Positions 1 through 33,459 of a stretch of DNA of 33,459 bases are shown one piece after another. Where the stretch lies: NCBI GenBank assembly GCA_001825665.1, contig MHXZ01000107.1, forward strand, positions 1-33,459, written 5' to 3'. The translations under genes and the position numbers were made by a program. Every line of letters starts with the position of its first letter. Positions within the stretch are counted from its first letter, which is position 1. This DNA comes from Planctomycetes bacterium GWF2_41_51. GTDB taxonomy: Bacteria; Planctomycetota; Phycisphaerae; Sedimentisphaerales; UBA12454. A model generated the notes under the pieces. That model saw nothing but the letters and a program-made list of their open reading frames with translations, ran no database searches and was not told where the DNA came from.

Positions 1-99
1 GAAAGAAAAAAAGTTAATAGTAGAATGAGCGTAGTGGAGCCGAAAAAGCTCTCTTAGAAATGAACTTCTTTTGTGCCATTCTTGCTGACGACATACATG

Positions 100-120
100 C
101 CGCCGAAGGCGGAGAAAATT
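100..120. repeat. CCGCC/GGCGG hairpin repeat, copy 1
   Basis: A 5-bp perfect stem, CCGCC at 100-104 and GGCGG at 108-112, closes a GAA loop and is followed by AGAAAATT. A second copy with the same stem, an AGA loop and the tail ATAAATTT is at 10935-10955. The same stem with different loops and similar tails suggests a dispersed small repeat rather than a terminator, since no T-run follows. Confidence 0.55.
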
Positions 121-217
121 GAGAGTAGAGAGTCGAAAGTTGAGCAGAACGAAACGGACGAGATTTGAGATTTGAAATTTTCCCAAAGGGATGCCTAACG
201 GCAGAGATTTGAGAAAT
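119..217. repeat. Degenerate 7-nt-period repeat arrays
   Basis: Three stretches show an exact 7-nt period with base drift. At 119-146 four units begin TTGAGAG, TAGAGAG, TCGAAAG, TTGAGCA. At 160-180 there are GAGATTT, GAGATTT, GAAATTT. At 204-217 there are GAGATTT and GAGAAAT. The same period and A/T-rich, purine-heavy style recur in four other intergenic regions of this window. Confidence 0.65.
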
Positions 218-300
218 AACGAGTCGTCGCACCCCCCGATTACTCGAGGGCAGGCTTGACTGCTAAACGAATTGCGAATGTTGGGCGGCATGAAGACAGA

Positions 301-325
301 GATTGCCACGCTTCGCTCGCAATGA
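301..325. repeat. GATTGC...GCAATGAC inverted-repeat element
   Basis: ATTGC at 302-306 pairs with GCAAT at 318-322 around a CTTCGCT-containing loop, and the element ends in AATGAC. Elements of this type (a GATT arm, a CTTCGCT centre and an AATGAC end) are familiar to me as dispersed intergenic repeats in many bacterial genomes. Relatives here are at 8207-8229 and, interrupted, at 10924-10966. It abuts the hairpin beginning at 326. Confidence 0.5.
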
Positions 326-366
326 CCCTGATAAGGATTGCATAAATTCAATCCTACAGGGCAGGC
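326..366 (+). repeat. CCCTG...CAGGGCAGGC hairpin element, copy 1
   Basis: The outer stem CCCTG (326-330)/CAGGG (357-361) and the inner stem AGGATTG (334-340)/CAATCCT (349-355) enclose an 8-nt loop; CAGGC follows directly. Copy 2 at 771-805 keeps the outer stem, the ATA joint and the CAGGC tail but has a different, still self-complementary inner stem. That points to selection for structure or a structured mobile repeat. Confidence 0.6.
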
Positions 367-371
367 CCCAG

Positions 372-517
372 TTAGAAGATGCTTACAGCACTTATCTAAT
401 GGACAAGCATTGAAGATTGAACCCGCTGGCAGGCAAGCGGGCTAAATACGGTTTAATTCTTGACCCCAGTAAGATTTCTTCAAGAATCATAATCATAATA
501 CAATGGCAATCTTCTAA
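372..517 (+). other. Cluster of nested and competing hairpins
   Basis: Several perfect pairings lie within 146 nt: ATGCTT 379-384 with AAGCAT 405-410; CCCGCT 422-427 with AGCGGG 436-441; ATTCTTGA 456-463 with TCAAGAAT 480-487; and GAAGATTG 412-419 with CAATCTTC 507-514, which encloses the last two. TTAGAAGAT at 372-380 can instead pair with ATCTTCTAA at 509-517, so the distal arm has two exclusive partners. It may be a structured RNA, but no known family is recognised and no promoter is clear just upstream. Confidence 0.35.
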
Positions 518-610
518 AAATCGTATTGGCGTCTGGAAACCTTTAAAGAAATCACGGGGCAGGCACGCATAAGAAGCATAAAGTTAAAAAAACAGACAAT
601 GTATTTTTCT

Positions 611-639
611 TTGACATTATGGGGGTATTGGAATACACT
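611..639 (+). promoter_or_regulatory. Sigma-70-like promoter, probably for gyrA
   Basis: TTGACA at 611-616 and TACACT at 634-639 are separated by 17 nt, close to the housekeeping consensus. The nearest downstream gene on this strand is gyrA, about 220 nt away, so the transcript would carry a long leader containing two 7-nt-period arrays and one CCCTG...CAGGGCAGGC hairpin. The call rests on consensus match alone. Confidence 0.4.
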
Positions 640-702
640 TTGGGGTTTAGAATTGCAGGCAGAATGCGCTTTTTGCAGGCGAATGTAAGTAGTTAATATA
701 AA

Positions 703-770
703 AGAACATAGAACGCAGAACTTAGAACGTAGAAGGCGTAAATTCGAAATACGAATGTCGAAAATCGAAA
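703..770. repeat. Nine-unit 7-nt-period array
   Basis: Units at 703, 710, 717, 724 and 731 begin AGAA (AGAACAT, AGAACGC, AGAACTT, AGAACGT, AGAAGGC). After 5 nt a second set starts at 743, 750, 757 and 764 (TTCGAAA, TACGAAT, GTCGAAA, ATCGAAA). Spacing is exactly seven throughout each set. This is the clearest heptad array in the window and sits in the gyrA leader. Confidence 0.75.
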
Positions 771-805
771 CCCTGATATGATGCAAAACATCTTACAGGG
801 CAGGC
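771..805 (+). repeat. CCCTG...CAGGGCAGGC hairpin element, copy 2
   Basis: CCCTG (771-775) pairs with CAGGG (796-800); the inner stem is GATG (780-783)/CATC (789-792) around CAAAA; the tail CAGGC ends at 805. It matches the element at 326-366 at both ends but differs in the inner stem. A further weak 7-nt-period stretch (809-836) follows and runs almost to the gyrA start. Confidence 0.6.
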
Positions 806-860
806 AATATCAAATTACGAAAATTCAAAATATTAAAACAGGAAATATTGAGTAAAAAAC

Positions 861-3437
861 ATGGATGAGCAAAAGAAATCGGAACGGGTAGAAGATATAC
901 GAATCTTAGAGGAGATGAAGAATTCGTATATGAATTATGCAATGAGCGTTATCGTATCGAGGGCACTGCCGGATGTACGAGACGGACTCAAGCCTTCGCA
1001 GAGACGTATTCTTGTCGCGATGAATGACCTTAACCTCGGGCCGAGAAGCAAGCACAGAAAATGCGCGAAAATCGTCGGCGATACTTCAGGTAACTATCAT
1101 CCGCATGGAGACCAGGCTACTTATGGAACGCTGGTTCGCATGGGGCAGGACTGGAATATGAGGCATACGCTCGTTGACCCGCAGGGAAATTTCGGAAGTA
1201 TCGATAATGACCCCCCTGCTGCGATGAGGTATACAGAAGCGAGAATGACCGGCGAAGCGATGGAGATGCTTGAAGACCTTAATCGCGATACGGTTGATTT
1301 TATAGCGAACTATGATGAGACACGGGAAGAGCCTGTGGTTCTGCCGAGCAGGTTTCCGAATCTGCTGGTGAACGGTTCGACGGGTATCGCGGTTGGTATG
1401 GCGACGAATCTTCCGCCGCATAATCTTGGCGAGATTTGCGATGCGCTGCTGCTGGTTATCAAAGACCCGAACTGCGGGTTTAAGGATATTATGCAGGTAT
1501 TGCCGGGGCCTGATTTTCCGACTGGCGGGATTATCTGCGGGCGGAAGGGAATTCGCGAGGCGTTCGCGACGGGCAAAGGACATTTGAGGGTTCGCGGCAA
1601 GGTTGAAATCGAAGAGACGAAAAAAGGCCGAAAGCAAATCATCATAAATGAAATACCGTATATGACGGTCAAGACGAGCATCGTTGAGAAAATCGCGGAG
1701 CTTGTTGAGAATGACCAATTACCGGAGGTTTCGGATGTTCGGGATGAGTCGGACAGGAACGGGATGCGGATCGTTGTCGAATTGAAGAAAGACGCAGAAG
1801 AGCAGATTGTGCTGAATAAATTGTACCGGTACACTCCGCTGCAATCGACGTTTGCGATATCGAATGTTGCACTGGTGAATAACCGGCCTGAGACGCTGAA
1901 TATCCGGCAGATGCTGGAGCATTTCATCGGGCACAGGAAGGTTGTGATTCGCAGGCGGACGAGATTTTTGCTGATTCGGTGCAGGAATCGTGCGCATATC
2001 TTGGAGGGATTGATACTTGCGATAAGCGATATCGATGAGATTATCGAATTGATAAAGAAATCGCCTGATGTTGCGACGGCGAAATTGAATTTGATGAATA
2101 AGGCGCTGAAGCTGGTTGAGACTGCGACATTGCAGAAATTGCTGCCGGCAGAGTTTATGGGGCGGGCAAGCGGAGAGGACCAGTTTTTGACGGGGCCTCA
2201 GGCTGACGCGATTTTGATTATGCAGCTTCAACGATTGACGGGGCTTGAAATTGAAAGGCTCGGCAAGGAGTATAGTGCTCTTGTTGAAGAGATTAAAGGA
2301 TACGAGGCGATACTTGCGGATGAGAAACTTGTGCTGGATATAATTACGGAAGATCTGTATGAATTGAAGGACAAGTACACAAATAAACGCAGGACTGAAA
2401 TCGCTGAAGAAATGGAAGAGATGGATATCGAGGACCTTATCGCGGACGAAGAGGTGCTTGTTACATTGAGCCATGGCGGATACGTGAAGCGAATGCCTGT
2501 TGATACTTATCGTAAACAGGGACGCGGCGGAAAAGGGATTATCGGGTCGGATACGCGCGAGGGCGATTTTATTGAGTCGCTGTTTACGGCGTCGACGCAC
2601 GATTATCTGCTGGTGTTTACGAATCGCGGGAAGTGCTACTGGCTGAAGGTTTATAATGTTCCGCAGCTTACGCGGCAGAGCAAGGGGCGGAGTATCGCGA
2701 ACCTTTTGAATATGGGCGATCAGAAAATCACGTCGATTATTAACGTCAGCAATTTTGACGAACGGAATCTTGTGATGGCGACGAAGAACGGCGTTATCAA
2801 GAAATCGGCACTGTCGCTTTATGATAATCCCCGGCCGAGCGGAATTATCGCAGTGAAACTTGATCCGAACGATGATCTTATCGGGGTTGCGCTGACGAAT
2901 GGAAAGAATCATATTATTCTCGGCACGAAAGACGGAATGGCGATCCGGTTCGATGAAGAACAGGCACGGCCAATGGGTCGATCGGCGCACGGCGTAAAGG
3001 GAATCAGTTTGCGAAAAGGCGATTTTGTCGTCGATATGGTTGTTGCGGAAGAGGGAGCATCGCTGCTGACGGTTTGCGAAAAGGGTTACGGCAAACGGAC
3101 GGAGCTTGATGATTATCGCGCACAGAATCGCGGCGGTATCGGGCTGATTAACATTAAGACATCAGATAGAAACGGGAACGTTGTCGCGATAAAGACGGTT
3201 AAAGGCGATGATGATATTATGATTATCACGGCGAAAGGGATTATTATTCGGACGGGACTGGACGAGCTGCGGGAAATCGGCAGGAATACGCAAGGCGTTC
3301 GGCTGATTAAGCTGGATGATGATGATAAGGTTGTCGCGGTTGAACGGGTTGTCGTGGAAGATAAAGATGAAGCTTCTGCGGGTGAGACGCCGAAAGACCC
3401 GGCAAATGAGAACGATAAAACGGAAACCACGAATTAA
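861..3437 (+). CDS. gyrA: DNA gyrase subunit A
   Basis: GyrA is the breakage-reunion subunit of the A2B2 gyrase that introduces negative supercoils. The 858-residue length is normal. The DNA-cleavage domain covers roughly residues 30-480, with the catalytic tyrosine in AMRYTEARM at Y124; the C-terminal beta-pinwheel carries a GyrA box (QGRGGKG) near residue 551, favouring gyrase over topoisomerase IV. The quinolone pocket reads HPHGDQATYGT, with Gln at the E. coli Ser83 position and Gly at the Asp87 position. No gyrB neighbour is visible. The start has no strong Shine-Dalgarno (only GAG about 10 nt upstream). The last codons, encoding TTN, and the TAA stop lie inside a CACGAATTAA-type repeat that continues downstream, so the C-terminus has probably been altered by it. 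The acidic tail after residue 830 is non-conserved. Confidence 0.97.
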   Translation: MDEQKKSERVEDIRILEEMKNSYMNYAMSVIVSRALPDVRDGLKPSQRRILVAMNDLNLGPRSKHRKCAKIVGDTSGNYHPHGDQATYGTLVRMGQDWNMRHTLVDPQGNFGSIDNDPPAAMRYTEARMTGEAMEMLEDLNRDTVDFIANYDETREEPVVLPSRFPNLLVNGSTGIAVGMATNLPPHNLGEICDALLLVIKDPNCGFKDIMQVLPGPDFPTGGIICGRKGIREAFATGKGHLRVRGKVEIEETKKGRKQIIINEIPYMTVKTSIVEKIAELVENDQLPEVSDVRDESDRNGMRIVVELKKDAEEQIVLNKLYRYTPLQSTFAISNVALVNNRPETLNIRQMLEHFIGHRKVVIRRRTRFLLIRCRNRAHILEGLILAISDIDEIIELIKKSPDVATAKLNLMNKALKLVETATLQKLLPAEFMGRASGEDQFLTGPQADAILIMQLQRLTGLEIERLGKEYSALVEEIKGYEAILADEKLVLDIITEDLYELKDKYTNKRRTEIAEEMEEMDIEDLIADEEVLVTLSHGGYVKRMPVDTYRKQGRGGKGIIGSDTREGDFIESLFTASTHDYLLVFTNRGKCYWLKVYNVPQLTRQSKGRSIANLLNMGDQKITSIINVSNFDERNLVMATKNGVIKKSALSLYDNPRPSGIIAVKLDPNDDLIGVALTNGKNHIILGTKDGMAIRFDEEQARPMGRSAHGVKGISLRKGDFVVDMVVAEEGASLLTVCEKGYGKRTELDDYRAQNRGGIGLINIKTSDRNGNVVAIKTVKGDDDIMIITAKGIIIRTGLDELREIGRNTQGVRLIKLDDDDKVVAVERVVVEDKDEASAGETPKDPANENDKTETTN

Positions 3438-3458
3438 CACGAAGAAACACGAATTATA
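3425..3458. repeat. CACGAA 10-nt-period words spanning the gyrA stop
   Basis: Three words begin at 3429, 3439 and 3449 (CACGAATTAA, CACGAAGAAA, CACGAATTAT). The first supplies the gyrA TAA stop codon. A related stretch, CGAATGAACACGAATAA, ends the histidine kinase gene at 31117. The array fills the short gap to the next gene, whose ribosome site AAGGGA begins at its end. Confidence 0.65.
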
Positions 3459-3465
3459 AGGGAAT

Positions 3466-4605
3466 ATGATGAAAAAATTTGTGATTCTATGGATAGGAAT
3501 TTTGTTTAGTGCACAATTTGCTGGTGCGAAAACTATAAATATTGAAGTTACGAATCCGCTGGATGAGAGCAGGTTTGAGACGGTTTCGGTCGATCTTGCG
3601 AAAATCGGGAAATTCAAATATGCCAAGCCGGCGGTTTATTGCGAGAATTTCAAGAGATTCATCGCCTGCCAGGTAATTGATAACGACAGCAACGGCACTA
3701 ATGATGAACTTGTGTTTCAGGCGGAGTTCAAGGCAAGACAGGTATTGCTGTTCGATATTGTCGAAGCGAACGTTGTAAACGAAGTGGAAGTATTGAATGG
3801 CGCGATTGCGAATTATATTCAGCAGAGGAAAGATGATTTTGCGTGGGAGAACGATAAAATCGCGTTCAGGATGTATGGACAGGAATTGCAGCGGACGGAG
3901 CTAACCAGCAGCGGAATCGATGTATGGGTCAAGAAGGTTGGAAGGCCTGTCATGCTCGATTTGTATAAGAAAGGGCATGGTTTTTATCACGCAGATAATC
4001 CTATGGGCATTGATTTTTTTAATGTCGGGCCGACGCTGGGGTGCGGAGGATTGGGCGTTTGGCACAACGGCAAATTGCTGCTGTCGGAAAATTATAATGA
4101 ATGGAAAATTATCGCAAACGGGCCAATCAGAGTTATCTTTGAATTGACGTATAAGCCTTGGGATATCGGCGACGGCAGAAAAGTCGGCGAAGTGAAAAGA
4201 ATAAGCCTTGATAAAGGATGGAATTTTAATCGTATTGAAAGCAAATTCAACCGCGATGTGAATGATACAACGTTCGCAGTCGGAATTGTGAAATGCGAAA
4301 GAGACGGCAAGGAAATTTACGGACCAGAAAATCAATACCTCGGCTATTGGCAAAAAGAGGATAAAAAATTTGGAATCATCGGATGCGGCGTTGTTCTTAC
4401 TAAAGACTCGATAACGTATAAATCCGCGGAAGACGAAAAGAACTATATGCTGCTTGCGAAAGCAAAGAAAAATTCTGTGGTTTACTACGCGGGAGCTGGA
4501 TGGAATAAAAATCCGGGCTTTGAAACAGAAGATAAATGGATTTTGCTAATCAGGAAAATTAAGAGACAAATAAATAATCCTCTGAAAGTAGAAATAAAAA
4601 AATAA
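3466..4605 (+). CDS. Secreted DUF4861 family protein
   Basis: This 379-residue protein has an N-terminal signal peptide (about residues 1-21, ending near AGA) and then matches DUF4861 by its characteristic pattern: AWENDKIAFRMYG near 125-137, SGIDVWVKK, KGHGFYH and the glycine-rich FFNVGPTLGCGGLGVW near 190. DUF4861 proteins are secreted or periplasmic and common in Bacteroidetes and Planctomycetes, often near polysaccharide-degradation genes; their biochemical role is not established. Here it sits between gyrA and holA without other carbohydrate genes. Two in-frame ATGs occur at 3466 and 3469; the AAGGGA site at 3458-3463 suits the second slightly better, so the protein may begin MKKF. Confidence 0.85.
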   Translation: MMKKFVILWIGILFSAQFAGAKTINIEVTNPLDESRFETVSVDLAKIGKFKYAKPAVYCENFKRFIACQVIDNDSNGTNDELVFQAEFKARQVLLFDIVEANVVNEVEVLNGAIANYIQQRKDDFAWENDKIAFRMYGQELQRTELTSSGIDVWVKKVGRPVMLDLYKKGHGFYHADNPMGIDFFNVGPTLGCGGLGVWHNGKLLLSENYNEWKIIANGPIRVIFELTYKPWDIGDGRKVGEVKRISLDKGWNFNRIESKFNRDVNDTTFAVGIVKCERDGKEIYGPENQYLGYWQKEDKKFGIIGCGVVLTKDSITYKSAEDEKNYMLLAKAKKNSVVYYAGAGWNKNPGFETEDKWILLIRKIKRQINNPLKVEIKK

Positions 4606-4606
4606 A

Positions 4607-4639
4607 TCAGCCACAAAGACATTAAATTAACGACGAACG
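4607..4639. repeat. AGCCAC-type word after the DUF4861 stop
   Basis: AGCCACAAAGACATT starts 3 nt after the preceding TAA and runs to the holA start, which itself reads ATGCCACAGACG. It resembles the AGCCACTAAGG words at 5630 and AGCCACAGAG at 12075. No Shine-Dalgarno remains in this spacer. Confidence 0.45.
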
Positions 4640-5611
4640 ATGCCACAGACGAAAAAGACAAATTGCAAACCGATATATGTAGTCGCGGGGAAGGATGAAT
4701 TTCTTGTCGCGGAACGGGTTGCGGCATTGGTGAATCAACTGCTGACACCTGACCAGATGCAGATGTGTTTGTGGCGGGCGGATGCAGATAAAGTTACGGC
4801 GGTTGAGGTTTTTGATGAACTTCGGACACTGCCCTTTCTGGCGGAAAAACGAGTTGTTGTGCTGGCGGGAGCGGATGATTTTATAAGTAATAATCGCGAG
4901 CTTCTGGAGAAATATTTTGAAAGTCCGGCAAACAGCGGTGTGCTGATTCTCTCTGTCGGTACGTGGCATTCGAATACAAGGCTGGCAAAAATATTGCCGA
5001 AGATGGGAGAAGTTATTGCGGTCGGGGAAATAAAATCGCGGGAGCTTGTTTCGTACATTACCGATTATGCAAGCCAGCAGGGAAAAAATCTTTCATATAA
5101 CGCAGCGCAAATGCTGATAGAATTCGCGGGTGAGGAGCCGGGGATTTTGCGGAATGAAATCGATAAACTGGCGACGTTTGTGAATTCGGCGAAAAATATA
5201 ACTGAAAAACATATTTCGGAAGTTGTCGGTCGAAACAGGGCTTTCGGGGCGTTTGAGGTTATCGATTCTATGATGGCGGCGGATGCGGGCAAGGCTTTGG
5301 AGCAGCTTCGGTCGATGTTCGAGTCGGATAAAGATTCGGAATATACTATTCTCGGCGCGTTCGCGTGGCATTTTCGCAGGATGTTCAGCGCAGCCGCCCT
5401 GCTTGCCAAAGGCGAACGGCCTGATATGATTGCAAGAAAACTTCGGATATGGAACCAGCAGGAATTTTTCGGGATTATTAAAAAGACAGGCCTAAAGAAA
5501 ATCGGCGATTGTCTGCGGCAGCTTGCGGAATTCGATTACCAGATCAAGACCGGCAAAGCAACAGCGCAAACAGCGATAGAGTCGATGATAATACAGTTCG
5601 CGGGACGATAG
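4640..5611 (+). CDS. holA: DNA polymerase III subunit delta
   Basis: HolA is the clamp-loader wrench subunit that opens the beta sliding clamp. The 323-residue length is typical. The start region KPIYVVAGKDEFLVAERV (residues 11-28) is the usual beginning of the N-terminal AAA+-like domain, and PFLAEKRVVVLAGADDF and the later EIDKLATFV and FAWHFRRMFSAAALLAKG segments fit HolA. Delta lacks a working Walker A motif, and none is seen here. The start codon has no Shine-Dalgarno because the 34-nt gap behind the DUF4861 gene is repeat-derived, so the exact N-terminus is less certain than the identity. Confidence 0.9.
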   Translation: MPQTKKTNCKPIYVVAGKDEFLVAERVAALVNQLLTPDQMQMCLWRADADKVTAVEVFDELRTLPFLAEKRVVVLAGADDFISNNRELLEKYFESPANSGVLILSVGTWHSNTRLAKILPKMGEVIAVGEIKSRELVSYITDYASQQGKNLSYNAAQMLIEFAGEEPGILRNEIDKLATFVNSAKNITEKHISEVVGRNRAFGAFEVIDSMMAADAGKALEQLRSMFESDKDSEYTILGAFAWHFRRMFSAAALLAKGERPDMIARKLRIWNQQEFFGIIKKTGLKKIGDCLRQLAEFDYQIKTGKATAQTAIESMIIQFAGR

Positions 5612-5628
5612 CCTCTGAATTTGATTTG

Positions 5629-5660
5629 TTAGCCACTAAGGCACCAAGGCACTAAGAAAA
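5629..5660. repeat. CACTAAGG 8-nt-period words after holA
   Basis: After TTAGC, three words (CACTAAGG, CACCAAGG, CACTAAG) begin at 5633, 5641 and 5649. They lie 21 nt beyond the holA stop. Similar words are known to me from intergenic regions of many environmental bacteria; their origin is not understood. Confidence 0.6.
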
Positions 5661-5671
5661 TAATTCTATAT

Positions 5672-5706
5672 TTTTTAATCGCTATTCTACCTATTAAAAG
5701 GATTAT
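5672..5706. repeat. AT-rich repeat flanking the pentapeptide gene, copy 1
   Basis: TTTTTAATCGCT begins the repeat and CTATTAAAAGGATTAT ends it; TTTTAAT/ATTAAAA form a 7-bp stem. It overlaps the 3' end of the minus-strand pentapeptide gene (stop at 5703-5705). A direct-orientation copy lies at 6081-6116 on the other side of that gene. Confidence 0.55.
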
Positions 5707-6062
5707 TTTTTATAATTTTTTATCAATTGTTCAACAGAATAGCCGTTGATTGTCATACCATCGATTTGGCAGTTTTCGAGTTTCACGTTTTGCAGATTAC
5801 AGTTGAAAAATTTTGAGTCGTTGAGGTCGCACTGGTCAAAAACGAGGCCTCTTTGTTTTCTGTCGCCTTTTGTTTCAGGCGGCAGCCCGATGTGCTGGAA
5901 TTTTGTACCACCTAACTGCGCAGCAGTAAAAGAAACATCGCTGAAATTAATGTTGTGAAATGTCGATTGCGATAGATTTACATCGTCAAATTTGGATTTT
6001 GATAAGTTTACGTTTAAGAATTGCGAGCCGCTGATATTAGCGTTTTCAAATTGTTCTGACAT
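5703..6062 (-). CDS. Pentapeptide-repeat protein
   Basis: The 119-residue protein consists almost wholly of pentapeptide repeats of the A(N/D)LXX type, for example ANISG, VNLSK, VNLSQ, INFSD and CDLND, predicting a right-handed quadrilateral beta-helix. No signal peptide is seen, so it is probably cytoplasmic. Family members range from gyrase-protecting DNA mimics (Qnr, MfpA) to proteins of unknown role; this one is shorter than Qnr (about 218 residues), so gyrase protection is only a possibility suggested by gyrA 2.6 kb away. I place the start at the ATG of MSEQF because AAAGGAAA lies just upstream; the longer frame from 6077 would translate that site as MKGKI. Related AT-rich repeats flank the gene on both sides. 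Confidence 0.8.
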   Translation of the reverse strand: MSEQFENANISGSQFLNVNLSKSKFDDVNLSQSTFHNINFSDVSFTAAQLGGTKFQHIGLPPETKGDRKQRGLVFDQCDLNDSKFFNCNLQNVKLENCQIDGMTINGYSVEQLIKNYKK

Positions 6063-6077
6063 AATTTTTCCTTTCAT

Positions 6078-6318
6078 GTTTTTTTAATCACTGATTACAC
6101 TGATTAAAAGGATTATATACTAAATACGTAATTCTAAACACAAAATCCATAATGAAATAGTTTAAATCGTCATCTCCCGGGGCGGGCAACTTAAAATTTT
6201 AACTGTTCAAAACTAAGACTTTTGGGGGCTGAAATAGAGGAATTTCCCTATAGTGGTTTTTACCTATATTTTTAGAATTTACAAATAGTTAGTATCATTA
6301 TTTGTCAGGAGAAGAAAC
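6078..6318. repeat. AT-rich repeat copy 2 in a divergent spacer
   Basis: The 241-bp spacer separates the pentapeptide gene (-) from the HAF gene (+). At 6081-6116 a copy of the repeat at 5672-5706 occurs: TTTTTAATCACT at its start and TGATTAAAAGGATTAT at its end, with a perfect 9-bp inverted pair TTTTAATCA/TGATTAAAA. The 14-mer GAAATAGTTTAAAT near 6154 recurs near 31156. Near 6176 the string CCCGGGGCGGGC belongs to the GC-rich repeat vocabulary. No convincing promoter could be picked out. Confidence 0.5.
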
Positions 6319-7458
6319 ATGGAAAGAAAATCACTATTTTTGTTTGCATTTCTAATTTTGGCTTCAAATATTTTTGCTGCGAGCTTTAGAGGACTTGGGG
6401 ATTTGCCGGGAGGTTCATTTTATAGCCGTGTACATGATGTTTCGGCGGACGGTTCAGTGGTAGTGGGCAGCAGTTCGTCAGGCAACGGTTATGAGGCATT
6501 TCGATGGACATCGGAAACGGGAATGCAAGGTTTGGGAGATTTGCCTGGCAGAGATTTTTACAGCGTTGCACAAGGTATTTCAGGAGACGGGTCTGTGATA
6601 GTTGGTTACGGTCATTCATCTTCGGGTTATTCTGAAGCATTCAGATGGACTGTTTCAGAAGGGATGGTCAGTCTTGGTGATTTGTCAGGAGGCGGATTTT
6701 TTAGCGGAGCAATGGCTGCTTCTTACGATGGTTCAGTTATAGTGGGATATGGTCATTCAGATTTATGCACCGGCGGGGAAAGTATTGAAGCTTTCTATTG
6801 GACAGCATCAGGCGGGATGGTGGGTATAGGCGATTTGCCGGGGGGACGATTTGGAAGCGCAGGGTATTCGGTTTCTTATGACGGTTCTGTTATAGTCGGA
6901 TATGGCGTAACGTCTTCGCATTGGACATCATTTCGATGGACGTCAAGCGAAGGAATGACAGGATATTCTTTTGGCTATATGGCTAATGATGTTTCAGCAG
7001 ATGGAACGGTGATGGTAGGTGACAGCACTTCCGGCGAGGCATTTCGCTGGACAGAGGATGAAGGTATACAGATGCTTGGCAAATGGGCGCCAAATTATTT
7101 ACGAACTTCAGCAAGTACGGTTTCGGGGGACGGATGCGTTGTCGCAGGATATGGCTTTTTGGCCGAATATACTGCTTACAGTCACGATGTATTTTACTGG
7201 ACAATAGAAGATGGATTTCGAAGCCTCAAAGATATACTCCTAAATGATTATGGTCTTAATTTGGGAGGCTGGATTTTACAAGATGCGACAGGTCTTTCGT
7301 ATGATGGGTCGACAATCGTCGGCTGGGGCATCAATCCGCAAGGGCAAGACGAAGCTTGGATAGCGACGATACCGGAGCCGGGGACAGTTTCGCTGATAGG
7401 TATTGGGACGATACTAATAAGATCTAAACTGACTGCAAGGCTTTTTGGGCGATTTTGA
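6319..7458 (+). CDS. PEP-CTERM protein with HAF repeats
   Basis: The 379-residue protein begins with a signal peptide (about 1-20, ending SNIFAA). It then carries about six repeats of roughly 45-60 residues with the pattern GLGDLPGG, an S/D-G-S-V-(I/V)-V-G-(Y/S) turn and EAFRWT, which is the HAF extracellular repeat. The C-terminus has IPEPGT followed by a short hydrophobic stretch and IRSK, the PEP-CTERM sorting signal processed by exosortase. It is therefore probably exported and attached to the surface or extracellular matrix; its partner is unknown. AGGAGAAG lies 6 nt before the ATG. Unusually, nine residues (LTARLFGRF) follow the basic end of the sorting signal, in the stretch overlapping the convergent gene at 7424-8101. 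Confidence 0.9.
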   Translation: MERKSLFLFAFLILASNIFAASFRGLGDLPGGSFYSRVHDVSADGSVVVGSSSSGNGYEAFRWTSETGMQGLGDLPGRDFYSVAQGISGDGSVIVGYGHSSSGYSEAFRWTVSEGMVSLGDLSGGGFFSGAMAASYDGSVIVGYGHSDLCTGGESIEAFYWTASGGMVGIGDLPGGRFGSAGYSVSYDGSVIVGYGVTSSHWTSFRWTSSEGMTGYSFGYMANDVSADGTVMVGDSTSGEAFRWTEDEGIQMLGKWAPNYLRTSASTVSGDGCVVAGYGFLAEYTAYSHDVFYWTIEDGFRSLKDILLNDYGLNLGGWILQDATGLSYDGSTIVGWGINPQGQDEAWIATIPEPGTVSLIGIGTILIRSKLTARLFGRF

Positions 7459-8101
7459 GACGGCGGGAAATATATTTGTCTTTATTCGTATTTTTTCTTG
7501 CAGCAACTTTTTCGCAAAGTGGCAGAGCATATTTCAGTTCTTCGCCGGAGATTTGAGGCGGGATTTCGGTAAGGGCAAGTAATGTGTGCCAATACGGGAA
7601 TCTCTGCCATTTGCCATTACCGATGCGATATGATTTTAAAATTTTCACGGCGGCTTTTAACAGGCTCGCATTTTTATCAGCATCGGCGGCGAGAAAACGC
7701 CAATAAACTGTCGAGCATCGACCACAGCAGTAGAATCCTTTCGAAAAGTCATAAGAATTGATGCGCTGTGTTATTCCTTCTATCGCGTTTTTCAGGGCTG
7801 TTCGGACTGTATTATCATTTATATTTATCTTGGCAAGCAGTCGGCAGCAATCCTGGCCGAGGCAATATCCAATACCTGCTCCGCTTGTTACCTCTTCGCC
7901 TGTGAAAAGTTTAAAGCCGCGGCTGAAATCAAGCGGCATCGGCTCGAACATATTTGCGTAAGAATGCGTGCCGCCTTGTCGTGAGGCAATCCATTTGGCG
8001 ATAATTATTTTTTCGGATTTTGGAATTCCAATTCCATTGAAGAAAGCTTCATTTAAGTTTTCGGCTGTAACGGCAAGACTTTTTGTGTTTAGAATTTTCA
8101 T
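7424..8101 (-). CDS. Conserved-looking protein of unknown function
   Basis: I do not recognise this 225-residue protein. It has no signal peptide or membrane segment. Visible features are GFYCCGRCSTVYWR near residues 121-134, which could bind a metal through its three cysteines, a second pair of cysteines in GQDCCRLL near 84, and several predicted amphipathic helices, including a basic C-terminal one (KDKYISRRLKIAQKAL). An all-alpha repeat fold is possible. GGGAGAG lies upstream of the ATG, supporting the start and real expression. The last 35 bp overlap the 3' end of the HAF gene on the other strand. Confidence 0.6.
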   Translation of the reverse strand: MKILNTKSLAVTAENLNEAFFNGIGIPKSEKIIIAKWIASRQGGTHSYANMFEPMPLDFSRGFKLFTGEEVTSGAGIGYCLGQDCCRLLAKININDNTVRTALKNAIEGITQRINSYDFSKGFYCCGRCSTVYWRFLAADADKNASLLKAAVKILKSYRIGNGKWQRFPYWHTLLALTEIPPQISGEELKYALPLCEKVAARKNTNKDKYISRRLKIAQKALQSV

Positions 8102-8169
8102 TTTAAACTCTCCCGAATACTATACATTATAATTATTAGAACGAAATATTGAAGAGAATTTTTCAATAT

Positions 8170-8199
8170 AAAAAAGCACTTTTCGGAATGGAAAAGTGC
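8170..8199 (-). terminator. Rho-independent terminator for the VWA/ECF operon
   Basis: On the minus strand a perfect 9-bp stem (GCACTTTTC at 8176-8184 with GAAAAGTGC at 8191-8199) with a 6-nt loop is followed by six T residues (A-run 8170-8175 on the plus strand). It lies about 70 nt beyond the stop of the VWA gene and before the start of the unknown gene. Confidence 0.75.
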
Positions 8200-8206
8200 C
8201 TTAGGA

Positions 8207-8260
8207 GATTCTTCACTTTGTTCAGAATCCTACCCCGCCACGGGTGCGGGGGCTAAACAA
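8207..8260. repeat. Two hairpin repeats between terminator and VWA gene
   Basis: GATTCT (8207-8212) pairs with AGAATC (8224-8229), with a CTTCACTTTGTTC centre like the GATT...AATGAC repeats. Next to it CCCCGC (8233-8238) pairs with GCGGGG (8246-8251) and is followed by GGCTAAACAA. The latter resembles the hairpin at 422-448 (CCCGC...GCGGGCTAAATA) and the one at 11053-11077. Confidence 0.5.
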
Positions 8261-8268
8261 GCCAATTT

Positions 8269-10200
8269 TTATTCTTCTATACTTTCGTCATCTTCTGGTT
8301 CTGGAGTTTGATTTTCGTTCTGGGCTTTTATCAATTTATCGGCGTGTTTGATTAATTTGACGAGTTCTGCGATATCATCGTTATCTTTTTCATTGCTGAT
8401 TTGTTTTGCCAGTTTAAGAGTATCTTCAAGGTCAGCGCCTTTGGCCCAATAGCTTTTTCGGAGAATTTCAGCGAACTGGGCAGATGCAGCGGCAAGTTTG
8501 AAATTATCTGAGGTCGAATCAAAGTCATCTGCAATTTTTTTTGTCGTTATTTCTTTTTTGAACTCTTCGACTTCATCTGTTTCGGTATCTTTATAACGAA
8601 TATATACAGTGGCGATTTTGCCGGTCTTTTCGGGCCAGAGTTTCAGTTCATAGAGAGCTGTAACGTTGTGGCCTGCGCCGATTTCGCCGCCATCCTGTTT
8701 GTTATCACGGAATTTTTCGTCAGGGACATCACGGTTTTCATAACCGATTAAACGATAACTGCGCACAACATTGGGATTGAAGTCAACCTGGATTTTGGAA
8801 TCCACGGCGACGGTTTGGAGTGTGCTGGTTAAGTCTTCATCAAAAATTCTTTCGGCTTCTTCGAAGGTATCAACATACGCGTAATGGCCATCGCCTTTGT
8901 CGCCGAGCTGTTCCATAAGGACATCGTTATAGTTGCCCATACCGAAGCCGATTGCTGAAAGCGTGATGCCTTTTCGGGATTTTTCTTTTATCATTTTGAG
9001 AATTTCATCGGGCCCGGTATTGCCGACGTTTGCGACGCCATCGGAACATAAAATCACACGATTGATATAGCCATCTTTGTAGGCTTTTTCGGCCATTTGG
9101 TAGCCGATGCGGATTCCTTCTTCGGCGTTTGTTGAGCCGTTTGTATACAGAGAATCGATGGCAGATACAATCTCGTCTTTTTCGTCAAGGCTTTTATGGC
9201 TCAATATTTTTTCGCCGCGGGAGCCGTAAACTGCGATGCCGATTTTGTCCTCATCTGTGAGATTATCTATCAACATTCGCAGCGATTTTTTTACGAGTTC
9301 GAGGCGGTCTTCTCTTGCCATCGAGCCGGAGACATCGATGACGAAAGTTAGAATCGCGGGCTTTCTGTCTTCGGGGTCGATTTTTTTGGCGACCAGGCCG
9401 ACGCTCATAAGATAACTGTTGGTTCTGGATTTACCGAAAGTCCAAGGTGCGATTTCGGTATAGAGAGCAAAGGTGTCCTTTCGCGGCGGCTTATAATCGT
9501 AGGTGAAATAATTTATGAATTCCTCAACGCGCACGGCATCGGCGGGCGGTAAATTGCCATTTTGAAGATATGACCTGCATAAAGTATAGCTGGCGGTATC
9601 GACATCCATCGCGAATGTTGAAAAATGGTCGTCCTCTGTATCGATGAATGGATTGACACCATAATTTTTGAAGAACATCGCGTCGACTTTTTCACCATTG
9701 GGAGGCATTGTTCCGCCGTGAGCCGGTGGATAGATAGTTTTTGAATTGTCATAATAGAGAGATGGACCGATTCTATCTTGTGAGTAAGATTGCGATAATG
9801 ATTGTATTTCTCTATTCATCACAGCTCTACCAGTTTTTATTTTCATATCTTTTACTACTTTAGGCTGTGTGATATTGAGTCTTTCTTCCTTTAATGCAAT
9901 TTGAGGATTATTAATGTTAACAGGTTCTTTTTCAAAACGAGCAAGGTTAGCAGCTTTTTTCGTACTCGGAATGTAAATTGCTGATAGAATCACAACTACC
10001 AAAAGCACGGCGGCGATTTCGATAATTCGTTTATATATAGGTTTCATTTTATTAACTCCGTGGCTCTGCGGAGAAGAAAGTTGACTGAGAGCGTCATTGG
10101 TGAGATTTTCGATGAAGTTTTCGGAAGGCTCATTTTTATCGTTAGTCAGCTTTATCAGCCGAGAGATATTTTTTTCAAATTTTTCGTTTTTGTTTTTCAT
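8269..10200 (-). CDS. Membrane-anchored VWA protein (YfbK-like), putative anti-sigma partner
   Basis: The 643-residue protein has a cytoplasmic N-terminus (1-56), one membrane segment (about 57-77), a YfbK-type N-terminal region (about 180-270), a von Willebrand A domain with an intact MIDAS (DVSGSM near 287-292, later TNAEEG and CSDG) and a DUF3520-like C-terminal region, ending in an acidic tail. VWA domains bind partners through a metal. The start overlaps the stop of the ECF sigma gene by 4 nt (ATGA), implying translational coupling. The layout of a short cytoplasmic segment, one membrane helix and a large external domain suits an anti-sigma factor, though no ZAS-type zinc motif is seen. 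I infer it senses an external signal and controls the sigma factor. Confidence 0.88.
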   Translation of the reverse strand: MKNKNEKFEKNISRLIKLTNDKNEPSENFIENLTNDALSQLSSPQSHGVNKMKPIYKRIIEIAAVLLVVVILSAIYIPSTKKAANLARFEKEPVNINNPQIALKEERLNITQPKVVKDMKIKTGRAVMNREIQSLSQSYSQDRIGPSLYYDNSKTIYPPAHGGTMPPNGEKVDAMFFKNYGVNPFIDTEDDHFSTFAMDVDTASYTLCRSYLQNGNLPPADAVRVEEFINYFTYDYKPPRKDTFALYTEIAPWTFGKSRTNSYLMSVGLVAKKIDPEDRKPAILTFVIDVSGSMAREDRLELVKKSLRMLIDNLTDEDKIGIAVYGSRGEKILSHKSLDEKDEIVSAIDSLYTNGSTNAEEGIRIGYQMAEKAYKDGYINRVILCSDGVANVGNTGPDEILKMIKEKSRKGITLSAIGFGMGNYNDVLMEQLGDKGDGHYAYVDTFEEAERIFDEDLTSTLQTVAVDSKIQVDFNPNVVRSYRLIGYENRDVPDEKFRDNKQDGGEIGAGHNVTALYELKLWPEKTGKIATVYIRYKDTETDEVEEFKKEITTKKIADDFDSTSDNFKLAAASAQFAEILRKSYWAKGADLEDTLKLAKQISNEKDNDDIAELVKLIKHADKLIKAQNENQTPEPEDDESIEE

Positions 10201-10775
10201 TTGTTTTGTTCCTCAATCTGAGGATTTAACGATTTTAATTTATCACGCAAAGCGATTCTTGCGCGGTATAAGAGACTGTGCACAGATTTTTCAGTAGTAT
10301 TCAATTTTTCCGCGATTTTACGCGCGGAGAGGTCCTCAAGATATTTGGCTTTGAGTACACCCTGCGATTTTTCATCGAGACTATTCAAGGCCTGTCGTAC
10401 GACATCTGCGGTTTGCGATTTTTCAAGGACATCATCGGGCAAAGGCTGCTTATCAATAATTTCCAGCCAGTCTGTCAAATCACTGTCGATGATTTTTCTT
10501 GCCGCCCTGCTTCTTGCTTCATACGCGAGATTATTTCTGGCAATCGCAAGGAGCCAGGTGTGCGGCGAACCTTTTTGCGGGTCGAAAGTTTTTGCGGATT
10601 TGACAGCATCGAAAATAGTCTTTTGAGTTAACTCTTCTGCCAGAGACGGATTCGGCCAGCAAGACATAAACATTCGATAAATGAGCGGAATCTCGACTTT
10701 CAAGAGCAGCCGCCAGGTCTGGGCGTCAGCTTGACCAATTTTCGACCAATTTATCTGTTCAATCGTCTCGGGCAC
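10197..10775 (-). CDS. ECF-family RNA polymerase sigma factor
   Basis: The 192-residue protein has sigma region 2 (about 25-95; AEELTQKTIFDAVKSAKTFDPQKGSPHTWLLAIARN, with the WLLAIARN core) and region 4 (about 130-183; LNSLDEKSQGVLKAKYLEDLSARKIAEKLNTTEKSVHSLLYRARIALRDKL) joined by a short linker, without region 3: a minimal extracytoplasmic-function sigma factor. The start is GTG at 10773-10775 with AAGGA upstream. It overlaps the VWA gene by 4 nt and both are ended by the terminator at 8170-8199. Autoregulation is usual in the family, but I could not identify its own promoter motif. Confidence 0.93.
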   Translation of the reverse strand: MPETIEQINWSKIGQADAQTWRLLLKVEIPLIYRMFMSCWPNPSLAEELTQKTIFDAVKSAKTFDPQKGSPHTWLLAIARNNLAYEARSRAARKIIDSDLTDWLEIIDKQPLPDDVLEKSQTADVVRQALNSLDEKSQGVLKAKYLEDLSARKIAEKLNTTEKSVHSLLYRARIALRDKLKSLNPQIEEQNK

Positions 10776-10880
10776 TATTTCAAAGTCCTTATTGTAACCG
10801 CTTCTGTTAATATTATGCGCAAAGGAGGGAAATTACTCACTGTTTTTTTAAAACGATTGGATACTTTTATAAGGCTTTGC

Positions 10881-10908
10881 TTGACAAGAAGTTATCGGCG
10901 GATAAAAT
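10881..10908 (+). promoter_or_regulatory. Sigma-70-like promoter for the acyltransferase gene
   Basis: TTGACA at 10881-10886 and TAAAAT at 10903-10908 are separated by 16 nt. The next gene on this strand starts about 230 nt downstream, so the leader would include the repeats at 10924-11077, the same arrangement as upstream of gyrA. Confidence 0.4.
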
Positions 10909-10923
10909 CATTGTTTTGATCTG

Positions 10924-10966
10924 GATTCCCTCTTCCGCCAGAGGCGGATAAATTTCGCGGGAATGA
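10924..10966. repeat. Interrupted GATTCCC...GGGAATGAC repeat carrying an inner hairpin
   Basis: The outer arms ATTCCC (10925-10930) and GGGAAT (10959-10964), followed by GAC, are the ends of a common GATTCCC/GGGAATGAC intergenic repeat. Inside lies a copy of the CCGCC-AGA-GGCGG hairpin (10935-10947) also seen at 100-112, so one small repeat is apparently inserted in another. Confidence 0.5.
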
Positions 10967-11052
10967 CACAGGGCAGACACACAGGCCGGCACTAAGGCAA
11001 GCCGAATGGGTCTTGCTTTACAAATTATTACGTGGCGACGACGATTAAATAA

Positions 11053-11077
11053 CCCGCCGAATAAATCGGCAGGCTAA
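11053..11077. repeat. CCGCCGA/TCGGC hairpin with GGCTAA tail
   Basis: GCCGA (11056-11060) pairs with TCGGC (11066-11070) around ATAAA; one bulged A then precedes a CC/GG extension and the tail GGCTAAC. It shares the CCCGC start and GGCTAA end with the hairpins at 422-448 and 8233-8258. Confidence 0.5.
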
Positions 11078-11139
11078 CGTTACCGCTCCATTACTGTCGC
11101 GGCTCTGATGAGAAATCGCCTTTGAATGAAAATATTATT

Positions 11140-12078
11140 ATGAATGAAAATAAGGAACGGAAAAGAAAGAAACGAAAGAAAACAGTTTTAGAGCACTGGC
11201 TTCTTTATGTGCTGCTGCGCTTTGCTTTGTTTTTGGTTTTTCTGTTTCCGGTTGAAAGCGTATTGAAAACGGCACGGTCTCTGGGGAGAATGCTTTGGAA
11301 ATATTATCATCGGGGCAGGCAGCGGGCGCTTGATAATCTGCATGCGAGTTTTCCGGACAAAGATGAAAAATGGATCGAAGAGACCGGAAGGCGAAGTTTT
11401 GAATGCCTTTTGATGATGTTTGTGGATGTGCTTTTTTCGACGAGACTTATTCGCACGGATAATTGGGAAGAATATTCGAGATATATAAACTGCGAACGGG
11501 CAAAATGGATGATGCAGGGAAAAGAGCCAATGCTGCTTGTGACACCCCATTATGGAAATTTTGAGATTATCGGGTATTTGCTCGGCGAGTTCGGGTTCAA
11601 TATTTACAGTATCGCTCGGCCTTTGGATAATAAATTTATCAATAAATATCTCTATGACCTTCGGCAGCGCAAGGGACAAAAAATTATCGATAAAAAAGGC
11701 GCTTCGGAACATATGGAAGAAATTGTCAAAAAAGGCGCAACGCTTTGCTTTGTGGCTGACCAGGATGCGGGCAAAAAAGGCATTTTTGTCGATTTCTTCG
11801 GCAGGAAGGCAAGCTCGTATAAGAGCATCGGACTACTGGCGATTCAATATAATCTGCCGATTGCGGCGGGAGTCGGCAGGCGAGTCGGCGATCGGTTCTT
11901 TTTCGAAATTGAAGTTAAAAGAATGATTATGCCGGAGGAATGGAAAGACAAAGATGACCCGCTGCTTTGGGTTACACAGGAATATACAGAGGCGTTCGAG
12001 GATTGCATTCGGCAAGACCCGACACAGTACTGGTGGATTCATCGGAGATGGAAAACGAGGCCGAGAAACGAACGATAG
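11140..12078 (+). CDS. LpxL/HtrB-like lysophospholipid acyltransferase
   Basis: The protein belongs to the lipid A late acyltransferase family (LPLAT), which transfers a fatty acyl chain to a membrane lipid, classically in lipid A synthesis at the inner membrane. A very basic start is followed by a hydrophobic anchor (LLYVLLRFALFLVFLFPV), the catalytic HX4E motif in HYGNFE (about residue 137), the DQDAGKKGIFVDFFGRKAS block and the terminal WWIHRRWKTRP, typical of the family. I prefer the ATG at 11140 (312 residues); an upstream in-frame TTG at 11122 would add MNENII. Neither has a clear Shine-Dalgarno. No other lipid A gene is adjacent, so the exact acceptor is unknown. Confidence 0.88.
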   Translation: MNENKERKRKKRKKTVLEHWLLYVLLRFALFLVFLFPVESVLKTARSLGRMLWKYYHRGRQRALDNLHASFPDKDEKWIEETGRRSFECLLMMFVDVLFSTRLIRTDNWEEYSRYINCERAKWMMQGKEPMLLVTPHYGNFEIIGYLLGEFGFNIYSIARPLDNKFINKYLYDLRQRKGQKIIDKKGASEHMEEIVKKGATLCFVADQDAGKKGIFVDFFGRKASSYKSIGLLAIQYNLPIAAGVGRRVGDRFFFEIEVKRMIMPEEWKDKDDPLLWVTQEYTEAFEDCIRQDPTQYWWIHRRWKTRPRNER

Positions 12079-12154
12079 CCACAGAGACGTTCTTTGTTTT
12101 TGCCACCCCACGCCTTCGCGGGGGCAGGCGCCGTTCACAGAGGACACAGAGGTA
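12075..12154. repeat. AGCCACAGAG / CACAGAGGA words and hairpin after the acyltransferase
   Basis: AGCCACAGAG begins within the TAG stop codon. Then CCCCACG (12104-12110) can pair with CGCGGGG (12115-12121, one mismatch) before GGCAGGCG, and two 9-nt words CACAGAGGA and CACAGAGG follow at 12136-12152. This is the same pattern of words at a gene end as after gyrA and holA. Confidence 0.55.
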
Positions 12155-12161
12155 ATTATTT

Positions 12162-12189
12162 AAAATTTAAGATTTAAAATTTAAAATTT
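12162..12189. repeat. 7-nt-period AAAATTT array upstream of argH
   Basis: Four units spaced exactly 7 nt (AAAATTT at 12162, AAGATTT at 12169, AAAATTT at 12176 and 12183) lie about 40 nt before the argH start. The composition differs from the arrays near gyrA but the period is the same. Confidence 0.6.
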
Positions 12190-12231
12190 GGGGATATAAT
12201 TTTTCAGACAGATTATTTTTGGAGAATGATT

Positions 12232-13614
12232 ATGGCAGAGCCGCAAAAGACATGGGAACATCGGCTGGCAAAGGCGACAGATTCGCTGGCGGTCGATTTT
12301 GTTGAGTCGCTTTCGTTCGATATTCGGCTGTATAAATATGATATTGTCGGGTCGATTGCGCATGCGGAGATGCTCTGTGAACAGAAACTGCTAACGAAAG
12401 ATGAGCTGAAACAGATTAAAGATGCGCTTGTTGAAATTTCAAAGGAGATTGAGGAAGGGAAATTCAAATTCGATAAAACGCTTGAAGATATTCACATGGC
12501 AATCGAGGCGGCGCTGACGGCGAAAACCGAGGCGGGAAAAAAACTGCATACCGGCAGAAGCCGAAATGATCAAGTCGCAACGGACATACGGCTTTGGATG
12601 CGGGATGAAATTGAAATCATTCAAACGAAAATTACCCTGCTGCAAAAGGCACTTGTTAAATTAGCTGAAAAGTATGTCGGTGATGTTATGCCGGCGTATA
12701 CGCATTTTCAGCGGGCGCAGCCGATTTCGATTGCGGCTTATGTTTTGAGTTTTGTCGAACAGCTTCATAGGGATAATCTGCGGCTGAAAAATTGCCGAAC
12801 GATTTTGAATGTATCGCCATTGGGAAGCGGAGCGATTGCGGGGTCATCACTGCCATTAGACAGAAAGAAAACGGCGAGTCTTTTGGGATTTTCGGATATT
12901 ACTTATAACACGATTGATTCTGTTTCTGACAGGGATTTTTGCGCGGAATTTATTTTTGACTGCTCGATGATAGCGACGCATTTGTCGAAACTTGCGGAAG
13001 ACTGGATTGTTTTTTCGACGACGGAATTCGATTTTATTCGTATCGATGACGCGTTCTGCACATCGTCGAGTATGATGCCGCAGAAGCGTAATCCTGATAT
13101 GCTGGAATTAATCAGAGGCAAAACGGGAAGCGTTTACGGGTCGCTAATGGCGACTCTGACGATTTTGAAGGCTCAGCCGAGCGGGTATAATCGAGATTTG
13201 CAGGATGATAAACGGCACGTATTCTCGGCGAGCGATACTATTGAGACGTGCGTCGATATGGCGGCGGCGATTGTTGGCAATACTTCGTTCAAGACGGAAA
13301 AAATATCGGCGGGAATCGACAAGGGATTTCTGGATGCGACGGCACTGGCAGAATATCTTGTGAAAAAAGGAATCCCATTTCGCACAGCGCACGGGATTGT
13401 GGGGACGCTGGTTGCAAAATGCGAAAAGGAAAATAAAAGCCTTGCAGAAATAAGCATCGATGAATTCAAAAAATATTCGGAAGTTATCAGTGGAGATATT
13501 TACAATTGCCTCGGAGCTAAAAATGTAGCGAATTCTTATGCAACGGCATCGGCGGCATCGCCTGGGCAAATGGCAGAACAAATAAAGTATTGGAAAAAAC
13601 AGATGGAGAAATAG
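12232..13614 (+). CDS. argH: Argininosuccinate lyase
   Basis: ArgH cleaves argininosuccinate to arginine and fumarate, the last step of arginine biosynthesis; it is a cytoplasmic homotetramer of the fumarase/aspartase superfamily. Visible blocks are KTWEHRLAKATD at the N-terminus, HTGRSRNDQVATDIRLW near 105-121, THFQRAQPIS near 157-166 and the signature SSSMMPQKRNPD near 277, which includes the catalytic serine loop. Length (461) is normal. I start at the ATG of MAEPQK because GGAGA lies 6 nt upstream; the earlier ATG at 12226 is too close to that site. No other arg genes are present here; the neighbours are housekeeping genes. Confidence 0.96.
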   Translation: MAEPQKTWEHRLAKATDSLAVDFVESLSFDIRLYKYDIVGSIAHAEMLCEQKLLTKDELKQIKDALVEISKEIEEGKFKFDKTLEDIHMAIEAALTAKTEAGKKLHTGRSRNDQVATDIRLWMRDEIEIIQTKITLLQKALVKLAEKYVGDVMPAYTHFQRAQPISIAAYVLSFVEQLHRDNLRLKNCRTILNVSPLGSGAIAGSSLPLDRKKTASLLGFSDITYNTIDSVSDRDFCAEFIFDCSMIATHLSKLAEDWIVFSTTEFDFIRIDDAFCTSSSMMPQKRNPDMLELIRGKTGSVYGSLMATLTILKAQPSGYNRDLQDDKRHVFSASDTIETCVDMAAAIVGNTSFKTEKISAGIDKGFLDATALAEYLVKKGIPFRTAHGIVGTLVAKCEKENKSLAEISIDEFKKYSEVISGDIYNCLGAKNVANSYATASAASPGQMAEQIKYWKKQMEK

Positions 13615-13655
13615 ACACAGATTTACACTGATTATCTTAGACACGGATTAACACT
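13611..13655. repeat. ACAC-GATT words between argH and thiL
   Basis: Beginning in the argH TAG stop, the motif ACAC-x-GATT recurs (13614, 13623 and 13640, with a last ACACTG at 13649), mostly with a 9-nt spacing. It fills most of the 51-nt gap to thiL and leaves no Shine-Dalgarno. Confidence 0.55.
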
Positions 13656-13665
13656 GTATTTTAAA

Positions 13666-14565
13666 ATGAGCGGCGGCGAAGTAAAATTAGTTCAGTACTT
13701 TATGGCTAAGGGGAAATTAAGCAGGTCGAGATTTCCGATTGGTATCGGAGATGATATGGCTGAGGCGCGAATACCAAAAGGCAATTCGGTGCTTATCACA
13801 ACGGATATGCTGCTGGATGGGACTCATTTTGATACGAAAAAGCATTCGCTGGAACAAATCGGGTATAAATCAATGGCTGCAAATTTGAGCGATTGCGCGG
13901 CAATGGCAACTATACCACTTGCGGCGGTTGTGTCAGTTGCGCTGCCGAGGAATTTCGGGGCTGCAAATTTGAAAAAGCTGCATAAAGGAATACTCGCTGC
14001 GACGAAAAAATATAACTGCCCTCTTATCGGCGGGGATATGACAAGCTGGAATAAGCCATTGGCGATAAGTGTGGCTATGATGAGCACGGTTGGGAAAACA
14101 AAACCTGTGAAACGCAGCACAGCTAAAATCGGGGATTTGGTCTGCATAACAGGAACGCTGGGCGGGTCATTAAAAGGCAAGCATCTGACGTTTGAGCCGA
14201 GGCTTAAAGAATCGCTTGTAATCGCAAAAGCTGGCGCGAATTCTATGATGGATTTGAGCGATGGATTGAGCACCGACCTGAATCATATTTGCAGATTGAG
14301 CGGGAAAGGCGCGATTATCGAAGCTGATAAAATCCCGATTTCGAAAAATGCTGATGGTTTAAATGGCGCTTTGAACGATGGCGAAGATTTTGAACTGCTG
14401 TTTACGATGCCGGTGAAAAAATTTGAGATATTGAAAAAACAATGGCGGTTTAAAACAAAAATTACGGCAGTCGGAAAAATTACAAAAGAAAAAATTGTAA
14501 AAATAAAAATGAATGACAGAAAAATTATTAACTTAAAGCCCGGCGGGTACGATCATTTATCATGA
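13666..14565 (+). CDS. thiL: Thiamine-monophosphate kinase
   Basis: ThiL phosphorylates thiamine monophosphate to thiamine diphosphate with ATP. The PurM-like fold motifs are all present: GIGDDMA (D29, D30), TTDMLLDGTHFD near 44-55, NLSDCAAM near 73-80, GGDMTSW near 123 and MMDLSDGLSTDLNHIC near 191-206. At 299 residues it is slightly short for the family, with a compact C-terminus. It overlaps tsaE by 4 nt (ATGA), so the two are translationally coupled. No Shine-Dalgarno precedes the ATG because the spacer is repeat-derived. Confidence 0.94.
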   Translation: MSGGEVKLVQYFMAKGKLSRSRFPIGIGDDMAEARIPKGNSVLITTDMLLDGTHFDTKKHSLEQIGYKSMAANLSDCAAMATIPLAAVVSVALPRNFGAANLKKLHKGILAATKKYNCPLIGGDMTSWNKPLAISVAMMSTVGKTKPVKRSTAKIGDLVCITGTLGGSLKGKHLTFEPRLKESLVIAKAGANSMMDLSDGLSTDLNHICRLSGKGAIIEADKIPISKNADGLNGALNDGEDFELLFTMPVKKFEILKKQWRFKTKITAVGKITKEKIVKIKMNDRKIINLKPGGYDHLS

Positions 14566-15005
14566 ATAGAACCACAGAAATAATATCGGAATCGGTTGAA
14601 ACGACTTTTGAAGTCGGCAGGAAAATCGGTTCGCTGCTCGAAGGCGGGAAAGTTGTCAGTTTTGTCGGGCAATTAGGGAGCGGGAAGACCACCTTGATAA
14701 AGGGAATCGCGGCGGGAATGGGCGCGAAAAATCCGCATCTGGTCAACAGCCCTACTTTCGTTATCGTTAACGAATACCAGGGAAGACTCAATATATTTCA
14801 TATAGACGCTTATCGAATAAACTCAATTGAGGAATTTGCAGCAATAGGATTTGAGGATTTTATCGGGCCTGAGTCTGTAGTCCTTATCGAATGGGCGGAT
14901 AAAGTCGAAAAAGCACTCGAAGGATACGACCGTATCTACATCAATATGCAGCATAAAGACCAAAACAGCAGGATAATCAAAATTACGGGATTGCAAGGAA
15001 TTTAG
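14562..15005 (+). CDS. tsaE: tRNA threonylcarbamoyladenosine synthesis ATPase TsaE
   Basis: TsaE is the small ATPase that works with TsaB and TsaD to place the t6A modification on A37 of ANN-decoding tRNAs. The 147-residue protein has Walker A GQLGSGKTT at 36-44, the SPTFVIVNEYQG segment near 66-77, HIDAYRI and the IEWADKV motif near 108-114, all typical. Its start codon overlaps the thiL stop. tsaB and tsaD are not in the window. Confidence 0.95.
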   Translation: MNRTTEIISESVETTFEVGRKIGSLLEGGKVVSFVGQLGSGKTTLIKGIAAGMGAKNPHLVNSPTFVIVNEYQGRLNIFHIDAYRINSIEEFAAIGFEDFIGPESVVLIEWADKVEKALEGYDRIYINMQHKDQNSRIIKITGLQGI

Positions 15006-15149
15006 ATTTTCAGGGCTGTTTTAAATCCAGCTTATCGGACATAAATTTTTCAAAAAAAGCGATTTTCTTCAAATTAAGCCACTTCTCTATTTAACCGATA
15101 ACAACTACATAATAAACATTTATAATTTTTTGCCGTGGAGGGAAAAAAA

Positions 15150-15611
15150 ATGAAAGTTAACGGGTTCTCACTCATAGAGATACTGCTTGTTGTGATTATA
15201 TTCGGAATCCTTGCAGCGATCGTTGTGCCTCAATACAGCGCAGCTACACAAGAGTCGAAAATATCGATTCTCATCGATGAAATGCAGGATGTACGCTGTC
15301 AAATTCAGCTCTTTAAGAACCAGCATAACGGCAAACTGCCGACAGCGGACGGACTTTCATTTATAGATGCTATGACAAAATATACCAATGCTGACGGGTC
15401 CCTCTCGGAAAAACAAGAAGCAGGCGAAGGAGTATATGGACCCTATCTCAAAGAAATACCGAACAATCCGTTTATATCAGAATCGTCAATCGCAAATAAA
15501 GTAAACTGCGGAGAAGAGACGCCGGAAGCGGACGGAAGCAGCGGATGGTTCTTTAATACCAAGACAGGAGTATTCAGTGCGAATGATGATATTACTCATT
15601 CAGCCTTGTAA
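15150..15611 (+). CDS. Type II secretion/type IV pilin-like pseudopilin
   Basis: The 153-residue protein begins MKVNG followed by FSLIEILLVVIIFGILAAIVVPQYS: a prepilin leader cleaved after G5, with Glu at mature position 5 and a hydrophobic N-terminal helix. It resembles GspG-type pseudopilins in the first 60 residues; the rest (EIPNNPF, SGWFFNTKTG) is common in planctomycete pseudopilins. I start at the ATG at 15150 because GGAGGG is 7 nt upstream; the GTG at 15135 would translate that site. No other secretion gene is nearby; the next two genes are a receiver and an HD-GYP protein, 15 and 12 nt apart, so the three are probably one operon. Confidence 0.88.
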   Translation: MKVNGFSLIEILLVVIIFGILAAIVVPQYSAATQESKISILIDEMQDVRCQIQLFKNQHNGKLPTADGLSFIDAMTKYTNADGSLSEKQEAGEGVYGPYLKEIPNNPFISESSIANKVNCGEETPEADGSSGWFFNTKTGVFSANDDITHSAL

Positions 15612-15626
15612 AATGCGGGGTTATTT

Positions 15627-15968
15627 ATGGAAAATAAAAAAATACTATTAGCAGACGATGAAAACAACATCGTACAGGTAATGGCGGCAAAGCTGCGTAA
15701 TAACGGCTTTGAAGTTTTGACGGCAGAGGACAGCCCAGAGGCATATAATTTATATTGTAATCAAAAACCTGACGCGATTGTTATAGATTATGAATTAATT
15801 GAACAGCTTGGAAAAAAAGCGGAAACAATCGATGTTCCGATGATTATACTTACAACTAAAGACGTGAAACTGAAGAAAAATTTTACCGAACGTTTGAATA
15901 AACCATTCAGTCCGAAAGAATTATTAACCTATGTTGAAAACGTATTGACGGTTTCTGCTTCTAAATAA
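15627..15968 (+). CDS. Stand-alone receiver-domain protein (CheY-like)
   Basis: The 113-residue protein is a single REC domain: acidic pocket D10-D11-E12, putative phospho-acceptor D54 in IVIDYELIEQLG, a Thr in IILTTKD and the conserved Lys in NKPFS. The loop after D54 lacks the usual methionine-proline, so its phosphorylation dynamics may differ. It has no output domain and so must act through protein contact, plausibly on the HD-GYP protein encoded 12 nt downstream. No dedicated kinase gene is adjacent. Confidence 0.88.
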   Translation: MENKKILLADDENNIVQVMAAKLRNNGFEVLTAEDSPEAYNLYCNQKPDAIVIDYELIEQLGKKAETIDVPMIILTTKDVKLKKNFTERLNKPFSPKELLTYVENVLTVSASK

Positions 15969-15980
15969 GAATTTCTGCTG

Positions 15981-17561
15981 ATGCTGAATACTTCACAAAA
16001 CAGATTGAGCACAGGACAGCTCAGGCAAATCAAAGAATTCGCCAAAGAAATGGCGGACACGGGAATCAATTTTTTCGTATATGACACGGATTTGAATTTA
16101 ATTTTGAATTTCAGCGGTGAAAAATTCATAAGCGATTATGAAAGCTCTGCCGGCTGCGCAAAACAGGTGCTCGATTCACAGACAGGCGCAATCCAGGAAC
16201 TCGAGGCGGGGTCACAATTTCTCGCGTGCTGCCTTATAGTTGACGGAACTACTGCCGCAATAATTGTTATTGATTGCGGGCCGGGAAGTCAAACGGTTTC
16301 ATTTGTCAAACAAACACTGCATATATTTGTCAGAAGTTTTCAGAACGATGTAAAAAACTCGCAACAGATAGAATTAATCAGCAGCGAACTTGCGCAGACT
16401 TATGAAGAGCTTATGCTTCTTTACAAGATGAGCACCAATATGAAGGTAAGCCAATCAGATTTGAATTTTCTGCAACTGGCATGCGACAGCCTGATGGACA
16501 TTGTAAGGGTAGAAGGCATAGCGATATTTCTCGAGAAAAAAAATGAGGATGCTCGCAAACTCGTATTATCGGCAGGAACAGGGCTGATTTCGATAGACCA
16601 TAAAAACGATAATATGGGAGAAGTGCTGTTCGAAAGGATGCTCGATGTTCTTGCATCTGGCAGCGACGCCCTAATAGACAGTGAAATAAACGGCGTGTTT
16701 AAATATGAATGGCACGGCAGAATAAGAAATATAATCGCAGTGCCGCTTAGCAGCAGCAATAAAGTAATCGGTATGATGATTGCAACAAACCTGCTGGACA
16801 GAAGCGATTTCGACACAAACGATATAAGACTTTTCAACGCAGTTGCGACAGAGTGCGCGATATTCATCGGCAACCAGAATCATTTCAGAGACCTTAAAGA
16901 ACTTCTGATCGGCTCATTGAAAGCCCTTGTAAACAGCATAGATGCAAAAGACCAATACACTCGGGGCCATTCAGACAGAGTCGCGATAATTTCTAAATGG
17001 ATAGCGGAGTTATACGCTAAAACAAAAAAAATCTCGCAGGAAGACATACAAAAAATTTATCTATCCGGATTGCTGCACGATATCGGCAAAATCGGAGTTT
17101 CAGAATTGGTTTTGAAAAAACCGGGCAAACTGACCGAAGAAGAATACGAAGAAATGAAAAATCATCCTGCAATCGGGGCGGGGATTTTATCTGAAATTCA
17201 GCAGATGACGGATATCCTGCCGGGGATTCTGCATCATCATGAACGCTTCGACGGAAAAGGTTATCCGAAGGGACTTGCAGAAAACAATATTCCGCTTATG
17301 GGCAGAATTGTAATGATAGCCGATTCATTCGACGCAATGACATCCGAGCGAACCTATCGAAAAGCATTGGGCGTTGAAGATGCGATAAAGGAAATTGAAG
17401 TAAACCTTGGTAAACAATTCGACCCCATCATCGGGCAAATCTTTGTTAGAAGCGATATTGACAAATTATGGGAAATACTGCAAACCGGTCAAAACAGGGA
17501 CCAGTACGGCGAAAACAGCATTGATTACGGCACAGCGGCAATCGGGGCGCTATTAGACTAA
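15981..17561 (+). CDS. GAF and HD-GYP domain protein, probable cyclic-di-GMP phosphodiesterase
   Basis: The 526-residue soluble protein has an N-terminal sensory-like region (1-140), a GAF domain (about 160-300) and a C-terminal HD-GYP domain (about 310-505) with HDIGKIG near 365 and HHERFDGKGYPKGL near 417, keeping the metal-binding histidines, aspartate and the GYP signature. Such proteins degrade cyclic di-GMP. Coupling with a receiver and a pseudopilin suggests control of pilus or secretion activity by this messenger; that link is inference from the operon. The ATG lies 12 nt after the receiver stop without a strong Shine-Dalgarno. Confidence 0.92.
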   Translation: MLNTSQNRLSTGQLRQIKEFAKEMADTGINFFVYDTDLNLILNFSGEKFISDYESSAGCAKQVLDSQTGAIQELEAGSQFLACCLIVDGTTAAIIVIDCGPGSQTVSFVKQTLHIFVRSFQNDVKNSQQIELISSELAQTYEELMLLYKMSTNMKVSQSDLNFLQLACDSLMDIVRVEGIAIFLEKKNEDARKLVLSAGTGLISIDHKNDNMGEVLFERMLDVLASGSDALIDSEINGVFKYEWHGRIRNIIAVPLSSSNKVIGMMIATNLLDRSDFDTNDIRLFNAVATECAIFIGNQNHFRDLKELLIGSLKALVNSIDAKDQYTRGHSDRVAIISKWIAELYAKTKKISQEDIQKIYLSGLLHDIGKIGVSELVLKKPGKLTEEEYEEMKNHPAIGAGILSEIQQMTDILPGILHHHERFDGKGYPKGLAENNIPLMGRIVMIADSFDAMTSERTYRKALGVEDAIKEIEVNLGKQFDPIIGQIFVRSDIDKLWEILQTGQNRDQYGENSIDYGTAAIGALLD

Positions 17562-17670
17562 AAGTCATTTTAAGTCTTTAATAACCAATAGCTTACATCA
17601 AAACATATCTTCCGAACAAATCACAACATAAAGCGTAAAAAAGAACTGTCATTATCTTAATTTAAAATGA

Positions 17671-17698
17671 TTGCAAAAACCAATTTAGTTACTATAAT
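17671..17698 (+). promoter_or_regulatory. Sigma-70 promoter of rpsO
   Basis: TTGCAA (17671-17676) and a perfect TATAAT (17693-17698) are separated by 16 nt and lie about 70 nt before rpsO. This is the best promoter match in the window. The leader would contain a 12-codon basic reading frame at 17726-17764. Confidence 0.65.
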
Positions 17699-17771
17699 TG
17701 TGCAATTCAAAATAATCAGATAGATATGGATGTTAGAAGTAAACGAAAAAGCAAAGAAAGGTAAAAGTTAG

Positions 17772-18038
17772 ATGTTGACGAAGGAAAAAAAGCAGAAAGT
17801 AGTAACAGAATTCAGAACTTCAGAAAAAGACACCGGTTCGCCGGAAGTCCAGATAGCTATTCTTACCACAAGAATCAATGAGCTTACGGATCATTTCAAA
17901 AGTCATCCGAAAGACCATGCATCGAGAAGAGGCTTGCTGAAAATGGTCGGCAACAGGTCTTCACTGCTTAAGTACATAGGCAGGAAAGACATAAAGAGAT
18001 ACAAAGAGGTCATCGGCCGACTTGGTCTCCGTAAATAA
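17772..18038 (+). CDS. rpsO: 30S ribosomal protein S15
   Basis: S15 binds the three-way junction of 16S rRNA and nucleates the platform of the small subunit. The 88-residue sequence is fully typical, with [42 protein letters not shown] and the C-terminal [17 protein letters not shown] sits about 8 nt before the ATG. It is followed by pnp, the arrangement found in most bacteria. S15 often represses its own translation through its leader, but I cannot see a defined site. Confidence 0.97.
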
Positions 18039-18039
18039 C

Positions 18040-18108
18040 TACGTATCTTTGTGGAACGTATGCAATCTCGTATTGCGTTTCATTAATTGTGTTAATACGA
18101 GATACGTA
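18040..18108 (+). promoter_or_regulatory. Alternative hairpins in the rpsO-pnp spacer
   Basis: The arm at 18094-18108 (AATACGAGATACGTA) can pair in two ways: its first ten bases with ATCTCGTATT at 18065-18074, or its last nine with TACGTATCT at 18040-18048; the choices share AGAT. A third ACGTAT at 18056-18061 can also pair with ATACGT at 18102-18107. The pnp Shine-Dalgarno (GAGGT) is about 13 nt further. In E. coli this spacer carries the hairpin through which RNase III and PNPase autoregulate pnp, so a comparable role is plausible. Confidence 0.5.
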
Positions 18109-18129
18109 AAATTTATTATGAGGTAAGTC

Positions 18130-20259
18130 ATGGCAGAAGTTTTCAGAGTAGAAAAGAAAATCGGCGAAAATAGTTTAATATTAGAAACAGGCAAAATCGC
18201 CAGACAAGCAGACGCAACAGTAATAGTTACATACGGCGAAACAATGGTACTTGCGGCAGTGGTATCAGCACCGCCAAGGTCAGAAGAAATAGATTATTTT
18301 CCATTAAGCGTAGAGTATCGCGAAAGATTAAGCGCGGCCGGCAAGTTTCCGGGCGGGTTTATGAAAAGAGAAGGCAGACCGAGCACAAAAGAAATTCTCA
18401 CATCGAGATTGATTGACAGACCAATTCGGCCTTTGTTTCCGGATGGATATTATGACGAAGTACAAATCACAGTAAACGTAATCAGCGCAGACCAGGAAAA
18501 CGATCCTGACGTATTGGCGATGATTGGCGCAAGCGCTGCCCTTTCGATAAGCGGCATACCATTCCAGGGTCCTATCGGCGGCGTAAGATTAAGCAGAGTT
18601 GAGGGACAATTTGTTATCAACGCTACCTACTCACAGCGTGAAAAAAGTGATTTCAACCTGATATTGGCAGGAACACGCGATGCATTAAATATGATCGAAG
18701 TTGACGCTAAACAGGTTGCGGAAAACGTAGTCGCGGACGGAATCGAAGCTGCTCACCAGGCAATTGTGGATATCTGCGATTTGATCGGTGAATTAACAGC
18801 AAAATGCGGTAAGCAGAAACAAGTTCCTGAGATTAAATGGGACCAGCAGCTTGCTGATGAGATAAAAGAAAAATATACACAACAGTATAAAGATGCTTTC
18901 ACAATTATGAAGAAAGCAGATAGAAACGAAACTCTTAAAGCAATTACAACCGGCATAAAAGAACTGTACTGCAAAGAGCAAGACGGCAAAGAAGCCCGCT
19001 GCTCAAAAGTTCTGATGGGAAGAATCATCGACGGCATACAGAGCCAGATTGTTCGCAATATGATTCTGCAAGGCCAGAGACCTGACGGAAGGTCGCTGAC
19101 GGATATCAGGCCGATTAGCTGCGAAGTTGGTATTTTGCCAAGATCGCACGGTTCGGCATTATTCACACGCGGCGAGACACAGGCACTTGTCGCTGTAACG
19201 CTTGGAACAAGCAGCGATGAGCAAATCGTTGACGGTCTAATGGAAGAATACGGACAGAAATTTATGCTGCATTACAACTTCCCGCCCTTCTCAGTCGGCG
19301 AAGTAAAACCAATGCGAGGACCGGGCAGACGTGAAATAGGTCACGGAGCTTTGGCAGAAAAAGCACTTGATAATGTTCGGCCGGACTTGGATACATTCCC
19401 ATATACCATAAAAATCGTTTCAGATATTACCGAATCAAACGGCTCAAGTTCGATGGCATCGGTTTGCGGCGGCACGCTGGCTCTTATGGATGCGGGTGTT
19501 CCGATTCTTGAACCTGTGGCCGGCATATCAATCGGTCTTGTGCAGGAACAGGATAAATATGTTCTGCTGACAGACATCATCGGCGATGAAGATCATTTCG
19601 GCGATATGGATTTCAAAGTCGCGGGAACAAAAAATGGTATTACCGCGATTCAGCTCGATATTAAATCAAAGTCACTGCCTCATAATATTATGGTTGAAAC
19701 GCTGGAAAAAGCGCGTCAGGCACGGCTTAAACTGCTGGAAATTATGACGCAAACAATCAGCACACCAAGAGGCCAGTTGAGCCAGTACGCACCGAAGCTG
19801 ACGAGCATAGAAATCGACCCGGAACTTATCGGCAAGATAATCGGGCCGGGCGGCAAAACAATAAAAGCTCTTCAGGAAAAGACGGGCACAAAGATAGAAA
19901 TCGAAGAAGACGGTACGGTTTACATAAGCTGCGTCGGAGGCGACGGACATCTGGAAGCCAAGAAACTTATACAGGCGATGACGGAACCGCCAACAGTCGG
20001 AAGAATTTATCCGAAATCGAAAGTTGTTTCGATAAAAGATTTCGGCGCATTTGTCGAGATTCTGCCAGGCGTTGAAGGATTATGCCATATAAGCGAACTT
20101 GCCGACGGCTTTGTAAAGAATGTCGATGCAGTCTGCAAGATGGGCGATGAAATACCTGTCAAACTTCTGTCTATCGACGACCAGGGCAGATTTAAACTGT
20201 CCCGAAAAGCCGCACTTGCGGAAATGAAGGCCGAGAGCGAATCGCAGCCAAAAGCTTAA
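18130..20259 (+). CDS. pnp: Polyribonucleotide nucleotidyltransferase (PNPase)
   Basis: PNPase degrades RNA 3' to 5' by phosphorolysis. The 709-residue protein has both RNase PH cores (the first with KREGRPSTKEIL near 79-90, the second with FSVGEVKPMRGPGRREIGHG, SSSMASVCGG and GDMDFKVAGTKNGITAIQLD), a KH domain (about 565-600; IGKIIGPGGKTIKAL) and an S1 domain (about 620-690; FGAFVEILPGVEGLCHISEL). GAGGT precedes the ATG. It probably forms one transcript with rpsO, with the alternative hairpins at 18040-18108 as a control point. The 3' end leads into a stem and T-run at 20269-20360. Confidence 0.97.
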   Translation: MAEVFRVEKKIGENSLILETGKIARQADATVIVTYGETMVLAAVVSAPPRSEEIDYFPLSVEYRERLSAAGKFPGGFMKREGRPSTKEILTSRLIDRPIRPLFPDGYYDEVQITVNVISADQENDPDVLAMIGASAALSISGIPFQGPIGGVRLSRVEGQFVINATYSQREKSDFNLILAGTRDALNMIEVDAKQVAENVVADGIEAAHQAIVDICDLIGELTAKCGKQKQVPEIKWDQQLADEIKEKYTQQYKDAFTIMKKADRNETLKAITTGIKELYCKEQDGKEARCSKVLMGRIIDGIQSQIVRNMILQGQRPDGRSLTDIRPISCEVGILPRSHGSALFTRGETQALVAVTLGTSSDEQIVDGLMEEYGQKFMLHYNFPPFSVGEVKPMRGPGRREIGHGALAEKALDNVRPDLDTFPYTIKIVSDITESNGSSSMASVCGGTLALMDAGVPILEPVAGISIGLVQEQDKYVLLTDIIGDEDHFGDMDFKVAGTKNGITAIQLDIKSKSLPHNIMVETLEKARQARLKLLEIMTQTISTPRGQLSQYAPKLTSIEIDPELIGKIIGPGGKTIKALQEKTGTKIEIEEDGTVYISCVGGDGHLEAKKLIQAMTEPPTVGRIYPKSKVVSIKDFGAFVEILPGVEGLCHISELADGFVKNVDAVCKMGDEIPVKLLSIDDQGRFKLSRKAALAEMKAESESQPKA

Positions 20260-20268
20260 ATTAAAAAT

Positions 20269-20360
20269 AAATCCGAAATTCGAAGTTCGGAATTCGAAAT
20301 TATAAACTCGAATTTCTCCATAGGACGCCTCAGGGCGGGATTTCGTTTTTCGGATTTTTT
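20269..20360 (+). terminator. Candidate terminator after pnp built from a 7-nt-period array
   Basis: AAATCCGAAA (20269-20278) pairs with TTTCGGATTT (20348-20357), 10 bp, followed by T residues to 20360. Inside, 7-nt-period units (TCCGAAA at 20272, then units at 20279, 20286, 20293, 20300 and 20307, most of TTCGAA type) can pair further with CGAATTTC near 20309-20316. A repeat array seems to supply the stem. The loop is long, so termination efficiency is uncertain. Confidence 0.4.
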
Positions 20361-20378
20361 ATTTCTGTTCTAAATTCT

Positions 20379-21098
20379 ATGCTTCCTACTAATAAACTAA
20401 AAGCAGAAGAACCTAAGCAATCGGAACTTGAAGAGCTGAGCCGATTAACAGGCGGTCTTGCTCACGAGATGAAAAACCCCCTATCGATTATAAAAGTTAA
20501 TCTCAAACTGATAAGCGAAGACCTTGCCATGTCAAAAGATGAAAACACGAGACGGGCAGCGAGAAAGATTGGGGTCGTTCAGAAAGAAACGGACCGGCTG
20601 GAACAGATTCTCGAAGATTTTCTGCGTTATATCCGCAAGACTGAACTGCATCTTTCTGCGGTCGATGTAAACAAACTTGTAATCGATATGGTTGATTTTT
20701 ATTCGCCGCAGGCGGTGAGCAGGTCTATAACGCTGCGATTGGCGTTGTGCAGCCAGCCGCTGATTTGTATGGCCGACAGCAATTCACTTAAGCAGGTACT
20801 GCTCAATTTATTCATAAATGCACAGCAGGCGATGCCTGGCGGCGGAGAATTGATGCTTAGAACACAAAAAACGAATTCCGAAGCGGTGATTATCGTAAGT
20901 GATACAGGAAAAGGAATTGAGCCGGAAAATCTTGAAAAAATATTTCATGCGTATTATTCTACCAAAGCCGGCGGCAGCGGACTGGGATTATCTGCTTCGA
21001 AAAAAATAATCGAGGCACATAAAGGTTCGATGAAAGTTGACAGTATTCCAGGCAAAGGAACTTCGTTTACTATTCTTTTGCCGTTAGAAGAAAAATAA
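20379..21098 (+). CDS. Soluble sensor histidine kinase (NtrB-like core only)
   Basis: The 239-residue protein is a bare kinase: HisKA with the phospho-acceptor H29 in GGLAHEMKNPLS, then HATPase_c with the N box NLFINAQQAM, G1 DTGKGI and G2 GGSGLGLS. There is no membrane segment and no PAS or other sensor, so its input must come from a partner or from its first 20 residues. It is followed 2 nt later by a sigma-54 activator, a classic pairing. The ATG has no Shine-Dalgarno; the spacer before it is the repeat-built stem at 20269-20360. Confidence 0.92.
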   Translation: MLPTNKLKAEEPKQSELEELSRLTGGLAHEMKNPLSIIKVNLKLISEDLAMSKDENTRRAARKIGVVQKETDRLEQILEDFLRYIRKTELHLSAVDVNKLVIDMVDFYSPQAVSRSITLRLALCSQPLICMADSNSLKQVLLNLFINAQQAMPGGGELMLRTQKTNSEAVIIVSDTGKGIEPENLEKIFHAYYSTKAGGSGLGLSASKKIIEAHKGSMKVDSIPGKGTSFTILLPLEEK

Positions 21099-21100
21099 TT

Positions 21101-22453
21101 ATGGCTGAGAAACCGACAATATTAATTGTGGATGACGAACCGGGGCACGCAGATGTTCTGGCGGAGGCGCTTTCGCAAAGCGGAGGCGAGACAATCGCTA
21201 TCTATGATGCAAAGAACGCGATGGAACTGCTGAGTACGCGGCATATCGATATTGTCATTACGGATTTAAATCTGCACAACGATAAAATCAACGGGGTCGA
21301 TATTTTAAAAACTGCCAAAGAGCAAAATCCCGGCAGCGATGTAATTTTAATCACCGCTTATGCGACGATAGATACCTGCAAAGAAGCGCTGCGAAGCGGA
21401 GCGTCGGATTATTTAGTCAAACCAATCGATATCGACCAACTTCGCGCAATGACTGAAAAGTCTCTTAAGAAATTTCTTTCGGCGGGACATGCAGCAAAAA
21501 ATAAAGAAGGATTCAGCTTCGCAGGCGTAGTCGGACAAAGCCCATCGATGCAGTCGGTATTCGGGATACTCAAAAGAGTTGCGCCGACAAACATTACAGT
21601 TTTAATCGAAGGCGAATCGGGAACTGGAAAAGAACTGCTTGCGCAAGCGATACATAATAATTCGCTGCGAAGAAATGACGCATTTAAACCAATTAATTGC
21701 GCGGGACTGACGGAATCGCTGCTTGAAAGCGAACTTTTCGGGCACGCCAAAGGCTCGTTTACAGGCGCTACCGAGGCACGAAAAGGATTGTTCGAGGTCG
21801 CGGACAAAGGAACACTTTTCCTTGATGAAATAGGCGATATGCCGATGACGATGCAGGCGAAATTATTGCGTGTACTCGAAGACGGAATAATAGTGCCGGT
21901 CGGGTCAAATAAATCAACGGTTGTCGATGTACGCGTTATAAGTGCGACAAACCACGATTTGGCGAGCCTTGTTGAAAAGGAGAAATTCCGGCAGGATCTT
22001 TATTTCAGAATTAAAGGTGTGAGTGTAACAGTGCCGCCGCTTCGCGACAGGACGCAGGATATACCGAATCTTGTAGAATATTTTCTGGCAGAAGCATCTG
22101 AAGAATTGGGCAAACCGAAAAAGAGTATTTCCGATAACGCGATGAACATTCTCAAAGCATACAGTTGGCCGGGCAATATCCGGCAGCTTCGAAACTGTAT
22201 CCGTACAATGGCAGTTATGACAGACGCTGAAAAACTCGATGTGAAAGATATTCCGGCAGAGATTCACCAGGTTCGGCAGCTTTCCGGGCAGGTCGCACCG
22301 CTTGGGGGCGTTTCGCTTAATGACATCGAACGAAAAGCAATTATCGATACGCTAGCAAAAGTAAATAATAATCGGGAAAAGGCTGCAAAACTGCTCGGCA
22401 TAGGCGAAAGAACGCTTTATCGAAAATTAAAAGAATACGATATACAAATATAG
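21101..22453 (+). CDS. NtrC-family sigma-54-dependent response regulator
   Basis: The 450-residue protein has a receiver (1-120; acidic pocket D11-D12, acceptor D55 in ITDLNL), an AAA+ sigma-54 interaction domain (about 143-370; Walker A GESGTGKE near 170, Walker B GTLFLDEIGD near 240) and a Fis-type helix-turn-helix (about 418-448; NNREKAAKLLGIGERTLYRKLKEY). The sigma-54-contacting loop reads GSFTGA rather than the usual GAFTGA. It starts 2 nt after the kinase gene. Targets are unknown; no clear -24/-12 promoter (TGGCAC-N5-TTGC) was found in the window. PEP-CTERM systems often use a kinase/activator pair of this class, so the HAF protein is a possible but unproven target. Confidence 0.94.
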   Translation: MAEKPTILIVDDEPGHADVLAEALSQSGGETIAIYDAKNAMELLSTRHIDIVITDLNLHNDKINGVDILKTAKEQNPGSDVILITAYATIDTCKEALRSGASDYLVKPIDIDQLRAMTEKSLKKFLSAGHAAKNKEGFSFAGVVGQSPSMQSVFGILKRVAPTNITVLIEGESGTGKELLAQAIHNNSLRRNDAFKPINCAGLTESLLESELFGHAKGSFTGATEARKGLFEVADKGTLFLDEIGDMPMTMQAKLLRVLEDGIIVPVGSNKSTVVDVRVISATNHDLASLVEKEKFRQDLYFRIKGVSVTVPPLRDRTQDIPNLVEYFLAEASEELGKPKKSISDNAMNILKAYSWPGNIRQLRNCIRTMAVMTDAEKLDVKDIPAEIHQVRQLSGQVAPLGGVSLNDIERKAIIDTLAKVNNNREKAAKLLGIGERTLYRKLKEYDIQI

Positions 22454-22470
22454 AACCAACTTAAAAGTTA

Positions 22471-22517
22471 AAACTAAAAAGCAAAAACTGCGGAACGGTC
22501 TTCGACCGAATTAGTTT
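22471..22517. terminator. Candidate bidirectional terminator between convergent genes
   Basis: AAACTAA (22471-22477) pairs with TTAGTTT (22511-22517) and encloses the hairpin CGGTC-TTC-GACCG (22496-22508). T-runs on the minus strand (AAAAA at 22477-22480 and 22483-22487) would follow the inner hairpin. It lies in the 57-bp gap between the sigma-54 regulator (+) and the DUF4954 gene (-). Confidence 0.35.
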
Positions 22518-24496
22518 AAAGTTTTAATTTTTTCAATCCACTGCTTTGCGGTTTCGGCAATCTGCTGCTGAGTATGTTTGACTTCAAGGACGAAACTATT
22601 GTTCTCAAATTTTCCCCTTACCGCATCGAAGTCGGCATCACGAATCTTCTCATCACCATCAATGCCATAGCCGATTCGCGGAGTATCGCCGAATTCCTTT
22701 TTCGCATCGGCAACAATCAGGATATTCAATTTTTCACAGGCAGCCAGCCAGTTATTGATAATCCAAAGAACTTTTTGGGTGTCTGATAACTGGTGCTGAC
22801 CTTTCATTAAATTGCTGATTTTTTCGCAAGCCCATGCCCATTTATATTCGGCGTATTTCGAATGGCAGGATTTCAGGCCATTGATTATGCTTTCGATTGA
22901 ATTGAATTTTTCAGCTTCTATATTATCAAGCAGAGCGGTCATACATTTTTGAGGTGTGAGCAGACCTGCAACATCAATCCATTTATTCCCGTTCGAAACA
23001 GGCGGCTGAAAGATATTTCGCAAATCTGAAACAGATTCAGGTTTTACATCATTGAGCTTTTCGATAAGACAATCGCCCAAATATTTATTAATGGCCAACG
23101 TATAATATTCAATACCCTTGGCAAGTGCGGAAGTTTTGAAATGCAGATTGTTGCAGACGACTTCGAGGGTGTCCATGTTTTCGGGTTTGAGATTGAGCAA
23201 TAAATCAAGTCCTTTTATGATTTTCTCGACGGTATAGGGGCTGAGCACATCGAAAATAATCAAATCTGATTTCTCCGGGCATTTTCGCTCATCACGTTTC
23301 GGCCATTTCTCGCCGTCACGTACAATGCCGACTGTTCGCAGGTTAACTCCGGGTACGATATAAGTTTTGTCTTCCTCTTCATAAAGATATGAGAACGGCA
23401 AATCGGATGTATCGGGATGACCATAATGTCTGCCGAGGATTACACAGAAAGGCCCTATCCTGGCAGGATACATTACATATCCATCGGAAGTCATTTTTGC
23501 ACCGCGGTCAAAAATACCCTGATGAACGGAGCCGACTTTGTACATGTGATTGCTCTCATTGGTTCCGCTGCCGGCGTTAAAGAAGCTGAATAAGCCGGCG
23601 ATAAGCAATGTGGATTTGTGATGACTGACGGTGTATGGGCCGGCGAAAATTGAGCATATTTCGCCATGATGAAGGCCGCAGTTCGCAAAGCAAACTGAAT
23701 TTTCAGCAGAGAACTGCTTCGTCATTTTGACAGCCTGGCCGATAAAGCAATCTGAAACAATCGAACTTTCGGAAATTTTCGCGCCTTCGGCAATAATGAA
23801 ATCCTTGGCGACGACGCTTGCTCCTATTTCGGTCGGGGCTTCTTTGCAGCTTTTTATCGTTCCGTTTTCAAGACGTTTGACATTGCCGATGATAGCATAC
23901 TCACCAATTTTTACATTTTTAATTGTTCCGCAATTTGAAAGGTGCGCGCCTTTGCATACGAGGCCGACATCCGATTTTACGCTTTCGGCATATTGAGCGA
24001 TTTGCTTTCCAAGGATTTCCAGAACCTTTGTCCGATGGCGGTACAAAGCCATTATATATGCAACTTGCGCAGTGAGATTGTCATAAATGGGTATCTCCCT
24101 GCCGCCGCCTTCATTTATAACGACAGCTTTTATGCCGTTGCCAAACGTCGTCTGGCCTTCGACAGCCAAAAGGTCGATATGGTCAACTACGCAGTCGTCT
24201 TCGATAATATAGTTTGCGATATGATTGGAAACATTGGCAATATAAACATTATCGCCGATGGTGCAATTATGAAGAAAAGCATTGTAAATGCCTGACGGTT
24301 TTTTCACTCCGCCGAAAAAGATGATTTGTTTATCGAAACATCCGAGCCGGATTTTACCTGAAAAAGTAACATTTTTAATGGTGTCAGCTTTAAACGCGGG
24401 CGAAACTGAAACGCTGTTCCAATCTTCGCATTGACAGTTTTGTTTTTCAAGCTGGTCAATTTGATTTTTCGAAAGTGATATGCTTTTTTCGTTCAT
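22511..24496 (-). CDS. DUF4954 family protein with left-handed beta-helix
   Basis: The 661-residue protein matches DUF4954 in overall character: an N-terminal half rich in hexapeptide-type turns (CTIGDNVYIANVSNHIANYIIEDDCVVDHI, GTIKNVKIGEYAIIGNV, AKISESSIVSDCFIGQAV), the block HHGEICSIFAGPYTVSHHKSTLLIAGLFSFFNAGSGTNESNHMYKVGSVHQGI near 265-315 and RIGPFCVILGRHYGHPDTSDLPFSYL. Such proteins resemble sugar-phosphate acyl- or nucleotidyltransferases, but no activity is established. No signal peptide is present. GGTGAA precedes the ATG. It lies 14 nt downstream of the SPFH gene on the same strand and probably shares its transcript. Confidence 0.85.
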   Translation of the reverse strand: MNEKSISLSKNQIDQLEKQNCQCEDWNSVSVSPAFKADTIKNVTFSGKIRLGCFDKQIIFFGGVKKPSGIYNAFLHNCTIGDNVYIANVSNHIANYIIEDDCVVDHIDLLAVEGQTTFGNGIKAVVINEGGGREIPIYDNLTAQVAYIMALYRHRTKVLEILGKQIAQYAESVKSDVGLVCKGAHLSNCGTIKNVKIGEYAIIGNVKRLENGTIKSCKEAPTEIGASVVAKDFIIAEGAKISESSIVSDCFIGQAVKMTKQFSAENSVCFANCGLHHGEICSIFAGPYTVSHHKSTLLIAGLFSFFNAGSGTNESNHMYKVGSVHQGIFDRGAKMTSDGYVMYPARIGPFCVILGRHYGHPDTSDLPFSYLYEEEDKTYIVPGVNLRTVGIVRDGEKWPKRDERKCPEKSDLIIFDVLSPYTVEKIIKGLDLLLNLKPENMDTLEVVCNNLHFKTSALAKGIEYYTLAINKYLGDCLIEKLNDVKPESVSDLRNIFQPPVSNGNKWIDVAGLLTPQKCMTALLDNIEAEKFNSIESIINGLKSCHSKYAEYKWAWACEKISNLMKGQHQLSDTQKVLWIINNWLAACEKLNILIVADAKKEFGDTPRIGYGIDGDEKIRDADFDAVRGKFENNSFVLEVKHTQQQIAETAKQWIEKIKTLN

Positions 24497-24510
24497 AATT
24501 CACCATTCTA

Positions 24511-26211
24511 TTATTTTTTATCCGTTGATTTTAATTCCTTCTGCTGCTGTGAAAGAACCTGCATAATATTGCTTGCACCAAGAACCGCGGCGGCGCCTTC
24601 ATATCCCTGGCCTGTTCCCTGAACCAGGACGGTCGGTACTTTAATTATATCGGGATTAATTTTTGCCGCGTCAAGAATATCCCTCAGCATCGAAAGCTGC
24701 AAAACTCTATCTTCACCAAGTATCGCTACCTGTGCTTTTTGTCCCTCGGCAATTTCCATCAATCTGAATTTTTCACCTTCGCCGAGGAATTTCGAAGCGT
24801 CTTTTCTAAATTCAGCAGCATCTTTTTCAATTTGAGCGGCCATTAGAATCGGCTGCTGGTCTGCCATTGCGCGTTTCTTTTCGGTTTCGATTCTTGTTTC
24901 CTGTGCGAGTTTTTCTTCTTCAAAAGTCTTTTTGAGCTGTCCTGCGAGTTGTTCTCTTTGTTTGGAAACCAAAAGCTCAGGCGGCAGTATAACATCGCCG
25001 ATTCTTATTTCCTTAATAGATATCCATGCCTTTGTGCCTTCGGGAATTATTTTCGCTTCAATCTCATCTTCTATTTCATTTCTTTTGTCAATTAAATCAA
25101 AAACTTTAACTTTACCGACGACATTCCTTATAACACTTCTGATAGTCGGGGTTAAAATATCGTCCTCGATTTCCTGCACGTTTCCAACCGACGCGACGAC
25201 ATAAGGCGCCATCTCCGGTGAGACCTGCACAAGAACTCTTAAATCGATGGGAAACTCCCAGCCTTCAACTTTTACAGAGATGGCCATATCAGCGGCATCT
25301 TTGCCGACAGGAATATCAGCATCCCTTGTCTTTTGCTCTATTTTGCCTTCCTGGTCTATTTGAAGATCAATCCATCTCCTGTGGTATCCGCCGCTGTATT
25401 CCCAGGTCTGTACACGAGAATCAAATTCGATAATTTTAAACGCATCGTCATTTATATAATATTGGCCGGGCAGCAAAACTTTTTTCCAAACCCCTTTATA
25501 ACCTACGGGCACGACCTGTGCTTCAAGATTGAGACCGGTTTTGACTTTTTCAATCGCATTCGGATCTTCCTTGACCTGCTGAACATTCGATTTCACAACG
25601 CCAACATAACCTGCGGGAATGTCCTTAACGGGGGTTCTTGCATCGACCTTGAACAGATAACGATTGATTCTATATTTGCCGGGTTTGAGAACTGTAAGCT
25701 GAGGGCCTTTCTGGCCGCGGTTTTTGAGAAAATACTCTGCGTCGAGCATATCATTTAATTTATCTTCAGGCCATTCGTCTGCGAAAATCTGTCCGCTCTT
25801 TAAAGGCATACCATCGCTTGCGACAATTTTGCCGCAGAATCCGCCGGGGATTTCGAGCACCGGTTCAAATTCGATTTTATAAATAACTCGCAAAAAAGGA
25901 GAAAAATGAAAGCCGGGCGAAAGGATTCTTGCCTGCGGGCCGTTTTCGCCTTCAAAAGCGATAACTTGGCCGGGCTTCATCGATTTACCAAGATAAATCT
26001 TTTTCAGATGGCCGACTTCATCAGCACCGACAATCACGAAAGAGGTTGACGCAAAGAGAAAAATGCCGATCGCAAAGCATAAAACGCCAGCCAGTTTAAA
26101 GCCAAGGGACCTGATTACGTCTTCTTGTGAATGACCGTCTCTTCGTTTGCTTGATAAAATTAAACCAAAAGCTGCTATTACAAAAACCAAACCTAAAAAA
26201 AACTGAATCAT
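24511..26211 (-). CDS. SPFH/band-7 domain membrane protein
   Basis: The 566-residue protein has two N-terminal membrane segments (about 1-21 and 37-58), a long SPFH (stomatin/prohibitin/flotillin) region, a charged helix around 415-470 (EEEKLAQETRIETEKKRAMADQQPILMAAQIEKDAAEFRKDASKFL) likely to form a coiled coil, and a Gly/Ala-rich C-terminus (GTGQGYEGAAAVLGASNIMQVLSQQQ) as in flotillins. Such proteins form large membrane assemblies. The start ATG at 26211 is preceded by AGGAG; the longer frame from the TTG at 26217 would overlap that site. No NfeD-type protease partner is adjacent; the next gene encodes the DUF4954 protein. Confidence 0.87.
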   Translation of the reverse strand: MIQFFLGLVFVIAAFGLILSSKRRDGHSQEDVIRSLGFKLAGVLCFAIGIFLFASTSFVIVGADEVGHLKKIYLGKSMKPGQVIAFEGENGPQARILSPGFHFSPFLRVIYKIEFEPVLEIPGGFCGKIVASDGMPLKSGQIFADEWPEDKLNDMLDAEYFLKNRGQKGPQLTVLKPGKYRINRYLFKVDARTPVKDIPAGYVGVVKSNVQQVKEDPNAIEKVKTGLNLEAQVVPVGYKGVWKKVLLPGQYYINDDAFKIIEFDSRVQTWEYSGGYHRRWIDLQIDQEGKIEQKTRDADIPVGKDAADMAISVKVEGWEFPIDLRVLVQVSPEMAPYVVASVGNVQEIEDDILTPTIRSVIRNVVGKVKVFDLIDKRNEIEDEIEAKIIPEGTKAWISIKEIRIGDVILPPELLVSKQREQLAGQLKKTFEEEKLAQETRIETEKKRAMADQQPILMAAQIEKDAAEFRKDASKFLGEGEKFRLMEIAEGQKAQVAILGEDRVLQLSMLRDILDAAKINPDIIKVPTVLVQGTGQGYEGAAAVLGASNIMQVLSQQQKELKSTDKK

Positions 26212-26217
26212 TTTCAA

Positions 26218-26523
26218 CTCCTAATATGTAAAATTGTATGATACTTAAATAAGCCTCTATATTCCTGTTTATTGTCCATCCATGCTTTCCTTGTAAAATC
26301 AGCGTTATTATACGTCAGAATTCATGGCAAAACAATCATAAAAAAATGTTCAAAAAAGGATGAAACGGTAACAAATCGGTAACAAACGTTCGTTATAAGT
26401 TAATCGGTTGCGCGGCTCGTTTCGTCAATCGCTTTTTGGTTACGAATAAGCATATCGCAAGCTTTCGATGAATTTTATGGCAAAATTATATAAAAATGTT
26501 ATTTATTTAAAAAGGAGCTAAAA
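26218..26523. other. Divergent spacer between SPFH and TPR genes
   Basis: About 306 bp of AT-rich DNA with no gene. It contains the 11-nt direct repeat at 26366-26387 and, just before the TPR gene, AAAAAGGAGC as ribosome binding site. TATAAG near 26394 and TATAAA near 26490 are possible -10 boxes but neither has a convincing -35 partner. None of the heptad or hairpin repeats seen elsewhere occur here. Confidence 0.6.
26366..26387 (+). promoter_or_regulatory. Pho-box-like 11-nt direct repeat
   Basis: CGGTAACAAAT (26366-26376) is followed directly by CGGTAACAAAC (26377-26387). Two GTAACA half-sites lie 5 nt apart, an 11-nt pitch, the architecture bound by PhoB/PhoP/OmpR-class regulators (compare the Bacillus PhoP half-site TTAACA). 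The operon 137 nt downstream encodes such a regulator, so autoregulation is a reasonable inference. Confidence 0.45.
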
Positions 26524-29151
26524 ATGAAAACGTTGAACACAATATTGTTCATTCTAATGGCTTTCGGCTCGGAAGTTTTAGCCGAACAGACCAAGTCCCC
26601 TGCCGTGATGCTGCAGGAGGGTATTTATGCCGAGGAGACCGAAGGCAATCTCGACAAAGCGATGGAGATTTACGGCCAAATTCGCAAAGACTACAACGAT
26701 GTCGAACGCATTTCCGCAAAGGCAACCTACCACCTCGGTATGTGCCATCTGAAAAAAGGCGATAAAGAGACGGCAGCTAAATATTTCGAGGAAGTGGTCA
26801 GTTATTTTCCCGACCAGAAATCTGTTGCCCAAAAAGCCCAGCAGCAGCTTGATAAATTAGGCATCAAAAAAGATGCTGACAAAAACATATTTGATATTCT
26901 GGGCACAGAAGCGGTTACATACATCGGCACAAAATATGGTGAAGTCTGCTTCGAAGCTGGTTTGAAAAAATTATATTCTAACAGCCATATTTACGTATTA
27001 GATAAGGATTTTATTCTCCATGCAGGCGGTCTTGGTTATATATATAATTTAACAGATAAACCAATTGCGGAAAAATACCGAATTGGCGGCACAAGTTACC
27101 GTAACCAGACGTTATATGATATTACCGGAAATAAATTAGATTTCGAGATAACACAAAACTATGAAGTTTTTTGGATACCAAAAGAACCACTGCAACCGGG
27201 TGGATTTTTTAATTATGCCTGGACATTAGATGAAAGTCGAAAAATCAATCAAACAGAGTCAGGTTACAATTTAACAATGAGAAACCAGTTTGGCGATCGC
27301 TGCTATGAAACTTTCTTTTTAGCAGTGCCGGAAGGAATACAGATTACCGAACAAAGTGAAGAATATACCGGCAAAGAAAATATCACCGGGTGGGATATTT
27401 ACTGGTGGAAAAAGGAAGTACCGACAAATACAACTCACGTTGTTAATGTAACACTTGCAGAAGAAACGAAACTTGTGCAGGAAATGAATAATGTAATTGA
27501 ACCAAACGGTTTGATACATTTTAAAAACCCACAAAATCATACAAATACCGGCACAATACCTATAACAAGCACAAGTTTTATAAATTCGGATTTTGTAAAC
27601 GTAACAGGAATGTACTATAAAGACGGACGGCCAATAAATTATACAACAACCCATAAGGGAAACCATTTTAATTACGATATTACTTTCGACAAACCTATAC
27701 AGCCCGGCGAAACTGTCGAAGGAATGGTTGAAGGCACAATACACAATCTTATTAATATTCTGCCCGGAACAAAAGATACATGGCGGTATTATATGAACCA
27801 CTCGCCGAACAGCGGAGTGCCTACGCTGCGGATTGAAACTTACCTGCTGCCGGAAGGTTCGGAACTGATTTCCACTACCCCGCCTGATATGCAGGTAACC
27901 GAAAAAGACGGGAAAATTCAGCTTCGGGTCGAAAAAATTATACCTGCGGGCGGTAGCTTAACCACATCATTTCAATATCGAATCACGGGAGCTGAGCCGG
28001 ATATTGTTAAGCCCCTGAAAATTGAATCCGCACCCTGGGCAGACGGCGAAGTAATGGAACTAAGACTTAAACATCCCACAGGGAATGAATATGGGACAAT
28101 AATTTATTCTGCACAAAAAAATCAAAATAACTGGCAGATTATTTCGCATCTTTATGTAAGCGAAGCATCTTTATCTCAATATACTTTTGTAGAAGCGGAC
28201 GCTGAAAATTTTGTGCCCGTTTATGGCCAAACGACAAACTGGACAGGAGATTTCAAAGCTAAATACGGCAGTGAAAATGTTAATCTCACAATCAATACTT
28301 CTGAGAAACAAACTGCAAAAGAAATTTCACTGGACAAGACCGCATACGATAATGAACAGGCAGTTTATTTAATCAGGCGAATGCCTCTTGCGGAAGATTA
28401 CTATGGCAGTTTTCCAATTTTTACCCTTCAGGGCGGCGCAACTGTAGAATGCCGAATTAAGGTTTTAGGCATTGAAGATGTTACCGTAGAAGCAGGAACC
28501 TTCAAGTGCTATAAAACAGACCTTCCAATATTCTCACAAAACATTAAAGCTCTGCAGCATACCTTATGGTTTTCAACCGATGGTAAGAAATATCTGGTCA
28601 AATACGATGTCGGAGGAACAGCGACAATGGAATTGGCGAAAGTATGGCAGAGAGAAATCGGCAAACCTATCATATTTGAAAATGCCGAGCCTGCTTTTTC
28701 AACCATTGTACCCTCAGAATGGCGATACTATAAATACGGCACCGGCGGGCAGACAAGTTTGCAGTTACTGCCGCCAGATAATAAGGCATGGGCTGTTCTT
28801 GTCTGGCAAAAGAGAGGAACCGATCCTGATTCTAAATCGGCTATAACGATAGCTAAGGCAGATAGCGAAAAACTGAAAAACACTTTGCAGAATTACACCG
28901 CAGAACAGAATAGCTGGAAAGAATTCACAGTTAATAATCTTCAGGCGGCACAATATATTGCTTCGTACGAGGACAGCGGGAATCGTTTGCAGAAAAACGA
29001 AAGTCCAAAAGAAATGACAGAATACCGTACATATATCGTTGATGCGGAAAATGTCTATTGGTTTGTTTTCAGAACGGAAAAGGATAAATTAGAATTAAAC
29101 AAAGCTGAATTCGATTCCATAATTAACAGTTTCAGAACGAATGCTAAATAG
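26524..29151 (+). CDS. Secreted TPR protein with large beta-rich region
   Basis: The 875-residue protein has a signal peptide (1-20, MKTLNTILFILMAFGSEVLA), a TPR-like pair (about 28-115; a planctomycete-type LQEGIYAEETEGNLDKAMEIY start and ATYHLGMCHLKKGDKETAAKYFEEVVSYFP), a long beta-rich middle without a family I can name, and a C-terminal domain (about 720-872) resembling PsbP/Mog1-like lipoprotein domains. It is probably periplasmic. The gene has a strong AAGGAG site and overlaps the following kinase gene by 11 nt. Since the kinase's external sensor also looks TPR-like, the protein may be its ligand-binding partner. Confidence 0.8.
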   Translation: MKTLNTILFILMAFGSEVLAEQTKSPAVMLQEGIYAEETEGNLDKAMEIYGQIRKDYNDVERISAKATYHLGMCHLKKGDKETAAKYFEEVVSYFPDQKSVAQKAQQQLDKLGIKKDADKNIFDILGTEAVTYIGTKYGEVCFEAGLKKLYSNSHIYVLDKDFILHAGGLGYIYNLTDKPIAEKYRIGGTSYRNQTLYDITGNKLDFEITQNYEVFWIPKEPLQPGGFFNYAWTLDESRKINQTESGYNLTMRNQFGDRCYETFFLAVPEGIQITEQSEEYTGKENITGWDIYWWKKEVPTNTTHVVNVTLAEETKLVQEMNNVIEPNGLIHFKNPQNHTNTGTIPITSTSFINSDFVNVTGMYYKDGRPINYTTTHKGNHFNYDITFDKPIQPGETVEGMVEGTIHNLINILPGTKDTWRYYMNHSPNSGVPTLRIETYLLPEGSELISTTPPDMQVTEKDGKIQLRVEKIIPAGGSLTTSFQYRITGAEPDIVKPLKIESAPWADGEVMELRLKHPTGNEYGTIIYSAQKNQNNWQIISHLYVSEASLSQYTFVEADAENFVPVYGQTTNWTGDFKAKYGSENVNLTINTSEKQTAKEISLDKTAYDNEQAVYLIRRMPLAEDYYGSFPIFTLQGGATVECRIKVLGIEDVTVEAGTFKCYKTDLPIFSQNIKALQHTLWFSTDGKKYLVKYDVGGTATMELAKVWQREIGKPIIFENAEPAFSTIVPSEWRYYKYGTGGQTSLQLLPPDNKAWAVLVWQKRGTDPDSKSAITIAKADSEKLKNTLQNYTAEQNSWKEFTVNNLQAAQYIASYEDSGNRLQKNESPKEMTEYRTYIVDAENVYWFVFRTEKDKLELNKAEFDSIINSFRTNAK

Positions 29152-31117
29152 TAAACCTTCAAATCAGTTGCGGTGGGTGATATTGCTGCTTGCGATAGCG
29201 GTGATACTGCCCACCGTCTGTCTGCTTTGGTTTATGTCGCAGGCGGTTAAAAATGAACGGCTGGCGGTTCGGCAAAAATTGATTGAAGTTTATATGGAAA
29301 AAGCCAAACCGTTTATTGAAAATTTGCACCAAAGCAGTTTAAAATTCGAGCAGGAAATACAGCAGACCGCACAGGATGATCTTTTTTCGTTTTTTATAAA
29401 ATTCTGCTGCGATAAAGAATATGCAGAAGGAATTCTGGTATATGACAGCAATGGTCAGCTTCTTTTTCCTGTAACATCAGATGAAACATTTGTCATTGAC
29501 AGTGAAAAATTTACAAAAGCATGGAAAGCGGAATTTAATGACAGCAATTACACCCAGGCAATTTCAGAGTACGAGCAGATAGCCGAGGCAAATTCTATTT
29601 CTTATGAAATCTTCCAATGCAATTTAGCTGTTATTCGCTGTTTAGAGAAGACCGGAAACATTGAAAAAGCTATCAGCAACTGCAAACAATTGGCTTATAC
29701 ATCAGATCATAGTACATTTAAAAATAACTTTTTAGCAAGATTGAAACTGATTGAGTTATATAGGAAATATGATAGTACTCTTTTCGAAAATGAAGTCCGG
29801 CAATTATTATCTGATATTTTATCTTCTTCAGAGCCGACTGCTATTGATATCAGAGCTTTCGTTTTAAATGAGCTGCTCGGAATAATTGATAAAGCAAAAT
29901 TACCCGGTGAAAAGATAAATATATCTAAAGCTCAGAAATTTCTTCAGGCGTATACCTTATCTTTTCAAATCGTTCAGCATTTGTCCGCAAAGGAAAATTT
30001 GCATAAATGGCAGGAAAAAAAACTTATAACGTTTAACCTGCCTGAAAAAATATTCGGAATGCTGTTCAAAAATAAAAGCAGAAATATCATTCTATGCGGA
30101 CGCAGCAGCACTGTTATAGAAGTTTTAAAATATGTAGCAGAAAAAATTTCTGATTCAGCGGTAATTGTCGGGGTATTCGACGAGCAGGAAAATGAAATTT
30201 ACGGCATAGATAAAAATCCCGGAGATGCTTTTATGAGCATCAAACCAAATGAATATCTCGGCCAAAAATGGAAACTGCTGTTCTTTTTCCACAATTCAGG
30301 GGTCTTTGATAATGCCGCAAACAAGCAGGAAACTATTTATATATGGACAGGTCTGCTCGTGGCAGGATTAGTTTTAAGTTCCGGCCTTTTGGCGGCTCAG
30401 GCAATCAGTCGACAGGCGAAACTCAATAAACTCAAAAACGATTTTATCGCGACGATAACACACGAGCTTAAAACCCCCCTCTCATCTATGCGAGTGCTTG
30501 TCGATACGCTTCTCGAAGGCAAATGTGAAAACAGGGAGCAGGAAACCGAGTATCTCCAGCTTATCGCAAAGGAAAATGGCCGACTCAGCAGGCTGATTGA
30601 TAATTTCCTGACCTTCTCGCGAATGGAACGCAATAAGCAGGTCTTTGAATTTGCACTGGCAAGTCCGGTAGAAATCGCGAATAACGCAGCAGAGGCAATA
30701 CAGGCGAAATTTGAAAAGGCAAATGTTTATTTCAATATGAACATTGCAAACCCCCTGCCGACGATAAATGCTGATAAGGATGCTTTGACAACGGTACTTG
30801 TAAATCTGCTCGATAACGCTTATAAATATTCGAATGAAAGCAAACAGATTGAGCTGAATGTTTTTATTCAGGACTCTAATGTTTGCTTTGAGGTAAAGGA
30901 TAATGGTTTGGGAATGACGCGATGGCAGATGAAGAGAATATTCGACAGATTTTATCAGGCCGATACCAGTCTTTCACGGCAGACGGAAGGCGCAGGTCTT
31001 GGCCTTTCAATCGTCAAATTTATCGTCGATGCCCATAAAGGCAAAATAGAAGTCGAAAGCAAAATTGGTAAAGGAAGTGCATTTACTGTGAGATTAACCG
31101 CGAATGAACACGAATAA
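29141..31117 (+). CDS. Membrane sensor histidine kinase with TPR-like external domain
   Basis: The 658-residue protein has membrane segments at about 11-31 and 400-422 enclosing a ~370-residue external region. Its middle (about 125-250; FNDSNYTQAISEYEQIAEANSISYEIFQCNLAVIRCLEKTGNIEKAISNCKQLA) looks like TPR or alpha-solenoid repeats. The kinase part has HELKTPLSS (His near 440), NLLDNAYKYS, DNGLGM and GAGLGLSIVKF, of PhoR type. It starts inside the end of the TPR gene. The last codons (NEHE and TAA) fall in a CGAATGAACACGAATAA word like the repeat at the end of gyrA. The regulator gene lies downstream, separated by an ATL-like gene. Confidence 0.9.
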   Translation: MLNSKPSNQLRWVILLLAIAVILPTVCLLWFMSQAVKNERLAVRQKLIEVYMEKAKPFIENLHQSSLKFEQEIQQTAQDDLFSFFIKFCCDKEYAEGILVYDSNGQLLFPVTSDETFVIDSEKFTKAWKAEFNDSNYTQAISEYEQIAEANSISYEIFQCNLAVIRCLEKTGNIEKAISNCKQLAYTSDHSTFKNNFLARLKLIELYRKYDSTLFENEVRQLLSDILSSSEPTAIDIRAFVLNELLGIIDKAKLPGEKINISKAQKFLQAYTLSFQIVQHLSAKENLHKWQEKKLITFNLPEKIFGMLFKNKSRNIILCGRSSTVIEVLKYVAEKISDSAVIVGVFDEQENEIYGIDKNPGDAFMSIKPNEYLGQKWKLLFFFHNSGVFDNAANKQETIYIWTGLLVAGLVLSSGLLAAQAISRQAKLNKLKNDFIATITHELKTPLSSMRVLVDTLLEGKCENREQETEYLQLIAKENGRLSRLIDNFLTFSRMERNKQVFEFALASPVEIANNAAEAIQAKFEKANVYFNMNIANPLPTINADKDALTTVLVNLLDNAYKYSNESKQIELNVFIQDSNVCFEVKDNGLGMTRWQMKRIFDRFYQADTSLSRQTEGAGLGLSIVKFIVDAHKGKIEVESKIGKGSAFTVRLTANEHE

Positions 31118-31215
31118 AAACTATTTCTTTAATCGCTAATTGCACGGATTACACTGAAATAGTTTAAATAAAATCAGAGAAATCAGCGTAATCTGTGATT
31201 TAAAAAGGCTAAAAA
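31103..31215. repeat. CACGAA and GATTACAC words with imperfect hairpin
   Basis: The repeat begins inside the kinase stop region. GATTACACTGA (31147-31157) pairs with TCAGCGTAATC (31183-31193) with one mismatch, flanked by GCACG and TGTG. The opening TTTAATCGCTAATT resembles the repeats flanking the pentapeptide gene. AAAAAGGC before the next ATG may act as a weak ribosome site. Confidence 0.5.
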
Positions 31216-31692
31216 ATGAAAAAGAAAACTACATGGCAGGAAAAACTGGCAGACAGCAAGGATTTACCGCGAATTGAAAAAATCGATGAAAAGAAATCCA
31301 AACGCTGGGGCATGGGTACTTTTGTTATACCCGCTCCAATCGAAGTTGATGAGATTATGCGCAAAGTGTCGAAAGGTAAACTTATAACAATAAATGAAAT
31401 CAGGGAAATTCTTGCAAAGAAACATAACGTCACAATCGGCTGCCCTATCACAACAGGCATATTCTCATGGATTGCCGCTCACGCTGCTGATGAGATGGAA
31501 AGCGAAGGCAAGAAGAAGATTACCCCATATTGGCGAACACTAAAAACTGGCGGAATATTGAATGAAAAATATCCGGGCGGAATTGAAAACCTTAGAAAAA
31601 GGTTAGAAGCCGAAGGCCATATAATAATTCAAAAAGGCAAAAGCAAATTTCTTATGGTCAAAGATTTTGAGGAATCAATTATCAAGATTTGA
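31216..31692 (+). CDS. Alkyltransferase-like (MGMT/ATL family) DNA-binding protein
   Basis: The 158-residue protein matches the DNA-binding domain of O6-alkylguanine-DNA alkyltransferases: KGKLITINEIREILAKK (about 53-69, recognition helix), then ITPYWRTLKTGG (102-113), which aligns with the active-site segment PCHRVV...G, and GIENLRKRLEAEGH. The reactive cysteine is replaced: PYWR at 104-107 instead of PCHR. ATL proteins (PWHR) bind O6-alkylguanine and recruit nucleotide excision repair without repairing it, so a lesion-sensing role is likely. A Cys occurs in IGCPITTG (residue 76) but not at the active-site position. It lies between a histidine kinase and its probable regulator, 4 nt before the latter. 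Confidence 0.78.
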   Translation: MKKKTTWQEKLADSKDLPRIEKIDEKKSKRWGMGTFVIPAPIEVDEIMRKVSKGKLITINEIREILAKKHNVTIGCPITTGIFSWIAAHAADEMESEGKKKITPYWRTLKTGGILNEKYPGGIENLRKRLEAEGHIIIQKGKSKFLMVKDFEESIIKI

Positions 31693-31696
31693 AAAG

Positions 31697-32371
31697 ATGG
31701 AAACAGTTTTAATAATAGAAGATGATTCATCGATGATGCGGGGTTTGAAAGATAATTTCGCTTATGCGGGATATAATGTGCTGACCGCAATGGATGGTGA
31801 AAAAGGGCTTGAGGCAGCACTTGAAGCAAAGCCGGATTTAATTATCCTCGATATTATGCTGCCGAAAGTAAACGGCTATGAAATTTGCCGGATTATACGG
31901 AAAGAAAAATTAGATATGCCGGTGATAATGCTTACCGCCAAAGGTGAGGAATCTGATATTATCCTGGGCCTGAATCTTGGGGCAGATGATTATGTTACTA
32001 AGCCATTTAGTATTAAAGAGCTACTGGCGAGAGCGGCGGCATTCTTGCGCAAGAAAAAAGTCAATGAAAAGGAAGTTTTCAAATTTGGCGATTTTCATTT
32101 CGATGTAACAGCACGCAAACTTTCGAAAAAAGGAAAAGAAATAGAGCTTTCGCCTAAAGAATACAAGCTGCTGGAATTTTTCCTTAAAAAGCAAGGCAAA
32201 GCCCTGACTCGTGATGAAATATTAAACGCTGTCTGGGGGTATAACAGCTTTACAGGTCATCGCAGCGTCGATAGATTTGTAACAACCCTGCGTAACAAAA
32301 TCGAAACAGACGGCGACAATCCCACATTTATTCACACCTTGCGCGAAATTGGCTATAAATTTAATATTTAA
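31697..32371 (+). CDS. OmpR/PhoB-family response regulator
   Basis: The 224-residue protein has a receiver (1-118; E8-D9-D10, acceptor D52 in IILDIMLPK, Lys in TKPFS) and a winged-helix DNA-binding domain (about 128-222; LSPKEYKLLEFFLKKQGKALTRDEILNAVWG and HRSVDRFVTTLRNKIE). I start at METVLIIEDD; the longer frame from the TTG at 31667 overlaps the ATL gene and adds non-family residues. It probably receives phosphate from the kinase at 29141-31117 and may bind the Pho-box-like repeat at 26366-26387. Confidence 0.95.
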   Translation: METVLIIEDDSSMMRGLKDNFAYAGYNVLTAMDGEKGLEAALEAKPDLIILDIMLPKVNGYEICRIIRKEKLDMPVIMLTAKGEESDIILGLNLGADDYVTKPFSIKELLARAAAFLRKKKVNEKEVFKFGDFHFDVTARKLSKKGKEIELSPKEYKLLEFFLKKQGKALTRDEILNAVWGYNSFTGHRSVDRFVTTLRNKIETDGDNPTFIHTLREIGYKFNI

Positions 32372-32398
32372 GTAAATTTGTCCTTATGTAAATTTGTC
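32372..32398. repeat. 11-bp direct repeat after the regulator gene
   Basis: GTAAATTTGTC occurs perfectly at 32372-32382 and 32388-32398 (16-nt pitch), immediately after the regulator TAA stop and before the convergent lipoprotein gene. It resembles the other words repeated at gene ends here. No terminator is obvious. Confidence 0.5.
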
Positions 32399-32406
32399 TG
32401 ATAAAT

Positions 32407-32772
32407 TTATTCGACTACAACTGTTCCATCTTTTACAGCTATAGGATTGAGTTTACCGCAGTGGGGGCATTTCAAAAATGCCTTTCCATCCTTGTCGAGC
32501 TTCATTTTCATAGGTTTTTTGCAGCATTCCATTGGTTTGCCGTTTTTATCAACCACCGTCAGATACAAATCTCTGCCGCCGCTTGGATCGCGAGCTATAA
32601 AATAGTCATCGGGTGAAAAGTAGGCCGATAAATATGTATCATATCCCGAAGTGGCAATTGTAGAATCTTTTAATTGTTCTGTCACTGTTTTTGGGGGTTT
32701 TTGCCCCTGCTGACATCCAATGACAAAAAACAGTGATAATAAGCATACAAAAAAAGCCGACTTTTTAATCAT
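32407..32772 (-). CDS. Zinc-ribbon lipoprotein of unknown function
   Basis: The 121-residue protein has a lipoprotein signal peptide ending in VIGC with lipidation expected at C20, then a short variable region and a C-terminal four-cysteine zinc-ribbon-like module: C83, C84 and, 17 residues on, C102-P-H-C105-G-K. I do not recognise a family. As a membrane-attached envelope protein it might bind a metal; a neighbouring TolC-type gene and shared inverted elements upstream fit a joint role in metal handling, but that is inference. The start is preceded by AAAGGGATGG on the coding strand. Confidence 0.72.
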   Translation of the reverse strand: MIKKSAFFVCLLSLFFVIGCQQGQKPPKTVTEQLKDSTIATSGYDTYLSAYFSPDDYFIARDPSGGRDLYLTVVDKNGKPMECCKKPMKMKLDKDGKAFLKCPHCGKLNPIAVKDGTVVVE

Positions 32773-32814
32773 ACCATCCCTTTCCTAAAGTTAATTATAT
32801 AGAAAGTTACTCTT

Positions 32815-32834
32815 AAAATACTTCGGTATTTTTT
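32815..32834 (+). terminator. UUCG-loop hairpin with T-run
   Basis: AAAATAC (32815-32821) pairs with GTATTTT (32826-32832) closing a C(TTCG)G tetraloop, then two more T residues. By form it is a weak terminator on the plus strand, but no plus-strand gene ends nearby. The core AATACTTCGGTATT also resembles 33103-33116 (13 of 14 on the reverse strand) and 32888-32901 (12 of 14), so it may be an operator instead. Confidence 0.35.
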
Positions 32835-32864
32835 GTTATATGACTTTAAAGATATTATACTATT

Positions 32865-32890
32865 TCCATAGGATTACTTCCAGTATTAAT
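32865..32890 (+). repeat. Inverted element, copy A
   Basis: It begins TCCATAGGATTACTTCC and ends AGTATTAAT. Copy B on the opposite strand (33101-33124) matches it with one substitution, one inserted base and a last-base difference. Beyond it, AATACGTCGG (32888-32897) resembles AATACGACAG on copy B's strand after a 12-nt insertion that forms most of the 15-bp palindrome. Confidence 0.6.
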
Positions 32891-33087
32891 ACGTCGGTAT
32901 AGGATTGTTGTTCTAAAGAATGAAAATTATAGAACACTTAATATGTTATATTTTGCCATAAAATAGCTATGTGTTAGCTTTTTGAGTAATTCAGAACCTA
33001 TTTTTAAGCAAATTCCCTTATGTTGCCGACATTTCTAATAGATAAAATTATTTTAATTTAATTGGAACATTCTCTGGACACTGTCGT

Positions 33088-33102
33088 ATTGTAGACTACA
33101 AT
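33088..33102. promoter_or_regulatory. 15-bp palindromic operator candidate
   Basis: ATTGTAG-A-CTACAAT is a perfect 7+1+7 palindrome 28 nt before the TolC-family start. The GACTACA half-site recalls operators of BlaI/MecI/CopY-type winged-helix repressors, which often control resistance and metal-efflux genes. No such repressor gene is in the window. Confidence 0.45.
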
Positions 33103-33124
33103 AATACTGAAGTATTCCTATGGA
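33101..33124 (-). repeat. Inverted element, copy B
   Basis: On the minus strand it reads TCCATAGGAATACTTC then AGTATTAT, matching copy A at 32865-32890. It includes the AATACT-GA-AGTATT palindrome (33103-33116) and its edge overlaps the GGAG ribosome site of the TolC-family gene, so a protein bound here would also cover the start of the message. Confidence 0.6.
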
Positions 33125-33130
33125 GTGGAT

Positions 33131-33459
33131 ATGAATAAACAATTATTGGCCTTTTTGATGTTGACGCTTTTATGTCAAATCTGCGCCGCTGATGCCAATT
33201 TACCTGATCCCAATGCTCCCAAAACACTTGAAGACTATCTAATCTTTGCATCTCTCAACAATGCCGAGCTGAAATCCAGATTCCAGCAATGGAAAGCTTC
33301 ACTTGAACAAATCCCGCAAGCCAAAGCCCTTCCAGACCCGCAGTTTACTTATGGCAAATTCATTCGCCAATCGGATATGCAAATGAATCAATTTATAGGA
33401 ATTATGCAGGTATTTCCATGGATAGGAAAAATCGAAGCTCAGACAGATGCGGCGGCTGC
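33131..33459 (+). CDS. TolC-family outer membrane efflux protein (5' part, cut by the window end)
   Basis: Translation from ATG 33131 gives a signal peptide (MNKQLLAFLMLTLLCQICAADA) and then LEDYLIFASLNNAELKSRFQQWKASLEQIPQAKALPDPQFTYGKF and QVFPWIGKIEAQTDAAA, the usual start of TolC/CusC-type outer membrane channels with the ALPDP segment. About 109 codons lie in the window and the frame is open to the edge. GGAG lies 5 nt before the ATG. Such proteins pair with RND pumps, often for copper or silver when of CusC type. The remaining system would lie beyond the window. Confidence 0.87.
   Translation, partial: MNKQLLAFLMLTLLCQICAADANLPDPNAPKTLEDYLIFASLNNAELKSRFQQWKASLEQIPQAKALPDPQFTYGKFIRQSDMQMNQFIGIMQVFPWIGKIEAQTDAAA

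Follow-up and report, generated by a model that had tools for sequence, protein, structure and literature searches.

The window analysed here, a stretch of 33,459 nt taken as a whole, comes from a planctomycete of the Sedimentisphaerales (Phycisphaerae), and its gyrA has named relatives in MAGs, e.g. Phycisphaerales fen_1357 and Planctomycetes GWF2_42_9. An array of degenerate heptamers at 703–770 sits downstream of the conserved promoter of gyrA and ahead of its start codon (Table 1).

Table 1. Features of the window. IVP, 23S_rRNA_IVP (S23) family; fractions are matches at lag 7; values in brackets are array similarities.
Feature	Position	Strand	Basis
gyrA	861..3437	+	Pfam DNA_topoisoIV and DNA_gyraseA_C
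gyrA promoter, TTGACA, 17 nt, TACACT	611..639	+	sequence; near-identical promoters aligned upstream of relatives' gyrA
Heptamer array, five AGAANNN units (AGAACAT AGAACGC AGAACTT AGAACGT AGAAGGC)	703..737	+	
Linking unit GTAAATT, 7-nt register maintained	738..744	+	sequence
Heptamer array, four CGAANNN units (CGAAATA CGAATGT CGAAAAT CGAAA)	745..770	+	
Separate 35-nt hairpin repeat CCCTGATA..TACAGGGCAGGC at the inner edge of the array	771..805	+	gap in sister leader, copies, fold
Probable inner arm part AATATCAAATTACGAAAATTCAAAATATTAAAACAGG	806..842	+	resembles GAAACAATATCAAAACCCAAATGTTAAAATG of an intact G034 element; by eye, unscored by profile
Lag-7 array, 15/21	119..146	+	
Heptamer array GAGATTT, 14/21	160..180	+	like IVP flank array of L217 (0.86)
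Heptamer array ATTTAAA, 19/21 (at 12162)	12158..12189	+	resembles IVP flanks
CGAANNN array with inverted partner about 60 bp on, GC-rich centre	20269..20358	+	arm profile, fold

Our analysis confirmed that the heptamer array at 703–770 is real. Its units begin at 703, 710, 717, 724, 731, 738, 745, 752, 759, and 766, which makes ten units, with xGAA as the constant part and a single GTAA unit. The first-pass annotation had described two arrays, at 703 and 743; the 7-nt step holds, but the halves are not separate, as the distance from 703 to 745 is 42 nt, i.e. six times seven, and the linking unit keeps both in a single register. TRF also assigned a period of 7 to both halves (703–734 and 740–770). 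In the best 63-nt segment of the leader (641–860), 42 of 63 positions matched at lag 7, which was equalled by none of 5000 dinucleotide shuffles, whereas lags 4–6 and 8–12 gave 19–25 matches that were equalled by 2218–4943 of the 5000 shuffles.

Among 12 relatives of the same family, only the closest one, G005, whose gyrA is 92% like that of the window, carries a derived form of this array. None was found in the other readable gyrA leaders, and most relatives have short, array-free leaders; in one family genome (L288), the contig ends inside gyrA, which makes the leader unreadable, and a CGAANNN-like arm lies downstream of gyrA. The G005 leader reads AGAACTC GGAATGC AGAAG, which corresponds to about three AGAA units in comparison to five in the window, and continues with CTAANNN units in place of the window's CGAANNN, every CGAA having changed to CTAA. 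The initial idea that the leader of gyrA holds a phased binding array finds no support, as close relatives lack the array and no fixed binding sequence is kept. The 35-nt hairpin is missing from the G005 leader as well (34-nt alignment gap). It belongs to a repeat of 35–41 nt that also occurs at 326–366 of the window and has five copies in the genome (C75 twice, C93 once, C107 twice) and none in the control; the z score of its DNA fold at 771–805 is -2.8.

Beyond the gyrA leader, the first-pass annotation had listed further arrays at 119, 160, 204, 809, 12162, and 20272, of which those at 119, 160, 12162, and 20272 are real. The candidate at 204 matched at only 9/21 positions at lag 7, and that at 809 at 12/21, with lag 8 fitting better (14/21), and both are therefore unsupported. 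Throughout a 755-kb sample of the window's genome, partly picked for carrying CGAANNN matches, periodic windows at lag 7 had a density of 18 per 100 kb in intergenic DNA, compared with 0.4 in coding DNA and 0 in shuffles. The stretches not so picked (565 kb, 55 kb intergenic) had 8 lag-7 arrays versus 0.5 in shuffles, with 0–5 at other lags. The suspected excess at lag 7 thus exists and is intergenic and lag-specific. A small excess of periodic arrays was also seen at lag 11 in intergenic DNA of this genome (5 versus 0.45 in shuffles). As the arrays are rare, global intergenic autocorrelation at lag 7 shows only a slight excess (z 4.6, below lags 2, 3, 9, 10, and 15), and local counts of periodic windows are the informative measure.

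The arrays of this genome differ in composition (CGAANNN, AGAANNN, TAACTGA, AAAATTC, CCCTATA, and TTCACTA), and this variety, together with the degenerate units, agrees with the first-pass view that they do not derive from one microsatellite. A pattern of four AGAANNN units matched the genome 16 times, at about 11 places, and the reversed control 0 times. AGAANNN arrays often directly precede a start codon, in sense orientation (L363, L367, L369, L371). Three of them, two at L369 and one at L371, share the context ATACRTAAATAAAGGASTTATG, and two arrays with this context have the same unit order and face outward, 1.9 kb apart. An inverted partner (similarity at least 0.7) within 2 kb was found for 2 of 34 arrays, indicating that solo arrays predominate in the sample of this genome.

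The CGAANNN arrays of G042 and G053, two genomes of the same order, occur as inverted pairs about 100–130 bp apart. In two orthologous cases, the inverted pair is about 400 bp apart and encloses an open frame whose translation we recognised as a four-helix-bundle, IVP-like protein. A search with PF05635 (23S_rRNA_IVP) detected seven genes in each of the two genomes and three in the window's genome. Each of these three has an adjacent array, the three heptamers differ, and two of the genes are flanked on both sides: L159 lies between TAACTGA-type arrays and L161 between GTGAATA-type arrays, and for L160 an array, the AT-rich AAATTTT, was seen on one side only.

We then considered 117 PF05635 genes from Planctomycetota, Bacteroidota, Ignavibacteria, Cloacimonadota, Marinimicrobia, Geomonas, and cyanobacterial plasmids. 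IVP genes of several phyla carry period-7 flanking arrays: about half of the 117 genes have lag-7 arrays on both sides, and other lags contribute little, except for a minor lag-8 class. For the 72 genes of the window's order, arrays of 15/21 or more within 250 nt of the gene were found to the left of 45, to the right of 48, and on both sides of 37. At lag 8, the respective numbers were 12, 7, and 4, and at lags 4–6, 9–13, and 15 they were 0–3 each, lag 14 being a harmonic. With a threshold of 16/21, 293 control ORFs of the same genomes had arrays to the left in 13 cases, to the right in 13, and on both sides in none, compared with 36, 41, and 24 for the IVP genes. In Bacteroidota, Ignavibacteria, Cloacimonadota, Geomonas, and Marinimicrobia (30 loci, one masked), both sides were occupied at 18 of 29 usable loci. 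Octamer arrays with an 8-nt step occur at a minority of IVP loci, L307 and L308 among them, lag 8 being the sole other enriched lag.

The IVP genes on cyanobacterial plasmids (n = 15), annotated as 'four helix bundle protein' or 'S23 ribosomal protein' and in one case as 'hypothetical protein', have arrays to the left in 13 cases, to the right in 9, and on both sides in 8. Their flanks carry GGGAGTA, GGGAACA, GGGTGTA, and AAAAGCT. Such STRR-like heptamers fit the earlier suggestion that the cyanobacterial STRR repeats are the closest described class. The annotated cyanobacterial loci lie among protein genes, e.g. nrd, cas, and tra. Three of the plasmid genes (L349, L355, L356) are located within CRISPR-cas operons (cas6/cas4; cas10/cmr3-family gene).

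Within an element, the left and right arrays are mirror images. In the window's order, the similarity of left arrays to the reverse complement of their own right arrays was 0.738, compared with 0.496 ± 0.018 after permutation (maximum of 10,000: 0.570), and in the other phyla it was 0.795 versus 0.537 ± 0.026. In cyanobacteria, the left and right arrays are GGGAGTA and TACTCCC in Nostoc edaphicum and GGGAACA and TGTTCCC in Nostoc sp. C052. Between elements, the heptamer is free (AGTAATC, GGACAGA, GTTCGTA, CAAAATG, GGCATAA, AGTGAAA, and others), and the constant step with changing sequence, which the first-pass annotation had pointed out for the arrays of the window, is thus also found from element to element. 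Across 59 genomes, IVP copy number correlated with the number of CGAANNN arrays (rho 0.59, p 1e-6, relatedness uncorrected), and the median number of these arrays was 12 in genomes with IVP and 1 in genomes without. IVP-less copies occur in dozens per genome and fold as hairpins at the DNA level (z -2.7 to -7.4). A phage origin was also considered and rejected, as one IVP query against a phage collection gave no match.

To see whether gene and arrays behave as one unit, we compared ten orthologous sites, either between G034 and G037 or between G042 and G053. At eight of the ten, the gene and its arrays were jointly absent from one genome (L262/L279, L297/L345, L298/L331, L300/L339, L301/L335, L307/L346, L308/L325, L309/L317), with a short octamer-like array retained at the L335 site. 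Another pair, L296/L344, had unrelated DNA in one genome. As array and gene are gained or lost jointly, the arrays belong to the element. No clear target-site duplication was seen in the occupied/empty pairs, whose flanks, 75–90% alike, have diverged too much for a precise reading. The remaining pair, L303/L342, lies in a tRNA–tRNA gap; where one genome has its IVP element, the sister has an element that lacks IVP and is built of a different heptamer, as if the site had been reused.

The unit sequences themselves change quickly. In the orthologous elements L130 and L119, all four NNN triplets of the left arm differ by position, although CGAA is kept and the IVP frame is largely conserved. What the CGAANNN elements have in common is limited to CGAA and inner motifs. 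Identical units, as expected from slippage in a simple microsatellite, were not found; the units share a 4-nt anchor and draw their NNN from a restricted vocabulary. Of 228 CGAANNN triplets in G042 and G053, which are non-independent by position, 56 were ATC, 22 GCA, 15 ACT, and 15 TAT. The vocabulary of these arrays is small (ATC, GCA, ACT, TAT, ATT, ACA, TGT) and looks as if whole units had been copied. We also examined whether the NNN letters of the two CGAANNN arms pair with each other; this was rejected (0.386 versus 0.398 by chance), which weakens a simple hairpin model.

With these elements at hand, the arrays of the window can be placed. A profile of the G042/G053 arms matched the window at 740–771 (E 0.001) and at 20269–20317 (E 0.0003), in both cases without a match in the reversed sequence. 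The units at 745–770 resemble the left arm of the planctomycete CGAANNN element. The best relatives of the AGAACNN array among 154 IVP-flank arrays were both arms of the Geomonas silvestris IVP element L249 (0.82, 0.79). There is no IVP gene in the window and no inverted partner near 703–770. As this array is like IVP arms and has neither an IVP gene nor an inverted partner nearby, the gyrA-leader arrays are most likely solo, decayed arms that were left by or copied from IVP elements. They are probably passive, and a mild effect on the gyrA leader RNA is possible. The array at 12158 resembles the left array of the IVP gene L160 of the same genome (0.82), L163 (0.88), and also L252. The array at 20272 (17/21 at lag 7) and its inverted partner make up an IVP-less element that can fold as a hairpin (DNA fold z -3.3).

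We consider it likely that the arrays are the arms of small insertion elements that form a widespread class. This goes beyond the first-pass annotation, in which neither the IVP gene between inverted arrays nor the separate hairpin at 771–805 had been noticed. The intact form consists of a heptamer array, a gene of about 350 nt for a four-helix bundle (Pfam 23S_rRNA_IVP, S23), and an inverted heptamer array, and is an element of about 400–900 bp that lies inserted between genes; IVP-less forms of about 130–190 bp and solo arms are common. The IVP protein is a homopentamer (PMC4990558), and 2GSC is a structure of the family. With less certainty, the two arms may base-pair to form a hairpin, either in single-stranded DNA or in RNA, and the pentamer might recognise this hairpin through its 7-nt geometry and not through its sequence. 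Unit-length slippage together with copying among units and arms would preserve the step and the mirror symmetry while the letters drift, and the strand-transfer activity would be supplied from elsewhere. Two candidates for such a partner were rejected. RVT_1 is found neither in the window's genome nor in eight others with 5–13 IVP genes and shows no correlation (rho 0.09), and Y1_Tnp, which is present in 52 of 59 genomes, correlates weakly (rho 0.33) and is not required, as G003, G016, G023, and G043 have IVP elements and no Y1_Tnp. Some observations fit the insertion elements less well: the window is devoid of an IVP gene, the arrays of its genome are mostly solo with the two exceptions among 34, the sense AGAANNN arrays upstream of start codons would also suit a role in leader RNA, and neither a target-site duplication nor a transposase was found. 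More tentatively, and with doubt slightly prevailing, we envisage a class of mobile elements whose ends would be recognised by their mirror symmetry and by a period of 7 nt, or sometimes 8 nt, and whose sole gene would be IVP; STRR, TAACTGA, and GGGAATC repeats would then be its footprints, and unit copying would rewrite the heptamer and keep the step.

As several AGAANNN arrays stand in sense before start codons, three of them with ATACRTAAATAAAGGASTTATG, and the gyrA arrays are within the leader, they could in principle be leader-RNA (5' UTR) elements, i.e. single-stranded repeats to which an S1-, Csp-, or Csr-like protein binds and which tune the translation of gyrA and other genes. TAACTGA repeats are similarly placed, and a role in translation has been proposed for them in Beggiatoaceae (MacGregor 2015, PMC4679880). 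However, the array is missing from nearly all gyrA leaders of relatives, the exchange of the CGAA anchor for CTAA between sister species means that no fixed RNA motif is kept, and the inverted pairs around IVP genes are left unexplained, so that we regard this role as unlikely. Quite unlikely is also that replication slippage with a preferred length of 7, a proposal of Mrazek 2007 as cited in PMC4679880, makes the intergenic heptamer arrays and that the link to IVP is secondary. Slippage alone would yield identical and not degenerate units, no mirror-image arrays around one gene family, and no joint loss with the gene, and the strong and lag-specific tie to one gene family partly refutes it, even though heptanucleotides are the commonest class of 5–11-nt repeats in many genomes and the number of AGAA units varies between the sisters. 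Within the element, slippage may supply gain and loss of units.

The arrays could also be ends of ordinary, group-specific MITEs of a transposase, e.g. of the Y1/REP type, that are heptamer-structured by chance, which is in line with dozens of IVP-less copies per genome, hairpin-forming ends, and the wide occurrence of Y1_Tnp. We consider this very improbable, as elements within one genome have ends of unshared sequence in place of fixed termini, the four genomes named above have IVP elements without Y1_Tnp, and the link spans several phyla. Least credible to us is that IVP elements prefer pre-existing heptamer arrays, which would make the arrays targets that the element itself does not include. 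In that case, the copies flanking the insert would be direct instead of inverted; most empty sites are also array-free (L279, L317, L325, L331, L339, L345, L346). A target role would agree with two pairs in which the IVP-free site holds another periodic array (L335) or an IVP-less element (L342), and with a weak likeness between heptamer and empty site, which was seen over 8 pairs (p 0.02). Two of these pairs have octamer arrays, to which a 7-mer profile is ill-suited, and we treat copying of the heptamer from the target site as no more than a lead.

Insertion elements with arrays as arms have their nearest counterpart in the intervening sequences (IVS) of bacterial 23S rRNA genes, which carry an S23/IVP ORF in Coxiella and Leptospira (PMC4990558). 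Both share the protein family and the arrangement of an IVP ORF between complementary, stem-capable ends: the full elements encode the PF05635 protein, the window itself having arrays only, and the permutation of the arrays and the hairpin folds of the IVP-less forms indicate ends that can pair. IVS, however, reside in rRNA helices and are cut from the RNA by RNase III, whereas the elements described here lie between protein genes, as in cyanobacteria, or, with the gyrA copy, in an mRNA leader. Each genome also has many of them, and their ends are period-7 arrays whose sequence is free; heptamer arrays in IVS are not mentioned in the papers that we consulted.

The STRR repeats and the GGGGAYT/GGGAATC heptamers of Nostoc and Xanthomonas, the latter with 70–75 convergent inverted pairs (Rehm 2015, PMC4692102), resemble our arrays as tandem, degenerate, and intergenic 7-nt units that are dispersed in many copies and several sequences. 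They were viewed as repeats or G-quadruplex motifs without a gene, whereas the arrays described here are tied to IVP genes, also in cyanobacteria. The AGAANNN and CGAANNN units of the window are presumably unlike the published STRR1–3 sequences. The TAACTGA direct repeats of Beggiatoaceae, cyanobacteria, and Bacteroidetes (MacGregor 2015, PMC4679880) likewise are heptamer arrays that often lie just before start codons, and the same heptamer family flanks the IVP gene L159; they were interpreted, differently from here, as translation-control sites of one fixed heptamer, and the term 'helix bundle' is absent from the main text of that study. Within the protein family, there is a further parallel. 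Avd of diversity-generating retroelements is a pentameric four-helix bundle related to IVP. Avd partners a reverse transcriptase, whereas RVT_1 went undetected in the window's genome and in several IVP-rich relatives. Heptamer repeats and IVP ORFs in rRNA intervening sequences with complementary ends are already known, and what appears to be new is the IVS-like element between genes with ends defined by period. Our search, mostly of papers outside subscription journals, found no publication that connects helix-bundle or IVP proteins with heptamers or tandem repeats.

If the arrays are indeed the arms of IVP elements, the heptamer repeats of cyanobacteria, Beggiatoaceae, Xanthomonas, and others would have one origin, and the IVP/S23 protein family, whose structure 2GSC dates from long ago, would obtain a natural setting. 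The question of 'why seven?' would become testable by asking whether the IVP pentamer reads the repeat spacing and what copies the units. It would also call for caution against taking heptamer arrays in leaders as regulatory sites.
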